The position numbers and the translations under genes were made by a program. The notes under the pieces are model-generated. The model was given only the letters and a program-made list of their open reading frames with translations. It had not been told where the DNA came from and ran no database searches. Below, one piece after another: positions 1-64,000 of a DNA stretch of 64,000 bases; positions within the stretch are counted from its first letter, which is position 1, and each line of letters opens with the position of its first letter. The stretch lies in the NCBI GenBank assembly GCA_902802515.1, contig CADCMM010000010.1, positions 1 to 64,000 of the forward strand. The letters are read 5' to 3'. Source of the stretch: an uncultured Lachnospiraceae bacterium (GTDB lineage: Bacteria > Bacillota > Clostridia > Lachnospirales > Lachnospiraceae).

Positions 1-3000
1 ACTGCACGCTCCTGACAAAAGATCATTAATGCTTTGGATCGTTGTCTGGTTTGAGTTCTTTACCTGCTCATAAGCTTTCTGTGCATTGGCAACTGCCTTC
101 GCCTGCGTTTCCGTAACGACGCTTACCAGCTTTCCGCCCAGTTCCACCAGGGCACGTCCTCCGGGCGATTGATTTAGTGCTGTAACGATTGCCTGAAAAC
201 CTGCGTTTGCTTTTATCGTCTGTATGTATTGATTTGTCGTCTTCTGTACCGCGGTCGTAAGAACAACCGTCCCTTTCGCAACGGCCTGCTTTATCCCAGA
301 GGTAACCGCCGCCGCAAAGCCCAGACCAACCCCCAGCGCATAGAGCATCGATTTTACAACCTGTCCGGACGGATCTGCATAACACACCGGATTGTTCTTT
401 ACATAGGCATAACGGTTCAAAGACTGCGGCTCCTCCTCACTGCCTCTGACAACATCCGGCATTCCAAAACGCATCATCCCAGGCTCATAATATCTTGCGC
501 GCAGATAATAGCTTCCGGTCATCGCGTCATAGTTCTCGCCATTGTAGAGGTAGCCGGACGCGCTCTCCTTCCTTTCCTCTGAAAGCAGTTGTCCATATGG
601 TGTATAGCGATAGCTCTCTTCCAATGTCTCATTTTCACTGTTTATGACTTGTACAACACTGCCGCGAACGTCGTATACATAAGAGAATCGTTCTGTATCT
701 GTCCCATTTGTTATCAAGGCAGCCGTGCGCTCCGTTCCATAGAGGTAGTCCGTCACTTTTCCGTCCACCGTTTCCGTTATTACCTGCGCATTTTCTGCAA
801 GCAAGTCGTAGACGTATTCCGTGGTATGCCCTTCTGCAGGAAGCGTTTCACTTTCCCCACCTGCAGCCAGTAATTCTTCCAGTGCCAGGCGGTTTTGAGC
901 CCCGTTGCTCTCTTTCCGGATCAGATTTCCCACAGCACTGTAGTAGTAGGAAACGCTTGCGCCATCATAACCGCTGTATGTCTCCAATCTTCCAGCGGCA
1001 TTATAGCCATATCGGTCTTTTAATGGCGCAAAAGCTCCCTGAGTAAGCGTTTTTTCCGTCAATCTTCCATTTTTATCATAATGATAGCTGATTTCTCCGT
1101 CTGCGCCGGTCATAGAGATGATACGGTTAGCCGCATCGTAATCCATAGACAGTTTTTCTCCATCTATGCTCTTTTCGATCATATTTCCAACCGCGTCATA
1201 AGTGTAGGTCTCCTCTTTACCATCATCCGTCTTCCAGGAGACAAGGCGGTTCAACGCATCATACACATAGCCTGAAGTTACTGTTTTTCCGTTTTCTTCC
1301 CGCTTTTCAGAGATTAACCGTCCGTTGAAATCATACTCATAGTCCAGCTTCAGATCTGTGCTTCCCTCAACAAGAATAGACGACACGTTGCCATTCCCAT
1401 CATAAGTATAATAGGTGGTGTTTTCCCCATCTGTTGTCATGATGCGATGCCCCTGCTCATCGTACTCATAGTTTACCACGGTTCCATCCGGTTCTGTCAT
1501 TCCGGTGAGCCGTCCATAACCATCATACTGATACAACACAGTTTTGCCATCCGGATAGGTCATAGACTCTTTCTGTCCGTTTGTATGATAAGTGTAACTT
1601 ACCTTCTCTCCATCCGAGGATACCACTTCCAGAAGCCTTCCATTCTCATCATATCCAAAACTGGTCTTTCCGTCAATTCCATCGGTAGACAGGAGCCTGC
1701 CAAATGCATCCCATACATTTTCTGTCCGGCTGCCATCTGGATATTGGATGCAAATCACATTTCCGGCAGCATCATATGTATACTCGGTTTCCTGGCCCTC
1801 TCCATCTGTTCTCTTTGCCAGCCATCCTTCCGGAGTATACTCATAGTGTTCGGTATTTCCTTCCGGATCTTTTTCACAAAGAAGTTGGCCGGACATACTG
1901 TAGGTATACTCCGTGATATGTCCAAGTGCATCCGTTACTTTAGAAACGTTGTCATATTCATCATATTCGTAGGAAGTAACATTTCCCAGCGCATCCGTTA
2001 CAGTCACCAGACGATCCGCCTCATCATACTGATAGTGAGTTTCATTGCCCAGCGCATCCGTCAAGATTTCCGGCCGGCCATTTTTGTCACGAAAAACCTG
2101 AATCCGGGCTTGTCCGGGTAATGTGACTGCGCACATCTCTCCTGCACTGTCATATTCATATTCTGTAGTTTTTCCTTCTCCATCTGTCTCAGACACCAAC
2201 TGACTGCAAGCATCATAACTGTAATAGATGGACACTCCTCCCGTCGTCTCTCTGACCTTTCTTCCAAGCAGATCGTACTCTGTAAAAGTAACGACCCCAT
2301 TATTATTCCATGCTGTTATATTTCCTGTTGCATCATATTCCCAGGTCTGATAGCTTCCATCTCGATCCTCTTGCCTGATCAATCGGTTTAAGGCATCATA
2401 CTCCAGCGTATCACGGCTTCCGTCCGGGTACACATACTCAACCACGTTATCGTTGTCATCATAAACAAACTCCAATATCCCACCATTGCCATCTTCAACG
2501 GTTCTGACATTCCCCAGAGAGTCATAGCTATAACGTATACCGGATGATCCCTCTGCTAATTTTTCCACGCGTCCAAGGCTATCATAGGTATATCTTTTTG
2601 TATCGCCAACCTCATCCGTCTCCTCCAAAAGCTGCCCCGCCGCATCATACTGGTAAGTAGTCACAGTCCCCTGGGAATCCTCCGTACGGATGATATTGCC
2701 CAGCGGATCATAAGACATCTCTACTCTTTTTCCTAATACATCAGTCATAGCCGTCTGCTGTCCCGCCTGATCATACTCGTAGGATACGCTGCCGCCCTCC
2801 GGGAAGAACTGCTCTGTCATATTACCGGCCTCATTATAGTGATAAAGAGTTGTTCCGCCTCCCTTGTCCGTCTTTTCTATAATATGCCCGCGTGCATCAT
2901 AAACATAAGCTTCACTATTGCCCAGTGCATCCGTGATCTTTTTCACGTTGCCGAGACCATCATACTCCCAAAGTGTCTTATTTCCATAAGCATCTGTCTC

Positions 3001-6000
3001 TTCCGTAAGATTTCCGACCCCATCATAGCTATAGGATGTGACAGCGCCAAGTGCATCGACTTTCTTTACAAGCTGCCCTGCCTGATCATATTCGTAGCTT
3101 ATCTCATTTCCCAGAGCATCGATTTCTTTTGTCTCGTTTCCGTTTCCATCATATTCATGCCTGGTCTCGTTACCCATCGGATCCACCGTGCGGATCAGAT
3201 TTCCTACTGCGTCATATTCATAGGCAATCATCCTGCCGTTGGCATCGGTCTGCTCAATGAGACGATTTCTGCTGTCATACACGTTGCTCAGCACCAGGCC
3301 TTCCTGATTATACTGCGTAAGGATATTTCCATTTCCATCGTAAGTAAAGGTACTTTCGATTCCCTTTGCATCGACAGAGGAAGTCAGAAGCCCGGTAGCA
3401 TCATCATATTCATAGGTCTCATAAGCTCCGGTAGGCAGCATCATCCGGATCATCTTCCCATTTTCATCATATTCGTATTTCGTAACACGCCCCAGGGGAT
3501 CGGTCTGTGCTATCCTGTTTCCGCTGCCATCATACTGATAGGAGGTCACGTTTCCAAGAGCATCTTCCTGCTCCTTTAACTGACCGGCCGACGTATATTG
3601 CATCTTTACTGTGCTTTTATCCGGATAGATTATTTCTATGCAGTTTCCAAAGCAATCGTACTGATAGTTTGTTACATTCCCCTCTCCATCTGTTTCCGAA
3701 GTGATATTCCCAAGCGCATCATAGGTATAGCTTATCTCGATTCCATCTGCCCACCTACGCAAAATCAAATTTCCGGCCGCATCATATTCATATTCTGTAC
3801 GCCCGCCATTCCAATCGACCATTGCACTCATTCTGCCCTGAGAATCATACTCAAACTGCTCCATATTTCCCAAAGCATCCCTGATCAGAGACAGATTCTC
3901 CCCGTCATATTCGTATTCTACCGAGTAGCCCATCTCATCCGTCACACGGATGTTCTGTCCAAGGTCATTATACTCCCGCAGCTCCGTAGTTTCATCCGGA
4001 TAGATTGTCTTTATCAGCTGTCCGTCTTCATCATATTCATATCTGGTTAAGTTTCCGTTTCCATCACTTTCTGAAATCAAGTTTCCGGCTGCATCATAGC
4101 TAAAATCAAGGCTGGTACCATTTGGCAACACAGTACCGATATGATTTCCGACTGCATCATAAGTATAGCTGGTCAACCGTCCCACGCCATCTGTTTTTCC
4201 GGCCAGATTTCCATTTTCATCGTAGGAATACAGATACTCATGTCCCTCTGCATCCACCTCTTTTATCGTGCGCATCTGCTCGTCAAACCATATTTCTGAA
4301 CGGTTTCCTTCGCCATCCACAGTGATCGTGTGATCTTCCAGGTACTCCAATGTATATCGATTCTTTTCTGCATCTTCCTGATAAGTAACGCGGTTCATTT
4401 TATCATACTGGTTGAGTACCTGGCGGTTTCCGGCCGCATCATACCACTCTATCATACGTCCTTCTTCATCATAAACATAGCGAACTGTATTGCCAAGTTC
4501 ATCCGTCACTGCAGTCAGGTTATTTCCATCATAGGTATAAGAAATAAAGACATCCCCCGGCTCTATGATTCTGGTTACATGCCCTAACTCATCTGTATCC
4601 ATCTTAATTTTAGTTCCATCGGACAGGCAAATTTCCACCAGCACCTGGCGTTCATCCCTTACAAAAGTAGTCGTCTTTCCATTTTCCGTGATGCCTGCGA
4701 GGAGCCCATACTGATCGAAAGTATACTCCGGCATATCAATACCAATCATCGTGTAAGTTCCATTCTTTTGTTCGATCAAGTTCAGATGGTCATCTGTGTT
4801 TGGTTTATATCCATCGTTTGTTTTATGGAATAGTACTAATGCCCCATCTGCTTTCCTGTATCCGATGGTTCCGTCTTTGTATCTCTGCAAGAACTGACCA
4901 TATTCACTGGACCATTTTGCACCAAACATGCCGTCTGTCACAGTAGACTGGGCATTATAAGTGCGCAACAAATCAAAGCCCGGTCCTGCAAGTGTTTCTC
5001 TTGTGTAGTCCTGTGCTTCCAACACAAAATTTCCTGTATTAAAATTAATCGGTTCAAATCCCAGCGAACAGTAGTGGCTTTTTCCAAGTAATGCCTGATT
5101 CAGAGCCAAATCAGCCGCCGGTGGATTATCATTTAAGGTAAAGGTCCGGTTTCCTCCATAAAGAGAACTCAAACGTTCATCCTGCTGTAACTCCAGCAAG
5201 TCTCTCTTTTCCGCTGTCAGAGTATCATCGCTCATCTTTATGCTTTTTGCTGTAACCTGAGCGCTCTCCCGTACCGGATAGGTTCCGCTGTCATAAGTTC
5301 TGCAGGCACTGATACTGTAAGACGCCCCCTCCTGATAATCCGTATCGATGTAGCTGTGTTCTGATGTCTCTGCAAGTAATGCTCCGTTCCTATACACTTT
5401 ATAAGTCAGTTTAGAATGAGCAGCAGCATCCTCACCCTGTACGTCCTGCCAGGAAATTTCATAGCGTTTCTGGGCAAACAAGCCATAGTCCGCAGCCGAC
5501 GCCCGGGTAGGCGGCTGTACCAGAACCGCCTGTACTTCATAACCATTTGAAGTATAACCGGTAATCTGCCATCCTTTTAGTGCAACCCCTTCCGGAAGGT
5601 ATGCCCTTACATATACTTGCTCCGTACTTTGAGCAAGGATCAAAACGGAATTATTCTCAATAGAATTCCATGTGGCTCCGTCAATAGAGTAAGCAAAAAA
5701 CTCTTTTCCTGCTTCTGCTTCTCCCCCTTTTCTAAGGGCAGCCTGAAGTTTCAGGGCGTACATAGGCTCTGAGGCAGCCAACTTTTTACTTTCCACTTTG
5801 CCTGTTTTCTCGCCTGTATCTTCTCTCAGTAAAACTTCTGTTTTGGCTCCGGAAAGATGCAGCTTCCCATTTTCATCAAGTACTGCTCCTGCCAGTTTTC
5901 CGCTTTGTCCTTCTGCAATGTATCGTGCGTCCAGAGTATCCCCTGTCATACCATCCGTCTTGCCATCTAAAAACCAACGGACTTCATCGCCCTTCGCAAG

Positions 6001-9000
6001 GCTGTAACGAATCTGATTTTGGGCTTGGGTCACATACGAAGGTCCTTTCACAGTAAAACTGCCAGCTTCATAATCTAACTGAACTTTAAACTGCTTCGGA
6101 TTGAATTCCTGTACTCCCTGCACCTGCATTCGGTACAGCTGCGGTTGTCTTTCACCGTCTCCCTGGAAGCGGGCACGAAGCTGCACACTAGTTGCGGCTC
6201 TTTCAAGCAAACAATCCTCTCCAGGAACAATCTTCTCCCATGTCTGTCCTTGGTCCATGGAATATTCATAGGTAATTGCTGTTGTCCCAGGTGTAAAATC
6301 TGTCACATCCAGGCGAAGTGCAAGCATTGTCCGGTCTGATGTATAAATTGGGCTGATGTATGTATCGTTATCTATCGGCGCTCCGGACTCCCATAGTTCA
6401 TCGCACAGCGTCTGACCACCCATCCCTTGACTGTAGGAAAGATGATTTCCGCTTCTGCCGATAGCGGATATGGTGTGGATACTTCCCTGCTGATAGCAGA
6501 CGCCCTCTACCAGAAAATCTTCCCCAAAAATCTCTTCATATCGCTTTCCGTCAATGTATAAAATAGTGTTGCCCGAAACGCCTGTCACACTTCCTGCAGT
6601 CTGTGCCTCTGTCAGAATTGCAGGCAAATGAACCAACAATTCCGCTTCAAAGAGCAACGCATCTCCACCAATTCGGATCACACGGATGCTGGTTTCCTCT
6701 TTATTTCCTGCTATATCTTCGGCTTGAAGAACGATCGTCACATTCTCTCCATCTGGATAAGCTGAAAGATCAAGACTTCCCTGTACCTCATAATCGGCGG
6801 AAGCATTTCCCGGCTGAGAAAAAATGGTTTTCTCATCTCCATTACTATCAATCGCTATCATTACCCATTCTTTTAAATGTTCTTCCGTTACCCGACCACT
6901 GATTTCGAATACGCCATCCAGAATTGCAGCATCTGCGGGGGAGAGAATTTCCACTTTCGGCGCTACAGTATCACGACACAGAGTCGTCTCTGCTTCCTCA
7001 GATACATTTCCAGCAGCATCCGTTGCACGGAAAGATATAATGTGTTCTCCTTCTGAAAGATCAGAAATATCTAAAACAACACTACCTGCGTCATTCTCTG
7101 AAATATCCTTCCACTGTCCATCTATGGCATATTCTAACTTTGCAATGCCACTGGTTGCATCAGAAACATCTTCCAAAAATAAGTGCGCAGTATCCTCCTT
7201 GTTCCACCCCATTGGATCCAAATAAATGCTGCCTGCTTCTGGCGCCGTACGGTCAACAAAAAATGCCTCCTTCTTCTCTTCACCCACATTGCCTAAGCTA
7301 TCCGTTCCTCGTATGGAAATCATGTGTTCTCCATCTGCGGTGTTGCTTATATCTATATTATACCCTGCGAATGAACCTGTTGTCTTTCCTGTATCCTTCC
7401 ATCCCCCCTCATCGATTCGATATTCTATTTTCTTAATGGAATTCATATCCTTCATACCACTAATGCTTAAGGTTACGTCATTCTCTTTGCTCCAATCCTC
7501 CGGCTGTACTTGTACCACATGACCTGCTGGACCGGTTCGATCAATATAGAATTTCGCGCCTCTGGCAACACCTACATTCCCATTCGCATCTCTTCCACGG
7601 ATATAGACCGTATGTTCCCCATCCTTTAGTTTCGAAGCATCAAAAGTATAGCTTCCGGAAGCGGTATTCTTATCTGTATTTGTCCAGTTCGTTGTTCCAT
7701 CAATAGAATACTGGATTTCACCGTTTCCAAGATTCGATACAAGACTGGTCGATGCCGTAGTAAAGTCTGTCACTCCATTCCAGGATACAGAAAATGTCTT
7801 GCTGTTGCTGTATGTAGATGGCGAAACAGCGACCGATGTCGGTTGATTCGGAGCAATTGCATCCGGCAATACCGTGCTGACTGCGTCAAACAGCTTCGGA
7901 TTGATGGCCTGTCCGTATTCATTAGCCGGAACGACGCGGAAAAAATATAGCAGACTGTCTTTATACTTTCCGTCCTTTACATTTTCATAGGTAAAAGCCG
8001 GAATACAGGGTAATTCCGCCCCCTTTCCATCCGCATGCAGCTTATATCTTCCCGACTCAATTTCCTCCTGAGTAGGCCAGATATTCAATCCCTTTGTACT
8101 CCACGAATTCACATTGCCAACAAAAAAATACTCATAGTCCTTGCCATTAAAAACAGCCACATAATATGCTTCCGCATTAGAAAGTTTGTTCCATTTCAAT
8201 TGTACATATCCTGTACCGCTGTTCATCCCACTGCTATGCGCAGTTATCCGCGGATTAAGATTTGCGCTTTCTTTAATCCTTTTATATGTAATCTTGAATT
8301 TTAGCATATGGGAATCTCCGGAATCAGAGGACGCCATTTTGACGTAGTCATTCTTCTTGCCGTTTCCCTTAATAGCAAAACCTCTATTAGCTTTTTGATC
8401 CAGTGTATTAAACCAAGTAGAAACAATCGGTTTAATATCCAGTGTATGGTTTCCTTCATTCAGTGAATCGGTCAGATAAACTGTACTGGAAATTTGGGGC
8501 TGATTACTTCCCTGAATCGTATTAGACTGCCAGTACTCTCCTACTCTATGAAACGTATAAGGCCCATTTCCTTTTTTCTCTTCTACATAAATACTTACAG
8601 TAGCATCTGTAATTATTATCTCATCGGCAATTTCTTTCACATTGTCTGGAATTACCGGACGGCAGTATGTAATATAATTAATTCCATCCTTGTTTCCAGC
8701 ATACATATATCCCAGATCATGCGGATAATGATTATTTTGATCTGATCCATCACCGGCATGATTGTCCTCCACATCCTGACTTGAACCTGTAGTAATCGTA
8801 GGATCCAATACTACGGGATATACCCTGGATGGATCTGCCAGCCACGCATCTGATGGAATGTACGACAATTCGTACTCTCCATCTCCTGTCTTCTGTATCA
8901 TCACTTGAATATCAAGACATTCAGCACCAACTGCATCATACAAATAAGGCGCACTAATCCTTGCCATCTCTATTTCATAATCATTTTTCAGAGAAATTTT

Positions 9001-9884
9001 CTGTCCCTCCTGTACCGGATGCAGACCACTCAAACGAAACTGATAGTCTACCCTATGACCTCCACGATATCCATATATCACCAGTTCCTCTTTCACGCCA
9101 TTTTCCAACTTTCGATAACGGATAGTAGAATCCGGAATCTGAGCAGAGCTTTTTTGCATCTCTTCTTTGCGGAAATCTTCTGTTTGACCCTCACCTTTTC
9201 TTTCCGAATCAGTTTTAAAAGCATCAGACATTTCGCTATCCGTCTCAGATTCAAGTGAAGTTTTTTCTACAATTTCACTTTCCGCTTCAGTCTGAGTTTC
9301 CTCCTCAGTGATATCTTGATATTCATACTCAACTACTTCGAAAGCATGGTTACCCTCATTATCTTCGGAAATATTTTCAATATCTATTTCGCTTTCTTTT
9401 TCTGTTTGAAACAAATTTTCTTCTGTTTCTTCCTCTTCTGTTTCTTCCTCTTCACTAGAAAAAGTCTTTATTCCCTCCTGCACTTCCACATTCCCAGCAG
9501 TTGCTTTTTCCATATTTTGTTCATCCTCAATAATTTCAGGCGAAAATGAGATTACATAGTCTCCATACTCCATAGTGACATTAGTGTTCTCACCACTTCC
9601 CTCAATGTGCGTATCCAGATTAAATTCTTCTGTCTCTGGTATACCTTCCAATTCTTTTTCATCAAAAATAAGACTCTGAACATCGTATTCTCCGGACTCT
9701 GTCAAAGTTTCCAAATCACGTTAAAAATCAGTGTCTCCGTACCATCCCAATTTGACCGAATCTCGTAACCATCTCCTCGAATAACTGAACTTTGCTCACT
9801 TTCAGCCGCTACGCATAACGTTGGATGGCACCCTAACAAAAAGGCCATCACAATACAAAACCCGCCCTTTACATTACTCCTCAT
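1..9884 (-). CDS. Giant RHS/YD-repeat secreted protein (3' end off window; 5' frameshift)
   Basis: About 3,290 codons lie in the window and the gene continues past the left edge. Start ATG at 9884 follows an AGGAGA ribosome site. Order: signal peptide (1-27); acidic Glu-rich linker (~110-240); DNRLRE-like domain (~380-540); fibronectin-III-like stretch (~545-675); Ig-like repeats with AGNVSEE-type motifs (~675-1000); a GNFVLEAQDY segment typical of the domain preceding YD repeats (~1610); several dozen YD repeats such as YEYDAVGN (~1710-3100); RHS core (YYLRARYYEPG, NRYAYVKNNP, YADPSG; ~3110-3170); then an alanine-rich helical stretch. RHS proteins usually form a shell around a C-terminal toxin, so a variable toxin and immunity gene may lie just off the window. 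Oddity: the start frame hits TGA at 9702-9704, while the main frame opens only after a TAA at about 9720-9722, so a shift within roughly 9702-9719 is needed. The main frame was checked as consistent near 9708, 6915, 3213 and 120, not codon by codon. Confidence 0.88.
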
Positions 9885-9920
9885 TTTTTCTCCTACATGT
9901 TATAACATAATTTAAATTAT

Positions 9921-11576
9921 CCTAGATTATTCACGGCAGTGCCGTGAAAATGGCTGAAAGCCACATAGTTACTGTATTTCAACTGAATATTGCGTTTCAC
10001 TTTTTAAATGAATAAAAAAGAGCATCCAAATGTGGTAAAATTAAGGTGTTCGAAGCCATTAATAATACTAACAAAGGAGCCCTTTATGAGTATTGTAAAC
10101 ACCTTTTCTCTTGAAAGCAATAGACAGTTTAAAATTAATTTCGATGGAGGCGATTTATCCTCCGATGCAGGCTTACTTCTCATTAAAGAATTCGTAAGCA
10201 AACTTGGAATTGATAAACTTTTCAGTCATTCATTTAAGACCAACGATTCTGCATTATTCCGATATCACACTGACAAGGAAAATCTCCTTCAGATGATATA
10301 TATGATCATTGCAGGTTACTTCGAAGACAATGCTTCCGATGAACTTACAAATGATCCTGTGTTTAAAGCGATGCTAAACAAAGATGCTTTAGCCTCACAG
10401 CCGACCATTTCAAGATTCCATAATCGAATGGATGAGGATTCCCTGAATCAGTTTCTTTCGATAAGTCGAATTCTTAGAAAGAAAATTTACAGCATTCAGA
10501 TACCTGAGGCCATTATCCTGGATCTGGATTCTACACTTCTTGATGCCTATGGCAAGCAGGAAGGCAGAGCCTTTAACTTCCACTATCAGAGCAATGGATA
10601 TCATCCGCTTGTCTGCTATGATGGCATCACTGGTGACCTGATTAAGATCCAGCTTCGTGATGGAACCCAGTATTCCTGCACAGGTGTAGTGGATTTTCTT
10701 CAACCTATTCTTGATGAATACTTGGAAGATTATCCTGGCATTCAGCTTTTCCTTCGTGGAGATAGCGGCTTTGCAACGCCTGCATTATATAAACAATGCG
10801 AAGAAAATGGCACCCGCTATGCAATTCGCCTGAAAGAAAATGCTGTACTACGTGAGAAAGCATCCTGTCTCGTAGATGACCTTGATGAAATCACCAAATA
10901 TAACAAAGTAGACTATGCGGTAGTTTATGGTGAATTCATGTATCAGGCAGGTCCATGGCCTTACGAAAGACGTGTTGTCTGTAAAGTTGAAAAGCCCGAA
11001 AATCAGATGACCTACATGTACACATTCGTTGTTACAAACATGGATTCATCCCCTGAATACATCATCAAGTTTTATTGTAAAAGAGGTCTGATGGAAAACT
11101 TTATCAAGGAGAGCAAAACTGGTTTTGACTTTGCTTCTGTGAGTAGCCACACAAGGATTGTAAATGCCAACAGACTTCAGATACATGCACTTGCTTATAA
11201 CATATTTAATTGGTTTAGACGATTGGCGTTATCTGCAAATATGCGTAAACAACGCATTGATACCGTCCGTTTAAAACTGCTGAAGATTGCTGCAAAAGTA
11301 ATTCATTCAGCAAGATATATAACATTCAAACTGTGTAGTAGCTGCCCTTATAAGAATGAGTTCTATGAAACTCTTTCCAATATCAGTAAGCTACAGGTGC
11401 AGTTGGAATAACAACTATTAACGAACCTTGACAGCTGGATAACTATTCAATGTCCACTATAGGGATTTTATACCCTTTTTTTCATGTGGATGAGGATAGT
11501 TCGCTGCATGGATCAATTTTTGGGGATTCATGGTACAGTCTCTTCCGTTCAGATACTGTTCCATGAATAATTCAGG
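9921..11576 (+). mobile_element. IS1380-family insertion sequence, complete
   Basis: Imperfect 16-bp terminal inverted repeats flank the transposase gene: CCTAGATTATTCACGG at 9921-9936 and its counterpart at 11561-11576 (13 of 16 identical). The 5-bp sequence ATTAT is directly repeated on both sides (9916-9920 and 11577-11581), as expected of a target duplication. The 1,656-bp length suits the IS1380 family. The element starts 36 bp upstream of the RHS gene and points away from it, so it has displaced that gene's upstream region. Intact ends and an intact transposase suggest a recent insertion. Confidence 0.9.
10086..11411 (+). CDS. IS1380-family transposase
   Basis: 441-residue DDE transposase that would cut and paste the surrounding element. 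The start at 10086 is chosen over an in-frame ATG at 10008 because AAAGGAG lies just upstream. The likely catalytic triad is visible: Asp in LDLDSTL (~146-148), Asp in RGDSGF (~226) and Glu in FIKESKTGFD (~342). The region around LLDAYGKQEGRAFNFHYQ is characteristic of IS1380 transposases. The frame is uninterrupted, so the enzyme may be active. It is the only convincing plus-strand gene in the window. Confidence 0.93.
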   Translation: MSIVNTFSLESNRQFKINFDGGDLSSDAGLLLIKEFVSKLGIDKLFSHSFKTNDSALFRYHTDKENLLQMIYMIIAGYFEDNASDELTNDPVFKAMLNKDALASQPTISRFHNRMDEDSLNQFLSISRILRKKIYSIQIPEAIILDLDSTLLDAYGKQEGRAFNFHYQSNGYHPLVCYDGITGDLIKIQLRDGTQYSCTGVVDFLQPILDEYLEDYPGIQLFLRGDSGFATPALYKQCEENGTRYAIRLKENAVLREKASCLVDDLDEITKYNKVDYAVVYGEFMYQAGPWPYERRVVCKVEKPENQMTYMYTFVVTNMDSSPEYIIKFYCKRGLMENFIKESKTGFDFASVSSHTRIVNANRLQIHALAYNIFNWFRRLALSANMRKQRIDTVRLKLLKIAAKVIHSARYITFKLCSSCPYKNEFYETLSNISKLQVQLE

Positions 11577-11680
11577 ATTATTTATTTTATATTAATGATT
11601 ATATCTATTTCTAACTTTATTTCAATACTGTATTATATTAAAATTATTTTGTTATCGGTTTATGCAGCTATTTATATTAC

Positions 11681-11712
11681 AAAAAAAGACACCCGACCGC
11701 AGCCGGATGCCG
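11681..11712 (-). terminator. Intrinsic terminator of the spoVA operon
   Basis: On the minus strand GGCATCCG pairs with CGGGTGTC around an 8-nt loop and is followed by seven T. It lies about 95 bp downstream of the spoVAE stop. The rest of 11582-11807 is AT-rich with no gene seen. Confidence 0.75.
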
Positions 11713-11807
11713 TAATCTGCCCGTATTCTGTTATGCTTGTATCTCTGTGCCGTCCTTGAAAGTCATCTATAACATGACAACTATATATCATGTCTATTAT
11801 TTCATTT

Positions 11808-12161
11808 TTATTGCATCTTCGGATCAAATATCAGGCTGGCCAGATAGGACAGGATCAGCGCGGCACTGATGCCCACTGCGCTGGCCTTAAAGCCGCCCAT
11901 GAATATACCCAAAAATCCTTCTGTCTCCACCGCCTCTTTTACTCCCTTCCAGAGTACATTTCCAAAGCCTAGAAGAGGCACGGAGGCCCCTGCTCCGGCA
12001 AATTCCTGAAACGGTCCATAAACTCCTATCGCGCCAAGCACCGCTCCTGTGCAGACCAGGAGAACCATGGTCCGGCCCGGCATCATCTTTGTCTTCTCCA
12101 AAATGATCTGCACCAGTGCGCAGATTAATCCACCTACCCAAAAAGCGTTAATATAACTCAT
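11808..12161 (-). CDS. spoVAE: Stage V sporulation protein AE
   Basis: 117-residue membrane protein of the SpoVA channel family, which moves dipicolinic acid into the forespore and releases it at germination. It is almost entirely hydrophobic, with about four membrane segments. The conserved GAGASVPLLGFGN stretch (~60-72) is shared in pattern with SpoVAC (GGAGTLVPITGFAN), as expected for these paralogous subunits. The start at 12161 follows AAAGGAG. It is the last gene of the operon, 20 bp after spoVAD and before a strong terminator. Confidence 0.93.
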   Translation of the reverse strand: MSYINAFWVGGLICALVQIILEKTKMMPGRTMVLLVCTGAVLGAIGVYGPFQEFAGAGASVPLLGFGNVLWKGVKEAVETEGFLGIFMGGFKASAVGISAALILSYLASLIFDPKMQ

Positions 12162-12181
12162 TTCATTCTCCTTTCTGATGA

Positions 12182-13201
12182 CTATCTGCAGTGCTCCAGG
12201 ACAATTCCGTGAGCAATGCCCGGAACGCTCTGACCCTCATTAAAACTGGTAGGAGACAGCAATGCTCCGGTGGGTACAAAAAGTACTCTTTTCCAGGTGC
12301 CCTGTTCCAAAAGAGGCAAAATATAAGAGGACAGCGTCACTGCGCTGCATCCGCAGCCGCTGCCGCCGGCATGGGTGTCCTGAGTCTTCTGGTCATAAAT
12401 CTCAATGCCGCAGTCTCCATGATTTTTCCGTATATCATACCCCTGCTCGGAGACCAGATCCCAGAGTATCTGCTGCCCCACATAACCCAAATCCCCTGTG
12501 AAAATGCGGTCGTAGTCCTGCGGTTTCCGATCAAAATCTTTAAAATTCTGAGTAATTGCCTGACAGGCAGCCGGCGCCATGGCTGCTCCCATATTCAGAG
12601 AATCCTTCACGCCATAATCCACGATCTTTCCCGTGGTTATTCCACTGATCCGCACCTTCCCTCTTTTTCCGGACAAAATGAACGCGCCGCTCCCGGTAAC
12701 GGTCCAGGTGGCGGACAAGGGTCTTTGATTTCCGTATTCCAGAGGAAAACGGAACTGTTTCTCCGCGCTTCCAAAATGACTGGATGTGAGGGACATCACA
12801 TAGTCGGCATAACCGCCGCAGATGGTCATTGCCCCCAGAGCCAGGGATTCACCACAGGTGGAACATGCTCCAAAAAGGCCAAACAGCGGGACGTCCAATG
12901 TCTCCAACCCAAAGGAGGTAGCAATCAGCTGCCCCAGCAGATCCCCGGCAAAAATATAACGAAGCTGTGAAGCAGATAAGCCAGCCTTCTCAAGAGCTGT
13001 CTGAGCGGCCTTTTTCTGCATCGTGCTCTCCGCCAGTTCCCAACTGTCCTGTCCAAGCATCGGATCATCGCACACAATATCAAATTTATCTCCCAATGGA
13101 CCCTCGCCCTCTTTTTTTCCTGTCACAGAAGCGCTGCTCATGATGTATACCCCACGATCCAGCTCAATGCTCTGTTTTCCTCTCATTCTATTATTATCCA
13201 T
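12182..13201 (-). CDS. spoVAD: Stage V sporulation protein AD
   Basis: 339 residues, close to the usual 338 for this dipicolinic-acid-binding SpoVA subunit with a thiolase-like fold. Conserved stretches include GACSTCGESL (~112-121), a TWTVTGSGAF segment and GSGCGCSA near residue 285. It is soluble or peripheral and acts with the membrane subunits SpoVAC and SpoVAE encoded on either side. The start at 13201 is supported by GAGGAA about 7 nt upstream; another Met lies 5 codons inside. The gap to spoVAC is filled by an inserted repeat, so without it the two genes would be about 40 bp apart. Confidence 0.95.
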   Translation of the reverse strand: MDNNRMRGKQSIELDRGVYIMSSASVTGKKEGEGPLGDKFDIVCDDPMLGQDSWELAESTMQKKAAQTALEKAGLSASQLRYIFAGDLLGQLIATSFGLETLDVPLFGLFGACSTCGESLALGAMTICGGYADYVMSLTSSHFGSAEKQFRFPLEYGNQRPLSATWTVTGSGAFILSGKRGKVRISGITTGKIVDYGVKDSLNMGAAMAPAACQAITQNFKDFDRKPQDYDRIFTGDLGYVGQQILWDLVSEQGYDIRKNHGDCGIEIYDQKTQDTHAGGSGCGCSAVTLSSYILPLLEQGTWKRVLFVPTGALLSPTSFNEGQSVPGIAHGIVLEHCR

Positions 13202-13241
13202 CTCTTAGTTCCTCGTTTCTTATCGTTTTTTAAGATTCTTA

Positions 13242-13411
13242 GGGCTGTCGCACAAAATGCATACTTTACATAATTATAGTTTTCTGAGAGCCTCATCATA
13301 CGTTTTGTATCGTCACGCGCGCTTCGCGCACCTGACAGGTCGTCGGCATCATTCCAATGACACTGCGTCAGAAAACCATAATTATGGAATAAAATGCTTA
13401 GTGCGACAGGC
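13242..13411 (+). repeat. MITE-like palindromic element, family A, copy 1 (in spoVA operon)
   Basis: About 170 bp whose ends are imperfect ~45-bp inverted repeats starting GGGCTGTCGCAC (left) and GCCTGTCGCAC (right, reverse complement) and meeting at a shared TTTTCTGA. The pentamer TCTTA is present at both borders (13237-13241 and 13412-13416), consistent with a target duplication. The right-hand copy contains the spoVAC stop codon. It codes for nothing recognisable. Related copies are at 42589 and 46074. Confidence 0.75.
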
Positions 13412-13413
13412 TC

Positions 13414-13893
13414 TTAGGCAACCACTCTGCACAATCGCAGGATCCAGTAGATCAATCCCAGCAGCCAGCTGGAGAAGATTCCGTACAGGATCACCGGCCC
13501 CGCTATGGTAAAGATCTTGCAGCCGATACCAAAGACCTGCCCTTCCTTTTTATATTCGATTGCCGATGCCGCCACCGAATTAGCAAAGCCTGTGATGGGC
13601 ACCAAAGTTCCGGCTCCGCCGAATTTCGCCAGTTTTGGGTAGAGATTCAATCCCGTCAGTAAAACGCTTAATGCTACCAGGATCAGCGAACACCAACTGC
13701 CGGCAGTCTCTTTATCCATACCGATTCCTGTGAAATAATTCAGCAAAGCCTGTCCTAACACACAGATCACTCCTCCCACCAGAAACGCCTTTGCCATATT
13801 CAGCCAGAGATTGTGGGTAGGAGTCACCTGCTTCACATATTTATTGTACTGCTCGTCCCTCTGCTGTTTTTTTTCCGCTTGATTATCTTCCAT
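13414..13893 (-). CDS. spoVAC: Stage V sporulation protein AC
   Basis: 159-residue membrane subunit of the SpoVA dipicolinate channel. The start at 13893 is chosen because AAGGAGG lies 9 nt upstream; a longer frame to 13983 lacks such a site. A charged N-terminus (~1-30) precedes about four membrane segments. The motif NLWLNMAKAFLVGGVICVLG and the GGAGTLVPITGFAN loop are typical of the family. It is first gene of spoVAC-AD-AE. The stop codon lies exactly in the duplicated target of the downstream repeat element, so the protein appears unaltered. Confidence 0.94.
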   Translation of the reverse strand: MEDNQAEKKQQRDEQYNKYVKQVTPTHNLWLNMAKAFLVGGVICVLGQALLNYFTGIGMDKETAGSWCSLILVALSVLLTGLNLYPKLAKFGGAGTLVPITGFANSVAASAIEYKKEGQVFGIGCKIFTIAGPVILYGIFSSWLLGLIYWILRLCRVVA

Positions 13894-13923
13894 TTTATCG
13901 CCCGCCTCCTTGGTACTGTTTAA

Positions 13924-13954
13924 TAATATGGTAACTTCATAACTACAGTATGGC
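13924..13954 (-). promoter_or_regulatory. Candidate forespore (sigma-G/F type) promoter of spoVA
   Basis: On the minus strand CATATTA (13924-13930) matches the forespore sigma -10 pattern CATNNTA, with a weak CATAC-like -35 about 17 nt upstream. It lies about 31 nt before the spoVAC start. spoVA operons are known sigma-G targets. A second, poorer candidate (GTATA, 18 nt, CATACTG) lies just upstream. Confidence 0.4.
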
Positions 13955-14011
13955 AGATTTTCCATCTTTTTATACCAAACCACTATAATAGCTTCTTCTG
14001 TTGCCCTGGGG

Positions 14012-14079
14012 ATTTAGGGAAAAACTGAATAAATCCGTGTTTTCTTAGGGAAACGCTGATTAAACCAGCGTTTCCTTAG
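14012..14079 (+). repeat. Family C short palindrome (GGAAACGCTGATT), one clear unit plus one degenerate
   Basis: The clear unit at 14045-14079 pairs GGAAACGCTG with CAGCGTTTCC around a short AT-rich loop and is bordered by TTAG. A degenerate version lies directly before it (14012-14045). The same unit recurs near 37184, 44890, 55691 and 62208. The remaining intergenic sequence to 14160 shows no gene. Confidence 0.6.
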
Positions 14080-14161
14080 AATTCCATAGGAATTTCATAA
14101 GAATCTTTAGAATTTCTTTTCATTCTGAACACATTTTAAACACAATTCCCGGGTATACTAA

Positions 14162-14190
14162 AAACATCTTAGCAAGAAGCTAAGATGTTT
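14162..14190 (-). terminator. Intrinsic terminator downstream of uvrBA
   Basis: A perfect 12-bp stem (AAACATCTTAGC with GCTAAGATGTTT) with a 5-nt loop, read on the minus strand into a T-run. It lies 230 bp past the uvrA stop. Confidence 0.7.
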
Positions 14191-14264
14191 CATAACTCAC
14201 ACTTCGTAGTGCCCACACGCTGCGAAGTACTCCCTCAAAACATTTTAATTTTTTCTCTTTCCCG

Positions 14265-14294
14265 AAAAAAGTCTGGCTTACGCCAGACTTTTTT
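14265..14294. terminator. Bidirectional terminator hairpin
   Basis: AAAAAAGTCTGGC and GCCAGACTTTTTT form a 13-bp stem with a 4-nt loop and T-runs on both strands. It lies about 130 bp downstream of uvrA and can stop transcription from either side. Confidence 0.8.
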
Positions 14295-14397
14295 CCATTT
14301 ACGCAAGCCCCGAGCCATTGCGCCTCTTGCGGCAGCATTTGGCAAACACCGTGCAAGTCAGGGTCTGCAGCAAAATACTGGCTAATGGAGTTTCGCG

Positions 14398-14444
14398 TAC
14401 ATATGGATACACGGAACCCCTTACCTGTTTTTTGTGACAGCCCC
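14398..14444 (-). repeat. Repeat family B, copy 1 (overlaps the uvrA 3' end)
   Basis: 47 bp (minus orientation) closely matching 24204-24249 (plus orientation). Both begin GGG(C/A)TGN-TN-CAAAA-like and share AAGGGGTTCCG and ATCCATATGTA. The repeat starts inside the uvrA reading frame and supplies its last seven or so codons and the stop. Confidence 0.7.
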
Positions 14445-17345
14445 ATGTAAATATTTTTTTACGTACTGTCCTGTATAGGAAGCCGGATTTTCCGCCACCT
14501 CTTCCGGCGTACCTTCCGCAATCACCGTTCCGCCGCCGTCTCCGCCCTCCGGGCCCATGTCGATCAGGTAATCGGCAGTCTTGATCACGTCCAGATTATG
14601 CTCAATGACGATCACCGTGTTGCCGCCATCTGCCAGTCGATGCAGAATGTCTGTAAGTTTGTGTACGTCCGCAAAGTGAAGACCCGTGGTGGGTTCATCC
14701 AGGATATAAACGGTCTTTCCTGTACTGCGGCGGCTCAGCTCGGCCGCCAGTTTGATTCGCTGCGCCTCTCCGCCGGAGAGTTCCGTAGAGGGCTGTCCAA
14801 GACGAATGTAAGATAATCCCACATCGTAAAGCGTCTCTATTTTTCTTTGAATAGAGGGAACATGGTCGAAGAATTTCAAGGCTTCCTCCACGGTCATATC
14901 CAGCACATCATAGATACTTTTCCCTTTATATTTAACTTCCAGAGTCTCACGGTTGTACCGTCTGCCATGACAAACCTCGCAGGGTACATACACATCGGGG
15001 AGAAAATGCATCTCAATCTTTAGGATACCGTCTCCGCTGCAGGCTTCACAGCGTCCGCCTTTCACATTGAAACTAAACCGGCCCTTCTTATAGCCTCTGG
15101 CTTTCGCGTCGGAAGTAGCCGCAAACAGATCCCGGATCTGGTCAAATACGCCGGTATAGGTAGCAGGATTCGACCGGGGCGTTCTTCCGATGGGAGACTG
15201 ATCAATGGCGATCACCTTGTCCAGCTGTTCGATCCCCGTAATGCTCTTATATTTTCCGGGGATCGTGCGGGCCCGGTTCAGTTTTTTCGCCAGGACATTG
15301 TAGAGGATCTCATTGACCAGGGAACTTTTCCCGGAACCGGACACACCGGTGATGCAGGTCATCACGCCCAGCGGGAAATTCACGCTGATGTTCTTCAGAT
15401 TATTCTCCGCCGCGCCGGTCACCTTCATCCATCCTGTAGGGTTCCTCCTCTTCTCCGGAACCGGTATCTGAAGTTTTCCGCAAAGGTAAGCGCCGGTGAT
15501 AGAATCCGGATTTTCCATGATTGCCTGCGCCGTACCTTCCGCCACCACATATCCTCCGTGTTCCCCGGCTCCCGGACCGATATCCACCACATAATCAGCG
15601 GCGCGCATGGTATCCTCGTCATGTTCCACCACGATCAGCGTATTGCCCAGATCTCTCAGTTTAAACAGTGAGTTCAACAGTCGATCGTTATCCCTCTGAT
15701 GCAAACCGATACTGGGCTCGTCCAGAATATAAGCCACGCCCACCAGACCGGAACCGATCTGGGTAGCCAGACGTATCCGCTGCGCCTCACCGCCGGAAAG
15801 TGTTCCGGTGGCGCGGGCCAGGCTCAGATACTCCAGCCCCACATCTACCAGAAAACCGATCCGGGCTTTGATCTCTTTTAAGATCTGATGTCCGATAAGC
15901 TCCTGCTGATGGGACAGCTGCATCTGATTTAAAAAGTCCTGCAGTTTCCCGATAGACAGAGAAGTAATTTCATGAATATTCTTATCTCCTACCGTGACAG
16001 CCAGCGCCGACGGTTTCAGCCTCTGTCCATGACAGGCTTTACAGGGAGTAATCCGCATGAATGTTTCATACTCCGCCTTGCTGGACTCTGAAAAAGTCTC
16101 CCGGTAACGCCGCTCCACATTTTTGATCAGCCCTTCAAAGGCCACATCGTAAATGCCCTCACCGCGCTGCCCCTTATAATGTACTTTAACCTCTTTCCCA
16201 TCTGTTCCATAGATCAGAATATGCCGGATCTTTTCCGGATACTGTTCAAAGGGGGTACTCAGGTCAAAGTGATATTCCTCCGCAAGGGCGTCCAGGATCG
16301 CCCGGGTGAAGCTTCCCTTGTCCTTGCAGGACTGCCACCCGACCACCGCGATCGCTCCCTCCTCAATGCTGAGGGATTGATCTGGAATCATGAGATCGAC
16401 ATCAAATTCCATCTTATAACCCAGTCCAAAACATTCCGGACACGCTCCAAAAGGATTATTAAAGGAAAAACTGCGGGGTTCAATCTCATCAATACTGATA
16501 CCGCAGTCCGGGCAGGCAAAATTCTGGCTGAAGGTAATGATCTCATTCTGAGTCCTGGCATCATCCTGGGAAAGTCTGGTCTCCTTTGGCTGTTTCAGAT
16601 CCGTCCTGGGCTGCTGCACTTCCACAATGGTCAGACCGTCCGCCAGGGTCATCACCTGTTCCAGAGACTCTGAGAGACGTTTTTCAATTCCCGGCTTCAC
16701 TACCAGACGATCCACCAGGATCTCTATATTATGCTTGATATTCTTGTCCAGTTTGATCTCCTCGGAAAGTTCATACAGGCTGCCGTCAATGCGTACTCTC
16801 ACGTATCCGCTCTTCCTGGCCTGCTGAAGAAGTTTTACGTGTTCACCTTTTCTGCCCCGCACCACCGGCGCCAGAAGCTGCAGTCTTGTGCGTTCCGGAA
16901 GGTCCATCAGCTGATCCACCATCTGGTCGATGGACTGCTTTTTAATCTCCCTGCCGCAATTTGGGCAGTGGGGTGTCCCAACTCTGGCGTATAAAAGCCG
17001 GAAATAATCATAGATTTCCGTCACTGTCCCCACGGTAGAACGGGGATTTCGGTTCGTAGATTTCTGGTCGATGGATATGGCGGGGGGAAGTCCTTCGATA
17101 CTCTCTACCTCCGGTTTTTCCATTTGTCCCAGAAACTGTCTGGCATAAGAAGACAGAGATTCCATGTATCTCCTCTGTCCTTCCGCATAGATGGTGTCAA
17201 AGGCCAGGGACGATTTTCCCGAGCCGGATAACCCGGTCAGCACCACGAACTGATTTCTGGGAATATCCAGGCTGATATTCTTCAGGTTATGTTCACAGGC
17301 TCCTCTTATGCGTATATATTTCTTTATGTCTTTCTTTTCTTCCAT
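14421..17345 (-). CDS. uvrA: Excinuclease ABC subunit A
   Basis: 974 residues. The UvrA dimer recognises bulky DNA damage with UvrB in nucleotide excision repair. Two ABC ATPase halves are visible: Walker [10 protein letters not shown] (~38-46) and GVSGSGKSS (~640), each with a LSGGEAQRI signature. Zinc-binding CPNCG and CPDCG pairs occur in the first half, and CEAC...CEVC in the second. It starts 3 bp after uvrB stops, so the two are co-transcribed under the LexA box at 19361. Odd: the final residues (GAVTKNR) and stop are encoded by repeat family B, making the tail unusual for UvrA; the catalytic core is intact. Confidence 0.97.
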
Positions 17346-17348
17346 TTT

Positions 17349-19334
17349 TTAATCCAACTCCTGCAGGTATTTTTTGAGCTTGATCATCTTATCGCGAAGC
17401 TCTGCGGCAGCCTCAAAGTTCAGCTCCGCGGCGGCCTTCTTCATCTGCTTTTGCACCTCATTCACCAGCTTCTCCAATTCCTCACGGCTCATGGATTCCG
17501 GATCTTTCTCGTACTCTTTCTCTTCCTTCGCAATCTCTTTCGAAATACTGATCAGATCCCGAACTGCCTTGCGGATGGTCCGGGGCGTGATACCGTGCTG
17601 TTCATTGTATTTTTGCTGGATTTCCCGGCGCCGGTTCGTCTCGTAGATGGCATTTCGCATCGAATCGGTGATCGTATCCGCATACATGATCACATGACCC
17701 TCCGCGTTTCTGGCTGCCCGGCCGATGGTCTGGATCAGGGATGTCTCAGAACGCAGGAACCCCTCTTTATCCGCATCCAGTATCGCCACCAGAGAAATCT
17801 CCGGGATATCCAATCCTTCACGAAGCAGGTTGATCCCCACCAGAACATCAAACACATCAAGGCGCATATCCCTGATGATCTCTGTGCGTTCCAGCGTGTC
17901 AATATCAGAATGAAGATAACGGACGCGGATACCGACCTCTTTCATATAGTCCGTCAGATCCTCCGCCATATGCTTCGTCAGTGTAGTCACCAGAATCTTG
18001 TTTCCGGCGGCCACTTCCCGGTTCACTTCTCCCACCAGGTCATCTATTTGCCCCTCCACCGGACGAATCTCCACCCTGGGATCCAGCAGACCGGTGGGAC
18101 GGATGATCTGCTCCGTCCTAAGCAGTTCATGGTCTGCCTCATAAGATCCCGGAGTGGCGGAAACAAACATGATCTGGTCTATTTTACTTTCAAACTCTTC
18201 AAAATTCAAAGGACGATTGTCCTTAGCAGAGGGCAGACGGAAACCGTAATCCACCAGCGTCGTCTTCCGGGACTGATCCCCGTGATACATCGCCCGTATC
18301 TGCGGCACGGTCATGTGGGACTCGTCAATAATGATCAGAAAATCATCCGGGAAGAAATCCATCAGAGTGTTCGGCGTAGCCCCCGCCGGCAATCCGGCCA
18401 GGTGCCTGGAGTAGTTCTCGATACCGGAACAGAAACCGGTCTCCCGCAGCATCTCAACATCATAATTCGTCCGTTCGGCAATGCGCTGGGCCTCCAGCAG
18501 TTTATCCTCGCTCTTAAAATATTTTACCTGCTCCGCCAGCTCTTTTTCAATCTCCACCGTAGCATCTAAAATTTTCTGCATAGGCACCACATAATGAGAC
18601 GCCGGAAATACCGCGATGAAATCCAGCGCCTTCTTCACTGCTCCGGTCAGCACATCAATCTCCGTAATGCGGTCGATCTCATCCCCGAAAAATTCTACCC
18701 GGTAGGCAGAATCTTCACCGTTAGCAGGAAAAATCTCCAGTACATCTCCCCGCACCCGGAAAGTACTTCGATGAAAATCCATATCATTGCGCTCGTACTG
18801 AATATCGATCAGCTTCCTGATGATCTCGTCCCGATCCCGCTCCTGCCCCTGACGCAGATAAATCACCATATCCCGGTAATCTACCGGGCTGCCCAGGCCA
18901 TAAATGCAGGATACGCTGGCCACAATAATGACATCTTTGCGCTCCACTAAGGAAGCTGTGGCAGAAAGTCTCAGCTTATCAATTTCTTCATTGATGGATG
19001 AATCTTTGGCAATATAAGTGTCCGAGGAGGGCACATATGCCTCCGGCTGGTAATAATCGTAGTAGGACACAAAATACTCCACTGCATTATTCGGAAAGAA
19101 TTCTTTAAACTCACCGTAAAGCTGCGCCGCCAGCGTTTTATTGTGGGCAATGATGAGCGTAGGCTTGTTCAGAGCCTGGATGACATTCGCCATGGTGAAG
19201 GTTTTCCCGGAGCCAGTAACCCCCAGCAGCGTCTGGCATTGGTTGCCCTCCTTAAAACCGTTCACAAGTTCTTTTATCGCCTCCGGCTGGTCGCCGGTAG
19301 GGGCATATTCTGATACTAATTCAAAATGATCCAT
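17349..19334 (-). CDS. uvrB: Excinuclease ABC subunit B
   Basis: 661 residues from the start at 19334, which follows AAGGAG; a longer frame to 19409 overlaps the promoter and is rejected. UvrB is the damage-verifying helicase-like subunit that recruits UvrC. Visible: helicase motif [11 protein letters not shown] (~39), the beta-hairpin region [12 protein letters not shown] (~90-101), IDESH motif II (~335), and the C-terminal UVR coiled-coil domain ([20 protein letters not shown], ~620-655) that contacts UvrC. It is first gene of uvrB-uvrA. Confidence 0.97.
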
Positions 19335-19360
19335 TACAGAATTTCTCCTTATTGCAATCA

Positions 19361-19372
19361 GAACATTTGTTC
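19361..19372 (-). promoter_or_regulatory. LexA/DinR SOS box of uvrBA
   Basis: GAACATTTGTTC is a perfect GAAC-N4-GTTC dyad, the core of the Gram-positive LexA (DinR) operator. It lies 26 nt upstream of the uvrB start and about 8 nt downstream of the -10 box, where a bound repressor would block initiation. Confidence 0.88.
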
Positions 19373-19380
19373 TGCACAAC

Positions 19381-19409
19381 ATTGTACCAGATACAGCAGA
19401 TAAATACAA
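19381..19409 (-). promoter_or_regulatory. Sigma-A promoter of uvrBA
   Basis: TTGTAT (19404-19409), a 17-nt spacer and TACAAT (19381-19386), read on the minus strand. Start of transcription would fall at the LexA box. Confidence 0.75.
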
Positions 19410-19417
19410 GCCTTAAT

Positions 19418-19558
19418 TCACTTTTTCCCTTCCTCTGATCCAGATTCTCTTTCAAATAATCTTTTTATATGCTCATCCGCCCTCTTGCCGATCACTATAC
19501 AGCAATACAATACCAATGAGGATAGGATTCCGGCTATTGCGATGCACACTTTCATCAT
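19418..19558 (-). CDS. Small single-pass membrane protein
   Basis: 46 residues starting at tandem ATGs (19558/19555) behind a strong GGAGGTG site; an upstream in-frame start at 19627 has no such site. One membrane helix (~5-22: IAIAGILSSLVLYCCIV) is followed by a charged tail rich in Glu, Arg and Lys. The family is not recognised. It lies between the RPH-like gene and uvrB on the same strand. The ribosome site can pair with an upstream complement (see 19566-19609), which suggests translational control. Confidence 0.6.
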   Translation of the reverse strand: MMKVCIAIAGILSSLVLYCCIVIGKRADEHIKRLFERESGSEEGKK

Positions 19559-19565
19559 CCGTTTC

Positions 19566-19609
19566 ACCTCCAAAAATACATTTCTGTTATTCTCTGTATA
19601 ATTGGAGGT
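19566..19609 (-). promoter_or_regulatory. Ribosome-site-sequestering inverted repeat
   Basis: ACCTCCAA (minus strand, 19602-19609) is perfectly complementary to TTGGAGGT (19566-19573), which contains the Shine-Dalgarno of the small membrane protein. Folding would hide the ribosome site. Confidence 0.45.
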
Positions 19610-19633
19610 TTTTATTGCAACAGTCACCTAAAT

Positions 19634-22099
19634 CTACTGCTGCGCGATCACCACAGTACCATTTGTTCCATCAACGATAACCATATCCCCGTCTTTCAGT
19701 TTTTCTGTGGCATTGCCGGTTGCAAGAACCGCCGGTATCTTGTACTCCCTGGCTACAATGGCCGCATGGCTTAAGGTTCCGCCTGTATCAACGACTACAC
19801 CGGCCGCCAGTGTAAAAAGCGGCGTCCATTCCGGATCTGTGTAAGTACACACCAGAATTTCTCCTGCCTGAAGTTTGTCAAACTCCTCGGGACTCTTTAT
19901 GACGCGTACACTGCCGACCGCCTTTCCCACGCTTCCGCTCACACCGGTAATATCGCTTCCGTCTGCAGCAAGCATCTTTGCAATGCTCCTGCTCCAGTAC
20001 GCCTCCGCCAAAGGCCGCTTTCCTTTTCTCTTTTCGATCAGACCCCTGGCCTGGTCCGTAAGCGCACCCGCCCGGCACACCTCAAAAAATTCATCCGCAA
20101 ACAGATACAGCAGATCCTCATAACCTGTCTTCAATAAAGAAGACGCCTGTTGCAGCAGAAGCCTGCAATACGCAAATTCGGACTCCCAAAGGTACTGTGT
20201 CGCCTCCCTGATATAGTGGTAGTGCCTTACTGCCTTTACCTTTTTCTCAAATTTCTGATATGCTTTATCTCCTATCGTCCTCTTCGCCTTTTCCATCAAT
20301 GAAGCAAATTTTTTCTCGCTTTCCATCTGCCCCAATATACGGGAATTTTCGCTTCGAAGCATTGTCCGGAGCGTTCCCAGGAATCGGTCAGGGTCTTCCT
20401 TCCAGGATTTGGATACAAAGCAATAGCAGTTAAAATCAGAACGGTTTCCATACTTTTCCATAAACTTATCAAATTCAGCGCCAAGCTCCGGGAAATCCCT
20501 TGTAATCTCCCCGTAGGTCAGCGTCATGACCGCAGAAAGCCAGGTCATATTGCTCCGAATATTCCGGGCAAGCCGGTCCATTTCCCGGTTGATATCCGCC
20601 GTCACATAGGAAAGCCCCTCCATCAGATCAAAGGAATTCAGATTCTTGTCTACCTTTCCCAGGGTCTTATTCAGACTTATATTTTCTACAACCTGCGGAA
20701 AAATGGCGTAGCGGAACCTGGCATAAGCCGTATCCACAATGAGGCTGCGCATGCGGGAGAGGCTCTCTCCGATTTCCCGTATACCGAAATTTTCTTGTTC
20801 CTTCTCTTCCTCAAATCGTTTCTGACACTCTGTCAGCTTTTCCGTCGAGACCCGGATATTATAGGCACTGTTCTTCATCTGTTTTATTGCGCCCGGCAGA
20901 TGGAAGATTTTTCCGGTAGGCTTCATGCCTCCCAGGGAAAAAGAGGATATACCGTCGTCATTGATCGGACACATTTCATTCATGCGAATGCCCATCTCTA
21001 AGATCAGCACTTCTTTTTGCTTTCCTACCGCATCCCCAAAATCATGATCCAGCGGATAATACGGTTTGGGAAGCTTTTCGAGATTAAAAAGGACATTTTC
21101 CCGCATGCGTCCCCTGGCCGGCACCGCTTTGGGAAGTCCGGCAAAATCTTCATCGCTAAAGAGGATCTGGGATTCCTCTCCTGTCGTTGTAATGCTTCTG
21201 GCCTGCAGGATATAGATTATCCCGCCCCGGATCGCCCATTCAATATCCATAGGGTGCCCATAATGAGCCTCAATTTTTATAGCCTCAGAAACCAGCCGCC
21301 GGATGGAGGCTGGATCCAGCACCTGCGCTCTGCGCAGATCCCCGGAAACAGGCACCTTTTTTGTTCCCATCGCGTCATAAATGATCTGGATCTCCTTGCT
21401 GCCAATCACGGACTTCTTCAGCTTCCCGTTCCTGTCACAGATATACTCGTCAGGGCTTACGATCCCCGATACCACTGCCTCTCCGAGACCGTACGACGCA
21501 TTGATCAGCACATCATCCGTATTTGCCGCCGGATTTCTCGTAAAAAGTACTCCCGCGCTCTCACTCTCGATCATCTGCTGAATCACTACGGCAAGGGAAA
21601 CCTTCTGTTTGTCATATCCTTGCACCTTGCGGTAGCTGATCGCCCGGTTTCCCCAGAGGGACGCATAGCACTCCTGCACTTTTTCCAGCAGCATCCTGGT
21701 CCCAACCACATTCAGGTAAGTCTCCTGCTGCCCGGCGAAGCTGGCGTCCTCCAGATCTTCCGCTGTCGCGGATGACCTGACTGCCACCCGGGCGTCCCCT
21801 CCAAGCGTTTCATAGAAAGATACGATCTGTTTTTTGATATCCTCCGGCAGTCTGCCTTTCCGGATCGCTTCCCTGATATTCGCTGACGCTGCTTCGTCAC
21901 TTTCCGCAAGCTCCATGATCTTTCCTGTGTCAATCTTATTTTCTTCCATGTATTTATCATAAGCCGCTGCACACAGCACTGCCCCTGGCGGAACAGGGAT
22001 CCCCGCATTTGTCATTTCGCCCAGGTTCGCTCCTTTTCCTCCGGCTATTGCCACATCCTGCTTTTTGATTTCATCAAAGGCCAAAATATATTTTTCCAT
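19634..22099 (-). CDS. Rifampin-phosphotransferase-like / PEP-synthase-family dikinase
   Basis: 821 residues; start at 22099 behind GGAGGG, 3 bp after the MATE gene. Domain order is N-terminal ATP-grasp (~1-310; GGKGANLGEMTNAGIPVPPG, VRSSATAEDLEDASFAGQQE), a divergent central domain (~360-740), and a C-terminal swivelling phosphohistidine domain (GGTLSHAAIVAREY; His ~778). True PEP synthases have a PEP-binding barrel after the histidine domain. Here the protein ends 43 residues past the histidine, which is the order seen in rifampin phosphotransferases (about 860 residues). Such enzymes use ATP to phosphorylate the antibiotic, giving AMP and phosphate. The drug substrate is inferred only; many family members are annotated simply as PEP synthase. 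Confidence 0.8.
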   Translation of the reverse strand: MEKYILAFDEIKKQDVAIAGGKGANLGEMTNAGIPVPPGAVLCAAAYDKYMEENKIDTGKIMELAESDEAASANIREAIRKGRLPEDIKKQIVSFYETLGGDARVAVRSSATAEDLEDASFAGQQETYLNVVGTRMLLEKVQECYASLWGNRAISYRKVQGYDKQKVSLAVVIQQMIESESAGVLFTRNPAANTDDVLINASYGLGEAVVSGIVSPDEYICDRNGKLKKSVIGSKEIQIIYDAMGTKKVPVSGDLRRAQVLDPASIRRLVSEAIKIEAHYGHPMDIEWAIRGGIIYILQARSITTTGEESQILFSDEDFAGLPKAVPARGRMRENVLFNLEKLPKPYYPLDHDFGDAVGKQKEVLILEMGIRMNEMCPINDDGISSFSLGGMKPTGKIFHLPGAIKQMKNSAYNIRVSTEKLTECQKRFEEEKEQENFGIREIGESLSRMRSLIVDTAYARFRYAIFPQVVENISLNKTLGKVDKNLNSFDLMEGLSYVTADINREMDRLARNIRSNMTWLSAVMTLTYGEITRDFPELGAEFDKFMEKYGNRSDFNCYCFVSKSWKEDPDRFLGTLRTMLRSENSRILGQMESEKKFASLMEKAKRTIGDKAYQKFEKKVKAVRHYHYIREATQYLWESEFAYCRLLLQQASSLLKTGYEDLLYLFADEFFEVCRAGALTDQARGLIEKRKGKRPLAEAYWSRSIAKMLAADGSDITGVSGSVGKAVGSVRVIKSPEEFDKLQAGEILVCTYTDPEWTPLFTLAAGVVVDTGGTLSHAAIVAREYKIPAVLATGNATEKLKDGDMVIVDGTNGTVVIAQQ

Positions 22100-22101
22100 T
22101 T

Positions 22102-23472
22102 TTAATTCCCTCCATCTGATTTCATATGTGTTTTCCATATCCTGGTTCCAATAAACAGTGAAAATGCCAGCGCCCCGATACTTGCCGCCGGTTTGCACCA
22201 TACAAAGCCTTTATATCCTAAAAGAGCAGGCATGATGAAAACGGCCGGTATCAGAAAGATCCCGTTCTCCGCCACGGTTACCAGAGTGGCGCGTGTGAAC
22301 TGGCCGATATTCTGCAAAAACATACCGATCAATATATAATATCCCATAAAAGGAAGTACGGCGCACTGGGCCTTCAGAATATCCGCCGCAATCCTTCCCG
22401 CGGCTTCATCTTCTGTAAATACAGTTACAAGCCCTTCTGCCTTGAAGAGAATAATCATCGCGGCAATGATAAGAAAAACAGTCGCAGTAATCAGCGCGTC
22501 CCGAAACGCCTCTTTGATCCTGCCATACTTTCCCGCGCCATAGTTGACAAGGCATATCGGCTGAAATCCCTGTCCGAAGCCTATTACAAGCGCGTACCCC
22601 ATCGCAATGATCCTGAGCGCAACCGTCACCCCTGCCACGCCGCTCTCCCCAAAATTTCCGGCGGCCTGGTTCAGCAGCACCCCCGAAATGCTGGTAATAC
22701 CCTGGCGGCAAAAATTTGGCGCGCCTCCCGCGATGATCTCCTTCACATGCACGAGATCCGGTTTGTATCTTCCAAAATACACCGAAACATTTCCTCCCCG
22801 TCCGGTACGCTGCAGAAGAAGTAAAAACCCGCATATCTGTCCGATCAGACTCGCAAGCGCAGCGCCGGCAACACCCATATGCAGCCCGAGGATAAAAACC
22901 GGATCGAGGATGATATTGAGAAGCATTCCGGCAAGCATTCCGATCATACTGTCCCTGGCGCTGCCCTGGAGCCTCAGTACATTATACAGAACATTGGCCG
23001 CCAGCAGAAACGGAACCGAAATGAGCGTGATCCTAAGATAAGATAACGTGGCTTTCATCAGTTCCTCCGATATTCCTGCCCCCAGAAGCGCAGCCAGCGG
23101 GCGCAGAAATATCATACCCAGAATAAAGATGACCAATCCGGCAGCGATCGCCAGCGTAAAACCTATGGAAGCCATTTTTTCTGCTTCACCGATATTCTTC
23201 TTACCGATCTGCCGCGACGCGTAATTGCCTGAACCATATCCAAACCAAAATCCTATCGCCTGTATCATGGAGATAAAGGAGAATACAATTCCCACCGACG
23301 CGGTAAGCTCTGTTCTGCCAAGCAGTCCGACAAAGAAAGTATCCGTCATGCTGTAGACGGAGCTTACCATCATTCCTATCATCGAAGGAATCGCCATACG
23401 CCATAAAAGCGGATATATTTTTGCCTGCGTGATTCTCCTGTATTTTTCTTCCTGTTGTTCTTTTTTGTTCAT
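22102..23472 (-). CDS. MATE-family multidrug efflux transporter
   Basis: 456 residues with about 12 membrane segments in two homologous halves, typical of MATE exporters that use a sodium or proton gradient to expel drugs or metabolites. Family-type stretches include PSMIGMMVSSVYSMTDTFFVG (~30-50; pattern shown in part) and GFGQGFQPICLVNYGAGKYG (~300-319) in the second half. The start overlaps the TetR stop by 4 nt (ATGA type), and the dikinase gene starts 3 bp after its stop, so all three are one transcription unit. Confidence 0.93.
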   Translation of the reverse strand: MNKKEQQEEKYRRITQAKIYPLLWRMAIPSMIGMMVSSVYSMTDTFFVGLLGRTELTASVGIVFSFISMIQAIGFWFGYGSGNYASRQIGKKNIGEAEKMASIGFTLAIAAGLVIFILGMIFLRPLAALLGAGISEELMKATLSYLRITLISVPFLLAANVLYNVLRLQGSARDSMIGMLAGMLLNIILDPVFILGLHMGVAGAALASLIGQICGFLLLLQRTGRGGNVSVYFGRYKPDLVHVKEIIAGGAPNFCRQGITSISGVLLNQAAGNFGESGVAGVTVALRIIAMGYALVIGFGQGFQPICLVNYGAGKYGRIKEAFRDALITATVFLIIAAMIILFKAEGLVTVFTEDEAAGRIAADILKAQCAVLPFMGYYILIGMFLQNIGQFTRATLVTVAENGIFLIPAVFIMPALLGYKGFVWCKPAASIGALAFSLFIGTRIWKTHMKSDGGN

Positions 23473-24071
23473 CTGCTCACCCTCAAAAACCTGCTCACTT
23501 CCGCCCGGCAGAAAGTTTTATAGATTTCCCCGAAATAATCTTCGCCGATCAGAGAAGCATTTGAGAACAGGACTCCGGCGACCCGGACGATGCTCATCAG
23601 CCCGTCAATATCAGCTTCCACCCGGTATCCATTTTCCTTCCAATATCGAACCATAAATTCAAAATAGTCCCTGTAGAGTCCGCCGATTCTCGCGCTCATT
23701 TTGCTCTCCGTGCGAAAAAACAGTTCCAGCGTTCCGCTGACCGCGTTGTCAAAGGCCTTGTTCTCTTTCAAATGCATGCCCTGCGTGAAAAAAATATCTA
23801 CAATATAATCCGTTGGGTTCTCAAGTGATTCTGCCCTCTGTTCCTTTATGATTACAAGTTTTTCCTCAACGCGAACGGCCATCAGGTCGATCAGAAAGTC
23901 TTCTTTGTCCTCATAGAACGTATAAAACCCTCCCTGTGCGATCCCGGCCTTAGAAGTAAGTTCCCGGATAGATACCCCTCTCATTCCTTTTTCGGCAAAC
24001 AGCCGCAGCCCGATCCGTCTTAAGCTCTCCTGCACCTGCGCCCGTTCTTCTTCACTGAACGCTTTTCCCAT
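23469..24071 (-). CDS. TetR/AcrR-family transcriptional regulator
   Basis: 200 residues. The N-terminal helix-turn-helix (~25-65; RGVSIRELTSKAGIAQGGFY, then TFYEDKEDFL) is canonical TetR. The C-terminal part is a divergent ligand-binding domain. It is first gene of the TetR-MATE-dikinase unit and overlaps the MATE start by 4 nt. A 14-bp-arm palindrome lies 56 bp upstream, so autorepression released by the exported compound is a reasonable inference. Confidence 0.93.
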   Translation of the reverse strand: MGKAFSEEERAQVQESLRRIGLRLFAEKGMRGVSIRELTSKAGIAQGGFYTFYEDKEDFLIDLMAVRVEEKLVIIKEQRAESLENPTDYIVDIFFTQGMHLKENKAFDNAVSGTLELFFRTESKMSARIGGLYRDYFEFMVRYWKENGYRVEADIDGLMSIVRVAGVLFSNASLIGEDYFGEIYKTFCRAEVSRFLRVSR

Positions 24072-24126
24072 ATCCCAATCTCCTTTCCAACGAGAACAAA
24101 AGTGAGCTTCCCGTTTATATGAAAAT

Positions 24127-24164
24127 CCTATCTATGAACATTTAATCTCTTTGTTCATAGATAG
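24127..24164. promoter_or_regulatory. Palindromic operator, probably bound by the TetR regulator
   Basis: CCTATCTATGAACA and its perfect complement TGTTCATAGATAGG are separated by a 10-nt AT-rich centre. It lies immediately upstream of the TetR gene, where its promoter must be. There is no T-run, so it is not a terminator. Confidence 0.65.
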
Positions 24165-24203
24165 GCTATCAAATCTTTTCTTATTTGTCAATATAATTTT
24201 TGA

Positions 24204-24607
24204 GGGATGCTGCAAAATACAGATAAGGGGTTCCGCGCATCCATATGTATAGATTCGGAAACACATCAAGTGTTTCCGAATCGTACTCGCCTAGGCCCGC
24301 AGGGGCGTATCCGCCATCAGGCGGATTTTGGGACGACTTCCTCAGTCGTCCCATAAGGCTTGATTTCTGGAACACCCACTATGTAATGACGGCTTGTAAG
24401 GAATAATGTCTGATGAAAACAATCGTCGTGCGAGTGAACTCTTGCCAAAACCTTGCCGCCGCGAAAATGCATATGCTTCTATCGCATTTGAGCGGCGTGC
24501 AGATAGGTTTGCAGCAAGTGGAACGAGATAGACGTGTTTTTTGTACAAGCATACTGGCTGCAATCCTCTGTAAGGTAGTGGGTGTTCCAGAAATTTGCAA
24601 CAGCCCC
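24204..24607 (+). repeat. Repeat family B, copy 2: ~404-bp structured MITE-like element
   Basis: The ends are related in inverted form (GGGATGCTGCAAA and, reverse complement, GGGCTGTTGCAAA). The first ~46 bp match the uvrA-overlapping copy. Inside are perfect hairpins at 24252-24282 (13-bp arms, GATTCGGAAACAC) and 24330-24352 (9-bp arms, GGGACGACT). A long inverted repeat with 16-bp arms (TCTGGAACACCCACTA) spans about 24366-24592. Short open frames inside are not convincing genes. The rest of 24608-24726 is AT-rich and empty. Confidence 0.65.
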
Positions 24608-24726
24608 AGTTCCAATTTGTAAAGAACTTTTTAATACTGTTTTGAAAATTGTCTATTTTGCAAAAATTTTTGGATTGGAATATGGCTTGTCTTTTGAAAG
24701 ACAGACAGGAAACTTATGGTACTTCT

Positions 24727-25725
24727 TTATCGGCAATTTGCCAGGAAAACACAAAGCTCCTCAAAAGAAGTTTTCGCCTTCCATGATGCAAAGGAAAATT
24801 CCTGATACTCGTCCTGATCTCCGTTCCAGTACAGATACAGCCACGGTCCGGCATCTCCGGTATCATCATGTTCTTCCCTTTGCTTAACTTTTCCCTTTCT
24901 GACACAGTCCCAAAAAGCCTCCCTCTCGTCTTCGGACAATTCCACCTGTCCGGAGATCGTGATATCCGCTTCTGTCAGCGGAAAGTGGTCTCCCTCTCTT
25001 GTTTCATGGGAAAACAACCAGGTTCCGTCTTCTGTCGAAAAATAATACCTTTGATATTCCGGCGGATTAGTGGAGGAAGCGTAGGTATAATAAAATTCCT
25101 GAATCTCATCCGCCGCTATGTCTGTTCCGACGACCAGACTGCCATCTCTGGCTATCGGACCATCCTCGGTCAAAAGTTCAAAGGGCGGCTCGCCTTTTGC
25201 CATGTAGCTTTTCAGGTAACGGTAGACATCGCGCATCAGACTCCCGCTGCCTTCCGGCTGTTCCTTGTCACTGTTGATAGAAAATTCGCTTCCATCCGCA
25301 TAGGCCACCCGCAGATACTCCGTGGGCGCATCCAGCGCATAGACTTCTGCATACGGAAGCTCCGCCCAGCCTTCCGGATCATAGCGGGAAATATATTCTT
25401 CCAAATCGCTCATTGCATGCCAGGAAGTCCGATAGGTTTCCACGCTCTGCCGCTCATCTGATACCTGCCTATCATCCGTCTCAGGATCCCCTATCCGCCA
25501 ATCGTACTTCCACTGTCTTCCCTCTTCGACCGTAAGGATATCCGCACCGCCACCCAGTGTCAGTGTCATGATAAAATGCTCATTCTCCATGCCGCCCAGG
25601 ACGGAATATTCACAAACCAGCAGATTCCCGTGCTCCGCCGAAGCTCCTTCTGCATACCAGCAGGTCACACCCAAACAGCATACTGCAGGCAAAAGCGCTG
25701 AAACAAACCGAATCCATCTTCTCAT
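24727..25725 (-). CDS. Exported protein of unknown function
   Basis: 332 residues. A signal peptide (~1-30, cleavage likely after GASA) indicates export. The mature part is acidic, rich in Asp, Glu, Tyr and Ser, with no repeats, membrane segments or family recognised. Near the middle RVAYADGSEFSINSDK and later a YYTYAS segment resemble beta-rich extracellular domains in composition only. The start at 25725 follows GAGGA. It is last gene of the apparent surface-protein operon, 18 bp after the leucine-rich repeat lipoprotein, and may act with it at the cell surface. Confidence 0.7.
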   Translation of the reverse strand: MRRWIRFVSALLPAVCCLGVTCWYAEGASAEHGNLLVCEYSVLGGMENEHFIMTLTLGGGADILTVEEGRQWKYDWRIGDPETDDRQVSDERQSVETYRTSWHAMSDLEEYISRYDPEGWAELPYAEVYALDAPTEYLRVAYADGSEFSINSDKEQPEGSGSLMRDVYRYLKSYMAKGEPPFELLTEDGPIARDGSLVVGTDIAADEIQEFYYTYASSTNPPEYQRYYFSTEDGTWLFSHETREGDHFPLTEADITISGQVELSEDEREAFWDCVRKGKVKQREEHDDTGDAGPWLYLYWNGDQDEYQEFSFASWKAKTSFEELCVFLANCR

Positions 25726-25743
25726 AGTCTATCCTCTCCGGAT

Positions 25744-28278
25744 TTATTCTTCCCGGAAACTGTAATAGTCAAAGACCGTCGTTTCCGCGAGCCCGCTTTC
25801 TTTCAGACGCCCCTCCACGTGACTGCGCTGCTCTTCGGTCAGGCAGGCTGGCAGATGGACGGTCACGTCCTCCGGCAAACCGGACAGACAATCCGGACAA
25901 AGCCCGTCTTCATCATCCACCCATCTAAGAAGTGCAGCGGTAAACCACAGATCCTTCAAATTCCCACTTCCCGAGAATGCGTTTGTTTCGATGGAATTTA
26001 TATTTCCATAAAATACGACCGTGGTCAGGTCAGAGTTTTCAAAAGCGCCTTCTTTTATCCACCACAGCGAAATCATGTCCTCTCCGCCACGGTCCGGTAT
26101 AAGGAGTTCCGTTGAATCTCCCGTATATTCCGCCAGGTAATGGTCATCTGGTATATACGCTTCCCAATACGGATCCAGAAACTGCGGCGCGGTTCCGATC
26201 CATGCAATCCGGTCCATACCGATACTTTCCAGATAGTCATCCAGCGCTCCTGACTCCTCCAGACTTGCGTCCATAGCGAGATAAACCTGAGTATAGATTT
26301 CCTGACTCTCCAGATTGTCCGGAACATCCCCGGTATCGTATACACCATCCAGATAGAGGAAATCGCAAATCATCGCCGAGTTCTCCAGTGTCACCGCCGG
26401 ATTTTTCAGGCAGACATACCCCGATGACAGGAGGATCGCCCGCTCTTTGATCATCGTGACGCTTTCCGGGACGATCAGGACATGCAGACCAGTGCTCCAG
26501 AACACATCGGACGGAAGCTCTGTGATCCCCTCCGGAAGTTCCAGGCGGCGAAGTGCAGGGGTACTTGCAAATGCGCCCGCTCCCAGTTCTGTCACGGTTG
26601 CCGGCAGTATGAGCTGCGTAAGGTTTTCGCATCCAGAAAATGCCCGCTCGCCAATCTTTGTGATCCCGCCGCCAAGCAAAATTTCCGCTGCTTTCGCGTT
26701 TGCAAAAATATAACCTTCCGACAGGTCGCTGTCCGCCCCGATCTTGATCCGGTCAAATCCGCTGTTTTGAAGACTTCCATACCCATAGGTCACGGCTCCT
26801 TCCGCCGCAAAGGATCCGGCGCCCGCATTGGAAAACGCGCTCTGTTCGATGGTTTCCACGGATGCCGGAATCTCAACATCTTTCAAGGCTGTGCAGTCTT
26901 CAAATGCAGCCGGTCCGATATAAGTCAGTGAGGACGGGAAGCTCACATTCTGCAAAGCGGTGCAGCCCTGGAACGCGTTTACATCCAGATAAGTCAGAGT
27001 ATCCGGAAGCACAACAGAGGTAATTTTTGTATTTCCGGAAAATGCTTTTTCATCGATTCCGACGATCTCCATCCCGCTGACCATGGGCGGAATCACCAGT
27101 TCCGTGCCGCTTCCGTCATATCCGATCAGTACGCCGTCATTATTCCGTATATAGCCGGTATCATCCGTACCTTTATCCGGATCAACAAATCCTGTCGGGT
27201 CGATCTCTATGGAATTCATGATGTCCGTAAAGACCTCTCCATCAGCAAATGCCCGGATTTCTTCTTCCGTAAGTCCGAAAAGAGTCAGCGTTACGCCCAG
27301 ACAGCGCTCTTCACTGAATTCCCGGAAGAGCTTCAAGGAATATGTCTTTGTCTCATCCCCGGTCTGATCCATCACGCCGAGATATTCCTTATCCCCGTAG
27401 GTCTTTGTAAAACTCTCGTCACTGATCATTTTTGCGGCCTGAGCAGGATCCGCGGGTGTCTGGCTCTGAACATAGACCGCACCGTTTAAATCCTCATCCT
27501 CGATCGAGGCCCATGGACCGGTAAAGGTTCCTTCCATCGCCTTCCAACGGGAAGGGAAGGTCACAGTAATACCGCCTACGCTGACCGTATTTCCGCTATC
27601 TCCAGGAACGATCTCAAAATGGTTCAGGACTGCAAGCACCGGATCAGAACGGTAAATATCGTAGATATTGTCGTGTTCTTCATATTCTGTACTGATCAGA
27701 TGGATCCACAGACCGTTCCATTGTCCTACCAGAGTATTCCCATAATCAACTACAATATCCACAGCCGGCACTGTGCCGCTCTCCGGGTCGATCCAGTTTT
27801 CCTTAATATTTGTGGAATAGATATGCGCGTCATATCCCTGGATCGTCGCGTCCATATCGTCTCTGTCCGGGAAAACAGTCTCGCCGTCATAGCTGTATTC
27901 ATTTTCAATATTACTTACGATCGTACTCTTTAAGCTGGCCTGGAACGGCTGGAATTCCATCTCCCAGATCCCGTCCTTATCCGTGACGACCGCCTTCTTC
28001 TCATCTGCCGAGGCTTCTGTACCCTCCGGCAGGTTCAGGTTCAGATGGAACTGCGGGTATTCCTGTTTTGTCAGTTCCAGCTCTCCGCTATCCGCCGGAA
28101 GCGGCTTCTCACGAATTAACGCATTTGGCAGAGGCATCGGCGTATTGGTCGACTCCGGTGCTTCCGTAACATCTGCAACGTCTTTCTTCGGCTCCGGTTT
28201 TTCTGATTTTCCACAGGCAGCAAGTGTCAGTGGAACGCATAACAGCAGCAGTTCGAATAACTTCTTTCCTTTTCGCAT
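25744..28278 (-). CDS. BspA-type leucine-rich-repeat lipoprotein
   Basis: 844 residues from the start at 28278, which has AGGA 7 nt upstream. The lipobox LTLAAC (Cys ~22) predicts a lipid-anchored surface protein. After a Pro/Thr-rich spacer (~25-60) comes a ~330-residue beta-rich N-terminal region without a recognised family. Then come about ten LRR_5 repeats of the BspA type (e.g. IDEKAFSGNTKITSVVLPDT, IGPAAFEDCTALKDVEIP; ~400-650), a break, and one more repeat near residue 770. Such proteins often bind host or bacterial ligands. Adjacent to a second repeat protein and a zinc-ribbon protein in one operon. Confidence 0.85.
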   Translation of the reverse strand: MRKGKKLFELLLLCVPLTLAACGKSEKPEPKKDVADVTEAPESTNTPMPLPNALIREKPLPADSGELELTKQEYPQFHLNLNLPEGTEASADEKKAVVTDKDGIWEMEFQPFQASLKSTIVSNIENEYSYDGETVFPDRDDMDATIQGYDAHIYSTNIKENWIDPESGTVPAVDIVVDYGNTLVGQWNGLWIHLISTEYEEHDNIYDIYRSDPVLAVLNHFEIVPGDSGNTVSVGGITVTFPSRWKAMEGTFTGPWASIEDEDLNGAVYVQSQTPADPAQAAKMISDESFTKTYGDKEYLGVMDQTGDETKTYSLKLFREFSEERCLGVTLTLFGLTEEEIRAFADGEVFTDIMNSIEIDPTGFVDPDKGTDDTGYIRNNDGVLIGYDGSGTELVIPPMVSGMEIVGIDEKAFSGNTKITSVVLPDTLTYLDVNAFQGCTALQNVSFPSSLTYIGPAAFEDCTALKDVEIPASVETIEQSAFSNAGAGSFAAEGAVTYGYGSLQNSGFDRIKIGADSDLSEGYIFANAKAAEILLGGGITKIGERAFSGCENLTQLILPATVTELGAGAFASTPALRRLELPEGITELPSDVFWSTGLHVLIVPESVTMIKERAILLSSGYVCLKNPAVTLENSAMICDFLYLDGVYDTGDVPDNLESQEIYTQVYLAMDASLEESGALDDYLESIGMDRIAWIGTAPQFLDPYWEAYIPDDHYLAEYTGDSTELLIPDRGGEDMISLWWIKEGAFENSDLTTVVFYGNINSIETNAFSGSGNLKDLWFTAALLRWVDDEDGLCPDCLSGLPEDVTVHLPACLTEEQRSHVEGRLKESGLAETTVFDYYSFREE

Positions 28279-28348
28279 AAGCATTTCCTTTCCTGTTGTT
28301 TCTTTCAAAGAACGGTATATTTTCGGAGCATCACCTGGCATCCTCTCC

Positions 28349-29140
28349 CTATCCGTTCACCGATCCGCCGCAGAACTCGCACCGTCCCTGTGCGTCCGGA
28401 ATCGTGGTCGCGCCGCAGAACGGGCAGGTAACGGCAGTCTTCGGCGCGTTTGCCGCCTCGATCTCATCGCGGGTCTGCTGCCGGACGTCGGTCAGGCGTT
28501 TTACGATCTCATTGCCCATCTGCTGCCAGTTCTGGAATTCCATATCTGTTTTCGCAAAGGATAATCCACTGTTACTATTCATACCGAAACGGCTGGTAGG
28601 CGGCGGGGCGATCTTGACAGAATTGTTATTCAGTTTGAATCGAATCTCATCAAAATACGGATGATTGACGTTGATCACCACATAGAAATCATATCGGTAC
28701 TCATAACGGGGCGGATTGAAACTCACTTCCTTCCCTTCGGAGTCTTTTCTTTTCAGCTCGCTGCGGTGTTCGTCCGTATCTACCCGGCAGCCGGTCACCT
28801 GGGAATACTCCAGCACATCCGGGTTTGCCTCCGCCAGATTACGGGCGGAAGTCACCATGAATTTCCGGTTATCTTCATCAAAGAGGATCTTTGTATGATC
28901 ACCGAGGGTAAGCGTTGTATGGAACTTTGATACTTCTTCCCTGTTCTTCTCACGATAGTCCAACTGCTCCCGGATCTGCGCAACCGTGCTGCTGCGTCTG
29001 TCGCTGAACCATGGCGATAATTTATTCGCACAGTTTTTACACAGATTGCCATCCTCCAGCTTTCGGTTTCCCAGAAGTCCGATATCTCCTCCGCAGATGT
29101 CACAGTTTTTCTTTTCAAATAATTTTCCGAATAAACCCAT
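28349..29140 (-). CDS. DUF4428-type zinc-ribbon protein
   Basis: 263 residues, apparently cytoplasmic (no signal peptide or membrane segment). The N-terminus carries a four-Cys finger (CDICGGDIGLLG...CKNC, ~14-38) typical of DUF4428. The C-terminus has a second ribbon (CPFCGATTIPDAQGRCEFCG, ~238-257). Between them lies a ~180-residue domain in which NPPRYEYRYDFYVVINVNHP stands out. Function is unknown; such proteins often serve as adaptors. The start follows AAAGGAG. It lies between two leucine-rich-repeat genes on the same strand. Confidence 0.8.
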   Translation of the reverse strand: MGLFGKLFEKKNCDICGGDIGLLGNRKLEDGNLCKNCANKLSPWFSDRRSSTVAQIREQLDYREKNREEVSKFHTTLTLGDHTKILFDEDNRKFMVTSARNLAEANPDVLEYSQVTGCRVDTDEHRSELKRKDSEGKEVSFNPPRYEYRYDFYVVINVNHPYFDEIRFKLNNNSVKIAPPPTSRFGMNSNSGLSFAKTDMEFQNWQQMGNEIVKRLTDVRQQTRDEIEAANAPKTAVTCPFCGATTIPDAQGRCEFCGGSVNG

Positions 29141-29169
29141 AATACCTTGTCTCCTTTCTCTTGCCCTGA

Positions 29170-30183
29170 TTAATCCGCCGTAAAGTAAAACCGTACTGCA
29201 TTCATATAATCCAGTTCATAGCCCTGCTCGCCTGGAACGAAGCGAAATTCTCCAGCTCCGTAATAATCTGCTGCGAGCGCATCGTCTTCTACGCGCCATT
29301 CCAAATCGTCTATCACTGCGCCTGCGAAAATCAGGGTTAAGCTGCCATCGGAATGGAAGGTAACGGAATATTCACCGCCTAATATGGACGGATCTATGTC
29401 ATAGCCGCTGATGGCTGCCTTCTCACAGATATATTTCACATCGGGCACGGGTTCCACGGAAACCGGCTCAGAAGCAGAAGCTTCGCCGACTTCCGGCAAA
29501 GCCGAATCCTCCTCGGATATCGCAGGCTCCCCACGCACAACCTCGGCATCCGGATTCATCTCTGCAAACAGTTCTGCAAATTCCGCCAGCTTTTCATCGC
29601 TGATCGCTGCCGGAAAAACGATCTGCTTCAACTTCTCGCAATCTTCAAACGCGTTTGCCTCAATCTGAATATCCGCACTTGGCAAAACGATCGTCTCAAC
29701 CTCTGTAACTCCGAACGCGCTTTCCCCGATAACGGCTACATTTGGCGGCAAAACAATTGTTCCCGACAGACGGGTATTATAAAAAGCGCATTCACCGATC
29801 TCCTCCAGCGATTCCGGCCAGTCAAATTCCTCGCTGAAATAGCCGTAATTGAATGCGTCTTCCGCGATGACGCGCACGCTGTCCGGACAATCGACCGTTT
29901 GCAGGGAACCCTGATAGTGAAATGCGTCCTCGTCGATGATTTCCAGTCCTTCCGGTAAAACGATGGACGTAATCTGCACATCCTCATTCACAAACGCATC
30001 ATAACCAATACGAACGACCGGCACACCGTCGATCTCATCCGGGACAACGACCTCCAGTTCCGTACCGACATATTTCAGAATACTGCCCGTCTCCGGATCA
30101 AATTCAAAGTCAGAAGCATCCGCCAGCGCTGCGGTTGGAACCAGCAGCGTCACAATCAGTCCAATCAAAGCTATTTTTTTCAT
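29170..30183 (-). CDS. Secreted BspA-type leucine-rich-repeat protein
   Basis: 337 residues from the Met at 30183 (AAAGGA upstream); a Met 8 codons earlier lacks a ribosome site. The signal peptide (~1-25, cleavage after ALA) has no lipobox, so the protein is secreted or wall-associated. Four to five LRR_5 repeats follow (e.g. IDEDAFHYQGSLQTVDCP, IGESAFGVTEVETIVLP; ~60-200), then an acidic linker rich in Glu, Ser and Pro (~215-245). The ~90-residue C-terminal domain (YDIDPSILGGEYSVTFHSDG) is not recognised. Same operon as the larger leucine-rich lipoprotein. Confidence 0.82.
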   Translation of the reverse strand: MKKIALIGLIVTLLVPTAALADASDFEFDPETGSILKYVGTELEVVVPDEIDGVPVVRIGYDAFVNEDVQITSIVLPEGLEIIDEDAFHYQGSLQTVDCPDSVRVIAEDAFNYGYFSEEFDWPESLEEIGECAFYNTRLSGTIVLPPNVAVIGESAFGVTEVETIVLPSADIQIEANAFEDCEKLKQIVFPAAISDEKLAEFAELFAEMNPDAEVVRGEPAISEEDSALPEVGEASASEPVSVEPVPDVKYICEKAAISGYDIDPSILGGEYSVTFHSDGSLTLIFAGAVIDDLEWRVEDDALAADYYGAGEFRFVPGEQGYELDYMNAVRFYFTAD

Positions 30184-30300
30184 GCTGCCGCACTTCCTTT
30201 CTATCATAGCGATTTATTAGGAGTTGGGCGGCACGGCTATATCCGCACCGCCCGAGATCCTGTTCTTAAAATACTGTTCTTTACTCTTCATAAAGAATCT

Positions 30301-33300
30301 TTATTCGTTCTCTCCGCACATATCCAGTACACGGCTTCGGATCGTCTGCGTTACAACCTCGTTCACGATCTCTGCCTTGTCCGGATACAGAACCTTCAGG
30401 AAGGTTTCACGGGCATTCAGCCAGTTGCCGAAGGATACGCGCTCTGCCGCGATCTGTGCTCTCGCCTCTGCATCGGCAGCAAGATACCGCTCATTGGTGA
30501 TGGCATCCAGTTCTACCAGCCACAACTGATTTGCGCTCTTCCATGCGTTCGCCAGCGCCTCATTGTCGGCTGCGTCATACAGCAGCGCCCCAATCGCCTC
30601 TTCTGTGATCCTGTGCCGTTCACACAGGTTTTCCCGATACTTCGCGCCGGTATCTGCAGCGGTAACATCCCGCAGGCAGGGGGCCGCAGGTGCGGCGTCC
30701 GCAAGTCCGGTATACCTGCCGGTCACATAGCTGTCGATCCGGTTTTCCGGTGCAGTATGTGCTTCATAGCAAACATCAGCGGTCTTATTCATCAACTGTT
30801 CAGATATCTTCGCCAATGCCGCTGCCGGATCGTCCGCATAGCGCTCTGCCAGTTCGTCCTGATAGCAGGTCAGCTGAAGCCAGAACAGTGTGCGCTCTTC
30901 CAGAATGAACGGCTTTTCCATATCGGTTGCCTCAGTGAACAGCTCATCGTATTCCGCGTTCAGCGCCTCCGTCCACAGCTCTATGGACTGCTGCCATGCA
31001 TCCTGTGTTTCCTCTTCGCTCTCAGCCTGTTCCAGAAGGGTACGGACAGACTCTGCAGTTTCCGCATGTTCAGCGCAGTAGATCATTTCGTATTCTGCTG
31101 TGCCGTCACCTTTCCCGGTCAACACGCGTTTACAATACTCGTTCTGTTCAGATTCTGATTGCAGGTTTGCACTACTCCATATCTGTATTGTTCCTGATGT
31201 CTGTGTTGTTCCCGGCTCTTCCGGTGTTTCCGGTGCTCCCGGTTGTCCCGGCTCTTCCGGTGTTTCCGGTGCTCCCGGTTGTCCCGGCTCTTCCGGTGTT
31301 CCCGGCTCTTCCGGTGTTCCCGGCTCTTCCGGTATATCTGGTCCTTCCGGTGTGCTGGAAGCTTTCGGTTCATCCGGTGTGTCTGATAGTTCAGGTTCGT
31401 CCGCTCCAACAGGCGCAATGGCCGGATTACTCAGGACAATATACTTTGTTCCATCCTCGCCCATTGCATGGACAGTTACGACATTATTTACCTCGCCGTT
31501 TGCCACATCCTATGCAGTGACAGTCCACGATACATCAATGCCAGACACTGAATCTCCATCCGCAAGTTCACCGACTTCCTTCAGAATACCTCCGGATACC
31601 AGCGGCTCATAGACCGTAAGATCTGTCACTTTCTGGCCCGAAAGGTTCTTCACATCGATATGGAACGCAATCTCTTCGCCTTCGACAAAATAGCTGCCGT
31701 TCGCCGGAGTGTTTGTCACACTCTTCACCACTTCCAGACCGCCGTATACCGTCTCCAGCGGTTTGACTTTGATCGTAATCTCGTCCGCAAATTCCGTACG
31801 CGGCTCGCCGGTGTAAGGATCGGTAAATTCCACCCGCGCAGCGTTCGTCATGTAACCGCGTTCCACATCTTCCAAAGTAACCGTCATGCCCCATGGCAGA
31901 TACAATTGCTGACCGGGGTCGATCTGCGCAATCCTGCCCAGATAGTAACCTGTGGTATCGCCATTCGGCAGGTCATAAATATCTACATCCAGCAACGGTA
32001 CATCCGCGTGGTTCGTAACTCCGACCAGACCTTGCGCAGTGTGATACAGCTCATAACCCGCAGGATCAATGCTGCTGGTTTCCTCGCTTTTGAATACGGA
32101 CACTTCTGCCGGAGCATGTATGGTCGGTATGTACACTTCATTGGAATAGACCGTCATATAACCGGTGCTGTTTCCGGTCGTATCATTCAGATCGATCCAA
32201 GCCACATTTACCACTTTGCCCGCGTCTACGTCCGCCTGCGTGACTGTGTAATCAAAGCCAACTGTTTCGCTCGCTCCGGAAGGCAGTGTCGGGATGGTAC
32301 CCACGATTCCGTCTCCGGACTTTTTCATATCCCGAACCTGCAGGTTGTTCAGCATTTCCTCGCTGTTGTTTGTGACCGTGATCTCATAATGGATCGTCTC
32401 TGAGAGCTGATATCCTGCCGGATTCTCTGAGGTTCCTGCATCGTACTTATAAATGCTCATCGGAGACGGCAAGGTAGAGATCGTACAGATGTTGGAAGGC
32501 GCATACCGGTTCTCATTTCCGGCAGTCCACTTCGCTGTGGCAACATTCTGTACCTTTCCGTTTGCTACATCCGCCGCAGTCACTGTATATACGAAGCTCA
32601 CCGTCTCGCTCATGCTGGGGGAGAGCTCTGCGATCGTTCCCACTGTGCCTGCCTGGCTCTTTTCATCCACCACTTCAATGTTGCGGATGGTTTCATCGGA
32701 ATTGTTTGTTACCGTAATGAGGTAGGTCACTTCATCATCTGCAGCATAGCTTCCGTTTGACTCGCCCGGATTACCGGAAGCAGTCTTTGTGACCACCAGA
32801 TCCTCTGATTTCTCTCCATCCGGCACTTTCATATCGATGGTACTTGCAAAAGCAACATCTTCATAGGACGTCACGCGCTCTGGGCTGTTTCCTACCCGAT
32901 AGGTGGCATATGCATGATTTTCCACCTCACCTGCTTCCACATCCGCGGCTGTTACCACATAGGTATACGGGAAGGAAAGATATCCATCCTCTTTATTCAG
33001 CTGCGGAAGGGTCGCTACGACCGTCTCCTCACCGCCGATCCTGTCGATCAGCAGGACGTCATAAAGTTCCTCATCCGCAATACTCTGGATACTGATCTCA
33101 TAGGTGATCTCCTCGCCCTCACCGTACAGATCCGTATGATACGGTCCCTGGACCTGTGAATGGCTGGTGATATTCTTCAGGACAAAAACACTGTCATCAA
33201 AGGTTTCTTCAGCCTCTTCTTCCGACGGAGGAGCCCAGCTGTAGGCGTCCTTCTTTACCTTGTAGGTAAAGGTAATATTCTCTGAATCATATCTGGTCTG

Positions 33301-36113
33301 CGTCATCGCGCCGCCTTCGACAGGGTTCTCTCCGACCATGCCAAACATGACCTCGATCACGCCGTCCACGCTCTCACTGGCGGAACCGGGCGTGATATTA
33401 TCGGTACTGATGGGAAGGACCGCCGTGAAGGAGTGTGTCTCTCCCGGATTCAGCAGAACCGGCTCGTCAAAGGAAGATACGATAAATGCGGCTTCCGTTT
33501 CCGGATACATCCATGCATGGAGGTTTGTTACGGTCAGAGGACGCTCCCCGGTATTTTTCACGATGCCGCTGTATTCAATATCGGCGATATGGCCGCCCTC
33601 ATCCGGGCTCCAGATCTCCTGATCCGGTGTGATCTGATGCATCGCAAGTGTCAGTCCGGGCATTGCACCGTTAAACCAAAGCATGATCAACTCATCATCG
33701 ATCAGTTCCTCACCGCCCTCCGCCGGTGTAGCCCGCAAAAGAATGGAACGATCAAAGAAACATGGTCCGGACGGATCCTGCTGTGAAGCCGTGTAGGCAT
33801 CCTGAGGCAGCACCTCCACATTCACCTTAAAAGCAAAGCCCTCCCCCGCAGGGAACAGGGTGTTATACTTCGGATCATATTCTGCAATATCTGTCGGGCA
33901 CATTCCGCTGATATCCGTCACTTTCAGATCCACCGTACCATTGTTTATGGCAACCAGCGGCAGAGAAATGATATCCCCCACATCTCCGCCCATCCCGGTG
34001 GTATCGTCGGCGATCAGCATGACTGACGGGCCTTCTACCCGATTTGCCAGAAAGATATGCGTTCCGGGCGATCCTTCTTCCCCGCTCTCTGGATCATGTA
34101 ATTTTGCACTGATGGTGCGGTACGCCCATGGTATTCCTTCCTCATAAAACAGGATTTTCCCTGTATAGGCAAACTGATACGGTACTTCCGGAGTCAACAG
34201 CTCAGACATCCACGGCTCTTTCGAGATGGATTCTATAGACTCGTCCAAAAAGATCTCGTCCAATGCGACAGGAGCGGCGCTATGGTTGATCATCGTCATC
34301 GAAACCGTGAACTCTGCATCCTCCACAAAGGGCAGCACTGCCACTTCATTCGCGAAAAGCTCGATCTCGGGCCACGGAGCCTGCGTATTGATCCCCAGAT
34401 CCGCCTGATTGGAATACAGGGTTTTTCCTCCGGCTCCGTCGCCGGATACATAAAAACTGACTACCACGTGACCGGCGGCCACATCCGCGGCGCTGATCGT
34501 GTATTCCAGATCCGAAATCGTTCTGCTCTCGCCTGCCGCGAGCTTTTCACTGCCGAACATACCCAGCCAGTAAGGATAATTCTCATCATGCTCTGACATC
34601 TGATAAAGGGTAAATTCATCGATGTCTATGCCGCTGGTATTCTCCAATACCGCCTCAAACGCTACGGTATCTCCTTCTTTAAACCATGACGCGTCGGAAA
34701 CCAGTTTCGCACTCAGGCGCAGATCCTCTTCATGCTCCAGACCGTCGATCAGGATCTTTTCCAGACCGGGCCAGCCCACGCCGTCCGGATCTTTCTTCAG
34801 ATCCTCCTGCATCCCCTTGACAGCCGCCTCGGTCTTCGGACCGAAGGAACCGTCTGCCGTCCCGCAGTCATAGCCGGCCTCATTCAGAGCATTCTGCAGA
34901 TCCCTGACACCCTCACCCCGGTCACCAAGGCGCAGAATGCCGGAAGGCTCTGTCTCCTCATGCTCCAGCTGGCCACAGACCTTACAGGTACGCTCCCGGA
35001 TACCGATGGAAAAATCCGTCAGCGGGGAAATGATCTCCCACTCGCCGAAGTCGTGCGGGATCATCGGCATTTTTTCTGATTCTTCCAACCCGCATACCTC
35101 GCAGGTATGAGTATGTTCTCCCTCGGCCGTACAGGTCGGCTCCAGCGTTACCGTCCATTCCCCGAACGTATGGGGAAGTTTTGCAATACTCTGTGTGTCC
35201 ACATAGCCGCATACCTGACAAACTCTGGTCTGTTTTCCTTCTTCGCTGCAGGTCGGTTCTTTTTCAACCGTCCATTCCCCGTAGGTGTGGGGTATCTTCT
35301 GAATTTCACGAGTCTCGGTCGTACCGCAGACCGAACAGCGGTGTTCCTCCACGCCCGTTCTGTCGCAGGCTGCCTCCCGCGTAGTTCTCCATGATCCCCA
35401 GCTGTGCGCGATCCGCGGGGTCGATCGCGTCTCTTTCGCGCCGTCGCGGGAGCAGGTGCGTGTCTCCTTACCCTCCGAGATACAGGTAGCCGCTTTCGTT
35501 ACCGACCAGCCGCCCCAGCTGTGTCCCAAAGCAGAGGTAGCACGGGTTTCTGTCTTTCCGCAGACAGAACATTTACGGCTTTCCTCACCGCCTGCCGTAC
35601 AGGACGCTGCCTTTGTCTGTTTCCAGCCGCCCCAACTATGATTGCCTGTGGCAGGTATGGACTGCGTCTCTGTCACACCGCACACGGAGCAGGTGCGCGT
35701 CTGCGTCCCCTCCGCAGCGCAGGTTGGCGCTTTGGTCTGTGTCCAGCCACCCCATGTGTGTCCGGCAGCAACAATGTTTTCTGTTTCTGTCTGCCCGCAT
35801 CGCCGCAAGTGCGTGAACGTGTTCCGTTCTCCGTACACGTGGCCTTCTTTGTTATCGCCCAGTCACTCCAACTATGCCCCAATGCAGAACCCGTCTGTTC
35901 CGTTTTCGTTGTGTCGCAATAAACGCACTGTGATGTCACGGTACCCGGTGATGTACAGGTCGGATCCGTTGCACTGATCACATTCCAGAAGTGATTCCCA
36001 CCGTTCCTGGATGAATCCTCCGCCGGACACTCGCCGGCATACGCAGTAGCAGGCAGCATCCCCGCCAGCATGACAAATGTCAGAAAAACAGCCATGAATT
36101 TTTTGACCTTCAT
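30301..36113 (-). pseudogene. Giant multi-domain surface protein, split by a frameshift and an in-frame TAG
   Basis: Three adjacent frames read as one ~1,938-residue protein. 36113-~35800: signal peptide and first Cys/His repeats. ~35838-31510: the rest of about nine GHxWGxW...C...C..CG repeats, a peptidoglycan-binding_1-like domain (LGDRGEGVRDLQNALNEAGY) and many CARDB/DUF11-like beta domains with TVTAADV motifs. 31506-30301: a (PEEPGxPGAPET)n Pro/Glu spacer and two copies of a ~130-residue helical domain with WxxxLNxxYxxL features reminiscent of LprI/DUF1311. Lesion 1: between TGC and TGCGGG near 35797 the expected six bases are five, a one-base loss. Lesion 2: TAG at 31510-31512 sits in frame where sister repeats have an alanine codon. 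As read, translation stops early; assembly error is possible for lesion 1. Confidence 0.8.
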
Positions 36114-36173
36114 ATGTTTGTCCTCCTTTATTTTTTATAACTTCCCCATGTCCGCTTTGTTCTCGGGCGGCAT

Positions 36174-36839
36174 TTATCCATCCGGTGCACCTCCGTTCAG
36201 ACGGTCTTTTTCGCTGACCACAAGCCCTAACGCCTTCGCGTTGATTGCAAGGTCGAGCCGGTTTTCAAACCCTGTCTTGTTCAGCATATTTTCGATATGC
36301 TGCCGGACGGTGTTGACGGAAATACCCAGCTTCCTGGCAATCTCTCCATTGGAAAGGCTATCTGTCATCTCCCGCAGAACCTCCATCTCCCTTTCTGTCA
36401 GGGCGGCTTTTGTCACAAGCCCGAAGTCCGGCTTCGGAGGATCGTCCGGATAAATTCTTTCGCCCGCCATCGTCCGATCCATGATCTCCAAAAGCGATGT
36501 ATCGGAGTACTCCTTGTACCAAAAGCTCTCGACGCCTGCTGCTCTGGTCCGGTCCTCCCAGCTCGATTCCGAGGTAGAGGTGGCCAGAATGATCTTGATC
36601 TGAGGATGCCGCTTCTTGATTTGTTCCGCCGCCGTCAATCCGTCGATCCCATAGCGCATCATAATATCCATAACGATCAGATTGACCTCGTGTCGGTCAC
36701 AGAAGGTTACTGCTGTCTCTGCTGTCGGCAGAGCCTTTACCAGCTCGTAATTCGTGGAGGACTTGACATACATCTCGAAAAAGCCGAGCGCCATTCGCTG
36801 GTCGTCCACAACCATAATCTTTGTTTTCTTGCTCAACAA
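36174..36839 (-). CDS. NarL/FixJ (LuxR)-family response regulator
   Basis: 221 residues. Receiver domain (~1-125): acidic pair in VVDDQ (~11), phosphoacceptor Asp in VMDIMM (~57), Thr/Ser in ILATSTSE (~87) and Lys in WYKEY (~108). C-terminal LuxR helix-turn-helix (~145-205; LTEREMEVLREMTDSLSNGE, VNTVRQHIENMLNKTGFEN). It should bind DNA when phosphorylated. The start is TTG at 36839, set by GGAGGTGA 6-7 nt upstream. No histidine kinase gene is adjacent; a degraded gene lies upstream. It is 60 bp ahead of the giant surface gene and probably controls that operon. Confidence 0.93.
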   Translation of the reverse strand: MLSKKTKIMVVDDQRMALGFFEMYVKSSTNYELVKALPTAETAVTFCDRHEVNLIVMDIMMRYGIDGLTAAEQIKKRHPQIKIILATSTSESSWEDRTRAAGVESFWYKEYSDTSLLEIMDRTMAGERIYPDDPPKPDFGLVTKAALTEREMEVLREMTDSLSNGEIARKLGISVNTVRQHIENMLNKTGFENRLDLAINAKALGLVVSEKDRLNGGAPDG

Positions 36840-36971
36840 ACATCACCTCCTCCCTTCTGTAAGGACATGAGCGCTAAAAGCACTCATGTTGTATCAGTAA
36901 AAAGGGCACACTTAGACCTGCCCATACCTATTCACACCAAATTATACGGATTATCTCTACTCCTGACATCC

Positions 36972-37172
36972 TCACTTTGGACTATCTGAGCAAATTTTAT
37001 AACGACGTTCGCCAAACATTGCCGCAATCAGCGCGTTTTCCGCGTCCAGCGCTTCGTTTGCGTCCAGCAGCCGGTCTTCAGCCGTTCCGGTTTCCGTTCG
37101 TTGTACCGGATCAGGAGCAGTTCATCCAGTGACAGGGCCTGCGGTTTGCTTAATTCCACTAGCCATAAACTA
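36972..37172 (-). pseudogene. Probable degraded gene remnant
   Basis: A coding-like stretch ends at a TGA at 36972-36974 and reads in part TAEDRLLDANEALDAENALI and GERRYKICSDSPK. Upstream it continues only in another frame (SLWLVELSKPQALSLDELLL). The GC-rich third positions look like real coding DNA, and LWLVEL also occurs in the last domain of the nearby giant surface protein. It may be a decayed duplicate of that domain, or the tail of a lost partner gene of the response regulator. Without a ribosome site or intact frame it is not a working gene. Confidence 0.35.
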
Positions 37173-37183
37173 TATAGGGGTGC

Positions 37184-37213
37184 AGGAAACGCTTTATTCA
37201 GCGTTTCCCTAAA
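37184..37213 (+). repeat. Family C short palindrome, copy at 37.2 kb
   Basis: GGAAACGCTTTATTCAGCGTTTCC: GGAAACGCT pairs with AGCGTTTCC around a 6-nt loop. It abuts the terminator of the NUDIX gene. Confidence 0.65.
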
Positions 37214-37241
37214 AAAATAGAGATGCCCTAATAACATCTCT
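37211..37241 (-). terminator. Intrinsic terminator after the NUDIX gene
   Basis: On the minus strand AGAGATG pairs with CATCTCT around a 9-nt loop and runs into A then seven T. It lies about 75 bp past the NUDIX stop. Confidence 0.75.
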
Positions 37242-37317
37242 AAAATAAGACCGTATGGAGAAAATATTAAAACTTCTCTTTTATGTTACAACACCTCAAA
37301 CAGGATTGCGGACAAGA

Positions 37318-37908
37318 TTATCTCCTCTGTGTCAACAGCCAGGCCATGATATGGATCGCCTGCTGGAATTCGCCCCGGCAGATCATCTTCTCAATTTCGC
37401 CGGCAGTGTGCTTTCTGACATTTAGAAACTCAGTCTTATCCAGTGCCTGATCAGCCACTTTTCGGCAATTTTTCGCCTGAAAAATGTGCGCGTAATTGTC
37501 TGCTATTGTGGCGTTCGACGGCACGGTAAGAAGATAATTCCATTCATCGGATTCATATCCTGTCTCCTCCCGCAGTTCTCTCCTCGCAGCTTCCAGCGCA
37601 TCCTCCGCCGCGCAAGTGTCCTTTCCTTTTCCGTACTCTTTCTCACCGTTTCGCTCTATGCCTCCCGCCGGAAACTCTGTTGTGACTTCTTTGATTCCCT
37701 GACGGAACTGCCTGACACAGAGATAATTGCCCTCTTCATCCGATGCGACGATCACGACATAATCCCTGCAGCTGTAACTGTAATATGGCTCAAATACGCT
37801 TCCGTCCGGAAAACGATAGGCCGACCTCCTGAAATCAATCCACTCATCCTGGACGATATGCTCTGTGTTGATCTCCTCCCATGTAAGATTTTCCGTCTGC
37901 TCCTTCAT
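37318..37908 (-). CDS. NUDIX hydrolase, probably ADP-ribose pyrophosphatase type
   Basis: 196 residues. The NUDIX helix AARRELREETGYES (~117-130), with an upstream FPAGGIE (~83-89), marks a metal-dependent pyrophosphohydrolase that cleaves nucleoside-diphosphate-X compounds; the FPAGGIE variant is typical of ADP-ribose or sugar-nucleotide hydrolases. An insertion (ERNGEKEYGKGKDTCAAE) lengthens the loop between the glycine and the helix compared with usual family members. Monocistronic in appearance, with its own terminator downstream. Confidence 0.88.
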   Translation of the reverse strand: MKEQTENLTWEEINTEHIVQDEWIDFRRSAYRFPDGSVFEPYYSYSCRDYVVIVASDEEGNYLCVRQFRQGIKEVTTEFPAGGIERNGEKEYGKGKDTCAAEDALEAARRELREETGYESDEWNYLLTVPSNATIADNYAHIFQAKNCRKVADQALDKTEFLNVRKHTAGEIEKMICRGEFQQAIHIMAWLLTQRR

Positions 37909-37999
37909 AATACTGTTCTATCCTCCTACACTTCATTCCTCTGTTAAGTACTGTTTTGATTATCTTAACATGAAGCAGGATAGGAAGCAAGCCCGCGCC

Positions 38000-38872
38000 T
38001 TACCAGCTCTGGCTCATGGATTCCCGATAATGTATACCGGTCTGCGTGCCGGCCAACCCGCCTTTCCCTGTCTCGCGGATTTCTTCGCTCATGCCTCTTC
38101 CAATAAAACGCATAGCATCGATCACCTCATCCGGCGGAATCTTGCTCCGGATTCCTGCCATGGTTAATTCCGCGGAGGTGATGGCATTGACGGCTCCCAT
38201 CACATTTCGCTTTACACAGGGCACCTCCACCAGTCCGGCCACCGGGTCGCAGGCCAGACCCAGCAGATTTTTTAAAGCCAGCGCCGCTGCGTTGGCGATC
38301 CCCTCTGCGTCTCCGCCCAGGAGGTATACCAGTCCGCCGGCCGCCATCGCTGAGGCGGAACCGATCTCCGCCTGGCACCCGCCGGCGGCTCCGGAAAGGA
38401 ATGCCCGAGAAGCGATCACTCCTCCGATGCCGGCCGCCACATAGAGCGCCTCCGCCATTTTTTCTTCAGAAATCTGTTCCTTCTCCTGTATGCCCAGAAA
38501 CACCGCCGCCACCACGCCGCAGGAACCGGCGGTGGGAGCAGCCACAATGCGCTTCATACAAGCGTTGGACTCGCTGATCTTCAATGCCTTTTCCATCACG
38601 GAACTGATAAATTCTCCGCTCACCATTTTTCCCGCTTCCCGCCATTTCTGCAGGCGGGCGCCTTCTCCGCCCACCAGACCGCTGGCGGACAGGAGCTTTG
38701 CGTCATACTCTTCAAAGGAACTTCGCATCGACCGATAGATATACTGCATCTCCTGGAAAGATTGCTCTTCGGATTTATTCTGTTCTTTGCAGTCGTCTTT
38801 TTGCACCAGTTTCCAGAAAGGGATGCCGCTGCTTTGCTCTTCTCTTATCAGATCCTCCAGCGCTTTATACAT
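38000..38872 (-). CDS. sdaAA: L-serine dehydratase, iron-sulfur-dependent, alpha subunit
   Basis: 290 residues. With the beta subunit it forms the [4Fe-4S] enzyme that converts L-serine to pyruvate and ammonia. Candidate cluster cysteines are in PTAGSCGVV (~134), LGLACDPVAG (~219) and VEVPCVKRN (~230); the GxGGxIASRAF and AGLVEVPC stretches are family hallmarks. The start overlaps the end of the beta gene by 8 nt, implying coupled translation. It is the last gene of a unit beginning with an amino-acid importer, suggesting that imported serine is used as carbon or energy source. Confidence 0.95.
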   Translation of the reverse strand: MYKALEDLIREEQSSGIPFWKLVQKDDCKEQNKSEEQSFQEMQYIYRSMRSSFEEYDAKLLSASGLVGGEGARLQKWREAGKMVSGEFISSVMEKALKISESNACMKRIVAAPTAGSCGVVAAVFLGIQEKEQISEEKMAEALYVAAGIGGVIASRAFLSGAAGGCQAEIGSASAMAAGGLVYLLGGDAEGIANAAALALKNLLGLACDPVAGLVEVPCVKRNVMGAVNAITSAELTMAGIRSKIPPDEVIDAMRFIGRGMSEEIRETGKGGLAGTQTGIHYRESMSQSW

Positions 38873-39542
38873 GAGCTTCTTCCTCCGCCAGACTCAGATA
38901 GGTCACTTTTATAATACCTTCCAGATGTTCCAGCCATTTGATGGAATCCTTCGGCACTTCCTGGTCGCACTCAATCACCATCACCGCATTGCCGCCTCTG
39001 TTTTCCCGGTATAATTGCATTTCCGCGATATTGACACTCTTATGCGCCAACATAGAAGTTACATCCATAATATGCCCGGGCTGGTCCAGATTCTGTACGA
39101 TCAGGGTCGGATAATCTCCGCTGAAATTTACCGTCAACCCATCGATCTCATGGATCTGAATCCGACCTCCGCCAATGGATGCAGCTATGATCTCCAGTTT
39201 TTTACCGGTGACTCCGGTCAGGTTTATTTTTACGGAATTTGGATGTGCCTCTCCCAGATCAATTCCCCTGATACGAAACTCCAGGCCCTGCCGGGCAGCC
39301 AGTTCGAAACTGTCGGGGATTCTGATATCGTCTACCGCACATCCCAGCAATCCGGCAACGATGGCTTTGTCCGTACCATGTCCTTTTCCCGTGGCCTGAA
39401 ACGATCCATGAAAAAAGATTTCTGCGCTTTTGATGGTATCCCCCAGCAGTTTTCTGCATATATTTCCAATTTTTACAGCCCCCGCCGTATGTGAGCTTGA
39501 TGGTCCCACCATGACAGGACCAATAATATCCAACAAGTTCAT
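38865..39542 (-). CDS. sdaAB: L-serine dehydratase, iron-sulfur-dependent, beta subunit
   Basis: 225 residues from the Met at 39542, chosen over 39560 because TGAGGA lies 6 nt upstream. The N-terminal domain (~1-140) begins LLDIIGPVMVGPSSSHTAGA, the conserved start of this subunit, with FHGSFQATGKGHGTD following. A C-terminal ACT domain (~147-215; TLIVQNLDQPGHIMDVTSML) suggests effector sensing. Encoded directly before and overlapping sdaAA. Confidence 0.95.
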   Translation of the reverse strand: MNLLDIIGPVMVGPSSSHTAGAVKIGNICRKLLGDTIKSAEIFFHGSFQATGKGHGTDKAIVAGLLGCAVDDIRIPDSFELAARQGLEFRIRGIDLGEAHPNSVKINLTGVTGKKLEIIAASIGGGRIQIHEIDGLTVNFSGDYPTLIVQNLDQPGHIMDVTSMLAHKSVNIAEMQLYRENRGGNAVMVIECDQEVPKDSIKWLEHLEGIIKVTYLSLAEEEAHV

Positions 39543-39571
39543 ACAAGTCCTCAACAACAAAAAATGAACGA

Positions 39572-40162
39572 TTATTCAAATAGTTCTTTTACGATCCCGC
39601 ACAAAATCTTTGCAGTCTTTTCCGCCCCAAATTTCCCGGAATCGATCATGATATCCCTGTGGTCAAATACTTCTTTTACGCCCGCGCAGTATTTCAAACG
39701 GTAAACTTCTCTTGCCTTGTCCACTTCCCTCATCATCCGGGTGGCTGTCTTCACATCCATCCCAAGGATAGAGGTGCAGTTGTGGATCCTGGTCTTTGCA
39801 GGCGCATAGATATATACATTTAACACTCTGTCCATGTCCTGCAGGATACTGTCAGCACACCGGCCCACGATAATGCAGGATTCCTTTTGGGCAAGATCCC
39901 TGATAATATTGGACTGCACCTGAAAAAGTTCCTGCTTCATGCTTGTCAGACCCATTCCCAGAGGATACATTCTGTTGGCGAAAAGTCCTGCGCGTTCCTC
40001 CTCCTGGCTGATCTCAGGTACCGGAAGCCCCATCCTCCTGGCCGTCGCTTCCACAATATCTCTGTCATAAAATTCTATATTAAGATCCCTGGACATATAC
40101 TGTGCTATTGTCCTGCCCAGGGAACCGAATTGCCGTGATATAGTAACTACATATTTATCCAT
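39572..40162 (-). CDS. Cytidylate-kinase-like family protein
   Basis: 196 residues from the Met at 40162 (GGAGGA upstream; a Met four codons earlier is weaker). The N-terminus VVTISRQFGSLGRTIAQYM resembles the AAA_26/cytidylate-kinase-like family rather than true Cmk, and IIVGRCADSIL is typical of that group. The Walker A-like loop (SRQFGSLGRT) departs from GxxGxGK[ST], so kinase activity is unproven. It sits between the amino-acid permeases and the serine dehydratase genes with short gaps (16 and 29 bp); its role there is unknown. Confidence 0.82.
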   Translation of the reverse strand: MDKYVVTISRQFGSLGRTIAQYMSRDLNIEFYDRDIVEATARRMGLPVPEISQEEERAGLFANRMYPLGMGLTSMKQELFQVQSNIIRDLAQKESCIIVGRCADSILQDMDRVLNVYIYAPAKTRIHNCTSILGMDVKTATRMMREVDKAREVYRLKYCAGVKEVFDHRDIMIDSGKFGAEKTAKILCGIVKELFE

Positions 40163-40178
40163 TTCTTCCTCCATGCTC

Positions 40179-40949
40179 TCAATCCGCTCCCGGTCTCACT
40201 ACTGCCTGTTTCTCCCTGCGCTTTTGAATCTTGCGCACTGTTACCGACAGGGAAAAGTTGATCACAAAATAGATGACCGCCGCCAGTCCAAATAGTATAA
40301 ATACATCGGAGACATGAATGGCATTTGATCCATTATAGCGATTTGCAGCGGACAGTATCTGTTTTGTCCGCGCCATTAGTTCGATTACCGCAACGTTTGC
40401 CAGAAAAGAGCTGTCTTTGATCGTGGTGATGATCTGGCTGAGCAGTGTGGGTATGATCGCCCGGAATGCCTGGGGAAGCACAATATAGCACATGATCTGC
40501 ACCATATGAAAGCCCTGGGAATGTCCGGCTTCAAATTGTCCATCGGCTACGGAATTGAGTCCGCTCCGCACAATTTCCGCTATCACGCCGGAGGTATATA
40601 ATATCAGCGCCATGGCCGCTTTAAACAGCAGCTTGTTATTCACGGAAGAAAGTCCGAACATGGGACGGTCCATGAAAGCCGGACTTGGGCAAAACACCAG
40701 GCAGATAAAGATCCAGAACAGCAAGGGCGTATTGCGGAAGACCTCTATATACACCACCGAGATCCATTTCAGCACTCTGGCCATCCCGCTGTTGCAGTAA
40801 TTTCGCAGCATTGCCAGCACGGATCCCCAAAGGATACTGATCAGTACCGCCGCCACCGAAATGATCAGCGTAAACGCAACCCCTTTCAAAATGAAAACCA
40901 GGATTGCAGGATTTTTTATCATAGAAAGGCTTCCCTGAATGTTCTCCAT
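40179..40949 (-). CDS. Polar amino-acid ABC transporter permease 2 (HisM type)
   Basis: 256 residues with about five membrane segments. The EAA loop that contacts the ATPase is present as FEAGHSQGFHMVQIMCYIVL (~145-164). The family's FRNTPLLFWIF stretch lies near residue 73. The start codon shares a base with the stop of permease 1. It forms the channel with permease 1, energised by the ATPase at 42697. Substrate cannot be read from sequence; the serine dehydratase genes downstream make serine or a related small amino acid plausible. Confidence 0.93.
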   Translation of the reverse strand: MENIQGSLSMIKNPAILVFILKGVAFTLIISVAAVLISILWGSVLAMLRNYCNSGMARVLKWISVVYIEVFRNTPLLFWIFICLVFCPSPAFMDRPMFGLSSVNNKLLFKAAMALILYTSGVIAEIVRSGLNSVADGQFEAGHSQGFHMVQIMCYIVLPQAFRAIIPTLLSQIITTIKDSSFLANVAVIELMARTKQILSAANRYNGSNAIHVSDVFILFGLAAVIYFVINFSLSVTVRKIQKRREKQAVVRPGAD

Positions 40950-41644
40950 CAGACGACCTCCTTCCGATCCCTCTTTTTAATTGCGTTTTCCCATGCGCTG
41001 GCCAGAGTGGACAGCGGGAAACAGATGAGGAAGAACAGCACCCCGCACAGCAGATAGGCCGGCGCGTACGCTCCGCCTGTGTTCTCCCCTGTCACAAAGC
41101 TGTAGGTCAGAGAAAGCAGATCCGCGCCTCCTATAATATACAGGCAGGACGTATTTTTGATCATATTAACGATGGTATTTGCCATGGGAGGCAGAATCAC
41201 CTTGATACTCTGAGGCAATATGATATGGACCATTCTGGAAATGTATCCGAAACCCTGGGACTGAGCCGCCTCGAACTGTCCTTTTGGCACAGATTCAATG
41301 CCTGCCCGGATCACCTCTGACATATACGCGCCTGTATAAACGCCCAGAGCAGTAAATCCGGGAACTAAAATACCGGGACTATGTCCGGAAAAGGCAAGGG
41401 CATAGTACAGAAAACACAGCTGCAGCAATATCGGAGTATTTTGAAAAAATTCTACATATACTCTGCTGATCGCTTTCAAAACTTTTTTTCCGCTGGTGGC
41501 CATCAGTCCGAAAATAATTCCCAGGGCTAAGGCAATCACCAGCGCGATGGCAGCCGTCTCCAGGGTATTTCCCAGGCCTACTAAAAAAGTTTTTCTGTAT
41601 AACCATACTTTATTCCATGCTCTTGCTGAAAAAATGCCCGACAT
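40949..41644 (-). CDS. Polar amino-acid ABC transporter permease 1
   Basis: 231 residues with about five membrane segments. The EAA loop reads FEAAQSQGFGYISRMVHIIL (~137-156) and the FFQNTPILLQL stretch (~66-76) is typical of the HisMQ family. It lies 16 bp after the binding-protein gene and touches permease 2, so the two permeases probably form a heterodimer. Confidence 0.93.
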   Translation of the reverse strand: MSGIFSARAWNKVWLYRKTFLVGLGNTLETAAIALVIALALGIIFGLMATSGKKVLKAISRVYVEFFQNTPILLQLCFLYYALAFSGHSPGILVPGFTALGVYTGAYMSEVIRAGIESVPKGQFEAAQSQGFGYISRMVHIILPQSIKVILPPMANTIVNMIKNTSCLYIIGGADLLSLTYSFVTGENTGGAYAPAYLLCGVLFFLICFPLSTLASAWENAIKKRDRKEVV

Positions 41645-41660
41645 AGTCCCCTCCAGTTTA

Positions 41661-42512
41661 TTACTCTAAACCGTTCTCGGTGATCAATTCCTCAATAGTT
41701 CCATCCTCAATCAGATCTGTGATAAGCTCTTCCGCAACCTCCGACAATCCGGAATCCTTGGTGGTTGCAATACCATACTCCTGAGGAGCAAATTCCGCGT
41801 CAATGTAAGAACGGCCTTCTGTTCTGTAAATCGCGAGTATAGATTTATCCACACAGAATGCATCCACCTCACCTGCGCTCAGCGCGGTAGAAATGGTGGG
41901 ATAATCATCATACTGGCGGAACGCGATGCCCTCTTCCCAGATGGAAGGATCAAAACTCTCTTCATCAAAATTATCCTCACTGATCAGCCCTTCCTCAATC
42001 ATGGCTTTTACCAGGGATTTCGCAGATGTGGAACCGGAAGATACACCCACGGTCTTATCCGCAAGCCCTTCCAGATCCGTGATACCGGAAGCGTCTTCTA
42101 CCAGCACGCTTACATAGTCCGTGTAATACGGAGTGGTAAAGTCCCAGTTCTCTTTTCTCTCATCCGTGATGGTAAAGGTAGCCAGCACGCAGTCAATATC
42201 GCCGGAATCCAGAAGTTCTGTTCTGGTAGCTGCCGTGACCGCCGTAAACTCTACATCCACACCCAGCTTCTCCGCTAATTTTTCAGCAAGTTCAATTTCC
42301 ATTCCGGAATATTCCTCTGTTAACGGATCCTGATATCCGAAGCCGATCACAGCGTTTTTTACACCGACTCTGAGAACCCCTCTGTCAATGATCGCCTGTA
42401 CATCCGCCGCTTTTGTATCCGCCGCGCTGCTCACTGCCGGCGCGCCTGCAAGCACTCCGGTAACCATTGCCAGTGACAGAGCCGCAGCTCCTGCCTTTTT
42501 CCATTTTTTCAT
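41661..42512 (-). CDS. Amino-acid ABC transporter substrate-binding protein
   Basis: 283 residues from the Met at 42512, which follows GGAGGA. Family 3 (PBPb) features: GVLRVGVKNAVIGFGYQDP (~43-61), SGMEIELAEKLAEKLGVDVE (~68-87) and GVSSGSTSAKSL (~155). A Sec signal peptide is clear (~1-31, VSSAAD), but no lipobox cysteine is present, which is unusual for a Gram-positive binding protein that needs a membrane anchor. It may be released, or held by the permeases. A repeat element lies between it and the ATPase gene. Confidence 0.93.
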   Translation of the reverse strand: MKKWKKAGAAALSLAMVTGVLAGAPAVSSAADTKAADVQAIIDRGVLRVGVKNAVIGFGYQDPLTEEYSGMEIELAEKLAEKLGVDVEFTAVTAATRTELLDSGDIDCVLATFTITDERKENWDFTTPYYTDYVSVLVEDASGITDLEGLADKTVGVSSGSTSAKSLVKAMIEEGLISEDNFDEESFDPSIWEEGIAFRQYDDYPTISTALSAGEVDAFCVDKSILAIYRTEGRSYIDAEFAPQEYGIATTKDSGLSEVAEELITDLIEDGTIEELITENGLE

Positions 42513-42588
42513 AATTTTTTCCTCCTTCTCATACAAAATGTATCGGCACGCGCCGCTTTGCGGTAAAATACCGCAATCTATGTAGAAC

Positions 42589-42689
42589 GGACTTTCGCAC
42601 TAAATACGTACTTTTCATAAATATTGTTTTCTGAGAGCGATCTGCAGAAAACAATATTTATGCAATAAAATGCTTAATGCGACAGTCCC
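42589..42689 (+). repeat. MITE-like palindromic element, family A, copy 2 (between ATPase and binding-protein genes)
   Basis: About 100 bp: a left arm beginning GGACTTTCGCACTAAATACG and a right arm (reverse complement) beginning GGGACTGTCGCATTAAGC, meeting at AATATTGTTTTCTG. It is shorter than copy 1 because the centre is reduced, giving an almost perfect hairpin. It lies inside the operon between glnQ-like and the binding-protein gene. A separate small hairpin, GCGGTAAAATACCGC, lies at 42560-42574. Confidence 0.7.
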
Positions 42690-42696
42690 ATACTAC

Positions 42697-43419
42697 CTAT
42701 CTGATTATTTTTCCTAAAAACTGCTTTACCCTCTCATTTTCAGGATTTACAAAGAAATGCTCCGCAGTTCCCTCCTCCAATATCTGTCCATCCGCCATAA
42801 AGACCACCCGGTCCGCCACCTGTCTGGCAAACCCCATCTCATGGGTCACCACCACCATAGTGATGTTTTCCTTTGCCAGTTTGATCATCACATCCAGTAC
42901 CTCCTTTATGGTTTCCGGATCCAGCGCCGATGTTGGTTCGTCAAAAAGAATGATTTTAGACTGGGCGCACAGAGCGCGGGCAATGGCGATCCGCTGCTGC
43001 TGTCCTCCTGACAAAGTAGTGGGATATACCTGCGCTTTATCTCTGAGTCCGACCACATCCAGATAATGGTATGCCAGTTCCTCCGCCTCTTTTTTGCTCT
43101 TGTGATGAAGTTTGACCGGCGCTATCATAAGATTTTTCAGCACTGTCATATGCGGATACAGATTGAACTGCTGAAATACCATGGAAGTGGTCTCCCTCAC
43201 CACCTTTATCTTATTTTTACCGGTAAGTTTTGTCCCGTCTATATATACATTTCCGCTGGTGGGCTCCTCAAGGAAGTTCATACACCGCACGGTAGTTGAC
43301 TTTCCGGAACCGGAAGGACCGATTATCACCAGCTTTTCTCCCTCTTTTACCTCAAGATTTACATCTTTGAGCACGTGCAGGTCACCAAAATATTTATTCA
43401 CATTCTCTAGCCTGATCAT
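42697..43419 (-). CDS. glnQ: Amino-acid ABC transporter ATP-binding protein
   Basis: 240 residues. Walker [11 protein letters not shown] (~35-44), signature LSGGQQQR (~137-144) and Walker [15 protein letters not shown] (~156-169) are intact, and the [12 protein letters not shown]-like Q-loop region ([15 protein letters not shown]) is typical of polar amino-acid uptake ATPases. It is the first gene of the importer operon, behind the promoter and leader at 43438-43560. The gene symbol denotes the family, not a proven glutamine specificity. Confidence 0.94.
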
Positions 43420-43437
43420 TCAAATCCCTCCTGATTC

Positions 43438-43494
43438 TTATGCGCTCCTACGCGTAAAAAACAACGAAAAAAGCGCTCTATGACCTATCGTCAT
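43438..43494 (-). CDS. Possible 18-codon leader peptide of the importer operon
   Basis: ATG at 43494 to TAA at 43438 encodes MTIGHRALFSLFFTRRSA. It begins just after AAAGG, lies 35-55 nt inside the predicted transcript, and its codons run through the attenuator hairpin. No obvious run of a single regulatory amino acid is seen, so a role in sensing is inferred only. Confidence 0.3.
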   Translation of the reverse strand: MTIGHRALFSLFFTRRSA

Positions 43495-43501
43495 AAAACG
43501 C
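43467..43501 (-). terminator. Attenuator-like terminator in the importer leader
   Basis: Minus strand GCGTTTTATGAC pairs with GTCATAGAGCGC (10 of 12 pairs, 5-nt loop) and is followed by six T. It lies downstream of a good promoter and 48 nt upstream of the ATPase start, hence in the leader. It could instead serve as terminator for the upstream FUSC gene. Confidence 0.6.
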
Positions 43502-43531
43502 CTTTGTTTTCAGACCTTTCTTTTGTCCAAG

Positions 43532-43560
43532 AGTATAACGTTAACCGTTTTTCCTGTCAA
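43532..43560 (-). promoter_or_regulatory. Strong sigma-A promoter of the amino-acid importer/serine dehydratase operon
   Basis: TTGACA (43555-43560), exact 17-nt spacer and TATACT (43532-43537) on the minus strand, a near-consensus promoter. Confidence 0.85.
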
Positions 43561-43627
43561 GTTGTTTGGGAACATTCTTTTTTTATATAAGATTTTCCCC
43601 TTTTTACTTTATTTTCTTAAAATTGTT

Positions 43628-44935
43628 TTATTTCTTAATTTCGCCGCCATATAAAAAGGATCTTCTGATCATCCTCACGATGTGGTTGCTGTCATGGTGG
43701 GCATACATGACCCCGTGCCTGCTGTGCTCGTCGCTGACTGTGATCAGCCGGTTTAAATGGGTCTCCTTCAATAAATAATCGATCATATTTTCCGCCGTGG
43801 CATTAGCGTTATAGATCTTAAGGAAGGAATATTCCGGGTCATCCTCCGACGGATACAGCAAAATCTTAAATTGATCCTGATATCCCTCCCTGCACAATTC
43901 TTGATAAAGCCCGTCTACCCTCTCCGTCTCATCAAGGAGCATAAAATATACCACCGGATGGTTTTTCGGCCGCTCTTTATGAAGGTAATTTCTGTAAGGC
44001 GACCTGTGAAATTTCTCGTGCAATTTCTGTTCTGCCGGGTTTTTTAGATCACCGTAATAAATGATAAGCAGATCTTCCAGAATCACATTGCTGAATATAT
44101 TAAATCCCCTTTGGATAATAAACTGTTCCAGTTCCTGGGCGGCGCCCGGAGAGATCACGTACTGCTTTTTATAGCTGTTTTCTCTTGTATCGTAAAGGAC
44201 CGCTCCATCCATTGCGATAATGGGCAGATTTAAGTTGATATCGGACATCGCTTCCAGATAGGCCGCCGGTGTGTTCAGCGTCATGATGGAAAATTGAAGT
44301 CCCTCTTCCAGAAGCGTATTCAGCGTAATTCTGCTGTAGGCGTCCAGCTTTCCATGCCCGTCCCGAAGGGCATTGTCCAGGTCCGCCACATACAGCGTAT
44401 CCATTCTTTTCTTCGTCGGCAGATGGGCGGAATTGACCGCCAGTCCCACCAGAATGCCAATTAAGGTGTCCAGCGCCCTGTTCAGCACAAACAGGTAAGG
44501 ATTGGCATCCATCAGATGATTGACCGTAATGCTGAAAAACACCACGCAGGAAAAGTATGCCGCGTTCTTGCGCTGAAGCCTGGTCGCAGTGTAGATGACC
44601 GGAATCGCCATGCAGGAAAGACAGAGGTAATGCCAGATAGAATCTCCCAAGTCAATCACATACAGTTTACACAGAATATAGATCAATCCGTAAACAGCCC
44701 CCACCGCAGTGCCAAAAATACGCTGTCTGGCATTGTCCCAGGTGTGCCTTGTATCATTCTGAATACACCAAAGTACTGCTATGGCAGAGTAAAACGGGGT
44801 TCCCTGCTTCCCTCTTATAAGATAGATTAAAAAACATAAAAACACACCAATTGCCGATTTATAAAGGCGCATACCGATATGCGGAAACTTAAGGAAACGC
44901 TTTTTCACCGGCATTTCCTTATTTTTACCTGTCAC
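43628..44935 (-). CDS. FUSC/ArAE-family membrane protein (aromatic-acid exporter type)
   Basis: 435 residues. The N-terminal ~150 residues hold five or so membrane segments with the YSAIAVLWCIQNDTRHTWDN and GTAVGAVYGL stretches of the FUSC/ArAE family; the C-terminal ~280 residues are soluble. The start is GTG at 44935, overlapping the mnmA stop by 4 nt and preceded by GGAGGG. Odd: codons ~7-17 (EMPVKKRFLKF) coincide with a family C palindrome (44890-44921), so the N-terminus may partly derive from a repeat. Confidence 0.82.
   Translation of the reverse strand: MTGKNKEMPVKKRFLKFPHIGMRLYKSAIGVFLCFLIYLIRGKQGTPFYSAIAVLWCIQNDTRHTWDNARQRIFGTAVGAVYGLIYILCKLYVIDLGDSIWHYLCLSCMAIPVIYTATRLQRKNAAYFSCVVFFSITVNHLMDANPYLFVLNRALDTLIGILVGLAVNSAHLPTKKRMDTLYVADLDNALRDGHGKLDAYSRITLNTLLEEGLQFSIMTLNTPAAYLEAMSDINLNLPIIAMDGAVLYDTRENSYKKQYVISPGAAQELEQFIIQRGFNIFSNVILEDLLIIYYGDLKNPAEQKLHEKFHRSPYRNYLHKERPKNHPVVYFMLLDETERVDGLYQELCREGYQDQFKILLYPSEDDPEYSFLKIYNANATAENMIDYLLKETHLNRLITVSDEHSRHGVMYAHHDSNHIVRMIRRSFLYGGEIKK
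44890..44921 (+). repeat. Family C palindrome within the FUSC start region
   Basis: TTAAGGAAACGCT at the left and CATTTCCTTA at the right share the family C outline (GGAAACGCT...TTTCC bordered by TTAA/TTA), with a degenerate right arm. It is read as coding sequence on the minus strand. Confidence 0.45.
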
Positions 44936-46038
44936 ACAGCATCCCTCCCTTGCACTTCTGTCCCCGTGATGGTTCCTCCTCCCACCACCAGTTCTCCGTC
45001 ATAAAGCACCACGGCCTGTCCCACCGTGACGGCCCGCTGAGGCTCGTCGAACACGATCCGCACCTGGCCGGTTTGCAGAACCTCTGCCTGCGCCGGTGCT
45101 TCTTTGGCATGGTATCTCGTTTTCGCAGTCACCCGCACAGGTTCTGTCGGCTGCTCATACGCTATCCAGTTAAAATCACCCGCGATCAGTTCTCTGGAAT
45201 ACAGTCCGGATTCCGGAGAGAGAATTACCGTATTTTCCTTCATATTCTTCCGGCACACGTACAGAGGAGCCGGAAGCGCCAGCCCCAGGCCCTTTCTCTG
45301 ACCGATGGTGTAGCGGATGATCCCTTTGTGTTCTCCCAGCACATGACCCTGGGTATCTACAAAGGAACCGTGAGGATAAGATTTCCCGGTATAATGCTCC
45401 AGGAAATCACCGTAATCCCCATTCACCACGAAACAGATATCCTGGCTGTCATGCTTTCTTGCATTCACAAACCCGTACCGCTCCGCGATGGTCCGAACCT
45501 CTTCCTTACTTTCATATTCCCCCAGAGGAAACTGCGTGTGAGATAACTGCTCCTGGGACAGGAAATACAGTACATAACTCTGATCCTTTGCGGTATTTAA
45601 GGATTTCTTCAGCAACCAACGCTGCTTCTCTTCCTCATATTCCACTCTGGCGTAGTGACCTGTAACGATGGTGTCACACTCCAATTCTCTGGCCCTCTGG
45701 TATAACCGCTCGAATTTCATATAGCGGTTGCAGTCAATGCAGGGATTGGGAGTGGCTCCCGTCTCGTAGGCAGCTACAAAACGGTCGATCACCTGCCCCG
45801 CGAAATCATCGGTAAAATTAAACACATAAAATGGCATCTCCAGACGAAACGCTACTCTTCTGGCATCCTCCGCGTCATCCAGCGAACAGCAGGTATGACC
45901 TTTGGGAATATCCACCGTCTCATTTTGAAATAACTTCATCATAACGCCGATGCAGTCATATCCTTTTTCCCGCATCAGAGCGGCAGATACCGAACTGTCC
46001 ACTCCGCCGCTCATAGCAATCAATGCCCGCTTTTCCAT
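44932..46038 (-). CDS. mnmA: tRNA-specific 2-thiouridylase
   Basis: 368 residues. It installs the 2-thio group on wobble uridine 34 of tRNA Lys, Glu and Gln. The PP-loop SGGVDSSVSAAL (~9-20) activates the uridine with ATP. The catalytic cysteines are in NPCIDCN (~100) and DICFV (~198), both present. DDAEDARRVA and HDSQDICF stretches match the family. It overlaps the FUSC gene start by 4 nt. Confidence 0.96.
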   Translation of the reverse strand: MEKRALIAMSGGVDSSVSAALMREKGYDCIGVMMKLFQNETVDIPKGHTCCSLDDAEDARRVAFRLEMPFYVFNFTDDFAGQVIDRFVAAYETGATPNPCIDCNRYMKFERLYQRARELECDTIVTGHYARVEYEEEKQRWLLKKSLNTAKDQSYVLYFLSQEQLSHTQFPLGEYESKEEVRTIAERYGFVNARKHDSQDICFVVNGDYGDFLEHYTGKSYPHGSFVDTQGHVLGEHKGIIRYTIGQRKGLGLALPAPLYVCRKNMKENTVILSPESGLYSRELIAGDFNWIAYEQPTEPVRVTAKTRYHAKEAPAQAEVLQTGQVRIVFDEPQRAVTVGQAVVLYDGELVVGGGTITGTEVQGRDAV

Positions 46039-46073
46039 CTATACTCCGCCTTTCTTTCCATGTATTTTGCACG

Positions 46074-46096
46074 GGGCTGTCGCATTAAATGCATAC
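46074..46096 (+). repeat. Family A terminal fragment
   Basis: GGGCTGTCGCATTAAATGCA matches the ends of the two larger family A elements, but no second arm follows. It lies between the DUF554 gene and mnmA. Confidence 0.5.
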
Positions 46097-46110
46097 CCCT
46101 AACAAATTTA

Positions 46111-46827
46111 TCACGGCAGGAACGCCCACGCCACCGCCACAAAAATAGCGGGCAGGAGGTTTGCCACCCTGATCTTCTTTCCCCAGAGCAGGTTCACGCC
46201 TACACAAAAGATCAGCATTGATCCGGTCAGCGAAAGATTCGACAATGCCTGCTCTGTCATCAGCGGTTCCACCAGCGCCGCCAGCAATGTAAGTATTCCC
46301 TGAAATATTCCAACCGGAACGGCAGAAAAAATACAGCCCTTCCCCATGGAAGCAGTCATCACCAGCACGATGATCAGATCCAGCACCGCTTTGGCCGCTA
46401 AAATGGAGTAATCTCCGTAAATTCCGTCCCGGATAGATCCCACCACCGCCATAGCTCCCACGCATACGGTCAGGGAAGCGGTCACAAAGCCATCCACAAA
46501 GCCGGCGTCCTTCTCATTCCCCGTTTTTCGCTTGAGCCATTCTCCGAACTGTTCCATATGGTAATCCAAATTCAGCCATTCTCCCAGCAGCGCGCCAATG
46601 GCAAAGCTGCCGATCATCATCATGGTCCCGCCGGAGGTAAGCCCGTTCTGGGTAATCTTCAGCATCTGCTCCATGCACCCCGCAATTCCAAGAAAAAGGA
46701 CGCAGACCGCATTGGCGCTCATTAGAGTGTCCTGATAGCGTTTTTCCATTTTCCTTCCGAACAGAAGACCTCCCATGCCGCCGGCCGCAATGGCGGCTAC
46801 ATTGATGATCGTTCCCAAACCTGGCAT
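46111..46827 (-). CDS. DUF554-family membrane protein
   Basis: 238 residues, about seven membrane segments. The N-terminus GTIINVAAIAAGGMGGLLFG (~4-23) and the FVTASLTVCVGAMAVVGSI segment (~110-128) are typical of DUF554 (YqgA-like) proteins. Function is unknown; transport is only presumed. Stands alone between comF-like and mnmA with moderate gaps. Confidence 0.9.
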   Translation of the reverse strand: MPGLGTIINVAAIAAGGMGGLLFGRKMEKRYQDTLMSANAVCVLFLGIAGCMEQMLKITQNGLTSGGTMMMIGSFAIGALLGEWLNLDYHMEQFGEWLKRKTGNEKDAGFVDGFVTASLTVCVGAMAVVGSIRDGIYGDYSILAAKAVLDLIIVLVMTASMGKGCIFSAVPVGIFQGILTLLAALVEPLMTEQALSNLSLTGSMLIFCVGVNLLWGKKIRVANLLPAIFVAVAWAFLP

Positions 46828-46937
46828 AATACTCTCTTCCTCTTTCCTGTCTTATGTACAATCTATCCTATTTTAAAAACAATCTCACTCACTGTCAAGA
46901 ATTTCACCGTCTATTTTGAGGAAACAGGTTACTGATT

Positions 46938-47699
46938 TCACGATCTCCCGGCACACAATACCAGAAAATAAATCTCCCTGATGCCATGTTCCCGCAGCTC
47001 CCTGCTGATGGCGTCCATGGTAGAACCTGTCGTATAGATATCATCCACAAGAAGCACCGGTTCCTGTATTTTGCAGTCAGGATCCAGCAAAAACGCATCT
47101 TTGAGATTGCTTTTCCGCTCCTTTGCGGTCAGCTCCTTCTGCGGCATGGTATAGCGGATTCGGATCAGGCTCTTCTCGTCCAACGGGATCCCGGTCAGGT
47201 CGCGCAGTTTTCTCGCCAGCAATACGCTCTGGTCAAAGCCCCGCTCCCGGCGTTTTCTTCGGTTCATGGGAACCGGAAGGATCGCCTTTGGCTTCCAGGC
47301 GAGAAGATATTTTTCTCCTGCCCGCGCCATTTCCTCCGCGTAAAAGTCCAGATATTCTCTGTGGTTTTGAAACTTCATCCGCTGGACGGATCTGCGCAGA
47401 TCCTTCTCATACAGGAAAATAGCCCTGCCGCAGGTAAACAGATGGTCTGTTTTCTCACAGTCAGCACAGTATTCCTGCTCTTCTTTCGCCAGCTGTTTTC
47501 CGCACTTTTTGCAGAGAGGTTCATGAATATAGGGAAGATGCTCTTTGCAGGATACGCAGATCCGCCCCTGATTTCTTCCAAGTATTCCTTCGCATACGGG
47601 ACACCGTCTGGGATATAGCAGGTCCAGCACAAAATCCAGGACTGCTTTTCCCATCTTTACTGCTAACTGTTTTCTTCGCTCTTTATCAGTTCTTTTCAC
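46938..47699 (-). CDS. ComF-family phosphoribosyltransferase-like protein
   Basis: 253 residues. The N-terminal half has zinc-ribbon cysteine pairs (CPVCEG ~37, CVSC ~52, CKKCG ~66, CADC ~80). The C-terminal half carries the PRPP-binding loop VLLVDDIYTTGSTMDA (~213-228). ComF proteins are needed for DNA uptake in competent bacteria, but homologues are widespread without known competence. It follows recD2 by 33 bp, a common arrangement in Clostridia. Confidence 0.93.
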   Translation of the reverse strand: MKRTDKERRKQLAVKMGKAVLDFVLDLLYPRRCPVCEGILGRNQGRICVSCKEHLPYIHEPLCKKCGKQLAKEEQEYCADCEKTDHLFTCGRAIFLYEKDLRRSVQRMKFQNHREYLDFYAEEMARAGEKYLLAWKPKAILPVPMNRRKRRERGFDQSVLLARKLRDLTGIPLDEKSLIRIRYTMPQKELTAKERKSNLKDAFLLDPDCKIQEPVLLVDDIYTTGSTMDAISRELREHGIREIYFLVLCAGRS

Positions 47700-47732
47700 C
47701 TTGATAACCGGCTCTCTCCCGATGCAGCTGCA

Positions 47733-49946
47733 TCATAGCGCTGCCATCTCCCTCATGCGCAGCGCCAGACTGCTGTAACGTTTCTGCTGCGTAGTGTTAT
47801 CGATCATCTGGTAAAATACTTCCGGATCTCCCACTAAGGTTACGCAGCTTTTTGCCCTGGTGACCGCCGTGTACAGCAGATTGCGGTTCATCAGCATGCG
47901 GGGTCCGCTAAGCAGCGGGATCACTACCGCAGGGTACTCGCTTCCCTGGGATTTGTGGATCGTGACGGCGTAAGCGAGTTCCAGTTCCTCAAGGTTTCCA
48001 AAGGGATATTCGATATAGCGATGTTCATCGAATTCTACTGTCAGCTTTTCCGTATATTCATTGATTTCCCGTACAATTCCCATATCTCCGTTGAACACTC
48101 CGGTGCCCCGCTCGATGGGCATTCCGTATTTCCCTCGGATTTCCCACTCTGCCTGGTAATTATTCTTGATCTGCATCACCTTGTCCCCCTCCCGGAACAG
48201 GGCTTCGCCTCTCATGTATTCCTTCTTTTCCGGCGCTTTCGGATTCAGATATTCCTGCAGGATACGATTCAGCCGCTCCACCCCGAGCAAACCTTTTCTC
48301 ATGGGCGTGAGTACCTGTATCTCACTGGGATCCGCATGGACATAGCCCGGGAGCTTTTGCTGCACAAGCTGGATGGCAATGCTGATGATCACATTGGCGT
48401 CCTGCCGCTTCAGGAAAAAGAAATCCCTGCTTTTGTTGTCCAGCTCCATGTGTTCGCCGTGGTTGATCTTATGGGCGTTCACCACAATGTCGCTCTCTTT
48501 CGCCTGCCGGAAGATCCGGGTAAGGCGCACCACCTGGCACTGCCCGGAATCAATGATATCCTTCAGCACACAGCCAGGACCTACCGATGGAAGCTGATTC
48601 ACATCTCCCACCATGATCAGCCGGGTACCAACCGTGACAGCAGACAGCAGCGCGTACAGTAAGTGGATGTCTACCATAGACATCTCATCCACGATGATCA
48701 CATCCGAATCCAACGGGTTCTCCTCATTGCGCCCGAACCCCGCTGCGCCGCCCTCCGGTCCTCCGGCCACTTCCAGCAGCCGGTGAATGGTTCTTGCCTC
48801 ATATCCCGTAGCTTCTGTCATGCGCTTGGCTGCCCGGCCTGTGGGAGCCGCAAGGGCAATCTCCAACCCTTCCTCCTCAAAATAAGAGATCAGGGTGTTT
48901 ATGGTAGTTGTTTTTCCGGTACCAGGACCGCCTGTGATCACCGTCAGTCCGCAGCGCACTGCCTCGATGACCGCCTGCCGCTGTTTCTCATCCAGCACGG
49001 TGCCGCTTTGCTTCTCGATCTTGCGGATTTTTTCCAGCACCTTATCTTCCTGTATCTCCCCGCTGATGTTCAGGTCATGCAGCATTTTTGCCGCATTCAG
49101 CTCCAGATAGTAATAGGACGCGGCATAAATCTTTACCTCGTCCTCCTCATTCTTAATCACAATTTTACGCTGCATTGCCATATCCGTCAGATGGTCGTCC
49201 AGATCTTCCAGATTCACTCCCAGAAGCTCCGTGGTCCTGCGCAGCAATTCCTCTCTGGGCAAATACACATGTCCGTCCTGGGATGCCTGCTGCAGCACAT
49301 AAAAAATCCCGCTGCGGATCCGAAAATCAGAATCGGTCTGAATACCCGCCCGGCGGGCGATCTCATCCGCGATACGAAACCCTACACCGGTAATATCATC
49401 TGCCATGCGATAGGGATTCTCTGTGATCACCCGATAGATCTCTGAGCCGTAGCGCTGATAGATCTTCACCGCCAACGCAGTTGTGATCCCATACTGCTGC
49501 AGAAAGATCATGGCCTCCCGCATATCCTTTTTTTCTTCGATCTGCTGGGCGATCTCTCTGGCTTTGCGCTCGCTGATTCCCTTGATCTCCGCCAGCCGCT
49601 CCGGTTCCATCTCAATAATGCGGAACGTATCTTCTTTGAATCTGCGCACAATACGGGCGGCCAGCGCGCTGCCCACCCCTTTGATCGCTCCAGATCCAAG
49701 GTAACGCTCCATGGCGATCATATCTTCCGGGGCTTTTACTTCATAGGCCTCAATCTGAAGCTGTTCCCCGTAAGTGGCATGCTCTGCGAAGTGCCCCCGG
49801 ACCGTCAGAAATTCGCCCTCACTGACAAGAGGGAGCATTCCCACACAGGTAATCTCTTCCTCTCCGGCTGTCAGATTCATTACCGTATATCCGTTTTCCT
49901 TATTTCGATAGACGATATGCTCTACATATCCCTCGATAATTTCCAT
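47733..49946 (-). CDS. recD2: RecD2-type ATP-dependent DNA helicase
   Basis: 737 residues. N-terminal OB-like domain (~1-80), helix-hairpin-helix region (~90-200), Walker A GGPGTGKTTTINTL (~340-353), Walker B VDEMSMVD (~426-433), GDVNQLPSVG (~455-464) and the C-terminal UvrD-like motif IHKSQGSEYPAVVIPL (~660-675). This 5'-3' helicase acts in DNA repair without RecBC. Its start follows mreB directly (1 bp gap). Confidence 0.95.
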   Translation of the reverse strand: MEIIEGYVEHIVYRNKENGYTVMNLTAGEEEITCVGMLPLVSEGEFLTVRGHFAEHATYGEQLQIEAYEVKAPEDMIAMERYLGSGAIKGVGSALAARIVRRFKEDTFRIIEMEPERLAEIKGISERKAREIAQQIEEKKDMREAMIFLQQYGITTALAVKIYQRYGSEIYRVITENPYRMADDITGVGFRIADEIARRAGIQTDSDFRIRSGIFYVLQQASQDGHVYLPREELLRRTTELLGVNLEDLDDHLTDMAMQRKIVIKNEEDEVKIYAASYYYLELNAAKMLHDLNISGEIQEDKVLEKIRKIEKQSGTVLDEKQRQAVIEAVRCGLTVITGGPGTGKTTTINTLISYFEEEGLEIALAAPTGRAAKRMTEATGYEARTIHRLLEVAGGPEGGAAGFGRNEENPLDSDVIIVDEMSMVDIHLLYALLSAVTVGTRLIMVGDVNQLPSVGPGCVLKDIIDSGQCQVVRLTRIFRQAKESDIVVNAHKINHGEHMELDNKSRDFFFLKRQDANVIISIAIQLVQQKLPGYVHADPSEIQVLTPMRKGLLGVERLNRILQEYLNPKAPEKKEYMRGEALFREGDKVMQIKNNYQAEWEIRGKYGMPIERGTGVFNGDMGIVREINEYTEKLTVEFDEHRYIEYPFGNLEELELAYAVTIHKSQGSEYPAVVIPLLSGPRMLMNRNLLYTAVTRAKSCVTLVGDPEVFYQMIDNTTQQKRYSSLALRMREMAAL

Positions 49947-50957
49947 TCAGTATTGCTCCGCTTCCTCTTTATTTGCTCCCGCAGAGGTCAGTTCCACGTA
50001 CAAACCGGTTCCTACCGCTACCGCCGTCATGGGATCTTCTGCAGTTACTGTGTTTACCCCGGTCTTCGCCTCGATCAGTTCCTCCAGGCCTCCCAAAAGA
50101 GCGCCTCCTCCCACCAGGACAATGCCGCGGTCTACCACATCTGCCGCCAGTTCCGGCGGAGTACGTTCCAGAACACTGTGCACCGCGTCCACGATCTGAC
50201 CTGCCAGTTCTTTAAGAGCATCCCTGGTATCTTCCGAAGTGATCTTCACTGTTTTAGGCAGACCCGTCACAATGTCCCGCCCATTGACTTCCATCACATT
50301 CTGCTCCGGACGTTCAAACACAGTTCCGATATTGATTTTAATTTCCTCTGCTGCCTGCTCACTGATCACCAGACCAAAGTTATTTTTTACATGCTTTACA
50401 ATGGCTTCGTCGAAATCGTTTCCGCCTATCTTAATGGAATGACTCACCACAACTCCATTGATGGAGAGCACCGCCACGCTGCAAGTGCCGCCTCCGATAT
50501 CTACGATCATATTTCCGCTTGGTCTGGAAATATCGATTCCTGCGCCGATGGCCGCAGCCACCGGTTCCTCTACCACATGTACTTCCCTTGCGCCGGCCTG
50601 GTAAGTGGCGTCTTCAACCGCTTTTCTCTCTACCTCCGTCACAATGCTGGGTATACAAATACTGACTCTTGGCTTTCGAAACGACAGCCTCCCCATCGCT
50701 TTCTGGATAAAATGACGCAGCATCTGTTCCGTTACAACATAATCAGAGATGATCCCGTTTTTCATGGGCCGCACTGCCACAATGTTTCCCGGGGTACGTC
50801 CCAGCATCAGCCGGGCTTCCTCTCCGATCGCCTTTATTTTGTTGTTATCCCTGTCAAACGCCACCACGGAGGGCTCCTTTAACACAACGCCTTTCCCCCT
50901 GACGTAAACCAGTATGCTGGATGTCCCCAGATCAATTCCTATATCCGTCCCCGCCAT
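49947..50957 (-). CDS. mreB: Rod shape-determining protein, MreB/Mbl family
   Basis: 336 residues from the Met at 50957 (AAAGGAG upstream; a longer frame to 51017 lacks one). Actin-fold motifs: phosphate-1 DIGIDLGTSSILVYVRGKG (~5-23), MIVDIGGGTCSVAV (~156-169), and the adenosine motif GIVLVGGGALLGGLEELI (~287-304). It polymerises under the membrane to guide wall synthesis. The usual mreC/mreD partners are absent here, so it may be an Mbl- or MreBH-like paralogue. Confidence 0.92.
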   Translation of the reverse strand: MAGTDIGIDLGTSSILVYVRGKGVVLKEPSVVAFDRDNNKIKAIGEEARLMLGRTPGNIVAVRPMKNGIISDYVVTEQMLRHFIQKAMGRLSFRKPRVSICIPSIVTEVERKAVEDATYQAGAREVHVVEEPVAAAIGAGIDISRPSGNMIVDIGGGTCSVAVLSINGVVVSHSIKIGGNDFDEAIVKHVKNNFGLVISEQAAEEIKINIGTVFERPEQNVMEVNGRDIVTGLPKTVKITSEDTRDALKELAGQIVDAVHSVLERTPPELAADVVDRGIVLVGGGALLGGLEELIEAKTGVNTVTAEDPMTAVAVGTGLYVELTSAGANKEEAEQY

Positions 50958-51032
50958 ATTTATACTCCTTTTATTCTTATGTGGTCTTAGACCACTGCCT
51001 GTAATGCAGTCGTTCACTCCAAATCAGTTTTT

Positions 51033-51902
51033 TTAATATGTTTCTTTGGTACGTCTTCTTCTAAACAAAAGGATCAGGATCACAGACAGCACGACCAGTA
51101 GTCCTGAAAGCAGCTGCGACACCGGAATCCCCGCGCCAGGAAGAACCAGCTGGTCAGTCCGCAGTCCCTCGATCCACAGCCGGCCCAGTCCATATAGTAA
51201 CAAATAAAGCAAAAAAACTTCTCCGTTAAATTTTCGAATCCCCTTCAGCGTTACAATCAGCAAAATAATCAGCACCCCCATATTCCACAGTGATTCGTAC
51301 AGAAACGTGGGATGCACCTGGATGTAGGTGATCCCATCTGCCGTAACTGCGTTCGCCATCATTTCTTCTGTGACTTCTGAAGAACGGACTGCGTCAAGGG
51401 GCAGCCGCATCGCCAGCAGGCCGTTGGTATACCCGCCGAACGCCTCCCGGTTGAAGAAATTTCCCCATCGTCCGATCAGCTGTCCCAGCACCAGCCCCAG
51501 GCAGGCCGTATCCAGCGTCAGACCGTACTGCATGTTCTTTCTTTTGCTGAAAATAATACTGGTGGCCACACCACCGATCACTCCGCCGTAGATTGCCAGT
51601 CCGCCTCCCCGAAAATTCAATATCTCAGACAGGTTATCTTTATAATAATCCCAGGAGAAGATCACATAATATGCCCGGGCGCACAACAGGGAAACTACAA
51701 TGGCGATCATCGCCAGATTAAAATAATCGTCCGGGTTCTGCCCCGTCTTCTTCGCGATCCACATGGCCAGATAAATACCGGCCAGCATGGACACCGCAAT
51801 AATAATTCCATAGTAGGCGATCTCAAATCCGAATACAGAGATGGTCTTACCCACGTTTGGAAAAGTAATTCCCAGATTTGGAAACCCAATGGAATTTACC
51901 AT
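51033..51902 (-). CDS. lgt: Prolipoprotein diacylglyceryl transferase
   Basis: 289 residues, about seven membrane segments. Lgt signature GRWGNFFNREAFGG (~145-158) contains the essential arginine; RGGGLAIYGGVIGG (~97-110) lies before it. It transfers diacylglycerol to the cysteine of lipoprotein precursors, such as the leucine-rich lipoprotein in this window. It follows ychF by 9 bp. Confidence 0.95.
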   Translation of the reverse strand: MVNSIGFPNLGITFPNVGKTISVFGFEIAYYGIIIAVSMLAGIYLAMWIAKKTGQNPDDYFNLAMIAIVVSLLCARAYYVIFSWDYYKDNLSEILNFRGGGLAIYGGVIGGVATSIIFSKRKNMQYGLTLDTACLGLVLGQLIGRWGNFFNREAFGGYTNGLLAMRLPLDAVRSSEVTEEMMANAVTADGITYIQVHPTFLYESLWNMGVLIILLIVTLKGIRKFNGEVFLLYLLLYGLGRLWIEGLRTDQLVLPGAGIPVSQLLSGLLVVLSVILILLFRRRRTKETY

Positions 51903-51911
51903 AATTGCTCC

Positions 51912-53009
51912 TTATACATTAAATCTAAACAAGATCACATCGCCGTCCTGCACGACATACTCTTTTCCTTCCAGTCCCACCAGGCCTTTTTCTTTGGCAG
52001 CGGATAAGGAACCGCAATCTAAAAGATCTTTATAATTTACCACCTCAGCTCTGATAAATCCGCGTTCGAAATCAGAGTGGATCTTGCCTGCTGCCTGAGG
52101 CGCCTTTGTGCCCTTCTTTATGGTCCAGGCTCTCGTTTCCGTCTCACCGGCAGTCAGATAACTCATCAGTCCCAGAAGATCATAGCTTGCCCGGATCAGC
52201 TTCTCCAGACCGGACTCTTTCAGGCCAAGGTCTTCCAGAAACATGGCCTTCTCGTCCTCCTCTAATTCGGAGATCTCTTCCTCGATCTGAGCGCAGATCA
52301 CAAACACTCCGCTGCCGGTTTCCTTGGCGTACTCCCGCACTTCCTGCACATAATGGTTGGAAGCTCCATCGTCCGCCAGATCATCCTCTGCCACATTGGC
52401 CGCAAAGATCACCGGTTTCCCAGTGAGCAGGTTGTAGGAAGCCAGCCATGCCTGCTCGTCCTCATCCTCCGTCTGGAAGGTGATAGCCAGTTTTTCCGCC
52501 TCAAGATGCTCCTTGATGCGGCTTAGTAAATCCAGTTCTTTCGCCAATGTCTTATCGTTTCTGGCTCCCTTGGATGTCTTGGCGATCCTTCTCTCCAGTA
52601 TTTCCAGGTCGGAGAAGATCAATTCCAGATTGATGGTTTCAATGTCCCGCACCGGATCCACACTGCCATCCACATGGATGACGTTGCTATCCTCGAAACA
52701 ACGCACCACATGGACGATGGCATCCACCTCACGGATATTTGCCAGAAACTGATTGCCCAGGCCTTCTCCTTTCGAAGCGCCTTTCACCAATCCCGCGATA
52801 TCAACGAACTCGATCACCGCCGGGGTCACCTTAGCGGAATGATATAGATCAGCCAGGAGTTTTAAACGTTCATCCGGCACCGCCACTACGCCCACATTGG
52901 GATCAATGGTACAGAACGGATAGTTAGCGGACTCCGCTCCGGCTTTTGTCAGTGAATTAAATAATGTACTTTTGCCCACATTCGGTAGGCCTACTATTCC
53001 TAGTTTCAT
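51912..53009 (-). CDS. ychF: Ribosome-binding ATPase YchF (Obg-like)
   Basis: 365 residues. G1 loop [12 protein letters not shown] (~6-17), [20 protein letters not shown] (~69-88), a coiled-coil insertion (~130-200) and a C-terminal TGS domain (~280-364; [20 protein letters not shown]). It binds ATP rather than GTP in studied homologues. First of a run ychF-lgt-mreB-recD2 with short gaps. Confidence 0.96.
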
Positions 53010-53285
53010 TTATGATCACATCTCCTTTGTTTACAAGCTTTTTCGGGTTTTTCTTTCGGTTTCCGCACCAATTCCGCACCAATTTTACGCAAATTGCGCT
53101 TTGATTTGCAGAACCTGCCATCTGATCCCTCTTAAACATAACTGACATTATAGCAAAAAAGCGGAAGTTTCACAATAGGATTGTTTAAATTAGAATTTTA
53201 CCTATTTTTTAGAAACAATCGGCATTGTTCGATACTTCCTGTTCTGTCTCTTGTCATCCATTTTGACTAAATATTCCGTTTTTTT

Positions 53286-53604
53286 TTTTTTTAGTTAATC
53301 TTTCAATCCGCATGGCTTCCCGGTCTTTGACGAATTTTCTTGTTTTTTACTTTTTTAGTCTATCATTCATTCCCCATTGCTTCTCAACCTTTGACGAAAT
53401 TTCTTGTTTTTTACTTTTTTAGTCTATCTTTCATTCCCCATTGTTTCTCAACCTTTGACGAAATTTCTTGTTTTTTACTTTTTTAGTCTATCTTTCATTC
53501 CCCATTGCCTCTCAACCTTTGACGAAATTTCTTGTTTTTTACTTTTTTAGTCTATCTTTCATCCCACATGGCTTCCCGGTCTTTAACTAAATATCCTATT
53601 TTTG
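53286..53604 (+). repeat. Five tandem 64-bp repeats
   Basis: The period is exactly 64 bp: ACTTTTTTAGTC begins at 53349, 53413, 53477 and 53541, and a degenerate unit precedes at ~53286. The three inner units are almost identical; the first and last share a variant (CATGGCTTCCCGGTCTTT) absent from the inner ones. Units are AT-rich, with no coding capacity and no spacers, so this is not a CRISPR. It lies in the long gap upstream of ychF. Confidence 0.9.
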
Positions 53605-53660
53605 CATTTTTAATCAATTTCTCTTGCTTTACATTTTTCCCATATTGCACTTATATATAT

Positions 53661-53698
53661 TGATGTTGGGGTCAAAAGGTCTTTTGACCCTTACATCA
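53661..53698. repeat. Perfect palindrome GGGTCAAAAG/CTTTTGACCC
   Basis: 10-bp perfect arms with a 2-nt centre (53669-53690), extended by TGATGT and ACATCA outside. It could be an operator or an RNA hairpin; no T-run follows on either strand. Confidence 0.55.
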
Positions 53699-53749
53699 TA
53701 TATTGCCTATATCAAATTTCGTAGCCTTTTATGTCTATAATAAAGGCGC

Positions 53750-53911
53750 TAGTATAGCTGTTCGTAAATAACTGGACTATATGCGTAGAATGTTTTTTCG
53801 AGGGCGCTGATCAAAAAACGTAGGCGTAGCGGCTACGCTGAGGCTTTTTGACCTGTGCGATCGGAAAAACAGGCAAGCATAGAGTCCAGTTATTTCGAAA
53901 CAGTTATACTA
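53750..53911 (+). repeat. Family D: 162-bp palindromic MITE-like element
   Basis: Ends are ~35-bp inverted repeats: TAGTATAGCTGTTCG on the left and, reverse complement, TAGTATAACTGTTTCG on the right, both continuing AAATAACTGGACT. The centre contains a further stem (GCGTAGC with GCTACGC). The whole would fold into one long hairpin. Only one copy was seen in the window. Confidence 0.7.
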
Positions 53912-53942
53912 GATCCACATGTATTGTACAACGGAGGTGATT

Positions 53943-54125
53943 TTATCGTACTACGTTTATCGTCCCTTGCGTCCTCTGGTCTCCCCAACTCTGCTGGGGG
54001 TTTGAGTCTGTTTCAATAACAGGAATGATTTGCCACATTGCATTTTCAAACACGCGAATCGTATGCTTTATATCATGTCCATCGGAATTATTTTGAAACA
54101 AGTCCGCCAAAATCAGGATTGATCG
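53943..54125 (-). pseudogene. Gene fragment resembling an HD-domain hydrolase
   Basis: An open stretch of 60 codons without a start codon, between a TGA at 54126 and TAA at 53943. Part of it (SDGHDIKHTIRVFENA) resembles the first His-Asp helix of HD-superfamily phosphohydrolases. The rest of the domain is missing, so this is at most a remnant. The remaining gap to 54207 shows no gene. Confidence 0.4.
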
Positions 54126-54207
54126 TCAAGAAATGCGCTGTGGTGAGATAGCCTTCTCAGCGTGATTCGCCAATCCGAGGACGGTGAATTGCAGAAAGAT
54201 AATTCAG

Positions 54208-55668
54208 TTAACTTTTATACAAAATAATCGGCATGTTGGTTCCGCAATTTGCATAGATGACTGCTGCGGCTGATTCCGGCAGGTTCACGCAGCCATGGGA
54301 TCCATAGGTCTGATAGATATTTCCTCCGAAGGAAGTCCTCCAGGAAGCGTCATGCAGTCCCTGTCCATCGCAGAAAGGCATCCAATACTTCACCTCTACA
54401 TCCCAGCTGTTGGAACCGCCTCCGCCTTGTCCCACCAGGTTGAAGGGGCTTGCTTTGTAGGCGATGGCATAGGCTCCTGCTACAGTCTCCCGTTCCTGGG
54501 TGGGAGTGCCGGTCACCACATCTGTCTCCAGGATCAGACCGCCATCCCGGTACATCCAGAGATGCTGCAAAGTCAGATCTACTTCAATATAGTTTCCATT
54601 CAGATCATTGTTTCCGTTCCTGCTGTAACCGGCGATCTCATAGATTGGTTCACGCTCCACAGCAGTGTTTTTCTCCAGATCTTCCAGAAGCCGCACATAC
54701 TCCCCGTCCACATCTACCCGGTAGCCGTACTCATTGTTGTCAATTGTGATTCTGGCGCCATAGGCAGTCACAAAGGTTCTGGGCTCATAGATGGTGTTAT
54801 GCCTTGTGGAAAAATCATAGAGGAAATCATAGATAGTCTTTTCATCCAACTCTGCCGTTCCATTTTTAATCTTCAGCCAGCCTTCTATGGTCTCCCAGTC
54901 TATGATCTCCTTTTCCGCGCCAAACAGATAGGTGATCTTTGCGTCTTTGTAGCGATTGTACACCGCCGCCACAGCATTCAATTCCTCAGAATCTTTCGTG
55001 ATCTCTGGCTTTCTATAAATATACGAGGGTATTTCAATGTTCAGGAAGGTTCCGGAAATATCCGGTTCCACATTTGTCACCGCCTCTTTGACAATTTTCT
55101 GAAGATCGGCGTCGTCAAACTCTGTGCCGTACACTTCCTCCCGGATATAATAATCATCCTCGCCACGCTCCAGCGACGCGTTCTGCGTCGGGACCCGGGG
55201 AGTTTCCAGATTATCTGCGATGATCACCTTTTTCAATGTATCCTCATCCAGTTTCACAGGAAGAACAAGTTCATAGTTTCTGCCAAACAGAAATCTCCAC
55301 GGAAAAAAGGTCTCCTGGTTTTGAACCAGTTCTTCCAACTCGTTTTGAAGCTGCGCCTCATCCACAGAATATCCCATGTCCGCCAGAGTTACCATCAGTT
55401 CCATCCGCCCGTCTTCCCACAGCTTTACAAAAGTGCAATCATCCGCACCGGCAAAAAGCTCAGTAACCTCATCTACGCTCATCCCGGTAATGTCGTATCC
55501 GTTCAGCGCGGAAACATGATAGAATCTTCCCTTCATCTGAAGAAGATACAAAACATGAATGGCAATTATTATAATCAGGACAGCTGCAATGCACAGTCCC
55601 CTTCTGCGGATCTGACTGGCTCTTTGCTCCTGTTTTCGGTTTTTCTGAACAAAACTTTCCGATCTCAT
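54208..55668 (-). CDS. L,D-transpeptidase (YkuD) with peptidoglycan-binding-4 domains
   Basis: 486 residues. A basic N-terminus and one membrane helix (~29-46) anchor it outside the cell. Two PG_binding_4-like domains follow (~55-330; NGYDITGMSVDEV at ~57). The C-terminal YkuD domain (~355-486) carries the catalytic SHGCVNLPES, with the active cysteine near residue 458. It forms 3-3 peptide cross-links or attaches groups to peptidoglycan. Stands alone between the long empty region and thiN. Confidence 0.94.
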   Translation of the reverse strand: MRSESFVQKNRKQEQRASQIRRRGLCIAAVLIIIIAIHVLYLLQMKGRFYHVSALNGYDITGMSVDEVTELFAGADDCTFVKLWEDGRMELMVTLADMGYSVDEAQLQNELEELVQNQETFFPWRFLFGRNYELVLPVKLDEDTLKKVIIADNLETPRVPTQNASLERGEDDYYIREEVYGTEFDDADLQKIVKEAVTNVEPDISGTFLNIEIPSYIYRKPEITKDSEELNAVAAVYNRYKDAKITYLFGAEKEIIDWETIEGWLKIKNGTAELDEKTIYDFLYDFSTRHNTIYEPRTFVTAYGARITIDNNEYGYRVDVDGEYVRLLEDLEKNTAVEREPIYEIAGYSRNGNNDLNGNYIEVDLTLQHLWMYRDGGLILETDVVTGTPTQERETVAGAYAIAYKASPFNLVGQGGGGSNSWDVEVKYWMPFCDGQGLHDASWRTSFGGNIYQTYGSHGCVNLPESAAAVIYANCGTNMPIILYKS

Positions 55669-55690
55669 CTTCTACCGCCTTCCTATCCTT

Positions 55691-55724
55691 CAGGAAAACG
55701 CTGATTTTATCAACATTTCCTTAA
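55691..55724 (+). repeat. Family C palindrome, copy between L,D-transpeptidase and thiN
   Basis: GGAAAACGCTGATTTTATCAACATTTCC with TTAA border: a degenerate member of the GGAAACGCTGATT family; it reaches the thiN stop codon region. Confidence 0.5.
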
Positions 55725-56371
55725 TCCTTTGTTTCCATTACCAGTAGTTTTCCGGTCTCAAAATCAATCTCCGCCGTCTCTGCTGTAATCTCATTGCTGA
55801 CGCCCCTGCTGCCAGCTGTTCCCAATGTAAAATGTTTCACCGGATATTTTACCCCCCTCAGAGTAAGTCCTGTGACATCGCCCCCATAGGCAAAAAGCGA
55901 GAGGAATGTTCCCCACTGGTCGCTTCGCCTCACAGTGAACTGTCGATCCCGCATATACACCATATTATGGGAATCCACCAGACGGCAGTCCGCTCCCCGT
56001 TCCAAAGCCAGAGCCAACACCTGCAGGTTGGCAAACATATGGTCCATTCTGCTGCCGGTACCTCCCAGGATATCAATAGTCCCGCAGCCTAACTCCAGGG
56101 CCTGTTCCACGGCGATCTCCGTGTCCGTCCAGTCTTTTTCCGGACGAAAACGGCGGATTGCTATGGTTTCACTGCCCTGATAAGGTTCCAAAACCGCAGC
56201 TGACGCAGAGTCAAAATCCCCCACGATATGGCTGGGCAAAATGTGGTGGTGATGCAGAAACAACAATCCCCGATCCGCTGCTATAATATGATCATACCTC
56301 TTTTTCTTTAAAAAGCTAAGGGCAAAATCTTCCTCGATCCTGCCCCCGCTTATAATTACTGCATTTCTCAT
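55721..56371 (-). CDS. thiN: Thiamine diphosphokinase
   Basis: 216 residues. It converts thiamine plus ATP to thiamine diphosphate and AMP. Family stretches: AADRGLLFLHHHHILPSHIV (~31-50), GDFDSAS (~51-57), DWTDTEIAVEQAL (~80-92) and GGTGSRMDHMFANL (~102-115), which hold the nucleotide and metal-binding acidic residues. Near the end of the rsmB-to-thiN block, a usual position in Clostridia. Confidence 0.94.
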   Translation of the reverse strand: MRNAVIISGGRIEEDFALSFLKKKRYDHIIAADRGLLFLHHHHILPSHIVGDFDSASAAVLEPYQGSETIAIRRFRPEKDWTDTEIAVEQALELGCGTIDILGGTGSRMDHMFANLQVLALALERGADCRLVDSHNMVYMRDRQFTVRRSDQWGTFLSLFAYGGDVTGLTLRGVKYPVKHFTLGTAGSRGVSNEITAETAEIDFETGKLLVMETKD

Positions 56372-56444
56372 CTGACATGATATACTTTCTTTTCTGACAT
56401 TTTTACACTCGCTTACTGTTTTCTCTTGTATCTATTCCGTACCC

Positions 56445-57119
56445 TCATAGATACGATTTCTTCTCATATTCACTCATGATCTTTAAATATTTCTCAACAT
56501 TGCCCGCAATATCTCCGCCAAATATGGCGGAGCCCGCTACACATACATTCGCTCCGGCTTCCAGCACGGATCGGATGGTGGCATCATTGATACCGCCGTC
56601 CACCTCGATATCTGTTGTAAGCCCCCGTTCATTTAACTGTCTTCTGAGCCGGGAAATCTTTTCTGTCATCCCCGTAATATACTTCTGACCGCCAAATCCG
56701 GGATTCACTGTCATGATCAAAATCATATCCGTCTTATCCCACAGGTAATCCAGTACGGTCAGCGGTGTTGCCGGACAAAGAGCCAGCCCCGCCTTTACGC
56801 CTTTGCTTTGTATATAATCCAGAGTGCGATCCAGATGACGGCAGGCTTCCGCGTGGATCGTGATGATATCCGCGCCGCAGCTTACAAACTCGTCAATATA
56901 GCGTTCCGGATCCTGAATCATCAAATGTACATCAAAAACCCGCTCCGTCGCGCTGCGGATAGAAGAGATTACCGGCATTCCAAAGGAAATACTTGGAACG
57001 AAGATCCCATCCATCACATCGATATGAATATATTGCGCTCCGGCTTCGTCAGCTTCATGGATATTGGCAGCCAGATTTTTAAAGTCTGCCGATAAAATAG
57101 ACGGGGCTAAAATATTCAT
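56445..57119 (-). CDS. rpe: Ribulose-phosphate 3-epimerase
   Basis: 224 residues, a single TIM barrel. It interconverts ribulose-5-phosphate and xylulose-5-phosphate. Visible: APSILSADF (~5-13), HIDVMDGIFVPSISFG (~32-47) with a metal-binding His and Asp, LMIQDPERYI (~67-76), MTVNPGFGGQKYI (~136-148), and VDGGIND (~173-179) with a catalytic Asp. It follows rsgA by 2 bp. Confidence 0.96.
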   Translation of the reverse strand: MNILAPSILSADFKNLAANIHEADEAGAQYIHIDVMDGIFVPSISFGMPVISSIRSATERVFDVHLMIQDPERYIDEFVSCGADIITIHAEACRHLDRTLDYIQSKGVKAGLALCPATPLTVLDYLWDKTDMILIMTVNPGFGGQKYITGMTEKISRLRRQLNERGLTTDIEVDGGINDATIRSVLEAGANVCVAGSAIFGGDIAGNVEKYLKIMSEYEKKSYL

Positions 57120-57121
57120 GC

Positions 57122-58003
57122 TCAGTACCTCCTGACATTTTTCAATTCCTCTGCAAGCAGCAGATAATTATCGTAACGCGAAGAGTGGATCTTCCCATCT
57201 GCCAGTGCCTTCTTTACTGCGCAGTCCGGCTCGCTGATATGCATACATCCCTGAAACCGGCAGTCATTTTGGTAAGGCTCAAATTCAGGGAAATAATCTT
57301 TCAGTTCCTCCCGCAAAAGATTCTGAAGATAAAGGGAACTGAAGCCCGGCGTATCCAAAAAATAGGTGTCTTTCCAGATCCAGATTAACTGCGTATGGCG
57401 GGTGGTATGTTTTCCCCGGTCAATTTTCCGGCTGACCTCCCCCACCTCCATAGCCGCTTTTGGCTGAAGGTAGTTTGTCAGGGAAGACTTACCCACACCG
57501 GAAGGACCTGCAACCACCGTGGTCTTTCCGTCCAGAAGTTCTTTTATCTCTTCCAACCCGGACTGCTCCAGCACACTGGTAAGCATCAGATGGCAGCCGG
57601 AGTTTTCATAAATCTTTTCCAGACGGGTCAATTCTTCCCGGTTCACCAGATCCGCCTTGTTAAAACAGATCTGCACCGGTACGCTCTGCTGGCGCATACT
57701 GATAAGAAACCTGTCCAGCAGATTTAAGTTGGGTTTCGGACTGGCCGCCGCAAATACCACCAGCGCCTGATCCACATTGGCCGCTGCTGGTCGGACCAGC
57801 TCGTTTTTTCTGGGCAGCAGCGCGTCTACGTTTCCCAATTTTTTTTCTTCATCCAGGACAGAAATTTTCACATCGTCCCCCACCAGAGGTTTTCGGTGAT
57901 CTTTACGGAAAATCCCCTTTGCCCTGCATTCATATACCCCGGCCTCTTCCACATGCACATAATAGAAGCCGCCGATCCCTTTCACAATCTTTCCCTGCAT
58001 CAA
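57122..58003 (-). CDS. rsgA: Small-ribosomal-subunit maturation GTPase RsgA
   Basis: 293 residues. OB domain (~1-68), then circularly permuted GTPase with motif order G4 NKADL (~116-120), G1 GPSGVGKSSL (~165-174) and G3 DTPGF (~217). A C-terminal zinc site follows (CRFQGCMHISEPDC, ~247-260). It helps late 30S assembly. Its start overlaps the prkC stop by 4 nt. Confidence 0.96.
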   Translation of the reverse strand: MMQGKIVKGIGGFYYVHVEEAGVYECRAKGIFRKDHRKPLVGDDVKISVLDEEKKLGNVDALLPRKNELVRPAAANVDQALVVFAAASPKPNLNLLDRFLISMRQQSVPVQICFNKADLVNREELTRLEKIYENSGCHLMLTSVLEQSGLEEIKELLDGKTTVVAGPSGVGKSSLTNYLQPKAAMEVGEVSRKIDRGKHTTRHTQLIWIWKDTYFLDTPGFSSLYLQNLLREELKDYFPEFEPYQNDCRFQGCMHISEPDCAVKKALADGKIHSSRYDNYLLLAEELKNVRRY

Positions 58004-60369
58004 TCCACCTGACTAAATATAATTCCCTCATAGCTGGTCGTGGAAGTCACTGTCCAGGTCTGGGGATCCAACGTATATACATACGCAGTGCCGTCCGGTA
58101 CTCCGGCCTGCCCCTCCACATTCAGAAGAAACGGAAATGTAGTTGTTCCCTCAAAGATCGGTGTAGTCACTCCGTTCTGAACCAGCTCAATACGGACCGG
58201 TTCTCCGTTGTAACCGCTGGGCATCTGAAGCTGCGCATTGCACATCCAGCGTCCCTGAGGATTTATTACGATCTCAGGATCCGGGGAACCTGCACTGACG
58301 GTAATGGTGATCACCGTTCCTGTCTGTACATAAGTATTTTCTGCTATGTCCTGAGCCATCACAATGCCTTTCTGCACATCGGAGCTTGTCACCTCCGTGA
58401 TATAAACATATAGTCCCAGATTATTAAGCGTAGTACTGGCGTCATCCACATAGTGTCCCACTACCTGAGGCACTGCCACCAGAGAAGTTTCTGTTCCCTG
58501 GCTGACGTAGATGGTAACCGTATCACCTACTTTTACGGAAGAACCTGCCCCGGGGTTTGTAGTAATGATATTTCCTTTATTAACCGTATCGCTGTACCGG
58601 CTATTGTCCACGTATACATTTAGCCCCATACTGGTGAGAGCTTTCTCCGCGTCTTCCATGGACACATTGGTCAGAGTGGGTACGGTCAGCGTCTCTGAAG
58701 AGCCTGAGCTGATGATATATCCCACGGTAGTATTCTTTTCCACAGAAGAGTCCGCCTCTACCGTCTGGCTGATCACCAGACCTTTCGCGTATTCATTTGA
58801 GGCACTCTCACCCTGATATTTGTATCCCAGATTACTGTCTCTTAACAATTTCTGGGCTTCCGCTTCGGTTTTTCCCAACAGATCGGGGACCTTTACCACT
58901 TTATCGCTGCTGATCTGCTGTAGACTGGATTCCCCCTGGATGCTCTCTGTCTGGCTCGTATTCCCCAGTTTCAGCAGTCCAAATGATCTCCCCAGAAATG
59001 CCAGGATCGCGCAGCCGATAATGACCGCCGCGATAATACTGATCACCGTGATCAGCCGCTCCGTTCCTGAACTCATGCCATCCTCATCGGCACTTTGTCT
59101 CAGGCGGGCTCCCCGATATTTTCCAGGGTGCTTATATTCTTCCTGCTCATAATCAAACTCGTTGTCCGGCTCCTCCCCGGGATAATTCATCCGCTCCTGA
59201 TAAGCCGCTGAATAAGAATTAAACCTCGGATCCGGATAGCTGTTTTGATTTGGCGGATAGCTGTTTTGATTTGGGTAGCTTCCAGGATTGCTGCTCTGGT
59301 TTGGATAGCTTCCCTGGTTATACTTCAATTCCTGATAGCCGCTGTTCTGATAATAATTTCCCCCGTACGGATAGCTTCGGTTATCCCCTGTCACATTGCC
59401 GGAATCGGAAAAACTTTCCGCAGCTCCTGTACTTAGCGTTTCATCATACACCGGCATGGAACCGTTCTTGATCTGATTGATCTCCTCTTTGGAAATCAGG
59501 ATCGTATGTGCTTTATTATCCAGTTTTGAAATGCTTACAAAATTCCCCTCCGGATTTACCAGAGATTCTTTCAGATCCCGGATCAGCTCCGTCATATTAT
59601 TATACCGGCGGTCCGGACTCTTCTGCGTACATTTCAGGATGATCTGTTCTGTACTGAACGGAATATCCGGCACCAGTTTCCTGGGGGACGGAATCTCCTC
59701 CTGCAAATGCTTCAGTGCAACCGCTACCGTGTTCTCTCCGTCAAAAGGCACCCGGCCTGTGATCATCTCATACATGGTAATTCCCATGGAGTAAATATCG
59801 CTCTTGGCGTCGCTGTAACCGCCCCGGCTCTGTTCCGGGGAGCTATAATGCACAGAACCCATGGCACTGGAATTAATGGTATTGGAAGAAACTGCCCGTG
59901 CGATGCCAAAATCTGCCACTTTCGCTTTCCCATCCATGGAAATAATAATGTTCTGAGGCTTTACGTCACGGTGAATAATACCATTGTTGTGAGCCACCTC
60001 CAGACCGGCTGCCACCTGGAGCGCAATACTGGTGGCCTCCCGTACCGGAAGTTTTCCCTTTTTGCCAATGTAAGCCTTGAGAGTAATTCCCTCCACCAGT
60101 TCCATCACAATGAAACTGATACCGTTCTCTTCTCCCACATCGAACACGTTCACTATATTAGCGTGAGCCAGGCCTGCGGCCGCCTGCGCTTCCACCCGGA
60201 ACTTGGAGAGAAATACCCGGTCATCCTTAAATTCCGGTTTCAAGACCTTGATGGCAACGAACCGATTCAACTTATGGTCTTTCGCCCGATAAACATCCGC
60301 CATCCCGCCGGAACCGATGCGGCTTATGATTTCATATCTGTTTTGAAGAAATGTTCCTGCTTTTAACAT
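58000..60369 (-). CDS. prkC: PASTA-domain serine/threonine protein kinase
   Basis: 789 residues. Kinase domain (~10-270): GSGGMADVYRAKD, VAIKVLK, catalytic HRDVKPQNII (~131-140) and DFGIARA (~153-159). A low-complexity linker rich in Asn, Gln, Tyr, Pro and Ser (~330-400, NQNSYP repeats) precedes one membrane helix (~438-462). Three extracellular PASTA domains (~490-690) bind muropeptide fragments; a C-terminal beta domain follows. Such kinases control growth, wall synthesis and spore germination. The partner phosphatase is encoded 3 bp upstream. Confidence 0.96.
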   Translation of the reverse strand: MLKAGTFLQNRYEIISRIGSGGMADVYRAKDHKLNRFVAIKVLKPEFKDDRVFLSKFRVEAQAAAGLAHANIVNVFDVGEENGISFIVMELVEGITLKAYIGKKGKLPVREATSIALQVAAGLEVAHNNGIIHRDVKPQNIIISMDGKAKVADFGIARAVSSNTINSSAMGSVHYSSPEQSRGGYSDAKSDIYSMGITMYEMITGRVPFDGENTVAVALKHLQEEIPSPRKLVPDIPFSTEQIILKCTQKSPDRRYNNMTELIRDLKESLVNPEGNFVSISKLDNKAHTILISKEEINQIKNGSMPVYDETLSTGAAESFSDSGNVTGDNRSYPYGGNYYQNSGYQELKYNQGSYPNQSSNPGSYPNQNSYPPNQNSYPDPRFNSYSAAYQERMNYPGEEPDNEFDYEQEEYKHPGKYRGARLRQSADEDGMSSGTERLITVISIIAAVIIGCAILAFLGRSFGLLKLGNTSQTESIQGESSLQQISSDKVVKVPDLLGKTEAEAQKLLRDSNLGYKYQGESASNEYAKGLVISQTVEADSSVEKNTTVGYIISSGSSETLTVPTLTNVSMEDAEKALTSMGLNVYVDNSRYSDTVNKGNIITTNPGAGSSVKVGDTVTIYVSQGTETSLVAVPQVVGHYVDDASTTLNNLGLYVYITEVTSSDVQKGIVMAQDIAENTYVQTGTVITITVSAGSPDPEIVINPQGRWMCNAQLQMPSGYNGEPVRIELVQNGVTTPIFEGTTTFPFLLNVEGQAGVPDGTAYVYTLDPQTWTVTSTTSYEGIIFSQVD

Positions 60370-60372
60370 ACG

Positions 60373-61125
60373 TTATACTCCGCTCACTGTGGGTTCTGCC
60401 AGAACCACTGAAATATTATCTTTGCCGCCGTTTCGGTTTGCCCGCACCACCAGCCGATGGGCTGCCCTTTCCAGAGAAGGATCCCTCTTTACCAGTTCCA
60501 AAATATCATCATCTTCTACCATATTTGTCAATCCATCGGAACAGAGGAGGAAGCGGTCCCCCACATTCAGGGCAACATCAAAAAAGTCGATCCGGAGTCT
60601 GCTTTTAACTCCCACCGCCCTGGTGATCACGTTTTTTTCAGGATGGTTTCTGGCTTCCTCTTTTTCAATCTGTCCGTTGCGCACCATTTCCTCTACCAGA
60701 GAATGGTCTCTGGTAATCTGTTCGATGCCCCCGTGATCTACCAGATAGAGTCTGCTGTCCCCCACATTAGCCACATACAGACAGTCATCCTGCACTGTGG
60801 CTGCCACCACCGTAGTCCCCATTCCTTCCAGCTGTTTATCCGCCATAGCCCGTTCGAGAACTTTCTGGTTCGCGCTCTCAATAGCCCCCTCAAGCAGCGG
60901 AATCGGCCTGATCTCGCTGGCGCCCTCTATGTAATCCACCATGACCTCCACCGTATAACGGGATGCCAGATCGCCGGCGTTGTGTCCTCCCATACCGTCA
61001 GCCACAATGTAAAGATTCCGGAGATTTCCCACTGGCTGGTCGGATGCGTACACAAAATCCTGGTTCATATTCCGTTTTACACCGACATCTGTCAAACAAT
61101 ACGATCTCATAATGCTCCTTAACAA
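60373..61125 (-). CDS. PP2C-family protein phosphatase, Stp/PrpC type
   Basis: 250 residues. Metal-binding motifs: GVKRNMNQDF (~14-23), VADGMGGHNAGD (~41-52), NVGDSRLYLV (~119-128) and LCSDGLTNMVED (~192-203). It removes phosphate from targets of the PASTA kinase encoded just after it. It overlaps the rlmN stop by about 7 nt, so the block is translationally coupled. Confidence 0.95.
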   Translation of the reverse strand: MLRSIMRSYCLTDVGVKRNMNQDFVYASDQPVGNLRNLYIVADGMGGHNAGDLASRYTVEVMVDYIEGASEIRPIPLLEGAIESANQKVLERAMADKQLEGMGTTVVAATVQDDCLYVANVGDSRLYLVDHGGIEQITRDHSLVEEMVRNGQIEKEEARNHPEKNVITRAVGVKSRLRIDFFDVALNVGDRFLLCSDGLTNMVEDDDILELVKRDPSLERAAHRLVVRANRNGGKDNISVVLAEPTVSGV

Positions 61126-62174
61126 AAATGTGTATTGAGGTATTTTCTTCGAAGCTGTCCGCAGGCACCGTCAATGTCCCTGCCCATTTCTCTTCTAATA
61201 GTAACATTTATTCCGTTTTTTTCAAGTTTATTTTTAAACGCCTGCACTACACCGCTATCCGGCTGCACATAGTCCCTCTCTTTCACCGGGTTCACAGGTA
61301 TGAGGTTGACATGGCAATTCAGATCACCCACGAGGCCGGAAAGCTCCCTGGCATCCTCCTGGCTATCATTTACCCCTCCCACCAGACTATACTCAAAAGT
61401 AAGGCGCCGACCGGTCTTTTCAAAATAGCTGCGGCAGGCTTCCAGCACCTGGGGCAATGCATATTTATTCGCGATGGGCATCAGCTGCTTTCTCTTTTCC
61501 TGGTTAGAAGCATGCAGGGAAAGGGCCAGTGTGATCTGCAGATCTTCCAGCGCCAGACGATGAATATTCGGCACAATACCGCAGGTGCTGACCGTGATAT
61601 TTCTCTGACTGATATTAAGTCCGTGATCATCGCTTAGCATCCGGATAAATTTCAGCAGATTATCATAATTATCCAAAGGCTCCCCCGTGCCCATCACTAC
61701 CAGATTGGATACTCTCTCCCCGGAGGATCTCTGAATTCGGTAAACTTGTTCCAGCATTTCTGCAGGCGTCAGGTTCCGGTTCAGCCCTCCGATGGTGGAT
61801 GCGCAGAACCGACATCCCATACGGCATCCTACCTGTGAGGAAATACAGACCGAATTTCCGTGTTTATACTTCATCAGCACACTCTCGATCACATTGCCAT
61901 CTTCCAGTTCAAACAGATATTTCTGAGTGCCATCCAGTGCAGAAGTCAATACCTGGACTGGCTTTAGCACCGTAAAAACCGTCTCCCCTTCCAGCCGGGT
62001 ACGCAATGCCTTGGAAAGATTGCTCATTTCATCGTAACTCTCCGCCAGTTTCTCATGCATCCACTGGTAAATCTGCTTCCCGCGAAACGACTTTTCCCCA
62101 AGTCCCGCCACATATGCCTGAAGCTCCTGATAATCCAGTGATTTAATATCGACTTTTGTCATGTTCCGCTCCAT
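61119..62174 (-). CDS. rlmN: 23S rRNA (adenine-2503-C2) methyltransferase, RlmN
   Basis: 351 residues. The radical-SAM cluster motif CRMGCRFC (~117-124; C-x3-C-x2-C) and methyl-carrier cysteine region GACGQLR (~340) are present, as is VVMGTGEPLDNYDNL (~157-171). It methylates A2503 of 23S rRNA and A37 of some tRNAs. It follows rsmB by 45 bp, a gap holding part of a family C palindrome. Confidence 0.97.
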   Translation of the reverse strand: MERNMTKVDIKSLDYQELQAYVAGLGEKSFRGKQIYQWMHEKLAESYDEMSNLSKALRTRLEGETVFTVLKPVQVLTSALDGTQKYLFELEDGNVIESVLMKYKHGNSVCISSQVGCRMGCRFCASTIGGLNRNLTPAEMLEQVYRIQRSSGERVSNLVVMGTGEPLDNYDNLLKFIRMLSDDHGLNISQRNITVSTCGIVPNIHRLALEDLQITLALSLHASNQEKRKQLMPIANKYALPQVLEACRSYFEKTGRRLTFEYSLVGGVNDSQEDARELSGLVGDLNCHVNLIPVNPVKERDYVQPDSGVVQAFKNKLEKNGINVTIRREMGRDIDGACGQLRRKYLNTHFC

Positions 62175-62207
62175 ATTCTGCTCTTTTCCTGATCATTTTG
62201 AGATTTC

Positions 62208-62239
62208 TAAGGAAACGCTTTAATCAGCGTTGCTCTTAT
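62208..62239 (+). repeat. Family C palindrome overlapping the rsmB 3' end
   Basis: TAAGGAAACGCTTTAATCAG and CGTTGCTCTTA: the left arm is canonical, the right imperfect. On the minus strand it supplies the last codons (SNAD) and stop of rsmB. Confidence 0.55.
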
Positions 62240-63599
62240 TTTCATCTTCCAGACGTTTCAGCCGGGCGATGAAAAATCCGTCTGACTGATGAACACCCGG
62301 AAGCAGTTGTATGTAACCGCCTTTGGTGGTCTTTGCCTTTAATTCGTCGCAGATATAAGAATCAATGCTTTCCAGACGGAACGGATAATTCTCCAGGAAC
62401 CACTTCACATTCATCTGGTTTTCATCCGCGCCGATGGTGCAGGTGCTGTAGATCAGTACTCCGCCGGGTTTCACATAGCTGTGTACTGTATGCAGGATCT
62501 TCCTCTGGAGCCGCACCAGTTCCATCTGGCGGGCCTCCGTCATTTTATATTTGATATCCTGTTTCTTTCCAATTACCCCCAGACCGGAACATGGCACATC
62601 TGCCAGCACAATGTCGGCTTTGTGATAAGATGCCTCGTCATACACTGTGGCATCCATTTGCATCGCCCGGATGTTGATGGCTCCGGTCCGATCGATATTT
62701 TCCTGCATCAATCCCACTTTATACTCTGAGATGTCCCGGGCTTCCACAAAACCGCTGCCCCTCAGTTTATCGGACAGATGCAGACTCTTTCCCCCCGGTG
62801 CAGCGCAGACGTCGATACAGTAATCGCCCCAGTTGGGAGCTGCAATCTCCGTCACCAGCATGGAACTGATATCCTGCACCTGGATCCAGCCTTTTTTAAA
62901 CGCGCTCACTGCCTGCATAAAATTATAGCCGGAAATTTCAAGCGCATAATCCAGATAAGGATGCTGCTTCACCGTAATATTCTGATTTCGAAGTTCCTGA
63001 ATGATCTCTTCTTTCGACACTTTGTCCAGGTTGCATCGAACTACCGTGCCTTTTTCTTCGTGGAAACTGCAGCAAATAGCTTCCACGCAAGCAAAATCAA
63101 ATTGTGTGAGCCATTTCCGGATGATCCAGTCCGGCACAGAATACATCACTGAAAGGTATCGCTCCGGTTCCTGCTCCGCATTCGGATAGGCAACGCAATC
63201 CAGATTTCTGGCTATATTGCGCAGGACACCGTTCACAAACCCTTTAAGGTTGTAAAAACCACGCCTCTGGGCAATTTTTACTGCCTCGTTACACACAGCA
63301 GAATCCGGTACACTATCCATATATTTCAATTGATAGACAGACATTCGCAGCAGATTGCGGATGAGAGGTTTCATATTGTAGACCGGCACCTTGGAAAAGC
63401 ACTCAATGATATAATCCAGCTGTAGTAAGTACTCCAGGGTTCCCTCGGACACTCTGGAGATAAAGGCTCTGTCTCTCTTATCCAGGTATTGGTATTTTTC
63501 CAGCACACTGCGGATCACAATATGGCTGTAAGCCTCCTCCTCTGTAATCTCCATCAGAATGCCAAGGATAATCTCTCTGATATTTACCGAACTAGTCAC
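62220..63599 (-). CDS. rsmB: 16S rRNA (cytosine-967-C5) methyltransferase
   Basis: 459 residues. The N-terminal NusB-like RNA-binding domain (~1-140) precedes a SAM methyltransferase domain: SAM loop VCAAPGGKSLHLS (~272-284), VLADVPCSGLGV (~327-338) and YSTCTIGADENQ (~391-402) with the two catalytic cysteines. It overlaps the metallopeptidase gene by 8 nt. Its C-terminal SNAD lies in a repeat, away from the active site. Confidence 0.95.
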   Translation of the reverse strand: MTSSVNIREIILGILMEITEEEAYSHIVIRSVLEKYQYLDKRDRAFISRVSEGTLEYLLQLDYIIECFSKVPVYNMKPLIRNLLRMSVYQLKYMDSVPDSAVCNEAVKIAQRRGFYNLKGFVNGVLRNIARNLDCVAYPNAEQEPERYLSVMYSVPDWIIRKWLTQFDFACVEAICCSFHEEKGTVVRCNLDKVSKEEIIQELRNQNITVKQHPYLDYALEISGYNFMQAVSAFKKGWIQVQDISSMLVTEIAAPNWGDYCIDVCAAPGGKSLHLSDKLRGSGFVEARDISEYKVGLMQENIDRTGAINIRAMQMDATVYDEASYHKADIVLADVPCSGLGVIGKKQDIKYKMTEARQMELVRLQRKILHTVHSYVKPGGVLIYSTCTIGADENQMNVKWFLENYPFRLESIDSYICDELKAKTTKGGYIQLLPGVHQSDGFFIARLKRLEDENKSNAD

Positions 63600-64000
63600 G
63601 GTTTCTCCCCCTTGCCAGGATGATTAGACGCAAGAGCTGCAGCAGGGATGAAGCCAGAGCTGCCACATAGGTCATAGCCGCTGCCTGCAGTACTTTCCGT
63701 CCTCCTCTCAGCTCACTCTCCGGAATAATATGGTTCTGCCCCAGAATCTTCAAAGCCCTGGAGGAGGCGTTAAACTCCACCGGCAGTGTGATCAATTGGA
63801 ACAGAACCGCCAGTAAAAACAAGACAATGCCTCCCATCAGCAGCGGTCGTAGGGAAAAGGCCAATCCGGCAATAAAAATGGGCCATGATAGCCTGGAACC
63901 AATGTTAGCTGCGGGTACCAGAGTGCTTCGAAGCACCAGCGGTCCGTACTGTTCCTGATCCTGTACTGCATGACCGCATTCATGAGCAGCCACGCAGATT
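63592..64000 (-). CDS. Zinc metallopeptidase (YugP type), 5' end off window
   Basis: C-terminal ~135 residues only. The zinc motif HECGH lies at the right edge (positions ~63967-63981), followed by at least two membrane segments. This matches the DUF/YugP-like membrane zinc peptidase that commonly precedes rsmB in Clostridia. The frame stays open to base 64000, so the true start lies outside. Confidence 0.85.
   Translation of the reverse strand, partial: ICVAAHECGHAVQDQEQYGPLVLRSTLVPAANIGSRLSWPIFIAGLAFSLRPLLMGGIVLFLLAVLFQLITLPVEFNASSRALKILGQNHIIPESELRGGRKVLQAAAMTYVAALASSLLQLLRLIILARGRNRD

Follow-up and report, generated by a model that had tools for sequence, protein, structure and literature searches.

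YdjH of Bacillus subtilis carries a TPM domain. Its operon, pspA-ydjGHI, is an SPFH/PspA membrane-stress operon (PMC8581546, PMC9239133). LiaRS control the PspA-like protein LiaH (PMC9239133). A further point of comparison is given by the BspA-type leucine-rich repeat (LRR) surface proteins HupY/LrrG. Here we compare these systems with a block of genes in a window of 64,000 nucleotides, positions 1-64000 of contig C10 in the draft genome (G000) of an uncultured Lachnospiraceae bacterium. In transcription order, the block encodes a LuxR-type regulator, a giant protein, a secreted LRR protein, a DUF4428 zinc-ribbon protein, an LRR lipoprotein and an exported protein.

The likeness to ydjGHI lies in related loci, several of which place DUF4428 among genes for Band_7_1 (SPFH), TFIIB-like zinc-ribbon and TPM proteins. 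The window block itself, however, has no SPFH, TFIIB-ribbon, TPM or PspA gene, and PspA gave no Pfam match among the window operon proteins. Moreover, B. subtilis uses sigma-W and not a two-component triad (7TM gene, histidine kinase and LuxR regulator), and LRR lipoproteins and giant surface proteins are not found in ydjGHI. LiaFSR/liaIH is similar by analogy, with a membrane protein, a kinase and a NarL/LuxR-type regulator adjoining envelope-protection genes. It differs in that the 7TM protein of complete loci matches only HisKA_7TM in Pfam, with no LiaF match, while the block has no LiaH/PspA gene and the window no sensor genes. Lastly, the two window LRR proteins have LRR_5 matches and weak matches to the HupY/LrrG model, but they fall far under its equivalog cut-off and the lipoprotein adds two Mog1/PsbP-like domains.

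In our preferred reading, to which we give a probability of roughly 55%, the block represents one branch of a conserved two-component locus for envelope/surface remodelling, a branch without sensors and in partial decay. The block suggests how uncultured Lachnospiraceae regulate large, changeable surface proteins. The DUF4428 family is spread across Clostridia and has almost no literature; its links to a specific kinase/regulator family, to surface LRR proteins and to SPFH/TPM membrane-stress genes offer a testable function.

Gene content and layout

The block opens with a LuxR/NarL-type response regulator (36174..36839, minus strand), assigned by its Response_reg (9e-16) and GerE (1e-15) matches, its place in the tree and its residues. 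It has a TTG start, and the phospho-acceptor and other key receiver residues are present. After the giant gene, which is treated below, come the secreted BspA-type LRR protein (29170..30207, likely start 30183; LRR_5 2.7e-24, signal peptide), the cytoplasmic DUF4428 protein (28349..29140; DUF4428 1.3e-17), the LRR lipoprotein (25744..28341, likely start 28278; LRR_5 1.5e-46, lipobox) and the exported protein (24727..25725; no Pfam match), again all on the minus strand. Pfam and the open reading frames agree with the first-pass annotation on the kinds of these genes, namely LuxR regulator, secreted LRR protein, double zinc ribbon, LRR lipoprotein and exported protein. Its account of co-direction with short gaps also holds, every block gene being on the minus strand. 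Co-direction alone is nevertheless weak evidence, because the neighbouring genes at 19.6 to 42.5 kb share this strand.

A scan found no terminator-like sites between the block genes on the minus strand. The sole promoter-like site just 5' of the regulator, at 36969-36941 on the minus strand, has 10/12 matches and comes from a consensus scan only; promoter-like sites in the region are fewer than in shuffles. No RNA families were found in the window.

The DUF4428 protein has a second zinc ribbon at its C-terminus, and the eight cysteine ligands are invariant in 21 homologues. Its AlphaFold2 model (pLDDT 85) consists of an N-terminal ribbon, a beta-rich middle, a long helix and the C-terminal ribbon. 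The likeliest fold matches of the middle domain are bacterial PH domains (probability about 0.9, with E-values that are not significant), and we call it PH-like on this basis. A sequence comparison with the PDB gave no match for the zinc-ribbon protein.

In the lipoprotein, the two Mog1/PsbP-like domains are joined to BspA-type LRRs (model pLDDT 73, fold matches). Among 299 family genomes, its N-terminal part has a strong match only in the window genome and at the triad of G061. With this N-domain, a profile search of the whole class gave nothing outside the own genome but short matches, most of them at the signal peptide. The C-terminus of the small LRR protein has a weak lipocalin-like match.

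The last gene is mostly missing in the close relative G334. Besides the window genome, 6 of 397 family genomes have its C-terminal domain (about residues 193-330), on exported proteins not adjoining the triad. Separately, a homologue of this domain lies beside a CxxC-repeat protein in genome G788 (L204:8015-10484), with no triad detected near; proteins of these two kinds may travel together.

The giant surface gene

The giant wall-binding protein of the first-pass annotation is not a single open gene; one frameshift and one premature stop interrupt it. The 5' piece (35673..36113, minus strand) holds the signal peptide and the first CxxC-type repeats; its frame runs for 146 codons and then falls out of frame, with a one-base frameshift at ~35,801. 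The main piece (31510..35838, minus strand; 1442 codons), which lies in another frame, contains CxxCG repeats, a PG_binding_1 domain that is genuine by Pfam, and DUF7507/DUF11 repeats. An in-frame TAG (31512-31510) ends it. Beyond this TAG, 401 further codons share the frame of the main piece and form the 3' piece (30301..31506, minus strand), whose product has proline-rich repeats and one domain that matches nothing in Pfam.

In the close relative G012, of the same genus and the record behind locus L055, the 3' piece is 99% identical and the main frame is open to its end. At the first point, the G012 giant is also disrupted, by an in-frame UGA, so in both genomes the wall-binding and repeat domains are severed from the signal peptide. 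As read from the sequence, the giant no longer gives an exported full-length protein. A selenocysteine at the G012 UGA was rejected on reasoning alone: the codon lies between the two cysteines of a CxxC repeat and replaces neither.

Most of the giant, the regulator and most of the flanking genes tested are near-identical in the window and G012 (dS about 0.01; one permease 0.08). Giant codons 200-800 and 1200-1400, on the other hand, have a dS of 0.14-0.24. Their dN/dS of 0.13-0.33 indicates that these segments had been under constraint. The giant is an allele mosaic, and the pattern fits surface-protein alleles that have been exchanged and that still functioned in the recent past.

A strong RNA hairpin (30225-30252; region z-score -3.2) lies in the gap that separates the giant from the small LRR gene, and is a possible processing/attenuation site. 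It was not called a terminator because it has no T run.

Missing sensors and related loci

The regulators of the window and G012 group with those of L057, L058 and L151 at 100/100 support. The regulators of this L057/L058/L151 clade have two sensor genes directly upstream, for a 7TM kinase-like protein and a histidine kinase. Beside the regulator, these sensors are absent from the window assembly and from G012, and no match to or remnant of a decayed kinase or 7TM gene was found upstream of the regulator or anywhere in the window. Nor is the regulator self-sufficient: the homologous loci have two sensor genes that are missing here. The sensors could lie elsewhere in an assembly gap, the genome being about 94% complete in 141 contigs.

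Elsewhere in the window genome, the kinase occurs only on contigs C41 and C32. C41 carries a complete paralogous locus and C32 a third triad. The C41 locus encodes a protein of 559 aa whose N-terminus matches HisKA_7TM, together with a kinase (weak HATPase_c match) and a LuxR regulator; its DUF4428 zinc ribbon and that of the window are 74% identical. Judged by eye, the 559-aa protein seems to end in a kinase-like tail without the phospho-accepting histidine.

We defined a type of locus, a 7TM/histidine kinase/LuxR-regulator locus with DUF4428, from L025, L055, L057, L058, L070, L086, L092, L094, L095 and L097-L099. The window shares with it a regulator of the same clade and a DUF4428 protein with eight cysteine ligands, and differs in having no 7TM and kinase genes beside the regulator. 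In L057 and L058 (MAGs named Oscillospiraceae/Ruminococcaceae), 7TM gene and kinase come first, followed in order by regulator, zinc ribbon and LRR lipoprotein. Compared with the window, this order has two sensors more and is without the giant and the small LRR gene. Identities to the window are 63% for the regulator, 63% for the zinc ribbon and 40% over 800 aa for the lipoprotein (L057). This complete shared order identifies the trio of regulator, zinc ribbon and lipoprotein as a real conserved unit. A more distant set of the three is found at one locus in G061 (L098).

Conservation of gene order, which the first-pass annotation had named as its own test, is thus found for the trio in L057 and L058 and not for the remaining genes. 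The idea of a fixed set gives way at the last gene, the giant and the small LRR protein, which stand outside the conserved unit as variable cargo. The suggestion of an undescribed system survives as a conserved unit of three genes; a variant of two-component envelope/surface regulation is the best reading of it.

The triad and zinc ribbon occur together in the Lachnospiraceae genera of G061, G079, G190, G215, G240, G298, G301 and G326, and also in L057, L058, a Bacillota MAG (L070) and Slackia (L067). Among the 299 family genomes, nearly all of different genera, a strong zinc ribbon (E below 1e-20) is present in 21 and the 7TM protein in 45, with both in 13 against about 3 expected (Fisher p 3e-7, counting genomes as independent and ignoring kinship). 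The two lie within about 10 kb in 9 of the 13 genomes having both.

In other genera the genes directly behind the triad encode very large exported proteins: LRR giants in L144, L147 and L213, SLH proteins in L151, and in L209, L212 and L220 a choline-binding, a dockerin and a SpaA/VWA protein, respectively. In L221 it heads a lipoprotein and a 1397-aa CxxC-repeat protein, with repeats 38-47% identical to those of the window giant, and L148 also has large exported proteins or lipoproteins behind the triad. By our reading, about 9 of the 25 inspected triad loci have neither cargo type, a point against control of the neighbours. As a side observation, L208, L070, L145 and L149 have, behind the triad, genes for a solute-binding lipoprotein and for a second LuxR-type protein, membrane-anchored and of ~530 aa; this recurring pair may be a further sensing layer.

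Possible function and alternative readings

In complete loci, we infer that the 7TM protein, with its degenerate kinase-like tail, and the kinase would sense an envelope signal and phosphorylate the NarL/LuxR-type regulator. Once phosphorylated, the regulator would activate the genes that follow it, for the zinc-ribbon/PH-like protein, surface lipoproteins and large wall-bound proteins. Gene neighbours suggest that the cytoplasmic zinc-ribbon/PH-like protein probably docks at the membrane with the SPFH, TFIIB-ribbon and TPM module, and docking is our best guess for its role; in the window genome this gene set is on contig C36, away from the window zinc ribbon. The surface lipoproteins and large wall-bound proteins would remodel the outer surface. 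With its neighbouring sensors gone, the window regulator would act constitutively or through cross-talk from the related kinases on C41 or C32, and the remaining conserved output would be the zinc ribbon and the LRR lipoprotein. Tentatively, and as a broader proposal that could well prove wrong, Clostridia and some Coriobacteria may possess an undescribed envelope-response system controlled by the 7TM-kinase pair and LuxR regulator, of which the window has a sensor-less form; such a system would join an inner SPFH/zinc-ribbon/TPM membrane complex to exchangeable giant and LRR surface proteins.

The varied giant surface proteins that the triad heads in other genera (SLH, dockerin, choline-binding, SpaA/VWA, LRR) would also suit a surface-colonisation cassette, in which the regulator controls adhesins (the giant and the LRR proteins) for attachment to host cells, mucus or plant fibre. 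In such a cassette the zinc ribbon would have no part in envelope stress and would be carried along as a minor passenger. The mosaic giant is in keeping with this, such mosaics being frequent in surface proteins under diversifying exchange. What has been kept with the regulator across families, however, is the zinc ribbon and lipoprotein and not the giant, and several triad loci have SPFH/TPM/ribbon genes and no adhesin, so we regard this explanation, passenger role included, as rather doubtful. We think it unlikely that there is no functional unit at all, and that genome shuffling brought regulator, zinc ribbon and surface genes together in what is mostly a decaying remnant. It is true that two related genomes have a broken giant, that G334 lacks most of the last gene and that the sensors are missing. 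In addition, zinc-ribbon identity is 74% with the C41 paralogue and 63% with L057, whereas the regulator has 63% identity with L058 and 51% with the C41 regulator; with nearest relatives in different loci, the parts of the block differ in history. Against mere shuffling stand the identical trio order in other families, the non-random co-occurrence, the intact open frames of regulator, zinc ribbon and lipoprotein, and the earlier constraint on the divergent giant segments (dN/dS above).

A role in anti-phage defence was also considered. DUF4428 and PH domains stand in for membrane anchors in some homologues of SNIPE, a phage-DNA nuclease (PMC13190303, Extended Data Fig. 10), so the zinc ribbon, with its PH-like middle domain, might place a defence effector at the membrane. 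The block has no nuclease or other effector, and PADLOC models give just weak helix-turn-helix-level or marginal matches, none of them a credible match of an effector or sensor protein. This leaves the defence reading unsupported and highly improbable, and a sensor-less branch of an envelope/surface-remodelling locus remains our preferred interpretation.

Some repeats and remnants were seen in the window outside the block. An intergenic relic 5' of the regulator (36990-37160) has two frames that resemble pieces of a lost protein (ALSLDELLLIRYNERKPERLKTG / LLDANEALDAENALIAAMFGE); it has no plasmid match and may mark the event that removed the sensors. A short motif (TTAGGGAAA..CTGAATAAA..GCGTTTCC) is in tandem at 14014-14079, with a similar single copy at about 37185-37225, upstream of the relic, and these are perhaps the ends of an interspersed element. 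The intergenic element at 24301-24592 has matching inverted ends (CTGGAACACCCACTA ... TAGTGGGTGTTCCAG), recurs many times in G012 and is also present at the end of contig C41; it resembles a small mobile or interspersed non-coding repeat. Finally, a tandem array at 53262-53575 contains about five units of 64 bp that are 89% alike.
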